From Streptomyces sannanensis (GTDB taxonomy: Bacteria > Actinomycetota > Actinomycetes > Streptomycetales > Streptomycetaceae): a stretch of DNA of 64,000 nt. The translations under genes and the position numbers were made by a program. The number at the start of each line of letters is the position of its first letter. The first letter of the stretch is position 1. The notes beneath the pieces are model-generated. The model saw only the letters and a list, made by a program, of their open reading frames with translations. It made no database searches and was not told where the DNA came from. The DNA lies in assembly GCF_039536205.1 (NCBI RefSeq), contig NZ_BAAAYL010000001.1, forward strand, positions 6,572,001 through 6,636,000, read 5' to 3'. Of the stretch, positions 1 through 64,000 are shown piece after piece.

Positions 1-117
1 GTGCAGGAGCAGTTCCAGGGCCACAGCGGCCACCGTCGCGACGAAGGGGAGCCACCAGGTCCAGCTCCGGTGAAGAATGAGGGGCCGCTGCGTGCGCTCC
101 TTACTCCCATGAGGCAT
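1..117 (-). CDS. Partial membrane protein, N-terminus only
   Basis: An open frame on the minus strand starts at ATG 117-115 and runs off the left edge of the window, giving 39 residues. A basic stretch (MPHGSKERTQRP) is followed by a hydrophobic segment (WWLPFVATVAAVALELLL) that looks like a first membrane helix. The start lies 17 bases inside the 3' end of the FUSC gene, whose stop is at 101-103, so the two genes are probably translationally coupled. Streptomyces membrane phosphatases and sensors often begin this way, but nothing here identifies the family. Existence is moderately supported; function is unknown. Confidence 0.45.
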   Translation of the reverse strand, partial: MPHGSKERTQRPLILHRSWTWWLPFVATVAAVALELLLH

Positions 118-2293
118 CAGGTGCCTCCCTTCCCGTACCGCGAGGCACCGTTGCCGCGATGTGCTCGAGGTCCGTGGCGAGAGTGGTCAGCCAGTGTTCG
201 AGGTCGATCCGCACGGGGAGCGTCGGGTCCCTCGTGGCGGTGGCGGCCGGAGGCGCGGGGAGGGGCGGCGGTTGCGGCGGAGGCCTGCCACCGGCGCACT
301 GGTCACCGAGGCGGCCGGCGGCGAGGGCCAGTTGGCGGGCCGCCGAGCGCGCCCAGGCAGCGGTGTCCGGCGCGCCGGCGGCGCCGGGCCGGTCGTACCG
401 TGGGAGCCGTTGGGAGCCGACCAGGGTGTGGCTCGTGGTGGCCAGTACGGCTTGCCAGTCCGGCCGTGGTCTCCGCGGACCGCGGGGCTCGTTCAGGTAC
501 TGGGCATGGGCCGCCTCGGCCAGCCGCAGGAAGCGCAGCGCGGGCACGGCGGACGGCGGCGGGGCCCCCGGTGGTCCGGTGACCATGAAGGAGACCGTCC
601 CGGTGATCACCGGACCGAGCGAGTGGAGCAGCTCTCCCATGACCCGTTGCACTTCGCGCCTGGCCCCGGCGGGCCAGGCGAGCAGTCCGCACAGCAGTCC
701 GATGACGCTGCCGGTGACCACGTCCACCATCCTGACCTGGGCGAGCTGCCAGGTGACAGGGGCGAGCTGGGCGAAGGCGGCGGAGACCACCAAGGTGAAC
801 AGCCCCTGCGTCCAGGCGACCCCGAGCAGCGGGCCGAGAGTGAACGCGGCCAGCATCGCCGGTGCCAGCAGGGCCGCGTAGGCATCGGTGTGCTGTCCCG
901 CCGCGTACAGCAGTCCGCCCGCCGTCACCGTACCGGCCAGGGTGCCGAACAGCGCCGCACGCACGGAGGACCACGTCTGTACGGCGGTGGTGCGGACCAG
1001 TGTGAGTACGGCGAGCAGTACCCAGAATCCATGAGAGAGGCCGAGTGCGCCGGCCACGAGCCGGGCGGTGCCGAGAGCGAGAGCGGTTCGTACGGCGTTC
1101 TGGAAATGGACCGACCGGAGCGTCAGGTTCCCCTGCAGTCGCCGCCACCACAGAACCGGCACGGGGACGTCGGTGTACCAGAAGAGCTCCCGGGGCGGGA
1201 TCGGCCGGGTACGCCGCCCGTCGATCCCCACCCGCACGGCGGCCTCCAGGATCCGGGCGGACTCCGCCGCGGCGAGAACCGCGGCCTGCCGCCACAGCGT
1301 CTCGGGGCGCAGCATCCTGGCCTCGGGTCCGGTGACCTGGCGGATCCGCTGTTGCTGGAAGGCCCGCATCGATGTCTCCGGGGAGGAATCCGGCGGCGGT
1401 ACCCCGCTGCGCAGGGCTGCCGCGGTCTCGTCGCAGACGCCTGCGACCCGGCCCAGCAGTACGGACGATGGCACGTCCTGTTCCGAGGCCGTCGGGGGGT
1501 GGCCCATGTGCTCCAGCTGGTACAGCAGTCTGCGGGCCGCGCTGCCGGCCTGGGCCAGGGCCCGGTCCTTGCGGCCGGGCGCGGTGGGCCGCTCGGCGGG
1601 CGGCAGCCGGGACGGGCGCAGCTGCTCCCCGACCGTACGCAACCGGTCGGCGGACGCGCTGGGCACGGCGGGGTGCGGTGCGGCCAGGCCGGAGGCGGCG
1701 CGGCCCGCGAGGGCGACGGCGTCCGCGAGAACCCGGCGGTAGGGGGTGGCCCCCGCGGCGGGCAGCAGGAAGCGTTCGCAGGCGGCGAGGAGCACGACCC
1801 CCACGCTGAGGCCGGCCAGCCGGTCGCCCAGGGCTTCGGGGGCGTACGGCGGGAAGCAGGGCAGGATGTAGAAGAGCTGCAATCCCGGTGCGGCTCCGGC
1901 CGGTCGTGGGCCGGCGACCGCCGCGAAGGCGAGGACGAAGCCGACGGTCAGCATGCCGGCGACCGCTGCCCAGGTCCGTACGGCCAGGGCGGTCCCCAGG
2001 CCCGCCAGCAGCCAGCCGACCGGGAGGGCCTTGAGGACGACGGCGGCGCGCTGACGCCCCGACCCCGGGATCGGCGACAGTATTCCGAGGGAGATCGCCC
2101 CGAACAGGGCGTAGACGGCCATGACCGGCTCGTGCAGGCCGTAGCGGCATGTGTAGAAGCCCGTGCACGCAGCCGTGGTCACCCGCACCGCCCGCCGTAC
2201 GACCTCGGAACGCGCCGCCGGCGTCGTGTCGGTGCGTATGCCCTTCACCGCGCGCACCGCCGGGCCGGCGTGATCCCAGCGAGCATGCGGCAC
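101..2293 (-). CDS. FUSC family inner-membrane protein (fusaric-acid-resistance-like)
   Basis: The 730-residue protein has the two-block layout of FUSC/aromatic acid exporter proteins: an N-terminal cluster of membrane helices (about residues 35-165), a long soluble Arg/Pro/Ala-rich part (about 190-400), and a second helix cluster (about 405-545, including GFWVLLAVLTLVRTTAVQTW), then a soluble tail. FUSC proteins are thought to efflux aromatic or organic acids, but no substrate is evident. The start is GTG at 2293 (reading MPHARWDH). The 3' end overlaps the next minus-strand gene by 17 bases. The family call is good; transport activity is inferred. Confidence 0.8.
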   Translation of the reverse strand: MPHARWDHAGPAVRAVKGIRTDTTPAARSEVVRRAVRVTTAACTGFYTCRYGLHEPVMAVYALFGAISLGILSPIPGSGRQRAAVVLKALPVGWLLAGLGTALAVRTWAAVAGMLTVGFVLAFAAVAGPRPAGAAPGLQLFYILPCFPPYAPEALGDRLAGLSVGVVLLAACERFLLPAAGATPYRRVLADAVALAGRAASGLAAPHPAVPSASADRLRTVGEQLRPSRLPPAERPTAPGRKDRALAQAGSAARRLLYQLEHMGHPPTASEQDVPSSVLLGRVAGVCDETAAALRSGVPPPDSSPETSMRAFQQQRIRQVTGPEARMLRPETLWRQAAVLAAAESARILEAAVRVGIDGRRTRPIPPRELFWYTDVPVPVLWWRRLQGNLTLRSVHFQNAVRTALALGTARLVAGALGLSHGFWVLLAVLTLVRTTAVQTWSSVRAALFGTLAGTVTAGGLLYAAGQHTDAYAALLAPAMLAAFTLGPLLGVAWTQGLFTLVVSAAFAQLAPVTWQLAQVRMVDVVTGSVIGLLCGLLAWPAGARREVQRVMGELLHSLGPVITGTVSFMVTGPPGAPPPSAVPALRFLRLAEAAHAQYLNEPRGPRRPRPDWQAVLATTSHTLVGSQRLPRYDRPGAAGAPDTAAWARSAARQLALAAGRLGDQCAGGRPPPQPPPLPAPPAATATRDPTLPVRIDLEHWLTTLATDLEHIAATVPRGTGREAPDASWE

Positions 2294-2693
2294 TTCCTTT
2301 CAGCCGGGCCCCGCTCGGCGCGGGGGGAGCCGTCCGGTGGTGGGGCGCCCGGGCTGGTCCACCCGTGGGCCGCGTCCTCCGTTCATTGTCGGCTGGACGA
2401 CGTCACCCCGCAGCCCGGGCACGGGGCGCCGGGGCGGGCCGGGGAACGTCCCGGATCGCGAGGGCACAGGGCGGGGGCCACCATGGCAGGCAGAGGGGTT
2501 TCCGTGCTGACGGGCCCGGCTGGAGGTCCTATGTCTGCAGATCGCGTCGCCCCACTGGTCCGGGACACGATCGAACGTTGTCCCGCCCTGCTGCAGGGCA
2601 TGCGCCGCCGATCACGCCGGAGGGACTGCCCGACGGGCACTGCACCGCGCACACCCGACTGGCTTTTCTGAACCTCGACGATCGCCGAACGCC
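2294..2693. other. 400-bp divergent intergenic region
   Basis: This gap lies between the FUSC gene (minus) and the DMT transporter (plus) and should carry both promoters. I see no convincing gene. A short plus-strand frame near 2531-2671 has no ribosome site and no recognisable protein features. Confidence 0.5.
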
Positions 2694-3584
2694 ATGGCCC
2701 TCGCCGTGCGGGACCTCCTGCCGGTCCTCTTCGCGCTCTGTGCGGCGCTCTGCAACGCGTTCGCCACCGTGCTGCAGCGGAGTGCCGCCCTCTCCGTGCC
2801 GCGCTCCGACCACTTCCGGCCGGGGCTGATGCTGGACCTGTTGAGGCGTCCGGTCTGGCTGGGCGGGATGCTGGCCGTCGTCGCGGCAGCCGTGTGTCAG
2901 GCGCTGGCGCTGGCGACGGGGCCGCTGTCGGTGGTGCAGCCGCTGTTCGTGCTGGAGCTGCCGCTCACGCTGATCGTGGCCTCGGTGCTGCTGCACCGGC
3001 ACCTGCCGCGAGCGGGGTGGGCCGCCGTCGTGTGTGTGGTGGCGGGGCTCGGTATCGCCCTTGCCGCCGCCTCTCCGGCGGGCAACAAGATGCATGTCCC
3101 GTTGGACCGTTGGATCCTGGCGCTGGCCGTCTGCGGCGGTGCGGTCGCCGCCCTCGCGGCGGCGGCGCTCAGTCGCCCCGAGGGCCGCGCTCGCGCAGCA
3201 TGTCTCGGCGCGGCCACGGCCATCAGCTTCGCGCTGACGGCGGCGCTGATGAAGGAGGCCGTGCACATTCTGGACGTGGAGGGCGTGGTGGCGTTCTTCT
3301 CCTCGTGGCAGACCTATGCCTTCGCGCTGGCCGGTGTGTGTGCCCTCTTCCTGTTGGAGAACACCATGCAAGCGGGCCCGCTGGTCGCCTCCCAGCCGGC
3401 GCTCACGCTGGGCGACGCGCTGGTCAGCCTCAGCCTGGCGGTGACCCTGTACGAAGAGCATGTTCGCACTGGCTGGTGGCTGGTGCCCGAGCTGCTCGGG
3501 GTGGCCCTGATCGCCGCCGGCGCGGTCGCTCTCGCCCGGATCCCGTTCACACAGTCCGTGGTGGGTGCTGCTTCACCCCCGTGA
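2694..3584 (+). CDS. DMT-superfamily (EamA-like) transporter
   Basis: The 296-residue product is almost entirely hydrophobic, with about nine to ten membrane segments. They include LPVLFALCAALCNAFATVLQ at the N-terminus, a segment followed by PLSVVQPLFVLELPLT, and a final LLGVALIAAGAVALA. Length and the two-repeat helix pattern fit drug/metabolite transporters of the Streptomyces DMT type. Substrate and direction cannot be read from sequence. The ATG at 2694 is chosen because hydrophobic coding starts at once after it; the ribosome site is weak. Confidence 0.8.
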   Translation: MALAVRDLLPVLFALCAALCNAFATVLQRSAALSVPRSDHFRPGLMLDLLRRPVWLGGMLAVVAAAVCQALALATGPLSVVQPLFVLELPLTLIVASVLLHRHLPRAGWAAVVCVVAGLGIALAAASPAGNKMHVPLDRWILALAVCGGAVAALAAAALSRPEGRARAACLGAATAISFALTAALMKEAVHILDVEGVVAFFSSWQTYAFALAGVCALFLLENTMQAGPLVASQPALTLGDALVSLSLAVTLYEEHVRTGWWLVPELLGVALIAAGAVALARIPFTQSVVGAASPP

Positions 3585-3645
3585 GAGCCACCCGGAGGCC
3601 GGGGAGCGCCGACGCGCCGGAGGTACGGCGCGCCGCGCGCCCGCG

Positions 3646-3735
3646 TCAGGCCTTGCGTCCCACCGCGCCGAACATGGCCACGTCGTCGGGCTCGCCCTCA
3701 AGGCCGTCCTCCGGACGCCACCGCGAGCACGACAC
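3646..3735 (-). pseudogene. Possible C-terminal remnant of a SAM methyltransferase-like gene
   Basis: On the minus strand the last ~30 codons before TGA 3648-3646 read RWRPEDGLEGEPDD then VAMFGAVGRKA. This resembles the last strand of actinobacterial class I SAM-dependent methyltransferases. Upstream the frame loses similarity and no start or SAM-binding motif is found. If real, it is a stub. Low confidence. Confidence 0.25.
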
Positions 3736-3871
3736 CACGCCGTGTCGATTCCGTCGCGCGTCTCGTCGGCAGCCGAGTACTCGGGCACGGTCCATATCCT
3801 GGTGGGCGTGAAGGAACGATCTCCGTACAACCTGGACCGGCCGGTTGAGTTCGGCATGCCCGGGTGCCGAG

Positions 3872-4267
3872 TCAACTTGCCTTTCCCCGGCGGGAGATCA
3901 CGTCCTCGATGTCGAAGGGCTGCAGATTCAGCAGGGGCCCCGGAGGAGGCCGCCTGATCGCTGCCGCGATCTTCTCGTTGACCTCCGTCAGGATGCGCCG
4001 TGCCTCGGCCTCCGTCGGGGCCTTCTCGGCGGCGCTCAGCGCGTCCTCGGCCTCCTTGCGCAGGGCGAGCGCCGGAGGGAGGAAGGACATGCCTTCGCGC
4101 TGCATCTTTTCCTTGATCCACCATTCATCGTCGTAGGGCCGGTCCAGCCCGGGGAGTGGTTTGCCCATGCCCGTCAGGTGAGTGAATTCGCCGCGCTCCG
4201 CCGCCTCGCGGATCTGTTTGTCGATCCACGATTCGAAACTGACACCAGGGGGCTTGCGGTCGGTCAC
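3872..4267 (-). CDS. DUF1992 (DnaJ-C28-like) protein
   Basis: The 131-residue protein has the full DUF1992 pattern: SFESWIDKQIREAAERGEF, then GMGKPLPGLD, then a PYDDEWWIKEKMQREG block and a Lys/Glu-rich helix. The domain occurs in eukaryotic DNAJC28 and in bacteria; its biochemical role is not established. It starts at GTG 4267, preceded by an AAAGGAG-type ribosome site. It stands alone, divergent from the next gene. Confidence 0.85.
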   Translation of the reverse strand: MTDRKPPGVSFESWIDKQIREAAERGEFTHLTGMGKPLPGLDRPYDDEWWIKEKMQREGMSFLPPALALRKEAEDALSAAEKAPTEAEARRILTEVNEKIAAAIRRPPPGPLLNLQPFDIEDVISRRGKAS

Positions 4268-4343
4268 TGTGCGCTCCTTTCTCGATGCTACGCCTCCGCT
4301 ACGCTGCTGACGATCATGGGCGAGCGGCTAGGGGGAGGCAAAT

Positions 4344-5852
4344 GTGCTCGCGTACGAGGAACTGAATGCTGCCGAGCAACGGTTGTGGAACGCCTTTCCG
4401 ACCGGGGCCATGGTGGATCTGCGGGCCGGGGACGAAAGCGCGGACGCCCCGGACGGTGCCGGTGTCCCATCGGGGGAGCGCACAGTGCGGGCGGCGGTGA
4501 TCGTCGCGCTGCTGCTGCGGAGCCTGGAGGGTGCCGCCGCGGTGAGCGGCCTGCGGCTGGCCGGGGCGCGGATCACCGGGCAGTTGGATCTGTCCAGTGC
4601 CCGGGTGGAGCACCGGATACGCCTCGAGCACTGCCACTTCGACGAGAAGGTGGTCCTCCGGGGCGCGGCGCTCCGCACCACCGAGTTGATCGGGTGCCGG
4701 ATTCCGGGACTGGACGGCTGGCTGCTGCGGGTGGACGGCAATCTGTTCTTCGAGGACTCCGTCCTGGAGGGCCGGCTGACCCTCACGCGTGCGCACATCA
4801 CCGGCGAGCTGCGGCTCTCCGGAGCTCGTCTCACCGCGTCCGAGCTGGTGGGGGAGGCCGGAAACGATCCGGCCCGCCCGTCCGGGGCGTGGGCCCTGTG
4901 GGCGGGCGGCCTGGTCATGGAAGGCGGCTGCTTCGTGCGGCACGGCTTCACCTCCCGGGGCGGTCTGCGGCTGCCCGGAGCGCAGTTCAACGGCGGCCTG
5001 TTCATGGAGCGGGCCCGGATCGAGAATCCCGGCGGCGACGCGCTGACCGGGGACGATCTGGTGGCGTCGACGATGATGCTCTGCGACGGCTTCACGGCGA
5101 CAGGCGCCGTACGGCTGCCGGGTGCGACGGTCCGCAGCAGGCTCTCCCTGGACTCCGCCGTACTGAAGGGCGACGACACGGCGCTCGACGCCACACGCCT
5201 GACGGCCGGCGACCTCCGGTTCACGCCCGCGAGCACCCCCGAGGGGGCTGTGGACCTTCAGGGGGCGCAGGTGGGGGTCGTTCATGACAACGAGGACAGC
5301 TGGCCGCCGCACACGCGGCTGAACGGATTCGTCTACACGTCGATCCAGAGCCGGGTGCCGTTCGCGCAGCGTCTCGGCTGGGTCGAGCGGGCGCCCGGCT
5401 ACACCCCGCAGCCGTACGAGCAGCTGGCCATGTGGTACCGGCGGATCGGCCACGACGACGACGCCCGCCGGGTGCTCCTGGCGAAGCAGCGCCGAAGGCG
5501 CGGGACCCTGCGCCCGCTCGGCCGGGCCTGGGGCCGCATACTCGACGTCACCGTCGGCTACGGCTACCGGCCCTGGCAGGCCGGGATGTGGCTGCTCGGC
5601 CTCGTCGTGCTGGGCGCCGTCGCCTTCGACCAGGGCACTCCCTCTCCCGTCCAGAGCGATCAGAAGACGGCGCCGTTCAACGCGTTCGTCTACACCCTCG
5701 ACCTGCTGATCCCGATCGGCGGCTTCGGCCAGCGCACCGCCTGGTACTGGACCGGCCCGCTGCAATGGCTCGGGTATTCCCTGATCGCGGCCGGCTGGAT
5801 ACTCACCACTGCTGTGGTCGCGGGCGTCACTCGTGCGCTCAACCGGAACTGA
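4344..5852 (+). CDS. Membrane-anchored beta-helix (pentapeptide-like) protein
   Basis: The 502-residue protein has three parts. There is a short N-terminal helix. A long region (about 60-310) has spaced L-x-G-A/L-x-L patterns such as GLRLAGARITGQLDLSSARV and GELRLSGARLTASEL, consistent with a right-handed beta-helix or degenerate pentapeptide repeats. A C-terminal part holds two or three membrane helices (MWLLGLVVLGAVAF and SLIAAGWILTTAVVAGVT). Homologues in Streptomyces are often labelled membrane-associated oxidoreductase, but I see no redox motif. The GTG start at 4344 follows GGGGGAGG. Role unknown. Confidence 0.75.
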   Translation: MLAYEELNAAEQRLWNAFPTGAMVDLRAGDESADAPDGAGVPSGERTVRAAVIVALLLRSLEGAAAVSGLRLAGARITGQLDLSSARVEHRIRLEHCHFDEKVVLRGAALRTTELIGCRIPGLDGWLLRVDGNLFFEDSVLEGRLTLTRAHITGELRLSGARLTASELVGEAGNDPARPSGAWALWAGGLVMEGGCFVRHGFTSRGGLRLPGAQFNGGLFMERARIENPGGDALTGDDLVASTMMLCDGFTATGAVRLPGATVRSRLSLDSAVLKGDDTALDATRLTAGDLRFTPASTPEGAVDLQGAQVGVVHDNEDSWPPHTRLNGFVYTSIQSRVPFAQRLGWVERAPGYTPQPYEQLAMWYRRIGHDDDARRVLLAKQRRRRGTLRPLGRAWGRILDVTVGYGYRPWQAGMWLLGLVVLGAVAFDQGTPSPVQSDQKTAPFNAFVYTLDLLIPIGGFGQRTAWYWTGPLQWLGYSLIAAGWILTTAVVAGVTRALNRN

Positions 5853-5943
5853 CGGGAGCTCAACACCCGACGACGTGTTCGGCCCCCCGCGCGGTTCCAG
5901 GGCACCGGCGTGGGGGCCGACGGGACGGAAAGACGGTTTCGGT

Positions 5944-6399
5944 TCAGGGCCGGCGGCCCCGCAGGGGGCGGTCCGTACGTTCCGGCCTGCCCATGGCCGC
6001 GGTGGCCAGAGCGAGGCAGAGCGCGACGGCACCGATGGTGACATTGCTGGCGATGGTGCGCGTGGTGGCCGCGTGTCCCGCCACGACCCACGGGGCGATG
6101 ATCGTCCAGACACCGATCCCCATGGCGGCCCAGCTCATGCCGTGCGTGCGTTCATAGGCGGGACCGAATCCCGCGGCGAGCAGCGCGAAGGCCACTCCAC
6201 AGATCAGGTTGGTCACAGCCAGGGACGGCAGCCCGTTGAAGCCCACAATCCATGGCGAGGCCGCCAGATACAGACCGGTCAGCACACTCAGTCCTTCCAC
6301 TGCCTGCGCCACAGGTCTGGACGTCGCGATCTGCGAGTGCGCGTGCAGCGCGAGGATATCGGGGTGCTGTTCGATACCGCGCAGCGGCGAGGTCGTCAC
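5944..6399 (-). CDS. SPW repeat membrane protein
   Basis: The protein has four membrane segments and the two diagnostic repeats: AASPWIVGFN in the first half and IIAPWVVAG in the second. The SPW family is small, membrane-bound and of unknown function. A frame start exists at 6408, but AAGGAGG lies directly against it. The GTG at 6399 has the right spacing (8 bases), so I place the start there (151 residues, MTTSPLRG). The gene is divergent from the DUF1876 gene. Confidence 0.85.
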   Translation of the reverse strand: MTTSPLRGIEQHPDILALHAHSQIATSRPVAQAVEGLSVLTGLYLAASPWIVGFNGLPSLAVTNLICGVAFALLAAGFGPAYERTHGMSWAAMGIGVWTIIAPWVVAGHAATTRTIASNVTIGAVALCLALATAAMGRPERTDRPLRGRRP

Positions 6400-6484
6400 G
6401 TCGCCCACCTCCTTACGTTGTCCGTAGCTACTGGTGGCGACTTGTGTCTCCCTTCATTCACCAGCGTCCCCCTATGGGAGCATT

Positions 6485-6502
6485 CAGGCCAGTTCTGGCC
6501 TG
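6485..6502. promoter_or_regulatory. Perfect 8-bp-arm palindrome in SPW/DUF1876 divergent region
   Basis: CAGGCCAG, a 2-base spacer, then CTGGCCTG form a perfect inverted repeat midway between the two divergent genes. The position suits an operator serving both promoters, but a chance palindrome in GC-rich DNA cannot be excluded. Confidence 0.35.
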
Positions 6503-6599
6503 TGCTGTTACGAAGAGTGTTCACCTGGTGACCCGCTGGGGGCGCCCGTGTGGCGCAAATCGGTGGACCATGAAGAAGGCGAACGTGAGGAGATGCGCC

Positions 6600-6899
6600 A
6601 TGACACGGACGCTGGAGTGGAAGGTCGGCCTCTACCTGGTCGAGGAGGACGGCACGACGAGAGCCCGAGCGGTGCTCGACACCGGGACCGTGTCGCTGAC
6701 CGGGCAAGGGGTCGCCCGGTGCAACCCCGAGGATGTGGACGTCCCGGCGATCGGCGACGAACTGGCGGCGAGCCGGGCCATGCGTGACCTGGCGGAACAA
6801 CTCATGCGCGTGGCCGACCGCGATCTGGAGGGCGTGGGGGCGGGGCAGGCATCGCGCCGGACCCTGACGGGGTACGGCTGGCCCGACGCGACGGCGTAG
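6600..6899 (+). CDS. DUF1876 domain protein
   Basis: The 99-residue protein (MTRTLEWKVGLYLVEEDGTT...) fits the small DUF1876 family of actinobacteria. Typical features are the opening W-x-V-x-L/I-x-L-x-E-x-x-G pattern, an ARCNPEDVDVPAIGDELAA block and a long C-terminal helix. No biochemical function is known. The ATG at 6600 is preferred over an in-frame ATG at 6570 because AGGAG sits 8 bases before it. Confidence 0.85.
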   Translation: MTRTLEWKVGLYLVEEDGTTRARAVLDTGTVSLTGQGVARCNPEDVDVPAIGDELAASRAMRDLAEQLMRVADRDLEGVGAGQASRRTLTGYGWPDATA

Positions 6900-7028
6900 T
6901 TACAGCGGGCAGTTCGGCTATGGACGGAACGTAGGGTTTGCGTCCATGGCCTTGTGCACCGTGGAGGGAGCCCCTGTCCGCCGCCGCCCCTAGCCTCACC
7001 GGAACGGCACGAACGAGGGGCGGCAGAA

Positions 7029-8318
7029 GTGAACTGGCTCATCCATGACTATCGCGAGAGCGATCTCGCGGCGGTGGTCCACCTGATCGACACGACGGCC
7101 GAGCTCGGGCAGGAGTCGGTCTTCTCGCTCGCCGAATGCATCAGTGCGCTGACCTCCCGGCAGCCCGCCGTGGTGGCCGTCCACCAGGGTGTTCCCGTCG
7201 GGGCGGCCCTGGCCTGCGTGGCCGGTGAGCGGGCGTGGGTGATGCGCATCGCCATCTCTGCGGGCTGGCGGGGACGGGGGCTGGCGAGCGCGTTGTTGGT
7301 GGAGTTGGAGCGACGGCTCATCGCCGCCCGGGTGGGCCGTATCGCCTATGTGCTGCCCGAGGAGGAGCTCGTCGGAGAAGGGCTGCTCAATGCGGGCTAC
7401 ACGAGGCAGCCCGCCGTCGCGTACTTCGAGAAGGTCGAGCCGCACCACGGTCCCGCGGCGAACCTGCTGGAGGATCTCGGCGGACGGTTCCTGCCCAACG
7501 ACTTCTGGGCCAAGGTGGCGGGCATGGAGGCGGAGAAGGACCTGATCGAACGACGGGTCGTGCTGCCGTTGGCGCAGCCCGAGCGGGCCGCTCAGCATGG
7601 TGTCCGGCCGCCGCGGGCCATCGCCCTGTTCGGTCCGCCCGGGACCGGGAAGACCACGTTCGCCCGGGGCATCGCCTCCAAGCTCGGCTGGCCCTTCGTC
7701 GAGCTGCTGCCGTCCCGGCTGGCCGACGAGGGCAACCTCGCGGCGGCACTGCGCAGCGCGTTCTCCCGGATCGCCGAACTGGAGCGGGTGCTGGTCTTCA
7801 TCGACGAGGTCGAGGAGATCGCCCCGGTGCGCAGCGAACCCGCGCAGCCGGGGGGCATGCACGGGGTCACCAATGAACTGCTCAAGCTCATACCCGGTTT
7901 CCGGGAAGGGGACGAGCGGCTGCTGGTGTGCGCCACGAACTCCATCCGCTCGCTGGACCCGGCGTTCCTGCGCCCCGGCAGGTTCGACTACCTGATCCCG
8001 ATCGGTACCCCGGACAAGGCCGCCAGGGCGGCGATCTGGGCCCGGTACACGAACGGCCGTGCGGACGTGGACGTGGACGCGCTGGTCGCGGCCAGCGAGC
8101 TGTTCACCCCCGCGGACATCGAGCACGCGGCCCGTATCGCCGCCCAGGCCTCCTTCGAGCGGGACCTCGAGGCGCTCGGTGGCAGGGCGGGCGCGCAGGG
8201 ACCGCTGGGAGCCGGCACCGAGGACTATCTCGCCGCCATCGCACAGTGCCGGCCGACCGTCACGTCGGCGATGATCGAGGAATTCGACGCGGACATCTCG
8301 GCCCACGCGCGGTTCTGA
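7029..8318 (+). CDS. GNAT acetyltransferase-AAA ATPase fusion
   Basis: The 429-residue protein joins two domains. Residues ~1-140 are a GNAT fold with an acetyl-CoA loop (ISAGWRGRGLASALL). Residues ~170-420 are an AAA ATPase with Walker A GPPGTGKTT near residue 202, Walker B VLVFIDEVEEIA, and a sensor/arginine-finger stretch ending in LRPGRFDYLIPIG. Such fusions are known in actinobacteria but uncharacterised; the AAA half may remodel or present the acetylation target. The GTG at 7029 follows GAGGGGCGG at the right distance. The upstream extension to 6954 is Pro-rich and rejected. A strong hairpin follows the stop. Confidence 0.85.
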   Translation: MNWLIHDYRESDLAAVVHLIDTTAELGQESVFSLAECISALTSRQPAVVAVHQGVPVGAALACVAGERAWVMRIAISAGWRGRGLASALLVELERRLIAARVGRIAYVLPEEELVGEGLLNAGYTRQPAVAYFEKVEPHHGPAANLLEDLGGRFLPNDFWAKVAGMEAEKDLIERRVVLPLAQPERAAQHGVRPPRAIALFGPPGTGKTTFARGIASKLGWPFVELLPSRLADEGNLAAALRSAFSRIAELERVLVFIDEVEEIAPVRSEPAQPGGMHGVTNELLKLIPGFREGDERLLVCATNSIRSLDPAFLRPGRFDYLIPIGTPDKAARAAIWARYTNGRADVDVDALVAASELFTPADIEHAARIAAQASFERDLEALGGRAGAQGPLGAGTEDYLAAIAQCRPTVTSAMIEEFDADISAHARF

Positions 8319-8326
8319 CCGGTCAC

Positions 8327-8363
8327 GGGCGGCCGCTCCCCGCACAGGCGGGGGCGGCCGCCC
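8327..8363 (+). terminator. Strong hairpin after GNAT-AAA gene
   Basis: An almost perfect GC-rich stem (GGGCGGCCGC pairing with GCGGCCGCCC, extended through CCCCGC/GCGGGG) with a tiny loop begins 9 bases after the stop codon. It lacks a U-tract, as is common for Streptomyces terminators. It separates the ATPase from the frd operon. Confidence 0.6.
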
Positions 8364-8480
8364 GGCGTTACGCTCGCTGTGAGCGTCCCCCGAATGCCAG
8401 TGATCCCACTGAAGTGATCCGAAGAGGCGCGCCGCTGTCGAAAGGGAGTCGCGCGCAGGGAGCGGGGAACGAGCGACCGA

Positions 8481-8502
8481 GCACGTCGACCGTCGACAGT
8501 GC
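8481..8502. promoter_or_regulatory. Quasi-palindrome upstream of frd operon
   Basis: GCAC and GTGC flank two GTCGAC palindromes separated by one base, giving a 22-bp near-symmetric site 78 bp before the first gene of the frd operon. It may be an operator. No matching regulator lies nearby. Confidence 0.3.
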
Positions 8503-8579
8503 CCGCGGCCGGAGGCCGCTGACAGGCACGGCGGCGCCCCGGAGGCGAACCGAGCCACGAAGATCGCCGGGAGGTGGGT

Positions 8580-8813
8580 GTGGTCGGGAACACCATCGAC
8601 TTCACCGAGGAGCGGGCTCCGTGCGGCCTCGTCGTCGATGGGCTGCGCTACCAGGAGGACGACGCCGCGGGGCTGTTCGTCGAGGTGACGACGTACACGT
8701 GCGGCTGCCGTCGGGCGATCCGGGAGTTCCACGACGGCAGCGTGCACATCAGAACCGTTCACCACGACGGCACCGTCCTGCTGGACGAGCACAGCGCCGA
8801 GCACGAGGCCTGA
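8580..8813 (+). CDS. Small conserved-type protein leading the frd operon
   Basis: The 77-residue acidic protein ([14 protein letters not shown]...) has three Cys (one in RAPCGLVV, then TCGC) and a His-rich end (HIRTVHHDG). I do not recognise the family. The GTG at 8580 has GGGAGG 6 bases before it; an in-frame GTG at 8574 lies inside that site. The stop is one base before frdA, so it is very likely cotranscribed. The Cys/His content could bind metal, but that is conjecture. Confidence 0.7.
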
Positions 8814-8814
8814 C

Positions 8815-10566
8815 ATGACCGCCTCTCACGACGTCGTGGTGATCGGTGGCGGGGGAGCGGGGCTGCGCGCAGCCATCGCCGTCGCGGAGACCGATCCGCG
8901 GCTGAGCGTGGCGGTCATTTCGAAGGTCTACCCGATGCGCAGCCACACGGTGTCCGCCGAGGGCGGGGCCGCCGCGGTCGCCGGCGCCGACGACAGCCTC
9001 GACGAACACGCCTACGACACCGTGTCCGGCGGGGACTGGCTGTGCGACCAGGATGCCGTCGAGGCCTTCGTCCGCGAGGCGCCGCGCGAACTGTTGCGCC
9101 TTGAGCACTGGGGCTGCCCATGGAGCCGGCAGCCGGACGGGCGTATCGCGGTACGCGCCTTCGGCGGCATGAAGAAGAAGCGCACGTGGTTCGCCGCGGA
9201 CAAGACCGGGTTCCACATGCTGCACACCCTGTTCCAGACCGCCCTGTCCTACCGGGACATCGTCCGCTACGACGAGTGGTTCGTCAGCACCCTGCTCGTC
9301 GACGAGGGGAGGGTGCGCGGTGTGGTGGCGATCGAGCTGGCCACCGGCCGCGTCGAGACCATCACCGCGGGCGCAGTCGTCGTGTGCACGGGGGGCTGCG
9401 GCCGGATCTACCCGTTCACCACCAACGCCAACATCAAGACCGGCGACGGCATGGCCCTGGCCTACCGGGCCGGGGCGCCGCTGAAGGACATGGAGTTCGT
9501 CCAGTACCACCCCACAGGACTGCCCTTCACCGGAATCCTGATCACGGAGGCCGCACGTGCCGAGGGCGGATGGCTGCTCAACAAGGACGGCTACCGCTAT
9601 CTGCAGGACTACGACCTCGGCCGGCCCGAACCCGTGCCGGTGCTGCGCAGCATGGAGCTCGGACCGAGGGACCGGCTGTCGCAGGCGTTCGTGCACGAGC
9701 TCGACAAGGGCCGGACGATCCCCACCCCGCACGGGCCCGTCGTCCATCTGGACCTGCGTCATCTCGGGGCGGAACTCATCGACGGCAAGCTGCCCTTCGT
9801 ACGCGAGCTGTGTCTGAAGTACCAGAACATCGACCCGGTCGGGGAACTGATCCCGGTGCGGCCCGTCGTCCACTACATGATGGGGGGCATCCACACCGAC
9901 ATGGACGGTGCCACCGGCCTCGACGGCCTCTACGCCGCCGGTGAGGCGGCCTGCGTCAGTATCAACGGCGCCAACCGGCTGGGCTCCAACTCCCTCCCCG
10001 AGCTGCTCGTCTTCGGCGCCCGGGCCGGCCGGGCCGCCGCCGAGTACGCCGCATCCGTCGCGGGTCCGGGGCCCGGTGCCGCGATTCTGGCGCAGGGGCG
10101 CGAAGAGCGCCGCCGACTGGAGCTCGAACTGGCGCGGTACGCGGAACCCGGCCCGGAACGCATCGCGGACATCCGTATCGCGATGCAGAACACCATGGAG
10201 CGCAGCGCCGGGATCTACCGCGACGGAGCGTCCCTCGCCGGGGCGGTACAGGCGCTGCACCGGCTGCGGGAGAGGTTCGCCGGTGTCGCTGTCGGCGATC
10301 GCAGCCGGACGTTCAACACCGACTTGATCGCTCTGCTCGAACTGTCGTTCATGCTGGATGTGGCCGAGACCGTCGTCCACAGCGCGCTGCGGCGCGAGGA
10401 GTCGCGAGGCGCGCACCAGCGCACCGACTTCCCCGGCCGGGACGACCGGCGGTACCTGGCCCATTCGCTCGTCCACCGCGAACCCGACGGCAGCCCGCGG
10501 GTGGAGTACCTGCCGGTGACCGTCACCCGGTGGTCCCCCGGGGAACGCGTGTACGGGAGGCAGTAG
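8815..10566 (+). CDS. frdA: Fumarate reductase/succinate dehydrogenase flavoprotein subunit
   Basis: The 583-residue protein is the FAD subunit that interconverts fumarate and succinate. Visible features are the N-terminal dinucleotide fold [29 protein letters not shown], whose His is the usual covalent FAD attachment site; a conserved [20 protein letters not shown] block with active-site residues; [11 protein letters not shown]; and the closing [15 protein letters not shown]. It is followed immediately by iron-sulfur and two membrane-anchor genes in the order frdA-B-C-D, as in Mycobacterium tuberculosis and E. coli fumarate reductase. The direction in vivo (fumarate reduction or succinate oxidation) cannot be read from the sequence. 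Confidence 0.93.
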
Positions 10567-10568
10567 CC

Positions 10569-11324
10569 ATGACGGACACGGACAAGGACCGGATCACCCT
10601 CCAGGTGGCCCGCTACCGGCCGGAACAGGAGACCGAACCGACCTGGCAGTCGTACGAGGTGCCCCTGCGCAAGGAGTGGACGGTCCTCGACGGGCTCAAC
10701 CACATCAAGGACCATCTGGACGGCACGCTCTCCTATCGCTGGTCCTGCCGGATGGGCATCTGCGGCAGCTGCGGCATGACCGTCGACGGTGAGCCCCAGC
10801 TGAGTTGTGCCGCCTTCCTGACGGACTCGGCGCCGGGGCCGGTGCGTGTCGAGCCGCTGGGCAACTTTCCCGTCATCCGCGATCTTGTCGTCGAGATCGG
10901 CGACTTCATGAACAAGCTGACCGAGGTCAAGCCCTGGATCATCCGCCCCGAGGACAAGCCGCCCGACGAGGGCGAATATCTTCAGACCCCGGACGAGATG
11001 GACGAATTCAAGCAGTACAGCATGTGCATCAACTGCATGCTCTGCTACGCGGCCTGCCCGGTGTACGCGCTCGATCCCGAGTTCCTCGGGCCGGCCGCCA
11101 TCGCTCTCGCCCAGCGCTACAACCTCGACTCACGTGACGCGGGAGCCGCCGACCGGCGGAACGTCCTCGACTCCGCCAAGGGCGTATGGGCCTGCACCCT
11201 GGTCGGCGAGTGCAGCACGGCCTGCCCCAAGGACGTCGACCCGGCCGGGGCCATCCAGCGCTACAAGCTCACAGCGGCCACGCGATCGCTCCGAGAACTC
11301 CTCTGGCCATGGGGGGCGCGATGA
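10569..11324 (+). CDS. frdB: Fumarate reductase iron-sulfur subunit
   Basis: The 251-residue protein carries the three expected clusters: a 2Fe-2S plant-ferredoxin motif ([15 protein letters not shown], near residue 60), a 4Fe-4S set ([14 protein letters not shown], near 153), and a 3Fe-4S set ([14 protein letters not shown], near 208). It passes electrons between the flavin subunit and quinone at the membrane anchor. The ATG at 10569 follows GGGAGG, two bases after the frdA stop. Its own stop overlaps the frdC start (ATGA), so translation is coupled. Confidence 0.93.
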
Positions 11325-11713
11325 GCCGGACCGCTCTCTACCGCAAGCCGGTCCCCACCTTCTGGTGGCTGGGGCGACGCTCCTACGCCGTCTTCGTCCT
11401 GCGCGAGCTCAGCAGCGTCTTCATCGCCTGGTTCGTGGTGTTCCTGTTGCTCATGGCCGGTGCGATCGCCGAAGGCAGTGGGGAGTACCGGCGGTTCCAG
11501 GACTGGAGCGCCAACTGGTGGGTCGTCCTGCTGAACGTGATTGCCCTGCTCTTCGTCCTGCTGCACACCGTCACCTGGTTCGGCCTGGCACCCCGGGCCA
11601 TGGTCGTACGGCTGAGGGGCCGGCGCGTCCGGCCGAGATCGATCGTGGCGTTGCACTACCTGCTCTGGGCGCTGCTGACGGCGGCCGTCGCATGGCTGAT
11701 CCTGGACGGATGA
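11321..11713 (+). CDS. frdC: Fumarate reductase membrane anchor subunit C
   Basis: The 130-residue protein has the FrdC hallmarks: an N-terminal [20 protein letters not shown] stretch, then three membrane helices. A His in the second ([10 protein letters not shown]) is in the position expected for quinone contact. The ATG at 11321 overlaps the frdB stop. The longer frame beginning at 11186 lies inside frdB and is rejected. It has no sequence relation to SdhC-type anchors, which supports a true Frd-type complex. Confidence 0.9.
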
Positions 11714-11714
11714 C

Positions 11715-12068
11715 GTGATGACCAGGAGATCACCGGAATCCCTGCTGTGGCTGTTGTTCAGCGCGGGCGGCACGGCGGCCGCCCTGCTGGTCCCCGTCCT
11801 GCTGTTCCTGTTCGGCGTGGCCTTCCCGCTGGGCTGGATCCCGGACCCCGGGTATACGCATCTGCTCTCGGTGCTGCGGCACCCCGTCGCCAAGGTGATC
11901 CTTTTCGGTCTGTGCGTGCTGTGCCTGTTCCACTGGGCACATCGTTTCCGCTACACCCTCTACGACGGACTGCAGCTCAAGCCACTGAGCAAGACGATCA
12001 ACCTGTTCTGCTACGGCGGCGCGGCAGCCGGATCGGTCGCGGCGGGCTATGTCCTGTTCTCGGTCTGA
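11715..12068 (+). CDS. frdD: Fumarate reductase membrane anchor subunit D
   Basis: The 117-residue protein (start at GTG 11715 or, three bases later, ATG 11718) has three helices and the FrdD features PESLLWLLFSAGGTAAALL, the GVAFPLGWI loop, and LFHWAHRFRYTLYDGLQL with the conserved His-x-x-His-Arg. Together with FrdC it anchors FrdAB and forms the quinone pocket. The gene starts one base after frdC and ends overlapping the convergent VOC gene by 22 bases. Confidence 0.88.
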   Translation: MMTRRSPESLLWLLFSAGGTAAALLVPVLLFLFGVAFPLGWIPDPGYTHLLSVLRHPVAKVILFGLCVLCLFHWAHRFRYTLYDGLQLKPLSKTINLFCYGGAAAGSVAAGYVLFSV

Positions 12069-12832
12069 CGGATCACGGAGAACCGGCCGCCCTCGGCGTC
12101 CCGGAGCTGCGCGACCCGCCCGTACGGAGTGTCGTGCGGCTCCCGCACCATCTCGCCGCCCAGGCGCACGGCCTCCTCGGCGACCGCCTCGGTGTCGGTG
12201 ACCGAGAAGAACACCTCCCACGAGGCCCGGCCCGGCTCCCCCTTGGCCAGTGCGGCGACGTCGTGTCCCTCGGCACGCAGCACCACCCGTTCGTGCTCGT
12301 AACGCGCCTCGAAGTGTTCCACGGGCCGTCCGTCCCAGGCGAAGACCTCCCCGTAGAACAGCGCGGCCGCGAACGGGTCCGGAGTCCGCAGCTCGATCCA
12401 CACCGGGGCGCCGGGCGTCCGGTGGAAGAGGGGACGGCCGCTCTCGGCCTCCCAGAAGCCGAACACCGCTCCTGCGGGATCGGCAGCCAGCCCGAGGCGC
12501 CCGGCCTCGAAGGCCAGCGGCCCCACCGCCATCGTCCCGCCGCGTTCCCGCACGCGTGCGGCGACGGCGGCCACGTCCTCGGTGCCGAAGTACGTGGTCC
12601 ACACCACCGGGCCCTGCCACTGCGTGGTGTTCATGCTCAGACCCGCCACCTCGATTCCGTCGCCCACCACCGCCCGTACATAGGGACCAAGGCGGTCAGG
12701 AGCCGGCTCGAAGTCCCAGCCCAGCAAGGGACCGTAGAACGCCTGAGCCCGGTCGAGATCATGTGCCATCAGGCTGACCCAGCACGGCACCGCGGGCACG
12801 CACGGCACCCTGACCTTCGTCTTGCTGCCCAT
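12047..12832 (-). CDS. Two-domain VOC (glyoxalase/bleomycin-resistance fold) protein
   Basis: The 261-residue protein contains two VOC modules: residues ~8-120 (PCWVSLMAHDLDRAQAFYGP, LLGWDFEP) and ~135-255 (PVWIELRTPDPFAAALFYGE). Such proteins are often annotated as hydroxylases or glyoxalase-like enzymes; the substrate is not predictable. An open frame extends upstream to 12994, but the ATG at 12832 (MGSKTKVRVPCVPAVPCW) begins the conserved fold and follows a GGAGAG site. Divergent from the tyrosinase genes. Confidence 0.82.
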   Translation of the reverse strand: MGSKTKVRVPCVPAVPCWVSLMAHDLDRAQAFYGPLLGWDFEPAPDRLGPYVRAVVGDGIEVAGLSMNTTQWQGPVVWTTYFGTEDVAAVAARVRERGGTMAVGPLAFEAGRLGLAADPAGAVFGFWEAESGRPLFHRTPGAPVWIELRTPDPFAAALFYGEVFAWDGRPVEHFEARYEHERVVLRAEGHDVAALAKGEPGRASWEVFFSVTDTEAVAEEAVRLGGEMVREPHDTPYGRVAQLRDAEGGRFSVIRQTENRT

Positions 12833-12996
12833 CGCCACGTCTCTCCAGGCCGGGAACACAGGTGCCCTCACCCTAGATTCCGATCCGTCGCCGCTCCGGC
12901 ACACACGCCGGGGCCCGCATACGGAGGAATTTGCGCAACTGTTTCGTGATGCCGTCGTTGTGCGGACCGGACATGGCCGACGAGGGGAGATCAAAG

Positions 12997-13437
12997 ATGA
13001 TCAGCGCTGTGCCGGGCGGATACGGGAACCACGCCTCGGCCCGGGTCGGGCGGTCGGTCGGTCTCCTCTCGCGCCGGGCGGCGCTGCGGACGCTGTTCGT
13101 CTGCGGCGTCGTGTCCGGCACCGGCGCGACCCTCGCCCCGGTCGTAGCCTCGCCCACGGGCATCCCGAGCGGTGCGTTCGACGAGATGTACCGGGGCCGT
13201 CGCATCCGCGGCGTGTACTGCGAGGGTCGCATCGACGTCACCGTCGACGGACGGCCCCTGCATCTCATGCGGCGCGCGGACGGCGGCTACCTCAGCATGG
13301 TGGACCACTACGAGTCGCATCCGACGCCGCTCGCCGCGACCCGCGCGGCGGTGGACGAACTGGGCACCGCTCAGCTGTCGGCCGGCCCCGCCCACCGCCC
13401 CTGGCCACGAGAGAGCCGCAATGGTCTACATCCGTAA
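12997..13437 (+). CDS. melC1: Tyrosinase copper chaperone (MelC1/MelD1 type), Tat signal
   Basis: The 146-residue protein has a twin-arginine signal (LLSRRAALRTLFVCGVVSG, residues ~23-42) followed by the MelC1 fold: YRGRRIRGVYCEGRIDVTVD, PLHLMRRADGGYLSMVDHYE, ending in PTPLAATRAAVDELGTAQL. MelC1 loads copper into apotyrosinase and carries it through the Tat pathway. The ATG at 12997 has GAGGGGA upstream. It overlaps the tyrosinase gene by 17 bases, as expected for a stoichiometric chaperone-enzyme pair. Confidence 0.9.
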   Translation: MISAVPGGYGNHASARVGRSVGLLSRRAALRTLFVCGVVSGTGATLAPVVASPTGIPSGAFDEMYRGRRIRGVYCEGRIDVTVDGRPLHLMRRADGGYLSMVDHYESHPTPLAATRAAVDELGTAQLSAGPAHRPWPRESRNGLHP

Positions 13438-14293
13438 GAATCAACGCCATCTGACAAGAGCGGAGAAGAAGGCATTCGTCGCCGCCGTTCTCGAACTCAA
13501 GCGCCGGGGGCGCTACGACGACTTCGTCCGCCTGCATATCGACTTCTACGTCGCCGACGGCGACGGAGGTCTGCGGGTCGCCCATATGACGCCCTCGTTC
13601 CTGCCCTGGCACCGTAAGTACCTGCTGGAGTTCGAGCGGGCGCTGCAGAGTGTGGATCCCGCGGTCTCCATCCCGTACTGGGACTGGACGACGGACAACA
13701 CTCCCGCCGCGTCCCTGTGGGGCGAGGACTTCCTCGGCGGCAACGGCCGGCGGACAGACCGTCAGGTGATGACCGGACCCTTCGCGTATGCCGGGGGCAA
13801 CTGGGAGATCCGCGCGAGCCTGACGGAGGACAGGTTCCTCACACGGGACCTCGGACGCCCGGCCAACCCCCTCGAGCTGCCGACGAAGGAGGAAGTGGCC
13901 TGGGCGACGGACGATCCCGTGTACGACGCACCCCCCTGGGACTCCACCTCGACCACAGGCTTCCGGAACAAACTGGAGGGGTGGACATCGGGCAGCGGCA
14001 ATGACAAATGGCGCAACCACAACCGGGTCCACCGCTGGGTGGGCGGCCATATGCTCACGGGAGCGTCGGTCAACGACCCGGTGTTCTGGCTCCACCATGC
14101 CTTCGTCGACCTCATCTGGTCACGGTGGCAGAACAGGTACCCCAAGTCGGAGCCGTACCTGCCGAAGAAGCCGCCGCCGTCCGGGGATCCGCAGCACGGG
14201 CGCGTCGCCGCCCGCGACGAACCGATGCCGCCGTGGGGTGTGAAGCCGTCCGAGATCTTCGACCATCACGGGATCTACCGTTACGCCACATAG
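13421..14293 (+). CDS. melC2: Tyrosinase (MelC2/MelD2 type)
   Basis: The 290-residue type-3 copper monophenol oxidase has both copper sites: CuA His near residues 39, 55 and 64 (RLHIDF, VAHMTP, LPWHRKYLLEFERAL) and CuB His in NHNRVHRWVGGHM and VFWLHHAFVDLIW. PYWDWTTDN is also conserved. Compared with canonical MelC2 the C-terminal part is Pro/Lys rich (LPKKPPPSGD), suggesting the second (MelD) tyrosinase group, often intracellular and active on phenols. It has no signal of its own and depends on the overlapping MelC1-like chaperone. A long perfect hairpin follows. Confidence 0.92.
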   Translation: MVYIRKNQRHLTRAEKKAFVAAVLELKRRGRYDDFVRLHIDFYVADGDGGLRVAHMTPSFLPWHRKYLLEFERALQSVDPAVSIPYWDWTTDNTPAASLWGEDFLGGNGRRTDRQVMTGPFAYAGGNWEIRASLTEDRFLTRDLGRPANPLELPTKEEVAWATDDPVYDAPPWDSTSTTGFRNKLEGWTSGSGNDKWRNHNRVHRWVGGHMLTGASVNDPVFWLHHAFVDLIWSRWQNRYPKSEPYLPKKPPPSGDPQHGRVAARDEPMPPWGVKPSEIFDHHGIYRYAT

Positions 14294-14303
14294 CCCGTGG
14301 CAG

Positions 14304-14341
14304 CCGTACGGCCCCGGCGGCGAACCGCCGGGGCCGTACGG
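14304..14341. terminator. Bidirectional terminator, 17-bp perfect stem
   Basis: A perfect inverted repeat with 17-bp arms (starting CCGTACGGCCCC) and a CGAA tetraloop lies between the convergent tyrosinase (plus) and chaplin (minus) genes. The CGAA loop is of the stable GNRA-like class. Confidence 0.85.
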
Positions 14342-14369
14342 AGGAAGAGCAGCCGGGGCGCCGATGGCG

Positions 14370-14882
14370 TCAGTCGCCGTAGCCGCCCGGCTCGGTCGGC
14401 TTGGGCTCGGCGGGCTTGGGCTCGGCGGGCTTGGGCTCGGTCGGCTTGGGCTCGGCGGGCTTGGGCTCGGCGGGCTTGGGCTCGGTCGGCTTGGGCTCGG
14501 CGGGCTTGGGCTCGGTCGGCTTGGGCTCGGTCGGCTTGGGCTCGGCGGGCTTGGGCTCGGTCGGCTTCGGCTCGGTCGGCTTCGGCTCGGTCGGCTTGGG
14601 CTCGGCGGGCTCACCCGTGTTGACCGGGACAGCGGTGCTGCCGCCCTGGTTCTCGCAGAAGCTGCCGAAGGCCGGGTTCAGCAGGCCGACGACGTTCACG
14701 GTGTTGCCGCAGATGTTGATCGGGATGTGCACCGGGACCTGGGCGTTGTTGCCGGAGACGACTCCGGGCGAGCCCGCGGTGCCGCCGTAGGCTCCTGAAT
14801 CCGCGGTGGCCAGACCGGCACAGCTGATCACAACGGCGCTCGTGCCTGCGATTACGGCGGCTGTCTTCGCGATGCGAGACAT
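14370..14882 (-). CDS. Short chaplin with C-terminal (T/A)EPKP repeat tail
   Basis: The 170-residue secreted protein has a signal peptide (MSRIAKTAAVIAGTSAVVIS, cleavage near ATA-DSG), then one chaplin domain (residues ~36-78: GSPGVVSGNNAQVPVHIPIN, CGNTVNVVGLLNP, GSFCENQ) with the two conserved Cys. It ends in a tail of about 14 EPKP units alternating T and A, then GGYGD. Chaplins assemble into the amyloid rodlet layer of aerial hyphae. Short chaplins normally end soon after the domain, and no LPXTG sorting signal is present, so the tail is unusual. It resembles wall-spanning Pro/Lys-rich linkers. The ATG at 14882 follows AAGGAG; the upstream in-frame TTG is rejected. Confidence 0.88.
   Translation of the reverse strand: MSRIAKTAAVIAGTSAVVISCAGLATADSGAYGGTAGSPGVVSGNNAQVPVHIPINICGNTVNVVGLLNPAFGSFCENQGGSTAVPVNTGEPAEPKPTEPKPTEPKPTEPKPAEPKPTEPKPTEPKPAEPKPTEPKPAEPKPAEPKPTEPKPAEPKPAEPKPTEPGGYGD
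14391..14615. repeat. 15-bp tandem repeat, about 15 copies
   Basis: A unit like GGCTTGGGCTCGGCG recurs without gaps, varying only at the position that switches Ala and Thr (GCG/GTC in plus-strand reading). It encodes the EPKP tail of the chaplin. Copy number is likely to vary between strains by slippage. Confidence 0.9.
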
Positions 14883-15138
14883 CAAGATCTCCTTGGAGGT
14901 CGAAAACCGGCCGCAAGACCGCGGCCGTCAGTCCCTATCAACGCTCGGGATCACCCTGGGTAACGGGGCACCAGCCGTACGGGTCACCCGGGGTCGTATC
15001 GCGTACGTCCAGCAGGCCACCCCCCGCTGCCTGCCTGGCCGCGCACCACCGTCGCACGCTGACCGGCTTCCGCCTCGCCCGCCGAATACGGCCCGATCAC
15101 GCGGTGACGGGCAGCCCGCGAAAGGCTGAAGAACGAAC

Positions 15139-15480
15139 ATGACCATAGAGTCGCGCTACACCGCCGAGCAGGATCTCGGCATCCTCTCCGTCGCCGGACA
15201 CCTCGGCAGGGATGCCGCATCCCGCTTCACCGGCGCCGTCGGCCGGGTCCTGGCCCGCGGCACCGGGCCGGTGATCGTCGATCTCAGCGGACTGCGCGGC
15301 TGGTCCGTGGAAGGGCAGCCGGCCATTGCCGACGCCGCCCGCCGACTCGCCGGGCACGAGCGTGCCCTGGAACTGGCCGGCATCCCGGCCGACGGTTCCG
15401 TCGTCCCCGACCGCGGATGCCCGTCCATCCCGGTCCACTCCGACCTGGCCACCGCGCTCGCCGTCCACGCGGCGCGGTGA
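15139..15480 (+). CDS. STAS-domain protein (anti-anti-sigma-like)
   Basis: The 113-residue protein matches the STAS fold of anti-sigma factor antagonists: LGILSVAGHLGRDAASRFTG, then GTGPVIVDLSGLRGWSVEGQ with the DLSGL core. The usual phosphorylatable Ser follows the D-x-S motif by a few residues; here a Ser in GWSVEG is the candidate. No partner anti-sigma factor lies next to it. An atypical member is possible. Confidence 0.7.
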   Translation: MTIESRYTAEQDLGILSVAGHLGRDAASRFTGAVGRVLARGTGPVIVDLSGLRGWSVEGQPAIADAARRLAGHERALELAGIPADGSVVPDRGCPSIPVHSDLATALAVHAAR

Positions 15481-15543
15481 CGCGTCCGAGCCTCGGCAGG
15501 AGTGGCGCACCATGGGCCGACCGAACTGACGGCACCCCCACGG

Positions 15544-16065
15544 TCATGTGCCGCGCGGCGCCGCGAAGCGGGTCAGTCTCGCGCCGTGCGGCGCGAGGTC
15601 CTGCCAGAGCACGTCCACGGACAGCACCGCGAGGGCGGATGTCGGGAACTTCGCCCTCACGTCGGCCAGGGAGCCCTCGTCGGCGTCACCGGCGAGCTCC
15701 AGCACGAAGTCCTGTGCGCCGGGGTTGTGCCCGATCAGCAGCAGGGTGCGGTACTCGTCGGGGGTCTCCCGTACGACGTCGAGCAGTTCGGAGACGGTCG
15801 CCCCGTACACCCGCTCGTCGTACGACACCACCGGTGCTCCGCCGAGTTCGCCGGAGGCGCCTTCCCATGTCTCGCGGGTGCGGCGAGCCGTCGAGCACAC
15901 CACGAGATCCGGCAGGAGGCCGTGCTTCTCGAGCCAGCGCCCCACCGCCGGCGCATCGCGCCGGCCGCGCGGAGCCAGGGGGCGTTCATGGTCGGCGATG
16001 TCGTCGGGCCAGGCGGACTTGGCGTGGCGGAGGACGATCAGTCTCCGGGCCGGGTGGCGCTTCAT
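15544..16065 (-). CDS. SixA-like histidine phosphatase
   Basis: The 173-residue protein has the phosphohistidine phosphatase signature LIVLRHAKSAW (RHG with the catalytic His), the second Arg in STARRTRETWE, and the second His in LLIGHNPGAQDF. SixA-type enzymes remove phosphate from protein histidines, for example on Hpt domains or PTS proteins, but the substrate here is unknown. It stands alone. Confidence 0.85.
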   Translation of the reverse strand: MKRHPARRLIVLRHAKSAWPDDIADHERPLAPRGRRDAPAVGRWLEKHGLLPDLVVCSTARRTRETWEGASGELGGAPVVSYDERVYGATVSELLDVVRETPDEYRTLLLIGHNPGAQDFVLELAGDADEGSLADVRAKFPTSALAVLSVDVLWQDLAPHGARLTRFAAPRGT

Positions 16066-16266
16066 ACCTCAGAGTGTCCCCGGACCGCCACGATCCTGCC
16101 AGAACCGTGCTCCGGGCGGCGCAAGCTGTCCGACGGTCAGGCGACACCCCGGTGAACTCTTCGGCCGTGGAACCGGCGGGCGGCGAAAGCGGCGTCCCGG
16201 TTGCTCACCATGCCCTCGGGATCTGCATAATCAGTGCGTTCGGCGTGCAGGGGAGGAGAGTCGCCG

Positions 16267-17139
16267 GTGGCTGCAGGGATATCGGAGAACGACGGGGTGC
16301 CGACCGGGGGCCACGCGGAGTGGAACACCGAGCAGACGGACGGCTCGACGGTCAGGCCGTTGATCGGGATCGCGGACGGCGGACCGGACGAGGCGGACCT
16401 CGGCCTGTTTGCGACGCAGCAGTTCGCAGACGGAACCGCGGAGATCCCTCGGCAGTCCCCGGATCCGTACGAGCCGCGACCGGCCGGAACCGGCGGCCCC
16501 GGCCGCAGGCGTCGTGCCAAGCGCCGCACCCGCAAAGGTCTGGTCGTGGCCGTCGCCGTCGTCGCAGCCGTTGTGACAGCGGGCATCGTCGGCCTGGCCG
16601 ACGGGACGCCGAGCGACAAGGTCCGGGACGATCTGTCGGCCCCCGACGACGGCAGCGCCGTGCCGGGACTGCTGATGCCCTCGCACGAGGCATCCGGTGC
16701 CGACGCGACCCGCACAGCCGCGCCCACCGCCTCGCACACCTCCGGTGCCGCCGCCTCGCCCGGTTCGAGTCCGTCGCCGCAGACTTCCTCCGGCTTGCCG
16801 TCCGTGCCGGCCACCCCCGCCGCGACCGGGTCGCCCGGGGCGGGCAGTCCGAGCCGGCCGGGCAGTCCGAGCAGCCCGGCCCGGGACAATGGTGATGACG
16901 GCCCTGTCGCCGACGGGACGGTCCTCAAGCCCGGCTACCGTGGCTCCGAGGTGGTCGAGTTGCAGGAGCGGCTGCGGCAGGTCGGCCTCTACGACGGGCC
17001 CTCGGACGGCAAATACGACGGCGGTGTGAAGTCCGCCGTGCAGCGTTACCAGCAGGGCTACCAGGTGACAGGTGACGAAACGGGCTTCTACGGGCCGAAC
17101 ACCCGCCGCTCGCTGGAGTCCCGGACCTCCGGGTCCTGA
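16267..17139 (+). CDS. Single-pass membrane protein with peptidoglycan-binding domain
   Basis: The 290-residue protein has an acidic cytoplasmic part, a basic stretch (GRRRRAKRRTRKG), one membrane helix (LVVAVAVVAAVVTAGIVGLA, residues ~92-111), a long Ser/Pro/Thr/Ala linker outside the cell, and a C-terminal PG_binding_1 domain (LKPGYRGSEVVELQERLRQV and YQQGYQVTGDETGFYGP). It probably tethers membrane and wall. The GTG at 16267 follows GGGGAGGAG; the upstream GTG at 16234 lacks such a site. Confidence 0.82.
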   Translation: MAAGISENDGVPTGGHAEWNTEQTDGSTVRPLIGIADGGPDEADLGLFATQQFADGTAEIPRQSPDPYEPRPAGTGGPGRRRRAKRRTRKGLVVAVAVVAAVVTAGIVGLADGTPSDKVRDDLSAPDDGSAVPGLLMPSHEASGADATRTAAPTASHTSGAAASPGSSPSPQTSSGLPSVPATPAATGSPGAGSPSRPGSPSSPARDNGDDGPVADGTVLKPGYRGSEVVELQERLRQVGLYDGPSDGKYDGGVKSAVQRYQQGYQVTGDETGFYGPNTRRSLESRTSGS

Positions 17140-17157
17140 GCAGGTCTCCCAATTTCC

Positions 17158-17215
17158 GCTTATGGATGGTGCCATGTGCCGCTCCGGAAACGCGCACACG
17201 GCCGGATCCATAAGC
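17158..17215. promoter_or_regulatory. Inverted repeat upstream of cysteine dioxygenase
   Basis: GCTTATGGAT at 17158-17167 is perfectly repeated in inverse as ATCCATAAGC at 17206-17215, with 38 bases between. It lies 68 bp before the cysteine dioxygenase start. The AT content is unusual for this DNA. It could be a two-half-site operator; no function is known. Confidence 0.4.
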
Positions 17216-17282
17216 AGGGGCAGGGGACCGGGCAAGAAATCGTGCTTGGACGTGATGGATCGAGTGGGCGCACGCTGCCGTC

Positions 17283-17849
17283 ATGACCTCTCCGATCGCG
17301 GCCACGCCCACCGCCCCCCGGACCACCCGACGCCTCGGCGCGCTCGTGGACGAGATACGCGAGGCGGTGGGGCGGGGGCTGCCACCGGAACTGACCGCCT
17401 ATCTGGTGGGTGAGCGGCTGGCTCCGTACCTCGGCGCGGAGGATCTGCTCACCGAGGAGCAGTGCCAGGGGGACCCCGAGCGCTACCGCCAGCACATTCT
17501 GCACGCCGAGCGGGACGGCAGCTTCTCCGTGGTGGCGCTGGTCTGGCTGCCGGGGCAGGCGACTTCGGTCCACGACCACGTCTCCTGGTGTGTGACCGGC
17601 GTCCACCGGGGTGAGGAGAGCGAGCGGCGCTACCGGCTGGTCCCGGACGGTACGACGGCCCGTCTGGTCGCCACCGAGGACGTGGTGAACCGTCGGGGCG
17701 ACGTGGCGGCGTTCGCGCCGCCCGGCGACATCCACCGGGTGCGGAACGCCGGCACGTGCACGGCCCAGTCCCTGCACATCTACGGCGCAGACATCTCCCG
17801 TCTGGGCACCAGCGTCCGGCGTGTGTACGAACTGCCGGCCGACCGGTGA
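17283..17849 (+). CDS. Cysteine dioxygenase family protein
   Basis: The 188-residue cupin has the bacterial cysteine dioxygenase pattern: VHDHVSWCVTGVHRGEESER with the two metal His and the Cys that can form a Cys-Tyr crosslink, and a third His in PPGDIHRVRN. It should oxidise L-cysteine to cysteine sulfinate with O2 and Fe(II). The stop overlaps the start of the next gene, a YeiH-type exporter, by one base, so the two are probably one functional unit for disposal of cysteine sulfur. Confidence 0.85.
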   Translation: MTSPIAATPTAPRTTRRLGALVDEIREAVGRGLPPELTAYLVGERLAPYLGAEDLLTEEQCQGDPERYRQHILHAERDGSFSVVALVWLPGQATSVHDHVSWCVTGVHRGEESERRYRLVPDGTTARLVATEDVVNRRGDVAAFAPPGDIHRVRNAGTCTAQSLHIYGADISRLGTSVRRVYELPADR

Positions 17850-18889
17850 TGGTGCTCACCGGCTCACGCACCCGTCCTGTGACGGCACACCGCAAGCCGC
17901 CCGTCCCGCGCAGTGCTCCCGGGCTCGCGCTGGCCGCCGCCGGGGTCGGTGCTGCATGGCTCGTCCACACGGCCGTCCCCGCGGTGCCGATGCTCACCGC
18001 CGCGGTCGTGCTGGGCATCGCCGCCGCGCACACCCCCTGGCTGCGCGTGCGGGTGCGCGGCGGCTGCCGCCCCGGCCTGTCCCTCGCCGCCAAGCGGCTG
18101 ATGCGGATCGGGATCGTCCTGCTCGGCCTGAAACTGAGCCTGGGGGATGTGCTGGGGCTCGGCTGGTCGACCGTCGCGATGGTGCTGGCCGTGGTGGCCG
18201 CGACCCTCTGGGGCACCTGGTGGCTGGGTCGGCGGCTGGGGCTGCCCGGCGGCCGGCCGTTGCTGATCGCCTCCGGGTACGCCATCTGCGGGGCGTCCGC
18301 CATCGGCGCGGTGAGCGCCGTCCACGACAGCGAGGAGGACGACGTCGTCACCTCGGTCGCCCTGGTGACCCTGTGCGGCACGCTGGCCATCGCCGTACTG
18401 CCCTTGCTGCACGGCCCGCTGGGCCTGTCCGACGTCCAGTTCGGACGCTGGGTGGGCGCGAGCGTCCACGACGTCGGCCAGGTGGTGGCCACCGCCCAGA
18501 CCGCCGGGCCCGGCGCGCTGGGCGAGGCCGTGCTGGTCAAACTCATACGCGTGGCCCTGCTTGCCCCGCTGGTCGCGGCCCTCGCGGTGACAGCCCGCCG
18601 ACGTGGCCGCACAGCCCGAGCCGCCGGACGCCCGCCGATCATCCCCCTGTTCGTCGCGGGTTTCCTCGCCATGGTCGCCCTCCGCACCACCGGAGTGCTT
18701 CCCGACCCGGTGCTGTCGGCCGCCGGGACAGCGCAGGAACTGCTGCTCGCGGCCGCCCTCTTCGGCCTCGGGAGCGCCGTCCATCTGCCCTCCCTGACCC
18801 GTACCGGATTGCGCGTCGCGACGCTCGGCCTCACCGCCTGGGTGATCGTCGCCGCTGCGTCCTACGCGGGCGTCCTGCTGACGACATAG
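17849..18889 (+). CDS. YeiH/UPF0324 family putative sulfate (sulfite) exporter
   Basis: The 346-residue protein has about ten membrane helices and family hallmarks: RIGIVLLGLKLSLGDVL, SGYAICGASAIGAVSAV, and VGASVHDVGQVVATAQ. YeiH proteins are annotated as putative sulfate exporters on limited evidence. The one-base overlap with cysteine dioxygenase suggests the exported compound is a product of cysteine sulfinate breakdown such as sulfite or sulfate. The ATG at 17849 is used. Confidence 0.82.
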   Translation: MVLTGSRTRPVTAHRKPPVPRSAPGLALAAAGVGAAWLVHTAVPAVPMLTAAVVLGIAAAHTPWLRVRVRGGCRPGLSLAAKRLMRIGIVLLGLKLSLGDVLGLGWSTVAMVLAVVAATLWGTWWLGRRLGLPGGRPLLIASGYAICGASAIGAVSAVHDSEEDDVVTSVALVTLCGTLAIAVLPLLHGPLGLSDVQFGRWVGASVHDVGQVVATAQTAGPGALGEAVLVKLIRVALLAPLVAALAVTARRRGRTARAAGRPPIIPLFVAGFLAMVALRTTGVLPDPVLSAAGTAQELLLAAALFGLGSAVHLPSLTRTGLRVATLGLTAWVIVAAASYAGVLLTT

Positions 18890-18913
18890 GGCCGTTCGGG
18901 TGGTGCACACGTC

Positions 18914-18958
18914 GTTCACCCGGGCCGCGCCCGTGAACTGCACGGCACGCGGCTAGGG
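18914..18958 (+). promoter_or_regulatory. Leaderless promoter with upstream GTTCAC...GTGAAC palindrome
   Basis: TAGGGT at 18953-18958 lies 7 bases before the GTG at 18966, the spacing of a leaderless Streptomyces promoter. Upstream, GTTCAC at 18914 and GTGAAC at 18933-18938 form an inverted repeat with further GGGC/GCCC symmetry inside. This could be an operator near the -35 region. Confidence 0.4.
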
Positions 18959-18965
18959 TCACGGC

Positions 18966-19388
18966 GTGGTCACGGCCCGGCCTTCTGTCTGTGCGTCGCG
19001 GACCCGCCTCATCCCGGCGGCTCCGTGGCGACTGCTGTGGCTGCCGGTTCTCCTCTGCGGGCTGCTGTACACCCATGGCCTCGGCGGGGAGAGCGTCACC
19101 GGCCACCTGGCGGGCGGCGTGGCCGTGACCTCTCCGGTCTCTCCCCGGACCGTCACCGAGAGGCACGCCCCGTTGCCCGGTCATCACGGCGGCGGTGAGG
19201 AGTCCCATCCGGACGAGGAGTGCGTGTCCGCCCAGCCGCCGGCCGGCCCCGGCCCGGCCGCGCACTGCGCGTCCCGCCCGGTCGCCGTTTCCTCGGCCGA
19301 CCTGCACTTCCATGTCTTCGTACCGCCGTCGGCCGGCGGCGGACCGATGCCCCCGCCACCGTCGGCTCCGACGGCCCTGCGTATTTAG
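18966..19388 (+). CDS. Small His-rich membrane/secreted protein (DUF6153-like)
   Basis: The 140-residue protein has one N-terminal hydrophobic segment (LLWLPVLLCGLLYTHGLG), then a His/Gly/Glu-rich region (GHHGGGEESHPDEEC), a Cys pair separated by about 22 residues, and a His-rich stretch (ADLHFHVFVPP). Small Streptomyces proteins of this layout are grouped as DUF6153, and I place it there tentatively. The His clusters suggest metal binding at the outer face. A similar protein follows directly, so the pair probably arose by duplication. Confidence 0.6.
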   Translation: MVTARPSVCASRTRLIPAAPWRLLWLPVLLCGLLYTHGLGGESVTGHLAGGVAVTSPVSPRTVTERHAPLPGHHGGGEESHPDEECVSAQPPAGPGPAAHCASRPVAVSSADLHFHVFVPPSAGGGPMPPPPSAPTALRI

Positions 19389-19464
19389 ACCCGGCGTCCT
19401 CCGAACCTGTCCGCCGCCTGCCGCACGCCCGGAACGGGCGTCGCGGCCGCCATTCGGAGTACTT

Positions 19465-19824
19465 GTGACGCCCACATCCCTGGTACGTGGCCCATGGCTG
19501 CCTCTGCTCGTCGGTGGCCTTCTGCTGCTGACCCTCCACTGCCTTGTCACGGGGCACGAAGCAGAACACCTTCACCCCCCGGCCTCCATGACGGACCGTC
19601 ATCAGTCCCGGCACGAGTGCGGGCACTCCGTCCTCGCCCTGGTGACCGACACTGCCGCAGCGCGCCAGGGAGCCGGCCGCGGTGGCGGACCGAAGGGGTC
19701 CCCTGCGGTCGGGGACCCCGCGTCGGCCGCGCCGTCGGCGCGGCCCCTTGCCGCCGGCTTCCCCTGGCGCGTCGCGCGCACCGGCAGGGAAACCCTTGCT
19801 CGCGTCTGCCGGTGGCGGACGTAG
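19465..19824 (+). CDS. Small His-rich membrane/secreted protein, sibling of the preceding gene
   Basis: The 119-residue product starts at GTG 19465 (MTPTSLVRGPWLPLLVGGLL), has one hydrophobic segment (WLPLLVGGLLLLTLHCLV), then GHEAEHLHPP and DRHQSRHECGHS, followed by an Arg/Gly-rich tail. Its order of features (helix, His cluster, Cys-Gly-His) mirrors the gene before it. It lies 60 bp upstream of a cysteine-synthase-like gene. Function unknown; metal binding is an inference from composition. Confidence 0.55.
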   Translation: MTPTSLVRGPWLPLLVGGLLLLTLHCLVTGHEAEHLHPPASMTDRHQSRHECGHSVLALVTDTAAARQGAGRGGGPKGSPAVGDPASAAPSARPLAAGFPWRVARTGRETLARVCRWRT

Positions 19825-19884
19825 ATCTCGTCGGCCCCACCGGCGAGAACTACCTCCCACCTGCACATCGAGCGAGAGCGAACC

Positions 19885-20982
19885 ATGAATCGTCCGACGA
19901 TCAATGACGTCACCTCCGTCGGTTCCGGACTCCCCGGACTGGTCGGGGACACCCCGCTGCTGAGGGTGTCGGAGCCCCTCACCCCGGCCGGCCGCGGCTT
20001 TTGGGCCAAGTTGGAGGGCTTCAACCCCGGAGGCATCAAGGACCGGCCCGCCCTGCACATGGTCGAACGGGCCCGTGCCCGCGGCGAACTGCGCCCCGGC
20101 GGGACGATCATCGAGTCCACCAGCGGAACGCTCGGCCTGGGCCTGGCCCTGGCCGGCATGGTCTACGGCCATCCGGTCATCCTGGTCACGGATCCGGGCC
20201 TCGAACCGTCCATGGCCCAGCTGCTGAGGGCGTACGGCGCCCGGGTCGACATCGTCACCGAACCGCACCCGGGCGGCGGCTGGCAGCAGGCCCGCCGCGA
20301 CCGAGTGGCCCAACTGCGCGAGCGGCACCCCGGCTCCTGGTGTCCCGACCAGTACGGCAACCCCGACAACGTCGCCGCCTACACCGCGCTGGCCCTGGAA
20401 CTCGCCACGGAACTGCGCCATGTCGACGTCCTGGTGTGCAGCGTCGGCACCGGCGGCCATTCCGCGGGCATCTTCCGCGTACTGCGCCAGTTCTGTCCCG
20501 AGTTGAAGCTGGTCGGCGTCGACACCGTCGGCTCCATCATCTTCGGGCAGCCCGCCCGCTCCCGGCTGATGCGCGGCCTGGGGTCGAGCATCCATCCGCG
20601 CAACGTCGCCCACGGTCACTTCTCCGAGGTGCACTGGGTGGCCCCGGCCGAGGCCGTGTGGACCTGCCGTCGGCTGGCCGCCTCCCACTACGCCACCGGC
20701 GGTTGGAGTGTGGGCGCGGTCGCCCTGGTGGCCGGCTGGCTGGCCCGTACACTGTCGGCCGACACCCGTATCGTGGCGGTCTTCCCCGACGGGCCGCAGC
20801 GCTATCTGGGCACCGTGTACGACGACGAGTACTGCGCCGGCCACGGCCTGCTCGAAGGCCCGCCGGCCACGGAACCCGAGGTGATCGGCCGTCCCGACGA
20901 GAAGGAAGTCACCTGCTGGACGCGGTGCACGACGGTCGTCGACCCGGTCGCCGTCGCCTCCGGGAGCGGGGTGCGGCGGTGA
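19885..20982 (+). CDS. PLP-dependent cysteine-synthase-family enzyme, atypical motifs
   Basis: The 365-residue fold-type II PLP protein resembles CysK/CBS/SbnA. The PLP lysine lies in [12 protein letters not shown], one residue shorter than the usual NPGGSVKDR. The substrate loop reads [11 protein letters not shown] where CysK has TSGNTG, so the usual Asn is replaced. The glycine loop is [11 protein letters not shown]. These changes suggest a substrate other than O-acetylserine plus sulfide. A C-terminal extension of ~50 residues contains several Cys. The stop overlaps the MFS gene start (GTGA), so enzyme and transporter are coupled. Confidence 0.82.
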
Positions 20983-22268
20983 GGAATCCTCTTGCCGGTG
21001 CGCGCTCCTTCGACCGCAGCGTGCGGTTGCTGATGGTCAATCAGTTCACCATCAATCTCGGCTTCTACATGCTCATGCCCTATCTCGCCCAGCACCTGGC
21101 CGGGACACTCGGACTCGCCGCCTGGACGGTCGGCCTCATCCTGGGCGTACGCAACTTCAGCCAGCAGGGGATGTTCTTCTTCGGCGGCACGCTCGCCGAC
21201 CGATTCGGCTACAAGCCGATGATCATCACCGGTCTGATGCTGCGCATCGTCGGATTCGCGGTGCTGGGGCTCGTCGACTCGCTGCCCGCGCTGCTGGCCG
21301 CCTCGGCAGCCACCGGGCTGGCTGGAGCGCTGTTCAACCCCGCGGTGCGCGCCTATCTGGCCCATGGCGCCGGTGAACGGCGGGTCGAGGCGTTCGCGCT
21401 GTTCAACGTCTTCTACCAGGCCGGGATCCTGCTCGGGCCGCTGTTCGGCGTGGTGCTCACCGGGATCGGCTTCCGGCTGACCTGCCTGGTGGCCGCCGGT
21501 GTGTTCGCCGTGCTGTCGGCCGTACAGGTGCGGGCCCTGCCGGCCCGTACTCCGGTGGCCCGGGACGACAGGTCCCTGACCTCGGTGCTGTCGCAGTGGC
21601 GCACAGTGGTGGTCAACCGGCCGTTCCTGCTCTTCTCGGTCGCGATGATCGGCTCGTATGCGCTGTCCTTCCAGGTGTATCTGGCCCTCCCGCTCGAAGT
21701 CCGGCGGGTGGCCGGGGACGAGCAGGCCGGCACCGTGGGGATCGGGGTGGTGTTCGCCGTCTCGGGTCTGGTCACGATCCTCGGCCAGACCCGGCTGACT
21801 GCCTGGTGCAGACAACACCTCGGTGCGGGCAGGTCGCTGGTGGCCGGGCTCGCCGCACTGGGCGCGGCGTTCCTGCCGCCGCTCGCGGCCACCACGATTG
21901 CGGTGCCCCCGCAGGGCCCCGCCCGCTGGATGGTCGCGGTCGTGCCTCCGCTGTTGTCGGCGCTGCTGCTGACCCTGGGGACCATGCTCGCCTATCCGTT
22001 CGAGATGGACACGATCGTGGCTCTCGCCCAGGATCGTTACGTCGCCACGCACTACGGCCTCTACAACACCATCTGCGGCATCGGGATCACCGCCGGGAAC
22101 CTGCTGACCGGTGCGGCTCTGGACGCGGCCCGTTCGATCGGGGCACCGGCCCTGCCCTGGGCGGCGCTCGCCGCCCTCGGCGGCGGTTGCGCGCTGGCCG
22201 TGCTCGGCCTGCACCGCACCGGCCGTCTCGCCCCGGCCCCGCCCGGGCCCCGGCCCGCGCCCGCCTGA
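20979..22268 (+). CDS. MFS transporter
   Basis: The 429-residue protein has about twelve membrane helices and the MFS loop [14 protein letters not shown] after helix 2. An Asn/Gln-rich first helix ([20 protein letters not shown]) is typical of the MdtH-like export subgroup. It probably exports the product of the overlapping PLP enzyme or a related amino acid. The GTG at 20979 overlaps the upstream stop by 4 bases. The larger frame from 20001 is a shadow of the PLP gene and is rejected. Confidence 0.85.
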
Positions 22269-22276
22269 GCCACCGG

Positions 22277-22306
22277 GGGGCGGGCACCTTCCGGGGCGCC
22301 CGCCCC
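22277..22306 (+). terminator. Hairpin after MFS gene
   Basis: GGGGCGGGC and GCCCGCCCC form a 9-bp perfect stem with a 12-base loop, 8 bases after the MFS stop codon. It probably ends the PLP enzyme-MFS transcript. Confidence 0.5.
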
Positions 22307-22389
22307 GTTCAGGGCGTGGCGGCCCCGGACCGGGGCAAACAGGACAGATGATGAAAAGAAGACATCCCCAGCCCGAGGAGTAGATCGAC

Positions 22390-22776
22390 GTGACCACCAA
22401 CAGCCCGGGGCAGGGCTCCGGCCGGCCCGATACGCAGGTCACGGTCCAGCTCAGTGACTGCGCCATGGACGACGCCCGAGCGGTCTTCGACGCACTCGGC
22501 CAGGCCTTCGCTCCTGAGGCGGCCTCAGGCGCACGGCCCGCGCCGGGCGGCCGGGCCACCCCCACCGTGTGGATCACGACCTTCGACGTCGCGACCCCAC
22601 AGGGCGAGACCCGCCCCGCGCAACTGACCGCTCCGGTCACAGCACTGCTCACCGGCGACCATGGCGCCGTGGCCCGGGTGAAGCACGCCCTCGACGAGAT
22701 GTTCACCGTACGTGCCATCGGAACGTCCTCCGGCGAGCACGAGATGGATCTCCGCCTACTGCTCGAGCAGAGCTGA
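22390..22776 (+). CDS. Hypothetical protein, 128 residues
   Basis: I do not recognise the family. The protein is soluble and mixed alpha/beta in pattern: TQVTVQLSDCAMDDARAVFD at the N-terminus, TPTVWITTFDV in the middle, then a TAPVTALLTGDHGAVARVKH helix and an acidic end. GC bias at third positions is strong and GAGGAG lies 9 bases before the GTG start, so the gene looks real. No operon partner is evident. Confidence 0.65.
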   Translation: MTTNSPGQGSGRPDTQVTVQLSDCAMDDARAVFDALGQAFAPEAASGARPAPGGRATPTVWITTFDVATPQGETRPAQLTAPVTALLTGDHGAVARVKHALDEMFTVRAIGTSSGEHEMDLRLLLEQS

Positions 22777-22875
22777 ATTCGGCGCCCGGGCGGCGATCGG
22801 GCCCGCGGATGCACTCTCTCCCCCACGGGTCGATACTGAGAGTGATGGGGATCGGTGCGCTGCGCGGGAGGCGCG

Positions 22876-22948
22876 ATGCGGCCCAGGATCGTCTGTGTCC
22901 ACGGCAACGGGAACAAGGTCCGTCCGCGTGTTCGCGGAGGAGGCGTGA
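22876..22948 (+). pseudogene. Possible remnant of an alpha/beta-hydrolase gene
   Basis: ATG 22876 begins MRPRIVCVHGNGNK, the usual opening of hydrolases with an HGxGN oxyanion loop. The frame then runs out of phase, and in the +1 frame a tail VRVFAEEA ends in TGA at 22946-22948, two bases before the protease gene starts. This looks like the two ends of a hydrolase gene left after a large internal deletion. The call rests on a very short match. Confidence 0.25.
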
Positions 22949-22949
22949 G

Positions 22950-24011
22950 ATGCCGAAGAGGTCACCCGTGGCGACCCGCCCCGAGCAGATCTTCGCGGAC
23001 CTGCGCGACGTCGCCCGGCGTGTGCGTATCGCCCTGTCCGAGGAGATGGCCGAATCCGCGGAGGAACTTCCCCATGACGCGGCCCCCGCCCGGCAGGTCG
23101 GCCACTTCGCCCAACTGGAACGGGCCCGGGTGCTGGCGGCCGGCGTCAGCGGACTCGACAAACTGGCCGACGGCCGGGCGGACCGGATGAGCGACGAAGA
23201 GTACTTCGGGGTCGAGGCCGTCGTGCTGTTCGAGGGCAGACCCGCCATCCCGATCCAGGGCCGTGACTTCGCACCGCAGCAGGGCGACTGGTCGGTGCTG
23301 AACGTCCACCGGGCCGCCATCCGGGAATCGATCGGCCGGGTCGGCCGGATCGAGGTCACGGGGCACCCCGGCCTGGACTGGGCCGGTACCGCCTTCCTCG
23401 TCGGTCCCGAAGCCGTCATGACGAACCGTCATGTCGCTGTGGAGTTCGCGCGGGCCGACGGAAACGGCGGCTGGACCTTCCGGGAGGGCATCAGCGCCCG
23501 GGTCGACACGGCCGAGGAGGTCGGCGGCGAACCGGGCGACGGCCCGCCGGAGTTCGACATCACCGACGTGCTCGGCATCCACCAGGACGTCGACATGGCA
23601 CTGCTCCGCGTCGCCCCGGCATCCGGCACCAACCCGCTGCCCACCCCGCTGGCCGTGGCTGCCGAGCCGCCAGCCGATGTCGCCGGGCGCCGGGTGTATC
23701 TCATCGGCTACCCCGCGTGGGACGGTCGTCGCAATGAACCGGAGTCCATGCGCAGGATCTTCATGGACGTCTACAACGTGAAACGCCTCCAGCCCGGCAC
23801 CGCGACCGAGCTGGTGCCGGACCGGCTCGTCGTCAAGCACGACTGCTCCACCCTGGGCAGCAACAGCGGTTCCCCCGTCATCGACCTCACCGACCACCGC
23901 GTCCTCGGTCTCCACTTCGGCGGCCGCTATCGCGTCGGCAACTTCGCCGTACCGCTGTGGCAGCTGGTGGACGATCCGCTGCTGCGCCGCGCCCGGGTCA
24001 ACTTCGTCTGA
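22950..24011 (+). CDS. Trypsin-like serine protease domain protein (cytoplasmic type)
   Basis: The 353-residue protein has an N-terminal helical part (~1-125) and a trypsin-like fold with the triad His161 (VMTNRHVAVEF), Asp215 (HQDVDMALLRV) and Ser308 (SNSGSPVIDL). No signal peptide is present, so it probably acts inside the cell; related proteases are often part of conflict or stress systems. The ATG at 22950 has GGAGGAGG 7 bases before it. A cupin gene follows 23 bases later. Confidence 0.8.
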   Translation: MPKRSPVATRPEQIFADLRDVARRVRIALSEEMAESAEELPHDAAPARQVGHFAQLERARVLAAGVSGLDKLADGRADRMSDEEYFGVEAVVLFEGRPAIPIQGRDFAPQQGDWSVLNVHRAAIRESIGRVGRIEVTGHPGLDWAGTAFLVGPEAVMTNRHVAVEFARADGNGGWTFREGISARVDTAEEVGGEPGDGPPEFDITDVLGIHQDVDMALLRVAPASGTNPLPTPLAVAAEPPADVAGRRVYLIGYPAWDGRRNEPESMRRIFMDVYNVKRLQPGTATELVPDRLVVKHDCSTLGSNSGSPVIDLTDHRVLGLHFGGRYRVGNFAVPLWQLVDDPLLRRARVNFV

Positions 24012-24034
24012 CCGCCAGGAGGAGAGTGGCGACC

Positions 24035-24352
24035 ATGGACGACCTCAATGCCCTGGCCCATGAACACCTTGCGGCGGCCCGCGCCTCCGCGCACGGCCGC
24101 AGCGCGCACCTGGTGCTGCGCCAGGAGCCCTTGCGGCAGAGTGTGATCGCCCTGACGGCGGGCTCCGTGCTGGACGAGCACAACGCCCCGCCCGCGGCGA
24201 GCCTGCAGGTGCTGATCGGCACCGTACGGCTCACCGCGGCGTCCGGCGACGTCCAGCTGGCCCAGGGTGCGCTCCACCCGATCCCGCAGGAACGGCACGG
24301 GCTCAGGGCGGTGGAGGACTCCGTGGTGCTGCTGACCGCGGTCAACGACTGA
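24035..24352 (+). CDS. Small cupin-like protein
   Basis: The 105-residue protein has a cupin-type beta pattern (VIALTAGSVLDEHNAPPAAS, LQVLIGTVRLTA, LAQGALHPIPQERHGLRAVE) with only two His in likely metal positions. It is probably cotranscribed with the protease gene. Either GTG 24026 or ATG 24035 could be the start; the ATG lies 10 bases from GGAGGAG. The 3' end overlaps the convergent NUDIX gene by 11 bases. Confidence 0.7.
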   Translation: MDDLNALAHEHLAAARASAHGRSAHLVLRQEPLRQSVIALTAGSVLDEHNAPPAASLQVLIGTVRLTAASGDVQLAQGALHPIPQERHGLRAVEDSVVLLTAVND

Positions 24353-24803
24353 GGAGCCGGTCCAGGAAGACCGTCTGTGCCGTCACGATCACCGTCCGGG
24401 CCTGTCCGACGGTGAACCACGCCACCCTGTCGAGCTCGGGGAACTCGCGGACGGTGCCCGACCCCTTGGGCCACTCCATGGTGAACGTGCCCGGGACCAC
24501 CAGGTCCGGGTCGAGGTCGTCCTCCACGGCCCACACCGTCACCACCTTGCCGCCTGTCTGGCGCACCTCGCCGAGCGGTGCGTACGGACCGCCGGGCGGC
24601 GGCAGACCGAGCTCCTCCTGGAACTCCCGCAGGGCGGCGTCGAGGGGTTCCTCCTCCGGTCCGTGCTCGCCCTTGGGAATGGACCAGGCGCCGGTCTCGC
24701 GCCGCTCCCAGTACGGCCCGCCCATATGGCCGAGCAGCACGTCGATGTCCCCGTCGGCCGCCCTGCGGAACAGCAGAAGGCCCGCACTGCGCTTCTCAGG
24801 CAT
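24342..24803 (-). CDS. NUDIX hydrolase
   Basis: The 153-residue protein carries a clear Nudix box, GEHGPEEEPLDAALREFQEE followed by LG, and the opening KRSAGLLLFRR. Relatives hydrolyse diadenosine polyphosphates or related nucleoside diphosphate derivatives (the IPKGE motif is shared with Ap4A hydrolase-like proteins). The start at ATG 24803 is chosen because conserved sequence begins there. Divergent from fadH, with an operator-like palindrome between them. Confidence 0.88.
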   Translation of the reverse strand: MPEKRSAGLLLFRRAADGDIDVLLGHMGGPYWERRETGAWSIPKGEHGPEEEPLDAALREFQEELGLPPPGGPYAPLGEVRQTGGKVVTVWAVEDDLDPDLVVPGTFTMEWPKGSGTVREFPELDRVAWFTVGQARTVIVTAQTVFLDRLLSR

Positions 24804-24878
24804 GACGCCCAGTCTGACACCGCGGAGGCCCGGTGCACGCGCGGACAGGAGGTGGCTCCGAAACGGGCCCTGGTCAGC

Positions 24879-26990
<2,112 letters not shown>

Positions 26991-26993
26991 CCG

Positions 26994-27007
26994 TAGGTAC
27001 CTAGGAT
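26994..27007 (+). promoter_or_regulatory. Leaderless promoter of the PadR gene with overlapping palindrome
   Basis: TAGGAT at 27002-27007 ends 6 bases before the ATG at 27014, implying a leaderless transcript. A perfect 10-bp palindrome, TAGGTACCTA (26994-27003), overlaps this -10 element and could serve autoregulation. Confidence 0.5.
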
Positions 27008-27013
27008 GCTCGC

Positions 27014-27607
27014 ATGTCCCTCCCGCACGCGATCCTCACCGCCCTGCTCGAGAAGCCGTCGTCAGGGCTGGAGCTGACCCGCCGGTTCGACAAGTCGATC
27101 GGCTTCTTCTGGCCGGCCACGCACCAGCAGATCTATCGTGAGCTGGGAAAACTGGAGCAGGCGGGGCTCATCCGGGCCCTGCCCTCCGCGCAGCCGACCC
27201 GCGGGCAGAAGAAGGAGTACGAAGTCCTGCCCGCGGGCCGTGCCGAACTCACCTCCTGGGCCTCCGGACCCCAGGATCCCAAACCCGTCCGTGACGCCCT
27301 GCTGCTGCGCATGCGGGCGGCCGCGGTCGTCGGAACGGAGGGGCTGGAGGCCGAGCTCCGCCGCCACCTCGACCTCCACCGGCAGCAACTCGCCCACTAC
27401 GACGCGATCGAGAAGCGCGACTTCCCGCCGGGGAAGGACACCACCGAAAACCGGCTCCGCCACCTCGTGCTGCGTGGTGGCATTCACCTGGAAAGCTTCT
27501 GGATCACCTGGCTGGAAGAGGCACTGACGGAAATCGGCAGGCCGGACGCGCTGCGGCAGCCACCGAGCCCGGGGAGCGACGACCCCGTGAGCCCGTCCGG
27601 CGCTTGA
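27014..27607 (+). CDS. PadR family transcriptional regulator
   Basis: The 197-residue protein has the PadR winged helix (HAILTALLEKPSSGLELTRR, THQQIYRELGKLEQAGLI, GQKKEYEVLPAGRAEL) and a C-terminal Vir-like helical dimer domain. PadR proteins usually repress neighbouring efflux or phenolic-stress genes. It lies 23 bp after fadH and probably regulates fadH and itself. Confidence 0.88.
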   Translation: MSLPHAILTALLEKPSSGLELTRRFDKSIGFFWPATHQQIYRELGKLEQAGLIRALPSAQPTRGQKKEYEVLPAGRAELTSWASGPQDPKPVRDALLLRMRAAAVVGTEGLEAELRRHLDLHRQQLAHYDAIEKRDFPPGKDTTENRLRHLVLRGGIHLESFWITWLEEALTEIGRPDALRQPPSPGSDDPVSPSGA

Positions 27608-27612
27608 GGACC

Positions 27613-28023
27613 TCATAGCTTCCGGTAGTCGTACGCTTCCCGTGCCGCCGCCTCCACCGCATCGATGTCCGCCCCGGCCGACGCTGTGACCACCGCCGCC
27701 ACCGTGCCCTCCACAAAGGGCGCGTCCACCAGCCGTGTCCCGTCCGGGAGTTCACCTCCCTCGGCAAGCAGCGCCTTGACGGTGAGCACCGCACTGCCCA
27801 GATCGGCCAGCACCGCCACCCCCGCACCCCGGTCCACCGTGTGAGCCGCCGCGGCGATCAGCTCCGCGCTTGTGCCGAATCCGCCGTCGGGCGTACCGCC
27901 GGCCGTCGCCACCGGTGCAGTGGCTCCGCCGCCCGCGAGAGCCCGCGCCATGTCGGCGACGGCCTCGGCGAGCTGCCCACTGTGGGACACCAGCACGATT
28001 CCGACCGCTTTCTCCGCGCTCAT
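27613..28023 (-). CDS. dhaM: Dihydroxyacetone kinase phosphotransfer subunit DhaM
   Basis: The 136-residue EIIA-mannose-like domain has VGIVLVSHSGQLAEAVADM with the phosphorylatable His, and VAVLADLGSAVLTVKALL. It transfers phosphate from HPr (PTS) to the ADP bound in DhaL. This is the single-domain form without fused HPr and EI parts. It is last in the dhaKLM operon; its ATG overlaps the dhaL stop (ATGA). Confidence 0.9.
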   Translation of the reverse strand: MSAEKAVGIVLVSHSGQLAEAVADMARALAGGGATAPVATAGGTPDGGFGTSAELIAAAAHTVDRGAGVAVLADLGSAVLTVKALLAEGGELPDGTRLVDAPFVEGTVAAVVTASAGADIDAVEAAAREAYDYRKL

Positions 28024-28625
28024 CCGGCCACCTCCGCGAGCGCGGCGATCAGCAGCGAGGAGGAGGCCGCACCCGGGTCCTCATGCCCGACGCTTCGCTC
28101 GCCCAGATAGCTCGCCCGCCCCTTGCGCGCCAGAAGCGGTACGGTCGCCAGCGCCCCCGCCTCCGCAGCCTCTCTCGCCGCGGTGAACGACTCGCCGAGC
28201 GCTTCCGCCGCGGGCAGCAGGGCATCAAGCATCGTCTTGTCCCCGGCGGCGGCCCCGCCCAACTGCGCCACCGCGGCAACCCCGGCGTTCAGCGCCTCGG
28301 CCAATTGCTCCCGGGTGACCTCGCCCGCATCACCGAGCGCCTTGCCGGCGCGGCGCAGCAGCGTCCCGTACAACGGTCCGGACGCGCCGCCCACCGTCGA
28401 GATCAACTGCCGCCCCGCCAGCATGAGTACGCCCCCCGGGGTCGCCGGAGGCTCCTTCTCCAGCGCGTCCGTCACGGCCGCGAATCCGCGCCGCATATTG
28501 ATGCCGTGATCGGCGTCCCCGATGGCCGAGTCGAGTTCGGTGAGCCGGTCCGCCTCACGGTCCACGGCCGAGCCGCAGGCGATCATCCAGCGGTGGAAGA
28601 ACTCCGCGCCGAGCACGGTCAGCAC
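28020..28625 (-). CDS. dhaL: Dihydroxyacetone kinase ADP-binding subunit DhaL
   Basis: The protein (~201 residues) has the DhaL core: LDSAIGDADHGINMRRGF with the Asp residues that hold ADP-Mg, then GGASGPLYGTLL, and GDKTMLDALLPA. It phosphorylates the substrate bound covalently in DhaK. An open frame extends to 28664, but that part lies inside dhaK. The GTG at 28625 overlaps the dhaK stop by 7 bases and is preferred; GTG 28616 is also possible. Confidence 0.88.
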   Translation of the reverse strand: MLTVLGAEFFHRWMIACGSAVDREADRLTELDSAIGDADHGINMRRGFAAVTDALEKEPPATPGGVLMLAGRQLISTVGGASGPLYGTLLRRAGKALGDAGEVTREQLAEALNAGVAAVAQLGGAAAGDKTMLDALLPAAEALGESFTAAREAAEAGALATVPLLARKGRASYLGERSVGHEDPGAASSSLLIAALAEVAG

Positions 28626-29611
28626 CCCCACCGCAGCGCCGGAGTGTTGACCGGAGCGTCCCACAACCGCAATAGCTCCTCGTTCACTTGACAGAACGTC
28701 ACCGACGCGCCGGCCATATCGAGAGAGGTCACATAATTCCCCACGAGCGTACGGGCCACCGGCACCCGGCGCTCGGCCAGCACCCGGTGCACCTCGGCGC
28801 CGAAGCCGTACAGCTCCAGCAGCGGGGTCGCCCCCATCCCGTTGACCAGCACCAGCACCGGACCCCTGGGCCGCAGATCGTCCAGTACGGCGTCCACCGC
28901 GAAGTCCGCGATCTCGTGCGAGGTCATCATCCGGCGCCGCTCACGCCCCGGCTCGCCATGGATGCCGATCCCCAACTCCAGCTCACCCGGCGGCAGATCG
29001 AAGGTAGGACTGCCCTTCGCGGGTGTGGTGCAGGCGCTCAGAGCGACCCCGAAGCTCCGGGAACTCTCGTTGACCTGCCGCCCGATTGCCTCGATCCGCT
29101 CCAGCGGAGCCCCCTCGTCGGCTGCCGCGCCCGCGATCTTCTCCACGAACAGCGTCGCCCCTGTGCCGCGCCGTCCGGCCGTGTACAGGCTGTCGGTGAC
29201 CGCCACATCGTCGTTGACCAGCACCTTCGCGATGCGCACACCCTCTTCCTCGGCGAGCTCCGCGGCCATCTCGAAGTTGAGCACGTCACCGGTGTAGTTC
29301 TTCACGACGAACAGCACGCCCTCGCCACTGTCCACGGCGGCCGCGGCCCGTACCAGCTGATCGGGGACCGGCGACGTGAACACCTCTCCCGGGCAAGCCG
29401 CGGACAGCATCCCGCGCCCCACGAACCCCCCGTGCAGAGGCTCGTGCCCCGACCCGCCACCGGACACCAGCCCCACCTTGCCGGCCACCGGGGCATCTCG
29501 CCTGACGACCACTCGGTTCTCGATGTCCACGGTCAGCTCCGGATGCGCGGCGGCCATCCCGCGCAGAGCATCGGCAACCACGGTTTCGGGGACGTTGATG
29601 AGCATCCTCAT
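28619..29611 (-). CDS. dhaK: Dihydroxyacetone kinase substrate-binding subunit DhaK
   Basis: The 330-residue protein has the DhaK signature GLVSGGGSGHEPLHGGFVG, KNYTGDVLNFEMAAE, and GIGIHGEPGRER with the His that binds dihydroxyacetone covalently. It is first in the dhaKLM operon. The ATG at 29611 follows AGGAGG at 5 bases. The operon lacks an adjacent dedicated regulator or glycerol dehydrogenase. Confidence 0.92.
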   Translation of the reverse strand: MRMLINVPETVVADALRGMAAAHPELTVDIENRVVVRRDAPVAGKVGLVSGGGSGHEPLHGGFVGRGMLSAACPGEVFTSPVPDQLVRAAAAVDSGEGVLFVVKNYTGDVLNFEMAAELAEEEGVRIAKVLVNDDVAVTDSLYTAGRRGTGATLFVEKIAGAAADEGAPLERIEAIGRQVNESSRSFGVALSACTTPAKGSPTFDLPPGELELGIGIHGEPGRERRRMMTSHEIADFAVDAVLDDLRPRGPVLVLVNGMGATPLLELYGFGAEVHRVLAERRVPVARTLVGNYVTSLDMAGASVTFCQVNEELLRLWDAPVNTPALRWGC

Positions 29612-31005
29612 GGGTACCTCCTAGGGAGCCTGGCAGATGGGACTCTGAGCAGTGTTTTTGCTGGTCGGAATGGGTGAGGTCAGATATCGATCTTGGCGGT
29701 CCGTGACGGTCGGAAGCGGATTCTGGCGGTACTGATGCTGACTTTGATGACGGATCATCAGGTGACTGTGGCGGTCGGAGGTGTCTTGGCTGGATTCCTG
29801 ATGTCGGCAGTATCGACCTTGCGGCAGCGAAGGTCACGCGTGCCGACACTCGGGGCGTGCTGGTCGTGCGCCCCCTGGGCGGCGTGGGAAGGGAAGGTGG
29901 CACGGGAATGTTGTCGCCAACGGCGCGGGGTACTTCGGGTTGCGATCCCTGGTCGTTCCGGAGGACAATCGCCACTCCTCTGGAGCGGCCGAGGATCGCA
30001 ACGATCTCTGCCACGTTCGGAGTCCTCGATGGCTCACCGGCCGCAGTGCGGCATCGGGCTTTGTGGGGGTGTGGGCACCTCGACCACCGCGACCGCGGAT
30101 GCTCGCAGTCCTTGAAGGGCCGCCTGCGACGCCGCGGACGTGGTCATCGAAACGGAGCTCCTAGGCCAAGATGTCAATGCGGCCTGCACACGCGTTCAGG
30201 ACCCCGCCAGTTACTTGCACCCGGGTGCCGAAGAGGGTGGCCGCGTACAGCTGGAGGGAGCCGAAGTGGAAGCCGGGTCCCATGGTGACGCCGGTGGGGT
30301 GCCGCGGGCCCGAAGTGCGTGGTGCTGGCGTCCAGGGCCGCGCCCGTTTTGGGCGGAAGGGGCAGTTTTCCAGCCCTGCACTCTTCGGTGCCCTTCAAGT
30401 CCCTCCGGCGGATCCACTTCGTCGTTCGGAGAAGTGTTGTCTCTGGTTGGGATCTCGCCATTCTGGACGGGGTGTCTGCCAGGCGGCGAGGGGCCTGGAG
30501 GTGCGGTCCTTTCCGACGTGCTGACGGACGCGATGGTTGCGCACGCGGCCGTCCGGTAGCGGGGTGACGGTGGTGCCGACGGACCGTGATGGTTTGGCGG
30601 ACCGGTCGTGTGGCCGGTGTCGCGCGGCTGTCGTCCGGTGTCGCCGACTCCTTGGCGACGTTCGCCACCTGCTGCGGAACCGGGCGTTCACCGTGCCGGG
30701 CACCACTGCGAGTGGTGACGTGCAGATGGCTGGTTCTCGCTGGTTCGTCAGGCGTTCCGGGCGCGGTTGAGGTGCCCGGTGGGCGTGAGTTCCCTGTGGG
30801 GCACGGTTGACCGAAAAGGCCTCCTGACGCGTACTGGTCAAGATGTGGAGGGGGCTGCATGCTTTCTCTCGGTTCCCGCCGCAGCCACTGCACCCCCCCC
30901 AACCGCACGGGGCACAACTGCATATCCCGCGCACACCCCCACACACAGGGACAGGAATGGGCGGACTGAGCGTCTGTACGAACCCACTTCAACCAGGGAG
31001 AGTTC
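29612..31005. other. 1.4-kb region without a confident gene
   Basis: GC content drops compared with the neighbours and no frame shows sustained codon bias or a known motif. The best coding-like piece is a 40-codon minus-strand frame at 30161-30283 (MGPGFHFGSLQLYAATLFGT...), open for about 36 codons upstream. A 37-codon frame at 30034-30147 (MTTSAASQAALQGLRASAVA...) begins 13 bases after it behind TAGGAG. Both look like remnants. The last 200 bases should carry the protease promoter. Confidence 0.5.
30161..30283 (-). pseudogene. Coding-like remnant, 40 codons
   Basis: This minus-strand frame from ATG 30283 to TAG 30163-30161 reads MGPGFHFGSLQLYAATLFGT then RVQVTGGVLNACAGRIDILA. GC at third positions is high, unlike the surrounding DNA, and the upstream frame is open to about 30392. 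It could be the 3' end of a lost gene. I cannot name the family. Confidence 0.3.
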
Positions 31006-34000
31006 GTGGCTAGACACAGAACCGCCGGCCCCAGCAGCTCGGACAGAAGGAGAACGGCGCTCGCCGCACTGACCGCCGCGGTCATGGCGCTTCCTCTCGC
31101 GATCGGGGCCCAGCCGGCTCTGGCGCAGACCGACGACCCGCCCGCGCTCAGCGCCTTCCAGGCCAAGAGCGAGGGCGAACTGCTCGACCGGTTCGCGGAG
31201 AAGGCCGACGGCGCCAAGCTCGCCTTCTGGGTCACGATGAAGGACTCGGCCGACCTGAGCGAGGCGAAGAAGGCGAAGTCCAAGGCGGCCAAGGCGCGCG
31301 CGGTCCGCGCCGCCGAGACCTCGTTCGCCAAGAAGTCCCAGGCCGGGGTCATCGCCGCGGCCAAGGACGCCGGGGCGAAGTACCAGTCGTTCTGGATCTC
31401 CAACACGGTCAAGATCACCGGTACCCAGGCTCTCGCCGAGAAGCTCGCGACGCGCTCCGACGTGGCGGCCCTGGAGGCCGACACCCCCGTCGATATGCCC
31501 GATCCGATCGCCTCGGCCACCGAGCCCACGGTCAACGGCATCGAGTGGAACGTCGACCGGATCAACGCCCCCAAGGTCTGGAACGAGCTGGGCGTCACGG
31601 GCGAGGACATCGTTGTTGCCAACATCGACACCGGTGTCCAGTACGACCATCCGGCGATCAAGGCCAAGTACCGCGGCCTGAAGCCGGACGGAACGTACGA
31701 CCACGCCTACAACTTCTTCGACCCGGCCAACATCTGCGCGGGCGACACCCCCTGCGACAACAACGGGCACGGCACCCACACCATGGGCACCATGGTCGGC
31801 GACGACGGCGGCGCCAATCAGATCGGTGTCGCCCCGGGCGCCAAATGGATCGCGGCCAAGGGCTGCGAGTCCAGCACCTGCTCCCGCGCGTCGCTGCTCT
31901 CCGCGGGCCAGTGGGTGATCGCCCCCACCGACCTGTCCGGTGCCAACCCCCGGCCCGATCTCGCCCCGGACGTCGTCAACAACTCCTGGGGCGCCAACCG
32001 CATCGACACCTGGTACAAGGACACCGTCCAGTCCTGGCGGGACGCGGGCATCTTCCCCGCCTTCTCCAACGGCAACAACGGCCCCGGCTGCAACACCGCC
32101 GGCGAGCCGGGCGCGAATGTGAACTCGTACGCCAGCGGTGCCTTCGACGTGAACAACGCGATTGCCCCCTTCTCCTCGCGCGGTACCGGCGAGGGCGGCG
32201 CGATCAAGCCGAACATCGCGGCCCCCGGCGCCAATGTGCGCTCCTCGGTGGCCGGCGGCGGCTACTTGCCCATGTCCGGCACCTCGATGGCCTCCCCGCA
32301 CACCGCGGCCACGGTCGCGCTGATGTGGTCGGCCTCGCCCGCGATCCGCGGGGACATCGCGGAGACGGAGAAGCTGCTCAACCTGACCGCCATCGACGTC
32401 GACGCCACCAACTGCGGCGGCACGGCGGCCAACAACAACGTCTTCGGTGAGGGCCGCCTCGACGCCTTCGCGGCGGTCAGCGCGACGCCGCGCGGCGCAC
32501 TCGGCGCCCTGGAGGGCAAGGTCACCTCGGGCGGCGCCGCTCTGGCCGGTGCCACCGTCAGCCTCGACGGGCCGATGAAGAGGACCGGGACCACCGGCGC
32601 CGACGGCTCGTACACCTGGCCGAAGCTGATGGTCGGCGACTACAAGGTCACCATCACCAAGTTCGGCTACCTCACCGGCACCGGTGAGCTCACCGTCACC
32701 GAGGGCCGGACCACCACCCGGGACTTCGCCGTCGACGCCGCCCCGACGGTCGTCCTCAAGGGCAAGGTGACCAGTGAGGGCGGAGCCGAAGGCGGCGCGT
32801 CCCTGGTCGTCCAGGGCACTTCGGTCACGGCCACCGCGGCCGCTGACGGCAGCTACGAGATGACGCTCCCGGTCGGCACCCACAACGTGGCCGTCACCTC
32901 CGCCGGCAGGTGCGCCTCGGCCATCAGCGTGAGCGTGGAGCTGGCCGCCGACAAGACGCAGGACATCCAGCTGCCCAGCCGCACCGACGCGTTCGGCCAC
33001 GCCTGCCGGCTCTCCTCGGGCGGGGACTTCCCGACCGGCGAGACCAAGCTGACCCTGTCCGGCACCGCCAGCTCGGCGAAGATCGACTTCCCGTTCCCCG
33101 TGCCGCTGTACGGCAAGGCCTACCGGTCGGCGAACGCCAGTACCGAGGGCGCGCTCAACTTCGACAACTCCAGCGAGAACAGCGGCAACAGCACACTGCC
33201 CAGCACGTCGGCTCCGAACGGCTCGCTCTACCCGTTCTGGGACAAGCTGATCGTGGACGCGGAGGCCGGCATCTACTGGTCGGCCCGGGGGACCGCGCCG
33301 CACCGCCAGATCGTCGTCGAGTGGCGCAACGTCCAGATCGTCTTCGCCCCCGCCAACCGCGTCACCTTCGCCGCTGTGATCTCCGAGGACGGCTCGGTGT
33401 CGTACCACTACAAGGACATCGGCACCGGGATGTACGAGGGCGGCGAGGGCGCCACCATCGGTGTGGAGAACGAGACCGGCACCGAGGCCTTCCTGTACTC
33501 CTACAACCAGAAGACCGTCACCGACGGCATGAGCATCTCCTTCCGCACCACCAAGACCGGTGTGGTCACCGGCACGGTCACCGACGCCAACGACGGCAAG
33601 GCCCTCGAAGGCGTCACCGTCACCGTCACCAAGGACGGTACGGCCGCGGGCAGCGCCCCCACGGCCGTCGACGGCCAGTACCTGGTGTCCGTCCCGGCGG
33701 GCACCGACACGGCGGACTACGCGGTGTCCTTCACCGCCGCCCACTACTCCGCGGCCGGCGTCACCCGCTCGCTGAAGGCGGGCGGCATCGAGGTCGCCGA
33801 CGCGGACCTCGAGACCGGTGTGGTCACGGCCGGCACCAAGGCCTACACACTGGTCCTGCCCGCCGGGCAGACCCGCACCCGCCCCCTCGCCCTCTCCAAC
33901 GCCGGTTCCGCGGTGACCTACCAGGTGGCGGAGAAGGACGGGGCGGCCTGGGTGAAGCCCTCCGTGACGAGCGGCACCCTCGACAGCGGGGCGGGCCGGC

Positions 34001-34608
34001 AGCTGACCCTCACCTTCGACACCACCGGCGCCACGCCCGGTTCGGTCCTCACCGGCACTCTGCTGGTGAACTCCGAGTCCGCTCGCAAGCCGGTCATCGA
34101 GATCCCGCTGAAGGTCGTCGTACCCGCCTATCAGGCGGCGCTCGACGCGGGCACGGCCGGCCGGCAGGTCGACGCGCTCGGTGACACCTGGGGCCCCGAC
34201 CAGGCGTACGCCGCCGGATCGTACGGCTACCTCGGCATCGGCAACGAGGTGAGGACCAACAAGGCCATCACCGGAACCGATGAGCAGGCGCTCTACTCGA
34301 CCGCCCGCCAGGGCGCGTACGAGTACCGCTTCGACAACCTGCCCGACGGCGTCTACCAGGTCGAACTCGGCTTCGCCGAGCTCACCGAGAAGGCCCCGGC
34401 CAAGCGGGTGTTCGACATCCTGGCCGAGGGCACGGAGCGCATCTCCAACCTCGACCTCGCCCTGGAGGCCGGCGCCCTCGCGGCCCACGACCGCACCTTC
34501 ACGGTGACGGTCACCGACGGCCAGCTGAACCTGCGCCTGGTCGCCGTCACGGGCAAGACCCTGGTCAACAAGGTCCGCATCTCGCACCGCCCGGACCTGA
34601 GCAGCTGA
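31006..34608 (+). CDS. Large secreted subtilisin-like (S8) protease
   Basis: The 1200-residue protein has a signal peptide (LAALTAAVMALPLAIGAQPALA, cleavage after ALA), a propeptide (~45-165) and an S8 domain with Asp208 (NIDTGVQYDHP), His255 (NNGHGTHTMG) and Ser427 (SGTSMASPHT). After it come two carboxypeptidase-regulatory-like modules (~500-660), a beta-rich domain, another such module (~845-925) and a C-terminal malectin-like domain (~1045-1195). It resembles bacillopeptidase F. It probably degrades extracellular protein and binds a surface or polysaccharide. The start is GTG 31006. Two hairpins follow. Confidence 0.92.
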   Translation: MARHRTAGPSSSDRRRTALAALTAAVMALPLAIGAQPALAQTDDPPALSAFQAKSEGELLDRFAEKADGAKLAFWVTMKDSADLSEAKKAKSKAAKARAVRAAETSFAKKSQAGVIAAAKDAGAKYQSFWISNTVKITGTQALAEKLATRSDVAALEADTPVDMPDPIASATEPTVNGIEWNVDRINAPKVWNELGVTGEDIVVANIDTGVQYDHPAIKAKYRGLKPDGTYDHAYNFFDPANICAGDTPCDNNGHGTHTMGTMVGDDGGANQIGVAPGAKWIAAKGCESSTCSRASLLSAGQWVIAPTDLSGANPRPDLAPDVVNNSWGANRIDTWYKDTVQSWRDAGIFPAFSNGNNGPGCNTAGEPGANVNSYASGAFDVNNAIAPFSSRGTGEGGAIKPNIAAPGANVRSSVAGGGYLPMSGTSMASPHTAATVALMWSASPAIRGDIAETEKLLNLTAIDVDATNCGGTAANNNVFGEGRLDAFAAVSATPRGALGALEGKVTSGGAALAGATVSLDGPMKRTGTTGADGSYTWPKLMVGDYKVTITKFGYLTGTGELTVTEGRTTTRDFAVDAAPTVVLKGKVTSEGGAEGGASLVVQGTSVTATAAADGSYEMTLPVGTHNVAVTSAGRCASAISVSVELAADKTQDIQLPSRTDAFGHACRLSSGGDFPTGETKLTLSGTASSAKIDFPFPVPLYGKAYRSANASTEGALNFDNSSENSGNSTLPSTSAPNGSLYPFWDKLIVDAEAGIYWSARGTAPHRQIVVEWRNVQIVFAPANRVTFAAVISEDGSVSYHYKDIGTGMYEGGEGATIGVENETGTEAFLYSYNQKTVTDGMSISFRTTKTGVVTGTVTDANDGKALEGVTVTVTKDGTAAGSAPTAVDGQYLVSVPAGTDTADYAVSFTAAHYSAAGVTRSLKAGGIEVADADLETGVVTAGTKAYTLVLPAGQTRTRPLALSNAGSAVTYQVAEKDGAAWVKPSVTSGTLDSGAGRQLTLTFDTTGATPGSVLTGTLLVNSESARKPVIEIPLKVVVPAYQAALDAGTAGRQVDALGDTWGPDQAYAAGSYGYLGIGNEVRTNKAITGTDEQALYSTARQGAYEYRFDNLPDGVYQVELGFAELTEKAPAKRVFDILAEGTERISNLDLALEAGALAAHDRTFTVTVTDGQLNLRLVAVTGKTLVNKVRISHRPDLSS

Positions 34609-34613
34609 TAAGC

Positions 34614-34646
34614 GCCCTCGGATGCCGCCGGGCGGTACCCGAGGGC
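34614..34646 (+). terminator. First hairpin after the subtilase gene
   Basis: GCCCTCGG and CCGAGGGC pair around an inner GCCGCC/GGCGGT stem, starting 6 bases after the stop codon. Confidence 0.65.
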
Positions 34647-34664
34647 CGACAGAACGCCTCAAGG

Positions 34665-34698
34665 GGTGGCGGTACGGGCTTCGTCCCGTACCGCCACC
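34665..34698 (+). terminator. Second hairpin, 14-bp perfect stem
   Basis: GGTGGCGGTACGGG and CCCGTACCGCCACC form a perfect stem with a 6-base loop (CTTCGT). Together with the preceding hairpin it makes a tandem terminator. Confidence 0.8.
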
Positions 34699-34739
34699 TC
34701 GCTGTCCGGGGAATCGGATGAGCCGGTATCTCACCCGTA

Positions 34740-34999
34740 TCAAACGCCTGCGCGATTTGGACGAAACCCGTCCAGCGACTCATGAGCGGCGCCGAAAGCG
34801 CGGCGCCGCGCTGCTGGGCGGACCGGGACTCCCGGCCGATGACGCCGCTCGGGTCGGGCACGCCGTGCTGGGTGGTGGCCAGGAGGCGGACCGCCGCGTC
34901 CGGCAGGCCGGGACGGTAACGGGCGTAGTCGGCGGCCTCCGGCCCGAACAGGGCATCGTCCGAACCCGAAGCAGGAGCTGCCTGGGTGGGTCGGGTCAT
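34740..34999 (-). pseudogene. Truncated SAM-dependent methyltransferase (N-terminus only)
   Basis: From ATG 34999 the first ~53 residues (ALFGPEAADYARYRPGLPDA, AVRLLATTQHGVPD) match the opening of class I methyltransferases that act on small molecules. The glycine-rich SAM motif that should come next is missing. The frame then runs through unrelated sequence and antisense to the protease end. The ATG overlaps the stop of the upstream minus-strand gene (ATGA), so a two-gene operon existed before truncation. Confidence 0.6.
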
Positions 35000-35280
35000 C
35001 GTGAATCTCCAGTCTCACCAGGGGCGTGGGCAAACTGCCAGGTCAGAGCGCCGTTCGGGCTGGCGGCCCGCTGGACGCCATCGGCGTCGAGGTGGAGCCG
35101 GTAGACGGCCGGTTCACCGGCCGCCCTCCAGCGAGCTGCGACATCCTGGACCTCTGCCCAGATGCCCCGGGGCCCGTTGCTCGTCACGTCCCATCGGTGG
35201 TAGCCGGCCGCTTTCACGCGCATCCACGACCCGCACTGCGGCGCGCCGATCGTCAGGTCCTCGGCGCGGAATTGGCGCAC
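34996..35280 (-). CDS. Hypothetical protein, about 94 residues
   Basis: The frame reads RAEDLTIGAPQCGSWMRVKA, GYHRWDVTSNGPRGIWAEVQ, then AVYRLHLDADGVQR and ends overlapping the truncated methyltransferase start. It has consistent codon bias, but I do not recognise it. TTG 35283 and GTG 35280 are both possible starts and neither has a good ribosome site. It may itself be the C-terminal part of a larger lost gene. Confidence 0.5.
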   Translation of the reverse strand: MRQFRAEDLTIGAPQCGSWMRVKAAGYHRWDVTSNGPRGIWAEVQDVAARWRAAGEPAVYRLHLDADGVQRAASPNGALTWQFAHAPGETGDSR

Positions 35281-35342
35281 CAACCCCGGGTGAAGGGCGT
35301 CCAGGGCCAGCCATACTGCCCGCCATCGACGGCCCCGGGCCT

Positions 35343-35442
35343 CGGCGCCTGCTGGAGCTCTTCGCCACCTGGCACGTCCAGCGCCGCCTGCACACCCTGG
35401 CCGACCGCGGCCCGCTCACCAGCAAGCAGATCCACCAGGCTC
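35343..35442 (+). pseudogene. Fragment of a tyrosine-recombinase-type integrase
   Basis: A plus-strand frame reads RRLLELFATWHVQRRLHTLA then DRGPLTSKQIHQA. This strongly resembles the N-terminal DNA-binding region of Streptomyces site-specific integrases, where a YATWHVLRRLR block precedes a helix before the catalytic domain. Only about 33 residues survive and catalytic residues are absent. It marks a past mobile element inside the decay zone. Confidence 0.5.
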
Positions 35443-36295
35443 CTCGTCGTGCGGGGTGCAGCACGCGGCGGCAAGCGCTGTGCGGGCCTGTGCTGCGCCG
35501 AGCACGCGGCTGCGCAGGACATGGTCGTCGTCGCTGAGACAGGGGATGACGACGAGCCGCAGCGGCGCCGTCTCCCGTACACGGGTGGAGGAGGCGCGGG
35601 CGAACGCACGTGGGGTCAGGGCCGCCTTGCGGGCGCTGCCGAAGACGTCGGGCAGGGCATGCGGGATGGGCAGGCCCTCGCGCGGAGGCAGCGCGGCTAG
35701 GGTGCCGCCACCAATCCGGACGGAGAACGGCACCCCGGCCACCGCGCCGGCGCCGGCGGTGACCAGCGCCCGGTCGGAGGCGATCAGGTCGGCTGCCGCG
35801 GGCGGCGAGCGCGGTCAGCACGGTGGTCTTGCCCGCCCCGGACGGTCCGGCAATTAGCACGCCGCGGTCGTCGAGAGCGGCGGCCGAGGCGTGAAAGACG
35901 GTCCAGCCGCGGTGCTCGGCGCAGCGCAGGACGACCTCGCGGACCACACGCATCAGGTACCGCTCTCCGCGCTCGGCCCCGGGCTCCAGCAGCACAGTCA
36001 GCCGGCCTTCCGCGTCCCGGGCGTAGAGGTGGTCCTGGGGCAGGTGCGCGTCCGGGCCGGGCCGCCACCAGGTGAGCTGGTCGAGCTGCCAGGACCGGTA
36101 CGGCTCGCCGCGGAACGGCACCACGGTCAGCGACGGGGCGCCCACGGCGCGGGCCATCCGATCGGCGAAGAGGTCCGCGTCGTGGCGGATGTGGACCGTC
36201 GTCGTCTCCCCGCACGGTGGGGCGAACAGAAGTTCAGAGGTGAAGGCCCGAACGGACCGCTCTTGGGCGGCGGCGAAGGTGGCGTCGGTGACGGT
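35416..36295 (-). pseudogene. HprK-like P-loop protein, frameshifted
   Basis: The minus strand encodes TVTDATFAAAQERSVRAF and continues to a P-loop GVLIAGPSGAGKTTVLTALA in an HPr-kinase-like context (FHASAAALDDRGVL before it). Near 35794 the frame must shift by one base to continue as ADLIASDRALVTAG, GVPFSVRIGGGTLAALP and LRLVVIPCLSDDD. The C-terminal end is also lost. No start codon fits upstream. HprK-like ATPases of this size occur in actinobacterial sugar or RiPP-type clusters. Confidence 0.6.
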
Positions 36296-36718
36296 GTGAA
36301 AGCGGCGTGGTCCATGTTGCCGATCTCGTAGCGCCAGGTCCCGAACCGGCCGCGGGGATAGATGGCGTGGGCTTCCATCCACGGCATCACCTGCGCCAGG
36401 ATCTGGTCCCTCCTCAGGGTGGGCACCGGGTAGGCATACGGGATCACCTCGACGTGGACACTGGCGAGCGGCGCCTGCTCGGGCACCAGGCCGTGACGGC
36501 GAAGCACTTGGTCACAGGAGCGGACCAGAGCATGACGGTCGAGGCCCTGGCCGCGGCCCGGGTGGAGTGCAGGTCGTGACGGCCGTCCGGAAGTCCATGG
36601 TGCGGTTCGCCGGCCGGACACCGACCACCGACGCGAGGTCGTGGCTGTACTTCCCGCAGCCCGACGGCAGGTGATGGAGGTGCTGCTGGAAGGGGTACGG
36701 CATCCACCCGTCGCCGTA
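36295..36718 (-). pseudogene. UDP-galactopyranose-mutase-like FAD oxidoreductase fragments
   Basis: Two frames carry pieces of one protein. One (36718-36566) reads YGDGWMPYPFQQHLHHLPSG, matching the YVPYPFQNN-type block. The other (about 36560-36298) reads VIPYAYPVPTLRRDQILAQV and YPRGRFGTWRYEIGNMDHAA, matching the conserved C-terminal block of this oxidoreductase family. The FAD-binding N-terminus is missing and the frame changes between the pieces. It abuts the HprK-like fragment. Confidence 0.6.
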
Positions 36719-36993
36719 GCGCGAGCCGGCGCCAGATCTCGCCGGTGCCCCCGGACGCGGGTCATTGACGTCGGTGGTGACCGGGGGCTGCCTGCCATGC
36801 TTGCCCTTGCGGGCGGCGGTGGAGCCCATCGAGGCTTGACATCGCGGATGTTTTCCCGCTCGGTCTCCGCCATGGCGGCGAATGTTTCGGTGAGAGGACT
36901 CCGGTCACCTGCCTGAGTTCTCTCAGTCGGAAGCGGGCCTGGCCCTGTTCGAGCGATGGGGCCGGGTGCCTCCTGTCCGGGTGGTGGTGGGGT

Positions 36994-37194
36994 TCAGGGC
37001 TCGTCGGTGACGTGGATGACGGCATTGGGGCACAGGCCGGCGGCGAGGCGGGCGCGGTCGTGGAGTTCGGGTGGAGGCTGCTCGTTGAGGAGGACGACGG
37101 TGCCGTCGTCGTCGGACTGGTCGAACAGTTCCGGTGCGGTCAGGGCGCACTGGCCGGCGCCGCGGCAGCGATCGTGGTCGATCCGGATCTTCAT
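36994..37194 (-). CDS. 3Fe-4S ferredoxin, P450 partner
   Basis: The 66-residue ferredoxin has the actinobacterial pattern CRGAGQCALTAPELFD and a distal CPNAVIHV, lacking the fourth Cys of a 4Fe-4S cluster, so it should be 3Fe-4S. It lies 7 bases after the P450 gene and is the obvious electron donor. The ATG at 37194 is used. No ferredoxin reductase is adjacent, although a flavoprotein lies at 39.7 kb. Confidence 0.9.
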   Translation of the reverse strand: MKIRIDHDRCRGAGQCALTAPELFDQSDDDGTVVLLNEQPPPELHDRARLAAGLCPNAVIHVTDEP

Positions 37195-37201
37195 GGGATG
37201 G

Positions 37202-38410
37202 TCACCTGTCCCAGGTGAGGGGAAGGGCGTGAACGCCGTAGACGAGCATGTCGTCGCGCATCGGGACCTGTTCCGGCGGTACGGCCAGGCGGAGCGTGGG
37301 GAAGCGCCGGAAGAGGGCGGGGAAGGCGACGGCCATCTCGACGCGGGCCAGTTGCTGGCCCAGGCACTGGTGGACGCCGTGTCCGAAGGCGACGTGCTGG
37401 GAGGGTTCGCGGGCCAGGTCGAGTTCGTCCGGCTCGAGGAAATGGCCGGGGTCGCGGTTGGCGGCGGCCAGTGACGCGACGACGGTCTGCCCTGTGCGGA
37501 TGCGCCGGCCGCCGATCTCGACATCCTGGCGGGCAACCCTGACGGTGCCGAACTGCAGGATGGCCAGGTAGCGCAGGAGTTCTTCGATGGCAGGGTCGAT
37601 GCCTTCGGGGTGCTCGCGCAAGGCGCGCAACTGGTCAGGGTGGCGCAGCAGGGCATAGGTGCCCAAGCCCAGCATGTTGGCGGTGGTCTCGTGCCCGGCG
37701 ACCAGCAGCAGGCGGCCGATGCCGGCCATTTCCTCATCCCTCAGCACCACCTCCGGTTCCTGTGCATGGATCAGGGTGCTGAGCAGGGCGTCGTCGGGGT
37801 GTTCGCGTTTGGCGGCCACCATGTCACGCATGTACCGGCGTAGTTGGTCGCGGGCCTGCTGTGCCTCGTCTTCGGAGGCGTCGAGACTGAGCAGGGCGGC
37901 GGTCCACTGCTGGAAGTTCTCTCGGCTGGCGTAGGGCACGCCGAGCAGCTCGCAGATGACCAGCGAGGGGATGGGCCGGGCGAAGGCGGGCACGAGGTCC
38001 ACCGGCGGGCCGGCCGCTTCCATGGCGTCGAGGTGGGCGGCGACGATCTGCTCGATCCTCGGGGCGAGGGCGCGCATCCGGCGCACGGTGAAGTAACGGG
38101 TAAGCATGCGCCGGTAGCGGGTGTGTTCCGGCGGATCCATGTTCAGTAGCATCCCGGGGCGGTCCTCGGGGCGGAACGGGTTGCGGCGCACCGGGGAGGA
38201 GGCCCTTTGGCGGTCCGAGCTGAACCGGTCGTCGGCCAGCACCGCGCGGACGTCCTCGTGCCGGGTCAGCAGCCAGCCCACCGTGCCGTCGGGGAAGGCC
38301 AGTGGAGCGATCGGCTGCTGTTCACGCAAGCTGTGGTACTGGGGCGGCGGGTCGAACGGGCAGGTGCGGTGCGTGGGCAACGTCATCGCGGGGGACTGGG
38401 CTGCGTTCAC
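37202..38410 (-). CDS. Cytochrome P450 (CYP105-like)
   Basis: The protein (~402 residues) has the P450 hallmarks: oxygen-binding helix LLLVAGHETTANML, the E-x-x-R helix (EELLRYLA), and the haem loop VAFGHGVHQCLGQQLAR with Cys near residue 349. Overall sequence (SSDRQRASSPVRRNPF, GMLLNMDPPEHTRYRRMLT) is like CYP105/CYP107 of Streptomyces. A frame start at ATG 38428 precedes a ribosome-like AAGGGAG, so the GTG at 38410 (MNAAQSPAMT) is the more likely start. It forms a unit with the downstream ferredoxin; a TetR gene lies just upstream. Confidence 0.9.
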   Translation of the reverse strand: MNAAQSPAMTLPTHRTCPFDPPPQYHSLREQQPIAPLAFPDGTVGWLLTRHEDVRAVLADDRFSSDRQRASSPVRRNPFRPEDRPGMLLNMDPPEHTRYRRMLTRYFTVRRMRALAPRIEQIVAAHLDAMEAAGPPVDLVPAFARPIPSLVICELLGVPYASRENFQQWTAALLSLDASEDEAQQARDQLRRYMRDMVAAKREHPDDALLSTLIHAQEPEVVLRDEEMAGIGRLLLVAGHETTANMLGLGTYALLRHPDQLRALREHPEGIDPAIEELLRYLAILQFGTVRVARQDVEIGGRRIRTGQTVVASLAAANRDPGHFLEPDELDLAREPSQHVAFGHGVHQCLGQQLARVEMAVAFPALFRRFPTLRLAVPPEQVPMRDDMLVYGVHALPLTWDR

Positions 38411-38490
38411 GGGAACCGCTCCCTTCATCCAGCCGTTCAGGGCTCAGAACCCAGGGTAGTACGGTTTCGTTCTATACGCAGAGCGACTCA

Positions 38491-39129
38491 TCATGGCTCA
38501 ACGTGTTCGGATGCTGTCGTGCCGAGCAAGGGAGCCAGCGCTCGGTCCACGATGCGGTCGACAAGCGCGCGGTCGGGTTCTTCGCCTTCGATCAGCACAT
38601 GCATCAACATCAGCGCCCAAGGCATCTCCAGGAGCAGGTCCGGGTCGACGCCCGCTGGGATCTCCCCGCGCTGATGCGCTCGGGCCAGGGCCGATTCTGC
38701 GGCCTGCTGCAACGGTCGGCGCAGCCGTTCGCGGCGCAGGCGGGCGAGTTCCACATCCGTTCTGCTGCCTTCCAGCAGGGCGATCACCAGTCCGCGGTCG
38801 AGTTCCGTCCAGCCGGCCAGCCACGAGGTCAGCAGGTGCCGCAGGTCCTCGGTGAGGGAACCGGCGTCGTGGTCGGCGATCTGCGGCCGGTGCTGTTCCA
38901 GGGCGGCCACCGCCAGCCGGGCCTTGGTCGGCCACCGCTGGTAGAGCGTGGCCTTGCTGGCCCTGGCGCGCTGCGCGACCAGATCCATGGTCAACCGCTC
39001 GTACCCCACGTCGGCGAGCAGCGTGAGGACAACGTCCAGCACCTCCCGGCGCCGACCGGGATCACTCAGCGGAATCTTGCGCAGCCCGCGTGTCACCCGT
39101 CCCGCACCAGCCGCATCATCGCTCGCCAC
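38491..39129 (-). CDS. TetR family regulator
   Basis: The ~212-residue protein has the TetR helix-turn-helix (REVLDVVLTLLADVGYERLT, LVAQRARASKATLYQRWPTK) and a C-terminal TetR_C-like ligand domain. It lies upstream of and in the same direction as the P450-ferredoxin pair, and is likely to control it. The GTG at 39129 follows GGGAGG at about 10 bases; the frame is open further upstream, but that part belongs to a hydrolase remnant. Confidence 0.87.
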   Translation of the reverse strand: MASDDAAGAGRVTRGLRKIPLSDPGRRREVLDVVLTLLADVGYERLTMDLVAQRARASKATLYQRWPTKARLAVAALEQHRPQIADHDAGSLTEDLRHLLTSWLAGWTELDRGLVIALLEGSRTDVELARLRRERLRRPLQQAAESALARAHQRGEIPAGVDPDLLLEMPWALMLMHVLIEGEEPDRALVDRIVDRALAPLLGTTASEHVEP

Positions 39130-39259
39130 CGCGACTCTCACCTCCCTGCCCAGCGAACTGCGTCTTCCGCTTCTGCCGGCAGCAGTAAATGCACCGTAGC
39201 TCTTCGGCGCCCGGCTGCGTACCGCATGCCACCGGAAGCTGCTGCTGCCGCCGACGTCG

Positions 39260-39490
39260 ATGAGGGCGTTGACCCCCGCGAGGAGCGAGGCCGCGCCCAG
39301 GCCCGTGCCGATCGCGGGCAGCAGCCGGTGCCGGGTGCGGCGGGCGGTGGCACCGTGCCCCCGGTTCACCTCCCAGGTGACGGGCCGGCCGCACCGCACA
39401 GCGAGGTCGCGGGCGAGAGCGCCGGGAAAGCCGTCGTCGTGGGTCCCGACCCCGCACCCGGCCGCAGTGGACTCGCCCGGCGCAGCACCC
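39260..39490 (-). pseudogene. Truncated SGNH/GDSL hydrolase
   Basis: In the frame upstream of the TetR gene, about 77 residues read GESTAAGCGVGTHDDGFPGA, HGATARRTRHRLLP and SLLAGVNALIDV. These match blocks I, II and III (G-E-S nucleophile, Gly, GxND-like) of an actinobacterial SGNH hydrolase; GVNA replaces the usual GVND. The catalytic Asp-His block is missing and the frame runs on into the TetR gene. It is a broken gene now merged with TetR upstream sequence. Confidence 0.5.
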
Positions 39491-39680
39491 CATCTGCCGG
39501 TCGCGGCGGCGCCCTCCCTGATCACGTTCGTGAGCAGGCCGGGCCGGGGCCCTTGAGCGCCCGGAGGGCACCGGTGATCGATGCCGTGGCATGCAACCGC
39601 GAGATCCTCTCCCAATGCCTCAGCCGCCGTGCGCGTTCACGGCCGGCCGGCTCCAGCAGGTCCGTCATCCGGCCCTTCGT

Positions 39681-41399
<1,719 letters not shown>

Positions 41400-42359
41400 T
41401 CAGCCGGAAGTGGGGTGGGGCGTGTGGATCCGCAGCTGCGGGTCCGTCACCCCGCCCGGGCATGCCAGTGGACCGATCTGCCATCCGGCGCGTCGGGCAC
41501 CGGCCTGGTACGCGCTTTCATAGAAGGCGAGCACGGCTGCACGCGGGTCGGCCTCGGCCCGGACCTCGTCGTACCGCAGTACGGCCAAGTGGCTGTTGTT
41601 CCGGGGGATCCAGTGTGCCGCTAGGGGCCGGAGCGGCTCCTCGGCCAGGTGCGCCGGCTCCGGAGCGGTGTAGGAGTAGAACGCGGGCTCGGGGAAGGTG
41701 TCATCCCCGAACCAGAAGCCGAAGCTGATCACCTCCCGGGAGTACGCCTCCCGGGTGACCGGGTCGATCTGCTGGGGCTGCTCGATGTGACGGTCGGAGA
41801 ACCGGGTGTGGGCGATGTCGAAGGTGTGCCAGAAGTGGTGCACCGGGCTTACCTTCCCCGAATACCCCGCGGCGAACTCCTCCAGTACGGACGCCACCTG
41901 ACCCAGGACCCGCCAGTAGCGGTTGGCCTGTGAGGGGTCGTAGGTCGCATGCTCGGCGTCCTCGGCGAAGGGCCGGCCGGAGTCGGGCAAGTCGAAGGGC
42001 CTGGGCACGTCGAGCTTCATGTGGATGCCCAGCGCGGCCAGCGAGTCCATGGCCGCGTCGTGGAAGGACGCCACGGACTGGCCGATGAGCGGCAGGGAGA
42101 TCGCCCGGCCGTCCAGAGTCGAAACGACCAGCTGATGTGCGACGAAGTCGAAGTCCATCGTGAAGATCGGGTTGCCGTCGACCTGTCCCATCGGGCGAGT
42201 CGTGATGCCGCGCCCCGTGAGGTGGAATGGGACGTTCCACCAGTGGTTGCGCCGGGTGCTGGCGGCGAGACGGACCTTCCCGACGATCTGTGCGAAGCGA
42301 TGGAGCGTGTCTTTGGTGTCGCGCCACTCGGCGAGAGGGATCGGCGGGAACAGCTCCAT
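41400..42359 (-). CDS. DUF5996 family protein
   Basis: The 319-residue protein fits DUF5996 over its whole length: FPPIPLAEWRDTKDTLHRFA, VGKVRLAASTRRNHWWNVPF, YSREVISFGFWFGDDTFPEP and FYSYTAPEP. The family has no known function. The ATG at 42359 has GAAGG 8 bases upstream; an ATG 6 bases earlier is too close to that site. The upstream gene ends 6 bases before this start, so both are probably cotranscribed. Confidence 0.85.
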   Translation of the reverse strand: MELFPPIPLAEWRDTKDTLHRFAQIVGKVRLAASTRRNHWWNVPFHLTGRGITTRPMGQVDGNPIFTMDFDFVAHQLVVSTLDGRAISLPLIGQSVASFHDAAMDSLAALGIHMKLDVPRPFDLPDSGRPFAEDAEHATYDPSQANRYWRVLGQVASVLEEFAAGYSGKVSPVHHFWHTFDIAHTRFSDRHIEQPQQIDPVTREAYSREVISFGFWFGDDTFPEPAFYSYTAPEPAHLAEEPLRPLAAHWIPRNNSHLAVLRYDEVRAEADPRAAVLAFYESAYQAGARRAGWQIGPLACPGGVTDPQLRIHTPHPTSG

Positions 42360-42364
42360 GGTCA

Positions 42365-42817
42365 TCACCTTCCGTTGCACCCGACGCTCCTGACCCGGGC
42401 CGGGGCCTGGATGACCATGATGGCCACGGCGGACAGGTGTGGCATCTCGTGCACCTCCGCCTCGCCCTCGCCACGGGAGGTACGTGCTTTCTGCACGGAG
42501 GCGTTCAGCGCGGCCATCAGGTCCAGCGCCTGGCGCGCTTCGGCCTCCGGCTCCGTCAGCTCCGGCGGCGCCGGCTGAGACGGGTCGCGGATCTCGTCGG
42601 GCCGGCACATCAGGTGCAGGGCGAGGATGCCGTCACGGACGCGGAGGATGTCGAGGCGTTCGCGGCCGTGCGGCGCTCGTTCGGCGTCCGTCACCGGGAG
42701 GAGCGGCCGAGCGTCTCTCGCAGTCGGGGCGCTCGTCACCTCCTGGTCACCGGCTTCTGCCTCGACGATCAGATCGGTGGCCGCCAACCGGATCCGCTCA
42801 GGCCGAGCCCGCTTCAT
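42365..42817 (-). CDS. Hypothetical protein, 150 residues
   Basis: The frame from ATG 42817 reads MKRARPERIRLAATDLIVEA, then RLDILRVRDGILALHLMCRP, EAEARQALDLMAALNASV and ends just before the DUF5996 start. Codon bias is coding-like and the tight junction suggests an operon. I do not recognise a family. The composition resembles a small soluble regulatory or structural protein, but that is a guess. Confidence 0.5.
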   Translation of the reverse strand: MKRARPERIRLAATDLIVEAEAGDQEVTSAPTARDARPLLPVTDAERAPHGRERLDILRVRDGILALHLMCRPDEIRDPSQPAPPELTEPEAEARQALDLMAALNASVQKARTSRGEGEAEVHEMPHLSAVAIMVIQAPARVRSVGCNGR

Positions 42818-42917
42818 CAATCGTCAGCCCGCCGCCATCGTGTTACCTCGTTCCTTCGGCATGGCGCGGCCCGCGACAGCCGTCACGATCCGGCGTAACC
42901 CACACCTTCGAAGATCT

Positions 42918-43874
42918 TCAGAGCGTGCCGAGTGCCTTCCGCAGAACGTGAATGGCTTGTTCGATGGCTGCTGTTGAGGCCTTGGCGGAGCGGACGGGGT
43001 TGAGCATCATGAAGTCGTGAATGATGCCGTTGTAGCGGACACTCGTGGTCGGGACGCCTGCCTGAGTGAGCTTGGCGGCGTAGGCCTCGCCCTCGTCGCG
43101 GAGAACGTCGTTCTCGTCGACGAGCACGAAGGCCGGGGGGAGACCTGCGAGATCCGCAAGGGTGGCGCGTAGTGGCGATGCCGTGATCTCCTGTCGCTTC
43201 TCGGGGGAGTCCGGGATGTATGCGTCCCAGAACCAAGCCATCGCCCGGGCCGTGAGGTACGGGCCGTCGGCGAATTCCCGATAGCTCTCGGTGTCCTGAC
43301 CGGCGTCGGTGACCGGGTAGTAGAGCGATTGATGCACGAACTGCACGTCCCCGCGCTGCTTGGCCATGACGGTGACCGCCGCGCTCATGTTGCCGCCGAC
43401 CGAGTCGCCCGCGACGGCCATGCGGCTGGCGTCAAGGCCTTCACCCGTCCCGTTCTTGCTGATCCACTGCGCGGCTGCATACGCCTGCTCGATGGCGACG
43501 GGGTATTGCGCCTCTGGTGAGCGGTCGTATTCGACGAACGCCACGGCCGCCCGGGCGCCGTCGGCCAGCTCACGAATGAGCCTGTCATGCGTGCCGGCGT
43601 TGCCGAGGATCCACCCGCCTCCGTGGATGTAGAGGATCACCGGCAGGGGCCCGGTGGCGCCCGTCGGCTTGATGAGGCGGACCTGCACGTCTCCGACCTG
43701 GGCTGGGACGGTGATCCACTTGTCCTCGTCGACCGCGGCCTTCTCGATGGGGGTTGCCTGGATGTCGTCGAGCACCTTCCGGGCGCCCTCCGGACCGAGT
43801 TCGTAGAGGAAGGGCGGGGTCGCGGTCGCATCCGCGAGTTCCTGCGCCTCCGGCTCGAGGACATGGGTGGCCAC
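42918..43874 (-). CDS. Alpha/beta-hydrolase, hormone-sensitive lipase (family IV) type
   Basis: The 318-residue esterase has the HSL signature VILYIHGGGWILGNAGTH (HGGGW oxyanion hole) and nucleophile GDSVGGNMSAAV, with the Asp and His in FVLVDENDVLRDEG and IIHDFMML. It should hydrolyse short-chain esters in the cytoplasm. The protein has more Lys than its neighbours, which hints at separate acquisition. It stands alone. Confidence 0.9.
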   Translation of the reverse strand: MATHVLEPEAQELADATATPPFLYELGPEGARKVLDDIQATPIEKAAVDEDKWITVPAQVGDVQVRLIKPTGATGPLPVILYIHGGGWILGNAGTHDRLIRELADGARAAVAFVEYDRSPEAQYPVAIEQAYAAAQWISKNGTGEGLDASRMAVAGDSVGGNMSAAVTVMAKQRGDVQFVHQSLYYPVTDAGQDTESYREFADGPYLTARAMAWFWDAYIPDSPEKRQEITASPLRATLADLAGLPPAFVLVDENDVLRDEGEAYAAKLTQAGVPTTSVRYNGIIHDFMMLNPVRSAKASTAAIEQAIHVLRKALGTL

Positions 43875-44089
43875 GAGTCGGCTCCTTTCGGTGAGTGAGA
43901 CCGATGCGAATTCCGGAATAGCCCGACGCTAAAGCCAGGAGTGCCGGCCGGCGAGTTCTGGCGATCGAAGGGATCCAATTGAACGAGGCCTCGAGCGGCA
44001 GAGGCTGGGAGCGGCGCGGGCACCTGCCAGGGCCTGCGCCGTCGGTCGTCCCCCGATCAGCCGACGCTCGGGTGGCGGGCCTCCGCGGC

Positions 44090-44412
44090 TCATCGGAGGC
44101 GGCTGTTCGGCACGGGGAAGTGGCAGGCCACGCGGTGCAGTTCGTCGTGTTCGACAGGTGTCTGCCCGGGGGCAGCGGTGGAGCAGAGCGTCCGCTCGGG
44201 CAGCCGGCGCGGCCCGACGGGGCAGCGTGGGTGGAAGCGGCATCCCGGTGGAGGAAAATGCGGGTCGGCCGCCTCGCCCGGCAGAGTCGGCTCGTCCGGC
44301 ATCCGCCGAGGACTACGCAGGCACGGCACAGAGGCCAGCAGTGCCTGCGTGTACGGGTGCCGGGGGTGGCGGAGCAGAGTCTCGGTCGGTGCCGTCTCCA
44401 CGATGCGCCGCG
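44090..44412 (-). pseudogene. C-terminal fragment of an oligopeptide ABC ATPase (OppF/DppF-like)
   Basis: The frame reads [31 protein letters not shown], then [11 protein letters not shown] and VACHFP. This is the substrate-family-specific C-terminus of peptide ABC ATPases, including the [10 protein letters not shown] motif that binds an Fe-S cluster. The Walker motifs are absent. At about 44412 it joins directly to the N-terminal fragment of a permease gene. Confidence 0.7.
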
Positions 44413-44585
44413 TCCACGCCGAGGGCCGCGCGCACCGGGTCGCCCGGGATCATCCGGATCATCGCGAACGACCCGCTGACGACGAGGAAGAGCGAGACGG
44501 CCAGTCGCACTGCGCGTCGGCAGCAGAAGACGGGCCAGGGGTGACTCCTCCGCAAGGCGCTGAGACGCCGGGACACGGTGGACAT
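44412..44585 (-). pseudogene. N-terminal fragment of a peptide ABC permease (DppB-like)
   Basis: From ATG 44585 the frame reads a basic lead then RAVRLAVSLFLVVSGSFAMI and [15 protein letters not shown], the opening of DppB/OppB permeases (first helix plus the IPGDP motif). It then fuses out of frame to the ATPase C-terminus. It starts 15 bases after the upstream binding-protein gene. One deletion removed the rest of permease 1, permease 2 and the ATPase N-terminus. Confidence 0.7.
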
Positions 44586-44599
44586 GCGTCAACCTCCGG

Positions 44600-46216
44600 C
44601 TAGCGGTGAAGTCGAATGCTGGTGGGCACGACCTCGCCGCCGGAACCCGTGGAGAACGTGGTGCGGTACCCGTACACGGTGCTGGCGCCGTCCGCGACGG
44701 GCAGGGCATCCGCGGCCCGGAACACCTCCGCCGTGGCCCTTTTCCAGGTCGGGCACGAGGCCTCCTCGGACTCACGGAGGGCCTGCGCCACCAACCGGTC
44801 GTAGGCCGGGTTGGTGACGTGGGCGAAGTTCAGCCCGCGTGCCGGGGGAGGGCCGGAGAGATAGGGGATGAGCCCTGCGGGCAGGGAGGGGCCGGGCGAG
44901 GTGCCGACCACCACGTCGAAGTTCCCGTCCCGGTACAACGCGCTCACCAGCGCGTTGAGGCTCTCGCTGACGAGGTCGACGCGCACGCCGAGCCCCTCCC
45001 AGGTGGCGGCCATGAGCTCACCCACCGACGGCAGTGTGGAGCCGAGATCGGGGCTGCTGATCACGCGCAGCCGCAGCGGGCGGCCGTCCTTCACGAGCGC
45101 GCCGTCCGCGCCCTTCGTCCAGCCCGCCTCGCGCAGTGTCCGCAAGGCACCGCCCGACGGCAGGTGGGCGGCGGCGAGGTCCCCGTGGCAGACGGCATCG
45201 GCCGCCGTGAGGTCGGCCGCCGGCCGTCCGCTGCCGCCGACGGCCACGTTGGCCAGCCCCTGGCGGTCGAGTGCGGCCACGAGGGCCCGCCGGACCGCCG
45301 GATCGCTGAGCGGCCGGCCGCGGCGCTGGTTGAAGAAGGTCAGCCCCACCACGGCGGGCACGTCCGCCGTGGTGAGACCGTGCCCGACGAGCCGTGCACG
45401 GTCGGGCCCCGTCAGCCGTGCGAGGTTCACCCCGCCGGTGAGGAGCAGGTTGGCCGCGGTGGACTCCTGGGACACCACCGACAGGACGATCCGCTGCGGC
45501 TGTCCCCGCACTCCGGTCCGCGCGCCGCCCGGCCCCCACGCGTAGCCCTTCCGCCGCACGAACACGTACGGACCTCCGGACCTGTACGAGCTGAGGACGT
45601 AGGGGCCCGTTCCGCTCGTGCTCCGTGCCAGCGAGCGTGGATCCTCGAGGCCCGCGGGACAGACCACGGGAAGCATCCCGACGCTCCGGACCACGAAACT
45701 GTACGGGGACGACATCCGCACCGACACCGTGCCGGCCTTGTCGTCCGCGGTCACGGTGAACGGCACGCTCGGCAGCGTCGACCGTGCGCCGGCGAACCTG
45801 TTGCGGGGGTCGGCCGCGTGGGTCAGCGACCGTGCCACGTCGGACGCCTTCAGTACCGTACCGTCCGAACACGTCACGCCCCGGCGAAGCGTGAAGTCCG
45901 CGGACCGGGAGGCGGCCCGCCAGCTCGTGGCCAGACCCGGCACCACCTCACCACCCGAGGTCACGTGCACGAGCGGGTCGTACGCGTACTGCGCGGCGCC
46001 CGAGCCGAACTGGGAGTACGGATGGAAGTCCGGGATCTCGAAGGCGGTGGCGACCCTGACAATCCCGTCCATGATCACGGGGGAGTGCGCCGCCGGCCGG
46101 GCGTCGCCCCCATGGCACCCGCCCACCAGGGCCGAAGCCGCGACCAGCAACGCCTCCGCCTGCCGCCGAATCCTCGGCGGGGCGAACGATGCGGGTCGGC
46201 GCCTCATGGCGCTCAT
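44600..46216 (-). CDS. Peptide/nickel-type ABC substrate-binding lipoprotein
   Basis: The 538-residue SBP_bac_5 protein has a lipoprotein signal (LLVAASALVGGC, lipobox Cys near residue 34) and the family landmarks YAYDPLVHVTSGGEVVPGLA, FTLRRGVTCSDGTVLKASDV and GTGPYVLSSYR. Its C-terminus is complete. It was the first gene of a peptide-type ABC operon whose permease and ATPase genes are now deleted, so it is probably an orphan. ATG 46216 is used; the ribosome site is weak. Confidence 0.85.
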   Translation of the reverse strand: MSAMRRRPASFAPPRIRRQAEALLVAASALVGGCHGGDARPAAHSPVIMDGIVRVATAFEIPDFHPYSQFGSGAAQYAYDPLVHVTSGGEVVPGLATSWRAASRSADFTLRRGVTCSDGTVLKASDVARSLTHAADPRNRFAGARSTLPSVPFTVTADDKAGTVSVRMSSPYSFVVRSVGMLPVVCPAGLEDPRSLARSTSGTGPYVLSSYRSGGPYVFVRRKGYAWGPGGARTGVRGQPQRIVLSVVSQESTAANLLLTGGVNLARLTGPDRARLVGHGLTTADVPAVVGLTFFNQRRGRPLSDPAVRRALVAALDRQGLANVAVGGSGRPAADLTAADAVCHGDLAAAHLPSGGALRTLREAGWTKGADGALVKDGRPLRLRVISSPDLGSTLPSVGELMAATWEGLGVRVDLVSESLNALVSALYRDGNFDVVVGTSPGPSLPAGLIPYLSGPPPARGLNFAHVTNPAYDRLVAQALRESEEASCPTWKRATAEVFRAADALPVADGASTVYGYRTTFSTGSGGEVVPTSIRLHR

Positions 46217-46435
46217 CGTGCCACCGCCTGACGGTGACCGATCCCCCTCCACGGCGCAACCACCGGGAACTTGAGTCCGGTTCACCTGTTCGGGCGGGGC
46301 AGACCATTCCCCGAAGCCGTCCGTCGTATGGCGGACGCGCCGTGCGCGGGCGACGATGCCTCTGCCGACACCGCGTGGTCGTCCGGGCTTGAGGAAGGCG
46401 CCACCCCGAACAGCGACGTGCTGAAGGAGGAACGG

Positions 46436-47599
46436 ATGCGTCCTGGTTCCCGAGCCATCCACCTGGCACTCGCCTTGCTCAGCCGTGACTGGGCCGGCCT
46501 CCTCGTCGCCCTGCTGCCCGCGGTGGCCGGGGCATGGTGCGTCACCCTCGGCAGGCTTTCCGTGGTGGGAGCCGTCCTGCTCGTCGTCGCTGCCGTGCTC
46601 TGTGCAGGGTCGGTGCGTCACCTCGTGCATGTGGGCCGGATCGGGAGGCGGTATCCGCCCCCGGGCCGGATGGTCGACGTCGGCGGCCATCGCATGCACG
46701 TCCTCGCAGAGGGGGACCGCGCCGCCGGCTCCACGGTGGTGTGGATGCCCGGCGGGCACGTCGGCGGCTACGCCATGCTCCACCTGCATGTCCTCATGAG
46801 ACAGCAGGCACGTTCCGTCCTCGTCGACCGGCCCGGCACCGGGTGGAGCGATCCGGGCACCTTCCCCCGTACGACGGCGACCGAGGCCGTCGAACTGCTC
46901 GCCGCCCTGGAGCGGTCCGGTGAGAAGCCGCCGTTCGTCCTCGTCGGGCACTCCTTCGGCGGTCTGCTCGTCGCGAACGCCGCCCGACGCCGACCGGACC
47001 TCGTGGCCGGGCTCGTCCTGCTCGACCCCACGCCCCCGGACGTCATCACCTTCGGCCCGCCGGTCCCAGCCCTTCGGCACGCCGCCTACGGTCAACTGTG
47101 GAAAGCGGTACGCCATCTGTTCGGCCTCCACGGGAGGAGGCGAACCCATGCGACGGCGCCCCGCCGAGAGGAAGGCCCGACGGGGACGGACGGTGCCGTC
47201 GGTGTGCTGGACGCCGTCGAGTCCCGCACCAGGGCGGCGTGCGCCGCCGCGTCCATTTTCCGTGAGCTGTCACCCCAAGGAATGGCCAGGGTGGGCTGGC
47301 AGACCGTGCTGCACGACGGAGACCTCGGGTCACTGCCCGTGATGGTCGTGGTTCCCGGCGATCTGACGGAGGGCGAGGAGGCCCTCACCGCGGCGGGCGA
47401 CCGAGACGAGGCCGTCAGGCTGCGCCGCTTCTACACGACGGCGCGGGGCCGATACCTCACCACCTCCAGCAGGGCATGGAGGGTCCTGAGCCCGGAGGGC
47501 ACTGGTCACAACTTCCCTGACGAGGTTCCCGCGTTCGTCGTCGACGTGGTGCGTTCCATGGCCGGCGGACACCACACGAGACCGCCCTCGGCGCGGTGA
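46436..47599 (+). CDS. Membrane-anchored alpha/beta hydrolase
   Basis: The 387-residue protein has two N-terminal membrane helices (LLVALLPAVAGAWCVTLG, VVGAVLLVVAAVLCAGSV), then an alpha/beta-hydrolase domain with nucleophile VLVGHSFGGLLVANAA and a C-terminal His in EGTGHNFPDE. The substrate is unknown. AAGGAGG lies 5 bases before the ATG at 46436. The longer frame from 46271 has no such site and is rejected. Confidence 0.82.
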   Translation: MRPGSRAIHLALALLSRDWAGLLVALLPAVAGAWCVTLGRLSVVGAVLLVVAAVLCAGSVRHLVHVGRIGRRYPPPGRMVDVGGHRMHVLAEGDRAAGSTVVWMPGGHVGGYAMLHLHVLMRQQARSVLVDRPGTGWSDPGTFPRTTATEAVELLAALERSGEKPPFVLVGHSFGGLLVANAARRRPDLVAGLVLLDPTPPDVITFGPPVPALRHAAYGQLWKAVRHLFGLHGRRRTHATAPRREEGPTGTDGAVGVLDAVESRTRAACAAASIFRELSPQGMARVGWQTVLHDGDLGSLPVMVVVPGDLTEGEEALTAAGDRDEAVRLRRFYTTARGRYLTTSSRAWRVLSPEGTGHNFPDEVPAFVVDVVRSMAGGHHTRPPSAR

Positions 47600-47964
47600 C
47601 ATGCGTGCCCCGGCCTCGGCAGGGAGGCCACGGAATTCCGCGGCCGGATTCCTCGAACGGATGAAAGGTGTCACTTCCATTTGGATCCATCTGTAACGGC
47701 GCGGCTACTGCGTGTGTCCGACGGGTGGTAGGTTTCCCGGCGTGGAAAACGCATAGTTCCGTAACGTCTGTGCAGGCGGTGCGGTGTCGGCGAGGAATTC
47801 ACAGGAAGGAGCGGCGAGTTCTTCCGTAATTCACACCGATGGCAGTCGTCCATCGCACGTGCGGCGCGAATTTCGGCAGGGGCCTTCTGCCGATGACCCA
47901 TGCGCCTTTTCCGATGCCCGCAGCGGTGGGCAGCCGCCCGGCGCACACCAAGAGAGGTTCACAC
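47600..47964. other. 365-bp intergenic region
   Basis: This region lies between the hydrolase and DUF5132 genes. It contains a weak GGCCTC/GAGGCC hairpin near 47612-47629 that may terminate the hydrolase transcript, then DNA of lower GC content that probably holds the promoter for the DUF5132-ABC genes. No gene is seen. Confidence 0.45.
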
Positions 47965-48312
47965 ATGCCGCCTGTAGTACCGCCCTTTCTGATCGGTCTC
48001 ATCGCAGCCCCCTTGGCGAAGCGCATCGCCAAGCCGCTGATGCGAGGGCTCGTCAAGACCTCGGTCAGCCTGGTGATGGAAGTCAAGCGCGCCGCCAGCG
48101 AGGCGAACGAGGGCATCCACGACTTCGCCGCCGAGGTGACCGCCGAGATGATCGCCGTGCAGATGGCTCGGGACGCGCGTGTCCGGTCCGACGGCGAGAC
48201 CAAGCATGATCACGACCCCGAGGGCGACGCCGACGCCGCACCCCACGGGGAGCACGGGGCCAAGCACAGTGCGAAGCCGCGTGCGGCCGCCATCGCTGCC
48301 AAGGGGAACTGA
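47965..48312 (+). CDS. DUF5132 domain protein
   Basis: The 115-residue protein opens with MPPVVPPFLIGLIAAPLAKR, the DUF5132 signature, followed by an amphipathic helix (SVSLVMEVKRAASEANEGIH) and a His/Asp/Lys-rich tail (HDHDPEGDADAAPHGEHGAK). DUF5132 proteins are typically found next to transporters with HMA-like domains, as here. Metal-related function is inferred from this company and from the His/Asp tail. AGAGAGG precedes the ATG. Confidence 0.8.
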   Translation: MPPVVPPFLIGLIAAPLAKRIAKPLMRGLVKTSVSLVMEVKRAASEANEGIHDFAAEVTAEMIAVQMARDARVRSDGETKHDHDPEGDADAAPHGEHGAKHSAKPRAAAIAAKGN

Positions 48313-48359
48313 GCCGGGTCACTCCGGCGTAGCAGCCGCACCCCCTACGGACTGCAGGA

Positions 48360-48389
48360 TGCGGGCATCCCTCGCAGGGGGTGCCCGCA
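48360..48389 (+). terminator. Hairpin between DUF5132 and ABC exporter genes
   Basis: TGCGGGCATCCC pairs with GGGGTGCCCGCA with one mismatch and a small loop, 48 bases after the DUF5132 stop. It could attenuate or end the upstream transcript. Confidence 0.5.
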
Positions 48390-48519
48390 CTGTGCCGACG
48401 CGTGTGGCTGCAGCGCCGGCCGCCTGTCGGAGCAGAGCATTTCTCTTTCTATCTTCCATTTCTCCATGGTTCTCCTCGGTGACGAAGGCGGACCACTCAC
48501 AAACAGGTGACTGTCGCTC

Positions 48520-50823
48520 ATGACAACTCTCATGGACACGGTGGCGCGCCCGCCCGTGTACGCCGGTGTCAACGCGCGATCGGTCGTTCCGGGCCGTCAG
48601 CGCTGGGAGGCCGGACTGGTACTGAGGCGCCCCCGTCTGGCGAGAATTCTGGAGTCGGCACTCATCAGAAGCGAGGGCATCTCAAGGGCGCAGGTGAATC
48701 CGGTGACCGGGGGAGTCCTCGTCTTCCACGACGCGACGGTGAATTCCACTGAGGTCGCGCACCTGGTGCGAAGCACCGTCGCCCTCATCGCGGAGAACGT
48801 CGCGAAACTCCTGGCCGGCACGGACCCTGTCACCGACGGAAGCGCGTGTCCGTCATCGGCCGGCGCACCAGCGGTGTCCCGCAGCACCCTCTCAGGCATC
48901 GCCGTTGCCGGTGGCACGGCGGCCGTGCTCGCCGTGGGAGCCCGGAATCTGCTGAACAAGTCGATGCTGGCCTTCGGGGGTGTGGTCACGGCGACAGCCC
49001 TGATCATCCGGCGCGCCTGGCGCCGCGCCGGGGAGCACGTCGACGACGGTGCACATCAACGCGCCTCCCACCCGCTGCTGCGCATCGTGGGACGACATCG
49101 AGGGCGGCTCGCTCTGGCGTCCGTGCTGTCCGCGGTCTGTCAGATCAGCGAGATGGCGCTGAGCCTCTTCATCGGCTGGATCGCCGTCGTCCTCATCAAG
49201 GGCGAGAGCGCCATGCTCACGGGGATGGGCCTCGTCGGCGCGGCGAATCAGCTGTGGTTCCTCGCCGGAGTGACGGCCCTCGTCTGCCTCGCCGTGGCCT
49301 GCTTGTCGTACGCCTCGGGCATCGAATGGCGCACGCTCGGCCAGGCTATCCAGCACGACTGGCGCAACGAGACCTACGCGCACGTCCAGCACCTGGAACT
49401 GGGCCACCTGGAGGGCGAACGGACGACCCGTATCGCCGGCGCGCTGACCGACGACGTCAACCAGCTCGGCACCTTCTTCGCCGTCTCGGCCAACGAGGTG
49501 GTCCAGGTCGTCACCAGCTTCCTGGTCCTGGTACCCGTCTTCCTGACGCTCGCCCCGCAGATCGCCTGGATCGCCTTTCTGCCCGTACCGATCGTGGCCT
49601 GGCTCTCCTTCCACTACCACGACCGCGTCGCCGCCGACTACTCCGTCTCCAACGAGGACCGTACGAAGCTGCACAGTCGGCTCGTCAACAGCCTGGAGGC
49701 GAGCGCCACGGTCAAGAGTTTCTGCGCGGAGGACTACGAGGCGGAGCGCATCCGGGATCTCAGCGAGACGTACCGGCGCAGCAACCACCGCACCGACCAA
49801 AGCGCCGTCCAGCACACCGAGACCGTGCGTGTGTGCACCACCGCCTCCATGGCGGGCATGATGCTTCTGGGCGGCCGCGCCGTGCTGAACGGCACACTGC
49901 GCTTCGAGGTGTTCAGTCCGCTGATCGGGCTGCCCCAGCAGGTGCTGTGGCGGCTCACCCGGCTCGGGAGCACGGTCGACCAGTACCAGCGCACTCTCGC
50001 GGCCTTCGACCGCGTGGAGCGCCTTCGCGGTCTCCCCCTGGAACCCGACGGCAACGGCAAGCGGCTCGACCCCCGCGAGGTCTCGGGCGACATCGTCCTC
50101 GACCAGGTGACGTTCGCCTACCCCGGACGCCCGCCCGCCCTGGAGAACCTCTCCCTGCGCATCGCGCCGGGCAGGGTCACCGGCATCGTGGGTGCCACCG
50201 GATCCGGCAAGACCACCGTCGCCAAGCTGATCATGCGTTTTCAGGACGCCGGATCGGGCCGGGTGCTGATCGACGGTCAGGACATCCGCCATCTGCCGCG
50301 CAAGGACGTACGCAGAGCGGTCGGATTCGTGGCCCAGGATCCGTTCCTCTTCGACGGGACCATCGAGGAGAACATCTGCTACGGCACCTTCGAAGCGAGC
50401 CACGACCGTGCGGTCGAGGCCGCACGGATGGCCGAGGCCCATGGCTTCATCGAGGCGATGCCGATGCGGTACGACACTCTCATCGGCGAGCGCGGCGCCG
50501 CACTGTCCGGCGGGCAGAGGCAACGCATCGCCCTGGCCAGGGCAATCCTCAAGAACTCCCCCGTCGTCATCCTCGACGAGGCCACCTCCGCGGTCGACAA
50601 CGAGACCGAGGCGGCCATCCAGCGCACCCTCAAGGTCTTCGCCGCCGATCGCACCCTGGTCGTCATCGCGCACCGTCTGTCCACGATCCGTCAGGCCGAC
50701 TGGATCTACGTCCTCGACAAGGGCGGCGTGGTGGCCGAGGAGGGCACCCATGCCGAACTGCTCGGACATGACGGCCTGTATGCGTCCCTCTGGCGCCTAC
50801 AGGCCGGCGAGAAAGTCGCATAA
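48520..50823 (+). CDS. ABC exporter (fused permease-ATPase) with degenerate HMA-like N-terminus
   Basis: The 767-residue protein has a ~110-residue N-terminal domain of HMA-like layout without the CxxC metal motif, six membrane helices (~120-430), and an ATPase with Walker [11 protein letters not shown] (~558), signature [14 protein letters not shown] (~662) and Walker [13 protein letters not shown]. It is an exporter of the lipid A/peptide type. The gene ends 117 bp before the NRPS in the same direction, so it could export its product or act in self-resistance. Its link with DUF5132 suggests instead a metal-related or envelope role; both remain possible. Confidence 0.88.
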
Positions 50824-50939
50824 CCGCACCCGGCCGAGCCGCAGTTCACCACATTGCATGGCACTCACAGGCGGCCGTGGCCGGGACGAGCAGTGCCGGT
50901 GGAAGTAATTCTCCGTGTCATTCTCCGGAAGGTACCCCC

Positions 50940-53900
50940 ATGTCTCGTCGCGACGACGTCGCACGTCCTCTGACGGCCGCTCAGCGCGAAATCTGGTTCG
51001 CTGAACAATGCGCCGGTGGGGATAATGCGGCCTATCGCATCGGCGAGTACCTGGAAATCCATGGACCCGTCGATGCGGATGTCTTCACAACCGCCCTGCG
51101 CGCGGTCGTCGCACAGGCCGGAGCCCTCCATCTCCGCTTCCCGGACGGCGAGGAGGGAAGGCAAGGGGAGGACGGGCCGGTCCAGGTCGTCCGTCCGTCG
51201 GAAGACTGGGATTTCCCGGTTGTCGACATGAGCACGGAGGACGACCCGGGCGCGGCGGCACGCAGATGGATCGCCGCCGACATGTCCCGGCCGATGGATC
51301 TCGCGCGTGGGCCGCTGTTCCGTCACGCGCTTCTGGAACTGCGGACAGATCTTTACATCTGGTACCACGCCTATCACCACATCGTGATGGACGGGTACGG
51401 CTATTCTCTCATCGCACGCGCGGTCGCGGACACGTACACGGCGCTGATGGAGGGCCGGCCGGCCGAACGGGCCGTATTCGGATCCCTCACGGCTCTGCTG
51501 GACAACGATTCCGCCTACCGCGCCTCCGAAAGCTTCACAGCCGATCGTTCGTACTGGACGTCGCGTTTCGCCGACCTGCCGGAGCTCGCCACGTGTGCGG
51601 GCCGGGCACCGGACGTGGCGTACACCGGCACGGTACGCGGGACCGAACCGGTGACACCGGGGCGGCCGGACATCCTGACGGCGGCGGCCGAGCGGACCGG
51701 GGTGCGCTGGTCCCGGCTCCTCATCGCGGCGACGGCCCTGTACGTGCACCGCCTCACGGGATCGCGGGACGTGGTGCTGGGACTCGCCGTCGCCGCGCGC
51801 CGGGATCCCGTCCTCACCCGTGTGCCCGGTGCGGTCTCCAACGTGGTGCCGCTGCGTCTGTCCGTCCGGCCGGGTATGTCGGTGGCAGAACTGGTCGATC
51901 ACGTCAGGGACGAGGTCCGCGACGCCGTCGCGCACCAGCGGTACCGGGGCGAGGACATTCACCGGGACCTGTCGCTGCCCGGCACCATCGGCACGGCCTT
52001 CTCGCCGGTGGTCAACATCATGTCCTTCGACTACGACCTGCGGTTCGCCGGTCACCACGCCACTGCGCACAACGTCTCGGCCCTCGCCGTCTCCGACCTG
52101 GCGGTCGTCGCATGGGACAGGCGGGACGGGTCCGCACCCCACGTTGCCCTGAGGGGCGACGGCGCCCGGTACGACGACGCGACCCTCAAGGACCACCAGC
52201 AGCGGCTGATGAGGCTCCTCGACGGCCTCGCGGCCGCCGCCCCGGAGCGGCCGGTCGGCGGGATCGAGGTGCTGTCGGCAGAGGAACGGCACCGGCTGCT
52301 GGTGGAGTACAACGACACGTCGCCGTCCGTGGGCGCCGTTCCGTTGCCCGTGTCGTTCATGGCGCAGGTGCGGAAGACACCGGATGCGGTGGCCCTCGTG
52401 GCGGGGGACACGACCCTGACATTCCGGGAGCTGGACGCTCGGGCGAACCGGTTCGCGCATGTGCTGGTGGAGCGTGGGGTGGGGCCGGAGGGGGTGGTGG
52501 CGCTGGTTCTGCCGCGGTCGGTGGAGCTAGTCGTGGCGATGCTGGGTGTGATGAAGGCGGGCGCGGCGTATCTGCCGGTGGATCCGGGATATCCGCGGTC
52601 GCGGATCGCGTTCATGCTGGAGGACGCCTGCCCCGCGCTCGTGGTCGACGACCCGTCGTTCGTGTCGGCGACCGACGGCCGCCCGGACTCGGATCCGGAG
52701 GTACGGCTGGATCCGCGTCATCCGGCGTACGTCATCTACACGTCGGGTTCGACGGGGCACCCCAAGGGCGTGATGGTGAGCCACGCCGGCATCGCCGGCC
52801 TGGTGGCGGCGCAGGTGGAGCGGTTCGCCATCGACTCCGGCAGCCGGGTGCTGCAGTTCGCGTCACCGAGCTTCGACGCCTCGGTGTCCGAGCTGTACAC
52901 CGCGCTGCTGGCCGGCGCCGCGGTGGTGCTGCCGCCGCCGGGATCCCCGCTCGCGGCACTCACCGACCCGGCGGCCAGGATCACGCATGTCACCGTGGTG
53001 CCGTCGGTGCTGGCGGCCGTGCCGGAGGGCGGGCTGAACGTACGGACCCTGGTCGTGGCCGGTGAGGCGTGTCCGGCGGAGTTGGTGGAGCGTTGGGCGG
53101 CGGGCCGCCGGATGATCAATGCGTACGGTCCGACCGAGGCGACGGTGTGCGCGACGATGAGTGATCCGTTGTCGCCGGGGTCGGGGGTGCCGTCGATCGG
53201 TCGTCCGATCGCGAACACGCGGGTGTATGTGCTGGACGGTGGTCTGCGCCCGGTTCCGCCGGGTGTCGCGGGTGAGTTGTACGTCGCTGGTGGGGGACTG
53301 GCGCGTGGGTATCTGAACCGTGCGGGGTTGACGGCGGAGCGGTTCGTGGCGGATCCGTTCGGGCCGGCGGGTTCGCGGATGTACCGCACGGGTGACCTCG
53401 TGCGGTGGGGTTCGGGTGGTTGTCTGGAGTTCGTGGGGCGCGCCGATGAGCAGGTCAAGGTGCGGGGCTTCCGTATCGAACCCGGCGAGGTCGAGGCGGT
53501 GCTGTCCGCCCACCCCGATGTCGAACGGTGCGCGGTCGTGGTCCGCGAGGAGCGTCTCGTGGGCTATCTCGTGCCGGCCTGCGCGGGCGCTGTTCCGGAT
53601 CCGGAGGTGATGCGGGCACATGTCCGTGAGCGGTTGCCGGAGTACATGGTTCCGGCGGCGTTCGTGGTGCTCGAGACGCTTCCGCTGACGCCGAGCGGGA
53701 AGCTGGACCGGGCGGCGCTGCCCGAGCCGGAATTCGGCGCGGCCGAGCGGAGCAGGGCTCCGCGCACCCCGCGCGAGCAGGTGCTGGCGGAGCTGTTCGC
53801 CGAGGTGCTGGGACTGCCCGACGTCGGCGTCGACGACAGCTTCTTCGACCTGGGCGGACACTCCCTCCTCGCCATGCGCCTCATCGCGCGGATCCGTTCG

Positions 53901-56900
53901 TCCTTCGGTGTGGAACTGAGCCTGCGGACCCTCTTCGAGGCGCCGACGGTCGCCTCGCTGACGGCCCGCATGGACGGGGCCGGCACGGCCCGGCCCGCTC
54001 TGGCGGTCCGCGAGCGTCCCGACGACGTTCCGTTGTCCTTCGCGCAGCGGCGGCTGTGGTTCCTGCACCAGCTGGAGGGGCCGAGCGCGACGTACAACAT
54101 TCCACTGGCGTTGCGGTTGTCGGGGGAGCTGGACCGGGCGGCGTTGCAGGCGGCGCTGGTGGACGTGGTGGCGCGGCACGAGAGCCTGCGGACGGTGTTC
54201 GCCGAGGTGGACGGGGTGCCGTGCCAGCGTGTGCTGGACGTGGAGGCGGCCTGGCCGCGACTGCGGGTGACCCGGACACCCGAGCGGGAGCTCGAAGCTC
54301 GGCTGGATCGGGCGGCGCGGTACGCGTTCGACCTGTCGGCCGAGGCGCCGCTGCGGGCGGAGCTGTTCGAGATCGCCTCGGATGAGCACGTCCTGCTGGT
54401 GGTGGTGCATCACATCGCGGGTGACGGCTGGTCCATGGGCCCGCTCTCCCGTGACCTGACCACCGCCTATGCGGCACGCGCACGGGGAGGACAGCCGGAG
54501 TGGTCGCCGCTCGCGGTGCAGTACGCCGACTACACCCTCTGGCAGCGTGACCTCCTCGGAGACGCCGACGACCCGGACAGCCTCTTCGCCCGTCAACTCG
54601 CCCACTGGATCGAGGCACTTGCCGGGGCGCCCGATCAACTGGAGCTGCCGTTCGACCGGCCACGGCCAGCGGTTGCGTCCCACCGCGGCGGCAGGGTGAC
54701 GTTGCGGATCGAGCCGCGACTGCAACAGGCCCTGGGGGCCCTGGCACGGGACACCGGATCCAGCCTCTTCATGGTGCTCCAGGCGGGACTCGCCACTCTC
54801 CTCGGCAAGCACGGCGCCGGCACCGACATCACGACGGGCACGCCGGTCGCGGGACGTACCGACGAGGCCGCGGACAACGTCGTCGGCTTCTTCGTCAACA
54901 CGCTCGTGCTGCGAACGGACCTTTCGGGAGACCCGAGCTTCCGCGACCTGCTGGGCCGGGTCCGGGAGAACGCGCTCGCCGCCTACGCCCACCAGGACCT
55001 GCCGTTCGAACATCTCGTCGAGGCCCTGAGCCCCGTCCGGTCGATGGCCCACCATCCGCTGTTCCAGGTGATGTTCGCCCTGCAGAACGCATCTGCCGGC
55101 GACTTCGAACTCCCCGAGCTCCGCCTGTCCCCCGTGTCCGTCTTCACAGGGACCGCCAAGTTCGACCTCTTCTTCGCCGTGACCGAACGGCACGCTGCCG
55201 ACGGCGGCCCGGGCGGCCTCGACTGCGTCGTCGACTACGCGGCCGACGTGTTCGACGCCCGGACGGTCGAGTCGCTCGTGGCACGTTGGCCGAAGGTTCT
55301 GGAGGCCGTCGCGGCCGAACCGGACCGGCCTCTCCGGCAGGTCGCCGTCCTCTCCCCGCAGGAGCGGCGACAGCTCCTGGCCCCCGCCGGCACCGTACCC
55401 GCCGGAGCCGACACCACCGTCACGGCGTTGTTCGAGAGCCGGGCGGCGGCGACGCCGGACGCCGTGGCCGTCGTCTGCGACGACATCACCCTCACGTACC
55501 GTGAACTCAACAGCCGGGCGAACCGGCTCGCGCACGCCCTGATCGCGCGCGGCGCGGGCCCCGAGAAGCTGGTGGCGCTGGCCCTGCCGCGCTCCGTGGA
55601 CCTCGTCGTCGCCGTCCTCGGCGTCCTCAAGTCCGGAGCGGCGTACCTGCCGGTGGATCCCGGATACCCGCCCGCCCGTATCGCGGCCGTGCTCGACGAC
55701 GCCGGCCCGGCGCTGCTCGTCACCACGTCCTCGACCGCCGAGGGCCTGCCCGGCGGGGAAGGAACCGGGCGGCTGCTGCTCGATGACCCCGCGACGTCCA
55801 CCATCCTGGCCGGCTGCCCCGATACCGATCCCGTCACCACCGTCGCACCACAGAACACCGCCTACGTCATCTACACCTCCGGCTCGACAGGCCGGCCCAA
55901 GGGTGTTCTCGTCCCGCACCGGAACGTCGTACGGCTCTTCTCCGCCACCCGCGAGTGGTTCGGGTTCGGCGCCGACGATGTGTGGACGCTGTTCCACTCG
56001 TACGCCTTCGACTTCTCCGTCTGGGAACTCTGGGGCGCGCTGCTTCACGGTGGCCGCCTGGTCGTCGTGTCCCACGACGTCAGCCGCTCCCCCCGGCGGT
56101 TCCTGGAGCTGCTCGCACGTGAAGGCGTCACCGTGCTCAACCAGACGCCGTCCGCGTTCCACCAGCTGATGCAGACGGACTGGGAGCAGCCGGAGCCATC
56201 GGCCTCCCTGGCACTGCGCACCGTCGTCTTCGGCGGCGAGGCACTGGACATCGGACGCCTCGCCGACTGGTACGGGCGCCACGCCGACGACGCGCCGGTC
56301 CTGGTGAACATGTACGGCATCACCGAGACGACGGTGCACGTCACCTACGCTCCCCTGGACCGGCGCACCGCCGCCGAAGCCACCGCCAGCGTCATCGGCG
56401 AGCCGATTCCCGACCTGCGCACCTACGTCCTCGACGCGGCCCTGCAGCCGGTCCCGCCCGGGGTGCCGGGAGAGCTGTACGTCGCCGGAGCAGGCCTGGC
56501 CCGTGGGTATCTGCACCGCCCGGGCCTGACCGCCGCGCGGTTCGTGGCCGACCCCCACGGGCCGGCCGGGGAGCGGATGTACCGTACGGGCGACGTGGTG
56601 CGCCGGAAGGCGGCCGGCGGCCTGGAGTTCGTCGGCCGCGCCGACGACCAGGTCAAGATTCGCGGCTTCCGGATCGAACCGGGCGAGATCGAGTCTGTGC
56701 TCGCGGCGCACCCGGACGTCGCCCAGGCCGCGGTCGTGGCACGCCGGGACCGCGCCGACGACACCCGGCTCGTCGCATACGTGGTGCCCGCGTCCGGGCG
56801 GACTCTCGTGGTGGAGGAGCTGCGCGCGCGGCTGCGCGAACGGCTGCCGGAGCACATGGTCCCTGCCGCCTTCGTCCTCCTCGACACGCTGCCGCTCACG

Positions 56901-58526
56901 GCGAACGGCAAGCTGGACCGGCGCGCGCTTCCCGCCCCGGAGTTCACCTCGGGCAGCGTCCGGGCGCCGCGGACACCGCAGGAGCGGGTGCTCGCCGACC
57001 TGTTCGCCGATGTCCTCGGGCTGTCCGCGGTGGGTATGGACGACAGCTTCTTCGACCTGGGCGGCCACTCGCTGCTGGCCACCCGGCTGGCCGCCCGCAT
57101 CCGGGCGCGGCTGGGCATCGAGATGGACCTGCGGACCCTGTTCGAGGCGCCGACGGTGGCCTCCCTGGCGGGCCGCCTCGCCGGCGCCGCTCGGGCGCAG
57201 AGGAAGCTCACCGCCATGGCACGTCCCGAGCGGGTGCCGCTCTCCTTCGCGCAGCAGCGCCTCTGGTTCCTGGACCAGATGGAAGGCCCCGGCGCGACGT
57301 ACAACATCCCCTGGGCGCTGAGACTGTCCGGTCCTCTGGACCGGGCGGCGCTCGAGGCGGCCCTGAGCGACGTCGTCACACGGCACGAGACCCTGCGCAC
57401 GGTCTTTCCCGCCGTTGACGGGGTGCCCGAGCAGCACGTTCTCGACCCGGCACAGGTCCGGCCGCGCCTCGACGTCACCGAGGCCGTGGAGGCGGAGCTG
57501 CCGGAGCTGCTGGCGGAGGCCGCGCGGTACGCCTTCGACCTGGCGGGCGAACCACCGCTGCGGGCGCGGCTCTTCGCCCTCGCCCCCGACGAGCACGTGC
57601 TGCTGCTCCTGGTGCACCACATCGCCGCCGACGGCTGGTCGATGGGCCCGCTCTGTCGTGACCTGGCGACCGCGTACGCCGCTCGACGCCGGGGTGAGGA
57701 GCCCCGGTGGCCGTCGATGCCGGTGCAGTACGCCGACTACGCGCTGTGGCAGCGGCAGCTGCTGGGCGACGTCTCCGACCCGGACAGCGTCTTCGCGCGG
57801 CAGAGCGCCTACTGGAGCCGGGAACTCGCCGGTGTCCCGGAACCCTTGGAGCTCCCGATCGACCGGCCGCGGCCCGCCGTGGCCTCCTCCCTCGGAGGCC
57901 GGGTGCCCCTGCGGGTCGGCGCGGAGCTGCACGCGGCCCTGGCCGAGCTGGCTCAACGCACCGGTACCAGCCTCTTCATGGTCCTCCAGGCGGGACTCGC
58001 GGCACTGCTCGGGAAGCTCGGAGCCGGCACGGACATCCCGGTGGGAACACCGGTGGCGGGGCGTACCGACGAGGCCGCGGACGACCTGGTCGGATTCTTC
58101 GTGAACACGCTCGTGCTGCGCACTGACCTCTCCGGCGACCCCGGCTTCCGGGACCTGCTCGGGCGGGTACGGGAAACCTCGCTGGCCGCGTACGCCCACC
58201 AGGACGTCCCGTTCGAGCACCTGGTCGAGGTGCTGAAGCCCACCCGCTCCTTGGCGCACCACCCGCTGTTCCAGGTCATGCTGGCGATGCAGAACGCCGT
58301 CGGCGACGACCTCGTGCTGCCGGAACTGCGGGTGTCCCCCCCTTTCCGTCGATCTCGGTACGGCCAAGTGCGACCTGACCTTCAGCGTCGTCGAACGCCG
58401 TACCCCCGACGGTGGCCCGGACGGGCTCGGCGGGAGCGTCGAGTACGCGGCCGATCTGTTCGACACGTCGACCGTGGAGTCCGTCGTCGCGTGGTGGGTC
58501 GGGCTGTTGGAGGCCGTGGCCTCTGA
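50940..58526 (+). CDS. Nonribosomal peptide synthetase, first part (C-A-T-C-A-T-C), frame broken near its end
   Basis: From ATG 50940 (GGAAGG 7 bases before) the protein reads C1 (HHIVMDG near residue 146), A1, T1 (LGGHS, Ser975), C2 (HHIAGDG near 1157), A2, T2 (Ser2044), C3 (HHIAADG near 2226). All A domains keep the YTSGSTG and GKLDR motifs. By-eye binding-pocket codes are DASTVAAVCK for A1 (aromatic, Tyr-like) and DFWNVGMVHK for A2 (Thr). There is no epimerase domain and no loading A-T before C1, so the first C should accept an acyl or peptidyl donor from elsewhere. A +1 base in seven C at 58336-58342 shifts the frame, and this frame stops at 58526 inside C3. Confidence 0.93.
58336..58342 (+). 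other. Run of seven C that breaks the NRPS frame
   Basis: The codons around the tract would read V-S-P-L-S-V-D with six C; the window has seven. Sequence on both sides is intact NRPS in frames differing by one base. It is either an assembly or sequencing error in a homopolymer or a real disabling or recoded frameshift. Confidence 0.9.
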
Positions 58527-61500
58527 TCCCGACAGGCCGATCGGCCGGATCGACGTGCTCTCCCCGCAGGAGCGGTGCGAGCTCACGGCCGCCGGCTTCG
58601 GGCCCGTCGTGAACCTCCCCGATTCCAGCGTGACGCAGCTGTTCGAGGCCCAGGCGGAGGCGACGCCGGACGCCGTGGCCGTCCTAGCCGGAGACACCAG
58701 GCTGACGTATGCCGAACTGGACGTGCGCGCCAACCGGTTCGCCCACTTCCTGACCGAGCGCGGGGCGGGCCCCGGAACCGTGGTGGCGCTGTCGCTGCCC
58801 CGGTCGGCGGAGCTCGTGATCGCGATCCTCGGCGTCCTGAAGAGCGGTGCGGCCCACCTTCCGGTGGACCCCGACTACCCCGACGCACGTACGGCGTTCA
58901 TGCTCGACGACGCACGGCCGGTTCTCGTCGTCGACGACCCGGAAACCGTCCACGGCACGGAGCGGCTGCCCGCTGCACGACCCGTGCATGTTCCGCTGCC
59001 CCAGCAGCCCGCCTACATCGTGTACACCTCTGGTTCGACCGGCCGGCCCAAGGGTGTGGTGGTCGGCCACGGCAGCCTGGTCAACCTCTTCGAACACCAC
59101 CGCACGGCACTGTTCGCCCCCGGTACGGGGACGTCCGCCGGCCGGCCGCTGCGCGTAGCCCTCACCGCTTCGGTGTCCTTCGACGCCTCCTGGGACCAGC
59201 TGCTGTGCCTGCTCGCCGGCCATGAACTGCACGTCGTGGACGGCGAGACGTGGACCGACCCGGTCGCGCTGGTGGACCACCTGATCCGCAACCGCATCGA
59301 CATCGTCGACGTAACCCCGTCGTACCTCCAGATCCTCGTCTCCCATGGGCTGCTCGACGACCCGAGGTGGCGTCCGGCCCGCATCGTGGTCGGCGGCGAG
59401 GCCGTCCCCGAGCCGCTCTGGCAGCGCCTGCGGTCCACCGAGGGGACAGCCGGCTTCAACTTCTACGGACCGACGGAATGCACGGTCGACGCCGTCACCG
59501 CGGGCACCGACTGGGCGCCCCGGCCGGTGATCGGACGGCCGGTCAACAACGCCCGTGTCCATGTGCTCGACGCGAACCTGCGACCGGTGCCCCCCGGTGT
59601 CATCGGCGAGCTCTACATCGCGGGCGCCGGACTCGCCCACGGATACCTGGGACGGCCGGGCCTCACCGCCGAGCGGTTCACCGCGGATATCTTCGGCCCG
59701 GCCGGCTCCCGCATGTACCGCACCGGCGACCTGGTCCGTCGGCCCGCCCACGGGTACCTGGAGTTCGTCGGCCGCGCCGACGACCAGGTCAAGGTCCGCG
59801 GCTTCCGCATCGAGCCCGGTGAGATCGAGGCGGCGCTCTGCGCCCATCCCGACGTCGACCGCAGCGTGGTGACAGCCCAGGACGACCGGCTGGTCGGCTA
59901 CGTGGTGCCCGTCACCGGTCGTACGCCGCGCCTCGCGGAGCTGCGCCACCACCTCCAGCAGCGGCTCCCGGCGCACATGGTCCCCTCGGTCCTCGTGCCC
60001 CTCGACGACCTGCCGGTCACCCCCAGCGGCAAGGTGGACCGCGCCGAGCTGCCCGCCCCGGAGAACCTCCCCGCGGAGCCCGGCCGGGTACCGCGCACGC
60101 CGCAGGAACAGCTCCTCGCCGAACTGTTCGCCGACGTCCTCGGGCTGTCCGCCGTCGGCGTCGACGACAGCTTCTTCGACCTCGGCGGGCACTCCCTCCT
60201 CGCGACCCGCCTCGTCGCCCGCATCCGGACGGCTCTGGGCGTCGAGATCGAGCTGCGCGCGCTCTTCGAGACTCCCACTGTGGCCGGCCTCGCGCACCGG
60301 CTCGCCGGAGCCGATCAGGCCAGGATCGCCCTCACCCCACGACAGCGCCCTGAACGGGTGCCGCTGTCCCACGCACAGCGTCGCCTGTGGTTCCTGCACC
60401 AGCTCGAAGGCCCCAGCGCCACCTACAACATCCCCGTGGCGCTCCGCCTTTCCGGGGAAATCGACCGCGAGGCTCTCGAAGCGGCCCTCCGCGACGTCAC
60501 GGAACGGCACGAGACCCTGCGCACGGTGTTCCGGGAGCACGAAGGGACGCCCTACCAGCACATTCTGCACGCCGATGCCATGCCCGTGGGACTGACCGTC
60601 ACTCCGGCCGAAGCGGCCTGCCTGCCCGGCATGCTTGCCGAGGCCGCCGCGTACCGCTTCGACCTCGCCTCCGAACCGCCGCTGCGCGCCGAACTGTTCG
60701 CCGTCGGCCCCACGGAGCACGTACTGCTGCTCCTCCTGCACCACATCGCCGGCGACGGGTGGTCCGCGGTTCCTTTGGCATGCGACGTAGCCACGGCCTA
60801 CGCCGCACGCCGACGCGGTGAGGAGCCGTCATGGCAGCCCCTGCCGGTCCAGTACGCCGACTACACGCTGTGGCAGCGCGAGCTCCTCGGTGACGAGTCC
60901 GACCCGGACAGCCTGTTCACGCAGCAGCTCGCCCACTGGTCGGACAATCTTGCCGGGCTGCCCGAGCGGATCCAGCTGCCCACCGACAGGCCACGGCCCG
61001 CCGTCGCCTCATACCGGGGCGGCCACGTCGGCGTGGACCTGAGCCCTGAGCTCCACGCGGCGCTGACCGGCCTCGCCCGCCGGCACGGCACCAGTCTGTT
61101 CATGGTGCTCCAGGCAGGGCTGGCCGCCCTGCTCAGCCGCCATGGTGCAGGCACCGACGTCCCTCTCGGCACACCCATCGCCGGGCGCACCGACGAGGCC
61201 CTCGACGACCTCGTGGGCTTCTTCGTCAACACCCTCGTCCTGCGGACGGACACCTCCGGCGATCCCACGTTCGCCGAACTGCTCGGACGTGTGCGGGACA
61301 ACGCCCTCGCCGCCTACGCCCACCAGGACCTGCCTTTCGAGCACCTGGTGGAGGAGCTCAACCCGGCGCGGTCGCTGTCCCACCACCCCCTGTTCCAGGT
61401 CATGCTGGCCCTCCAGAACGCGCCGCTGGGCGAGTTCGACCTGCCCGGGCTGAGGCTGTCCGCGGTCCCGGTGGCCACCGGCACCGCCAAGTTCGACCTG

Positions 61501-64000
61501 TTCTTCGCCGTGTCCGAACGGCACGGGCCGGACGGCGCCCCGGGCGGTCTCACCGGAGCCGTGGAGTACGCCACCGACCTGTTCGACGCCGCCACCGTCG
61601 AGTCACTCGTGGCCCGCTGGGCACGGCTGCTGGAGGCGGTCGCCGCGGACCCCGAGCGTCCCGTCGGCGCCATCGAGATCCTGTCCGCACCGGAACGGCA
61701 CGAGCTCCTTCAGGCCCGCAACGACACGACCGCCGAGCTCCCGGACATCAGCGTGCCGGAACTCTTCGAGGTCAGGGTCCGGGAGATCCCCGACGCCGTC
61801 GCCGTCGTCGCCGAGGACGCCACTCTCACCTACGGCGAGCTCAACGCACATGCCAACAGGCTCGCCCATGCGCTGATCCGGCGGGGCGTCGGACCCGAGG
61901 ACGTCGTGGCCCTCGCCCTGCCCCGCTCCGCCCGGTTCGTCACCGCGATGCTCGCCGTGCTCAAGACCGGCGCCGCGTACTTGCCCGTGGACACCGAGTA
62001 CCCGAAGGCCCGGATCGCCTTCATGCTCCACGACGCAAGGGCGGCACTGCTGCTGACCACCCCGGACACCGACGCCCTGGTCCCCGCGGACCTCGCCACC
62101 CCCCGGCTCGTACTGGACCCGGCACGGCCCGCCGGCGTCCCGGGCACGTTCCCCGCGACCGACCCCGCCGACGCCGACCGCACCACGCCGCTGCTCCCGC
62201 AGCACCCGCTCTATGTGATCTACACCTCCGGCTCCACCGGCCGGCCCAAGGCCGTCACCATGCCGGGGCGGGCCGTGCTCAACCTGCTGCTGTGGCACCA
62301 CCGTGCCCTCGGCGGTGACGCGACTGCACCGGCCGAACAGCCCGCCCGGACCGCCCAGTTCACCGCGATCAGCTTCGACGTCTCCGTGCAGGAGATCCTC
62401 TCCGCGCTGGCCTTCGGCAAGACCCTCCTCGTACCGACGGAGGACGAGCGACGCAGCGCAGAACTCCTGGTCTCCTGGCTGGAACGGCACGAGGTGACGG
62501 AACTCTTCGCGCCGAACCTGGTCGTCGAGGCGGTCGCCGAGGCGGCGCTGGAGAGCGGACGTACGCTCCCGTCGCTGCGGTCCGTCGCCCAGGCAGGCGA
62601 GGCACTGCGGCTCGGCGGGCAGGTCCGCGCGTTCCACACGAGCAGCCCCGGCAGGGCGCTGCACAACCACTACGGGCCCGCCGAGACCCACGTCGTCACC
62701 GCCTGCGCTCTCCCCGCCGACCTCGCCGGCTGCCCCCATACGCCGCCGATCGGCCGTCCCGTCGCGAACACCCGGGTGTACGTCCTGGACGCCGCGCTGC
62801 GCCCCGTGCCCGCCGGTGTGCCGGGCGAGCTGTACATCGCCGGCGTCGCCCTGGCACGCGGCTATCTGCACCGGCCGGGCCTCACTGCCGAACGGTTCGT
62901 GGCCGACCCCTACGGCCCGGCCGGGACCCGGATGTACCGCACGGGTGACCTCGTGCGGTGGACCACCGACGGCCCCCTGGAGTTCCTGGGCCGTGTGGAC
63001 CACCAGGTCAAGGTCCGCGGCTTCCGCATCGAACTGGGTGAGATCGAGGCCGCGCTCACCGACGGCCCCGACGTGGCGCAGTGCGCCGTGCTCGCCCACG
63101 AACCCCGCCCCGGCGAGAAGCGGATCGTCGCCTACGTCGTGCCCACCGGTGACGGTCCCGCGGACCGTGCCGCCGGCGCGCCCGACGGGGAGTGGCACCG
63201 GCGGCTGCGCGCCCTCCTCGGTGACCGGCTCCCCGCGTACATGGTGCCTACGGCCTTCGTGACCGTCGGCGCACTGCCGCTGACCTCCAACGGCAAACTG
63301 GACCGTGGCGCCCTGCCCGTCCCCGATCTCGCGCCCGCCGTCTCCGGCCGTGCGCCGCGCACCCCGCACGAGCACGTGCTGTGCGAGCTGTTCGCCGAGG
63401 TCCTCGGCGTGGAGCGGGTCGGCGTCGACGACAGCTTCTTCGACCTCGGCGGACACTCGCTGCTGGCGACGCGTCTCGTCTCCCGCGTCCGCGCCGCGCT
63501 CGGCGTGGAGCTCGATCTGCGCAGCCTCTTCGAGACGCCCACCGTCGGCGGACTCGCCGCCCGGCTCGGTGAGGCGGAACAGGCCCGCCCGGCCCTGGCC
63601 CGTCTCCCACGCCCCGAGCGTGTGCCACTCTCGTACGCCCAGCGCCGTCTGTGGTTCCTGCACCGGCTGGAGGGCCCCAGCGCCACCTACAACATGCCCC
63701 TGGCGTTGCGCCTGTCGGGCTCCCTGGACCGGAAGGCGCTGGAGTCCGCGCTGCGCGACGTCGTGCACCGGCACGAGAGCCTGCGCACGCTCATCGGCCA
63801 CACCGCCGACGGCGAGCCGTACCAGCGGATCGTCACCGCGGCACAGGCCTGCCCCGGACTGCCCGTGACGCAGACCACCGAGGAGGACCTCGCCGGCCGG
63901 CTCGCCACGACGGCCGCCCACCGCTTCGACCTGGCCGCCGAAGCGCCGCTGCGGGCCGAGCTCTTCGCGCTCGCACCCCAGGACCACGTGCTGCTGGTGG
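58343..64000 (+). CDS. Nonribosomal peptide synthetase, continuation in the +1 frame (end of C3-A-T-C-A-T-C...)
   Basis: After the C7 tract the +1 frame resumes exact NRPS sequence ([19 protein letters not shown]) and stays open to the window edge. It holds the end of C3, A3 (58640-60050), T3 (Ser codon 60193), C4 (HHIAGDG near 60740), A4 (61755-63300), T4 (Ser codon 63457) and the start of C5. By-eye codes are DADDVGFVDK for A3 (unassigned, polar) and DVQFAAHVVK for A4 (Pro-like). No start codon or ribosome site suits an independent gene here, so it is the same synthetase. It continues beyond the window. Confidence 0.92.

Follow-up and report, generated by a model that had tools for sequence, protein, structure and literature searches.

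A +1 frame change at seven consecutive C residues divides a predicted cyanopeptolin-type NRPS gene into two open reading frames (ORFs), and the division probably (a probability of about 0.6) reflects a recent, real insertion of one base in a decaying spare cluster. The gene is about 24 kb long and has seven modules. It starts near position 50940 of the window, the 64-kb stretch of DNA that was analyzed (contig C1 6572001-6636000 of a five-contig, 7.83-Mb genome, probably a Streptomyces by its nearest named relatives), and ends beyond it at genome position 6646961. As an event, such a break in an NRPS is ordinary biology, and cyanopeptolin-type synthetases are already known. It illustrates how a 24-kb megasynthase can end up as two ORFs through a single homopolymer change, and it provides an instance of a cyanopeptolin-type cluster, probably shared horizontally, that appears to be decaying while the copy in a relative stays whole. 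For genome mining, two ORFs may thus represent one broken synthetase, and the neighboring genes should be inspected before the break is called an error.

The NRPS gene and its frame change

The reading frame shifts by +1 exactly at window 58336-58342 on the forward strand, the only run of exactly seven C in the 64-kb window. One run of eight C, at 30893-30900, is also found in the window and does not have a coding look. The two parts of the NRPS on either side of the break were analyzed separately throughout; their coordinates and those of the adjacent features are collected in Table 1. In the orthologue of Streptomyces sp. NBC_01481, a single open frame of 8,063 codons encodes seven condensation domains. 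The upstream ORF (2,549 aa) matched this orthologue at 89% over 2,488 residues, as far as the tract. Past the C run this ORF is in the wrong frame and reaches a stop codon after about 60 codons, and the +1 frame, from 58345 to genome position 6646961, matched the same orthologue at 91% over 5,542 aligned positions. Beyond the window this downstream frame contains modules 5-7, with a methyltransferase in module 6, and a thioesterase. By comparison with the NBC_01481 ORF, the ATG at 50940 is the likely start of the NRPS.

Table 1. Coordinates of the NRPS parts and adjacent features (window positions)
Feature	Position	Strand	Remarks
DUF5132 protein gene	47839..48312	+	Pfam PF17195; longest ORF, true start probably later; left of cluster
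ABC exporter gene, 767 aa	48520..50823	+	Pfam ABC_membrane and ABC_tran; uninterrupted
NRPS upstream part, C1-A1-T1-C2-A2-T2-C3 (about the first four fifths of C3), then tail and stop	50877..58526	+	
Condensation domain 3, interrupted at the frame change	57231..58584	+	two PF00668 pieces
Seven-C run	58336..58342	+	site of the +1 frame change
Out-of-frame tail of the upstream NRPS ORF	58343..58526	+	ends in a stop codon
NRPS downstream part, +1 frame: rest of C3, A3-T3, C4-A4-T4, start of C5	58345..64000	+	

Several observations locate the change of frame in the gene to the C run alone. The Pfam Condensation domain (PF00668) at the break was found in two pieces, one covering profile positions 4-362 (genome 6629231-6630307, window 57231-58307) and the other positions 401-455 (genome 6630420-6630584, window 58420-58584). 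The switch of frame was strong on both sides in a coding-frame model, with gains of 43.8 and 39.5. In a DNA alignment with NBC_01481 (91.5% identity over 30.9 kb), the relative has one base fewer at this site, with five C following a G. The alignment contains 16 gaps, ten of which are not multiples of three. Nine of these ten sit at 46259-48362, outside the NRPS, where they are intergenic or fall in the early part of longest ORFs whose true starts are probably later. The tenth is the gap at the C run, the sole frame-changing gap within the NRPS gene; all others inside the gene are multiples of three. The initial annotation, which had described a single megasynthase split by one extra C, is borne out by the unbroken orthologue, the two Condensation pieces and the lone frame-changing gap. 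A division into two working subunits was also considered and rejected: the cut falls within C3, and no ribosome-binding site was seen by eye before the GTG at 58474 in the downstream ORF.

NBC_01481 was clearly the nearest of the 78 loci found in genome contigs, with 89% over a 652-aa query against 60% for the next. A second close orthologue was not found in 392 genomes of the genus, with one or two candidates scored per genome, the best match in another genome being 69% identical. A search for protein homologues gave 873 matches, and the best 45 of the 120 listed are single proteins of 7,922-7,997 aa. Further down among these 120 stand shorter proteins, only part of which are labelled as partial; the 5,495-aa ORF of the window itself accounts for the match at 100%, and the NBC_01481 protein is absent from those listed. 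The main matching blocks in one sampled core stretch of the two genomes are only 74-86% identical. Since this is lower than the 91.5% found for the cluster, the cluster has likely been exchanged horizontally.

Neighboring genes and selection on the NRPS

In NBC_01481 the NRPS gene is followed 3' by genes for MbtH, a P450 (PF00067), a 252-aa protein for which no Pfam match was found, a thioesterase and a flavin oxidoreductase. The MbtH gene remains in the genome studied here, as does a counterpart of the 252-aa protein, now fused with a P450 remnant in a 403-aa ORF. Of the 429 residues of the NBC_01481 P450, this remnant matches 1-46, 236-302 (the latter in two frames, 236-259 and 258-302) and a C-terminal piece. 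Judged by how far the aligned blocks are displaced, it lacks two internal blocks relative to NBC_01481, one of about 0.57 kb and one of about 0.30 kb. The P450 is full-length in NBC_01481 and in a paralogous cluster located in the terminal inverted repeats (TIRs) of the same genome, and the heme loop FGNGPHFCLG of these two copies was not found in the three-frame translation of the remnant. The third loss, about 1.29 kb long, takes in the stand-alone thioesterase gene and extends into the flavin oxidoreductase. No match to this thioesterase was found in genome 6640001-6662800 (22.8 kb), and the oxidoreductase was matched only over residues 25-305 of 452, with an in-frame stop inside.

Losses of this kind in the P450, thioesterase and oxidoreductase genes cannot be made by homopolymer errors, being far larger, and inactivation is therefore favored over a sequencing error as the explanation of the NRPS break. 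Further disabling lesions in the same pathway are a feature of a pseudogene in a decaying cluster, and it is because these three genes are also damaged or missing relative to NBC_01481 that the extra C is best read as an insertion in such a cluster. The initial annotation had left open a sequencing error and, for a real frame change, whether the synthetase is inactive or depends on slippage at the C tract. Inactivity is favored by the other lesions of the cluster; dependence on slippage is unsupported, as discussed below.

Selection on the NRPS was assessed from one-base codon changes polarized with the TIR paralogue as outgroup. The branch leading to the NRPS in the window carries 78 nonsynonymous and 249 synonymous changes, and the NBC_01481 branch 110 and 261. 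Relaxed selection was not seen: there is no nonsynonymous excess on the branch of this NRPS and no second lesion in the gene. The substitution counts thus give no support to a long-dead pseudogene. The NRPS was under constraint until lately, and so the break is either very recent or not real; the counts would suit an error as well as a mutation of very recent date that followed or accompanied the loss of the accessory genes. Under the preferred reading, one C would have been inserted recently, likely by strand slippage. Translation would then end at 58526 and yield a two-module protein with an incomplete C3 domain, in which transfer of the peptide would be blocked.

Homopolymer runs, switching and recoding

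A less probable but serious rival is that the extra C is an uncorrected long-read homopolymer error and that the NRPS is intact in a living strain that has lost its own P450. The last 2.7 kb of contig C3 are low-complexity sequence rich in A and C, likely raw read junk; the assembly is therefore probably a long-read one and not fully clean. When PacBio-only Streptomyces assemblies were compared with short-read-corrected ones, 70, 295 and 335 differences were reported, the vast majority being single-base homopolymer insertions (PMC6923854), and a single extra base in a C/G run is also what is seen here. Likewise in keeping with an error, no other damage was seen in the 24-kb gene, which is otherwise conserved.

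Runs of C or G were surveyed in 568 kb, consisting of long-run places on contig C1 up to 3.78 Mb together with sampled stretches, and counts were restricted to confident coding calls. Runs of five were in frame in 383 of 393 cases, runs of six in 47 of 48 and runs of seven in 10 of 11, or 440 of 452 when pooled; 646, 117 and 46 runs of these lengths, respectively, were left uncalled. The 78 runs of at least seven include 41 that are not clearly coding and 23 that are coding on one side only, all of them left uncalled. The sole exception among runs of seven is 58336-58342. The exception among runs of six (window 11311-11316) falls a few bases short of the end of the ORF at 10530-11324 and may be a gene junction. 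In the 30.9-kb alignment only 2 of 60 runs of at least five carry gaps, namely the C-run site and one run with a 3-base gap. Thus, whereas PacBio-only assemblies show errors mainly in such runs, here nearly all callable runs of five, six or seven keep the frame: none of the ten other confident coding runs of seven, and at most one of 48 runs of six, break the frame (46 and 117 uncalled). These counts, together with the other undoubted lesions of the cluster, argue against an error.

Longer runs gave a different result, one that favors an error: all three confident coding runs of at least eight break the frame, with 18 more uncalled. They affect two adjoining peptidase-like genes and one transposase-like gene (named by eye), and NBC_01481 was searched for a copy of the peptidase region without a match. 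The ten apparent exceptions among runs of five also speak against a real insertion. When a second model was applied to 69 survey runs, a frame jump beside the run was found at two sites in L155 and at one each in L156 and L186. The jump in L186 looks like a gene start. Elsewhere, away from long runs, the second model found gene overlaps as well as frame breaks of genuine look. The two copies of the TIR cluster were considered as a gauge of error and dropped; their identity (38,648 of 38,648 compared bases) is uninformative because the same reads may underlie both.

Changes in tract length by replication slippage could in principle switch the synthetase on and off in the population, as for the G tract of pglX in Streptomyces coelicolor, which changes from 8 to 7 G with switching at 1e-2 to 1e-4 (PMC4365076). 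The two loci share a short G/C homopolymer whose length alters the frame, the C tract is close in length to that of pglX, and the NRPS gene is under purifying selection. In contrast to pglX, there is no sign here of a reversible change in length, and the losses of the P450, thioesterase and oxidoreductase genes are permanent. A run of six or more C was absent from 29 of the 31 rows of homologous sites (duplicates counted); the other two, which alone have more than five C, are the 58336 site itself. Comparison of the tract among relatives, as proposed in the initial annotation, thus found at most five C at the other homologous sites and an unbroken frame in NBC_01481. We regard such a switch as improbable. 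An elaboration of it, in which slippage activates the synthetase in a minority of hyphae, the P450 is supplied in trans from the TIR cluster, and a second inhibitor of other specificity results, is more improbable still.

Least probable of all is that ribosomes slip by +1 on CCC-C and so yield some full-length synthetase. tRNA-Pro is prone to +1 slips, which have been studied on CCC-C (PMC4519876, PMC7803779), and the RNA from the tract onward folds better than its shuffles (z of -2.2, with 7 of 200 shuffles at least as good). This fold score is modest and comes from GC-rich coding DNA, however, and a stop codon that could pause ribosomes is absent at the tract. The slip site is not conserved among the homologous sites, nor is a two-frame layout, and the best 45 of the 120 listed homologues are single full-length proteins, as noted above; programmed recoding as a trait of the family was rejected on these grounds, which also leave dependence on slippage without support. 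No publication title on recoding of an NRPS was found, by which we do not claim that it is absent from the literature. A one-base insertion in a decaying cluster remains the preferred explanation of the split.

Predicted product and the paralogous cluster

Ahp-cyclodepsipeptides are a class of protease inhibitors. The substrate codes of modules 2, 4, 5, 6 and 7 are presumably those for Thr, Pro, Phe, Tyr and Val; the code residues of module 1 look aromatic and those of module 3 give no clear residue. With these assumed codes, the A-domain motif residues of modules 2-7 give the order Thr, variable residue, Pro, Phe, Tyr, Val. The aromatic penultimate module carries a methyltransferase, placed after A6 and before C7, and the NRPS ends in a thioesterase (Pfam, L051:9345-16958). 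Because of this order of modules, the methyltransferase in module 6, the adjacent MbtH gene and the P450 in the related clusters, the pathway is assigned to the cyanopeptolin type (Ahp-cyclodepsipeptides), to which its domain sequences point as the predicted product.

Along a cyanopeptolin come a residue that is mostly Thr, a variable one, Ahp, a fourth, an aromatic one that is methylated, and one that in most cases is Val, Leu or Ile; streptopeptolin, from Streptomyces olivochromogenes, is a member of this group (PMC10608790). The order Thr, variable, Pro/Ahp, Phe, N-methyl-Tyr, Val predicted here from our assumed codes is the same as in cyanopeptolin-type synthetases, including that of streptopeptolin, which is likened by module order and ring order (ring order from PMC10608790). 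The methyltransferase of the penultimate module and the terminal thioesterase are also alike. The Ahp of crocapeptin is formed by a P450 with a helper protein, according to a title cited in PMC10608790. A P450 gene beside the NRPS gene is a further likeness in NBC_01481 and in the TIR cluster; the cluster in the window differs in its broken NRPS frame and its destroyed P450, which lacks the two internal blocks and would not work in Ahp formation. The synthetase would formerly have made an Ahp-cyclodepsipeptide from a starter, Thr, a variable residue, Pro (converted to Ahp by the P450), Phe, N-methyl-Tyr and Val, with closure by the thioesterase domain.

The TIR cluster is present in two copies at mirrored places near both ends of the chromosome. 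The chromosome ends were identical over the 3,000 bases compared. When the inverted repeat was sampled at 2-kb points, it was still present at 470, 500 and 540 kb but no longer at 580, 630, 680 and 730 kb. The NRPS of this cluster is unbroken, with 8,066 codons and a similar spacing of condensation domains, and its protein is 61-68% identical to that of the window. The code residues of modules 1, 3 and 7 differ, and the paralogue is therefore not a like-for-like spare; it likely makes a different member of the cyclodepsipeptides. The presence of the TIR cluster may nevertheless have relaxed the need for the cluster in the window. The target protease of cyanopeptolins is set by the residue after Thr (PMC10608790, PMC8097286). 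Two clusters in one genome that differ at the module for protease specificity are a natural pair for studies of inhibitor diversification and loss. The TIR cluster also encodes MbtH, a P450 of 467 aa, an unassigned 256-aa protein, an oxidoreductase of 452 aa and an ABC exporter of 769 aa; no thioesterase match was found in it. The place of the DUF5132 gene is occupied there by a 103-aa ORF (genome 6957858).

Probable horizontal exchange of the NRPS island, and a paralogous cluster in the terminal repeats

From position 44407 of the window to genome position 6647331, the NRPS island has 91.5% identity with Streptomyces sp. NBC_01481, which carries an unbroken orthologue of the synthetase. In a single stretch sampled from the core of the two genomes, the main matching blocks reach only 74-86% identity, and this difference suggests that the island was exchanged horizontally in recent times. 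The terminal inverted repeats of the chromosome contig, C1, were identical wherever they were compared, and the sampled points place their inner limit between 542 and 580 kb. A whole NRPS cluster, a paralogue of that in the window, is present twice, with one copy in each repeat.

Frame changes in other genes

The window contains a gene with a P-loop on the reverse strand (35114-36873), with a weak likeness, below the cut-off, to HprK-related kinases. Two apparent frame changes are found in it, near 36295 and 35793, both distant from long homopolymers, and it is likely to be a second broken gene of the window. Frame changes elsewhere in the genome are listed in the table. Those in the two neighbouring peptidase-like genes may reflect phase variation, decay or assembly error.

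Frame changes and breaks outside the window (genes named by eye; L-numbers denote stretches taken for study, in local coordinates)
Gene	Local position	Chromosome contig position	Site
Peptidase-like, first of two neighbours	L155:1197-1204	~1534438	frame change at C8 run
Peptidase-like, second of two neighbours	L155:5660-5668	~1538901	frame change at G9 run
Transposase-like	L156:1198-1205	~1554754	frame change at G8 run
ABC-transporter-like ATPase	L037:1624	~801624	apparent frame break at CACACA dinucleotide repeat
Acetyltransferase-like	L041:18070		frame change near GGGGGAC stretch

The terminus of contig C3

Another of the five contigs, C3, terminates in about 2.7 kb of low-complexity, A/C-rich sequence (176800-179521; L234:2800-5521), which looks like an untrimmed long-read end. 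Several C runs of at least 20 nucleotides lie within it, and these are the likely cause of the lopsided poly-C counts in the genome.
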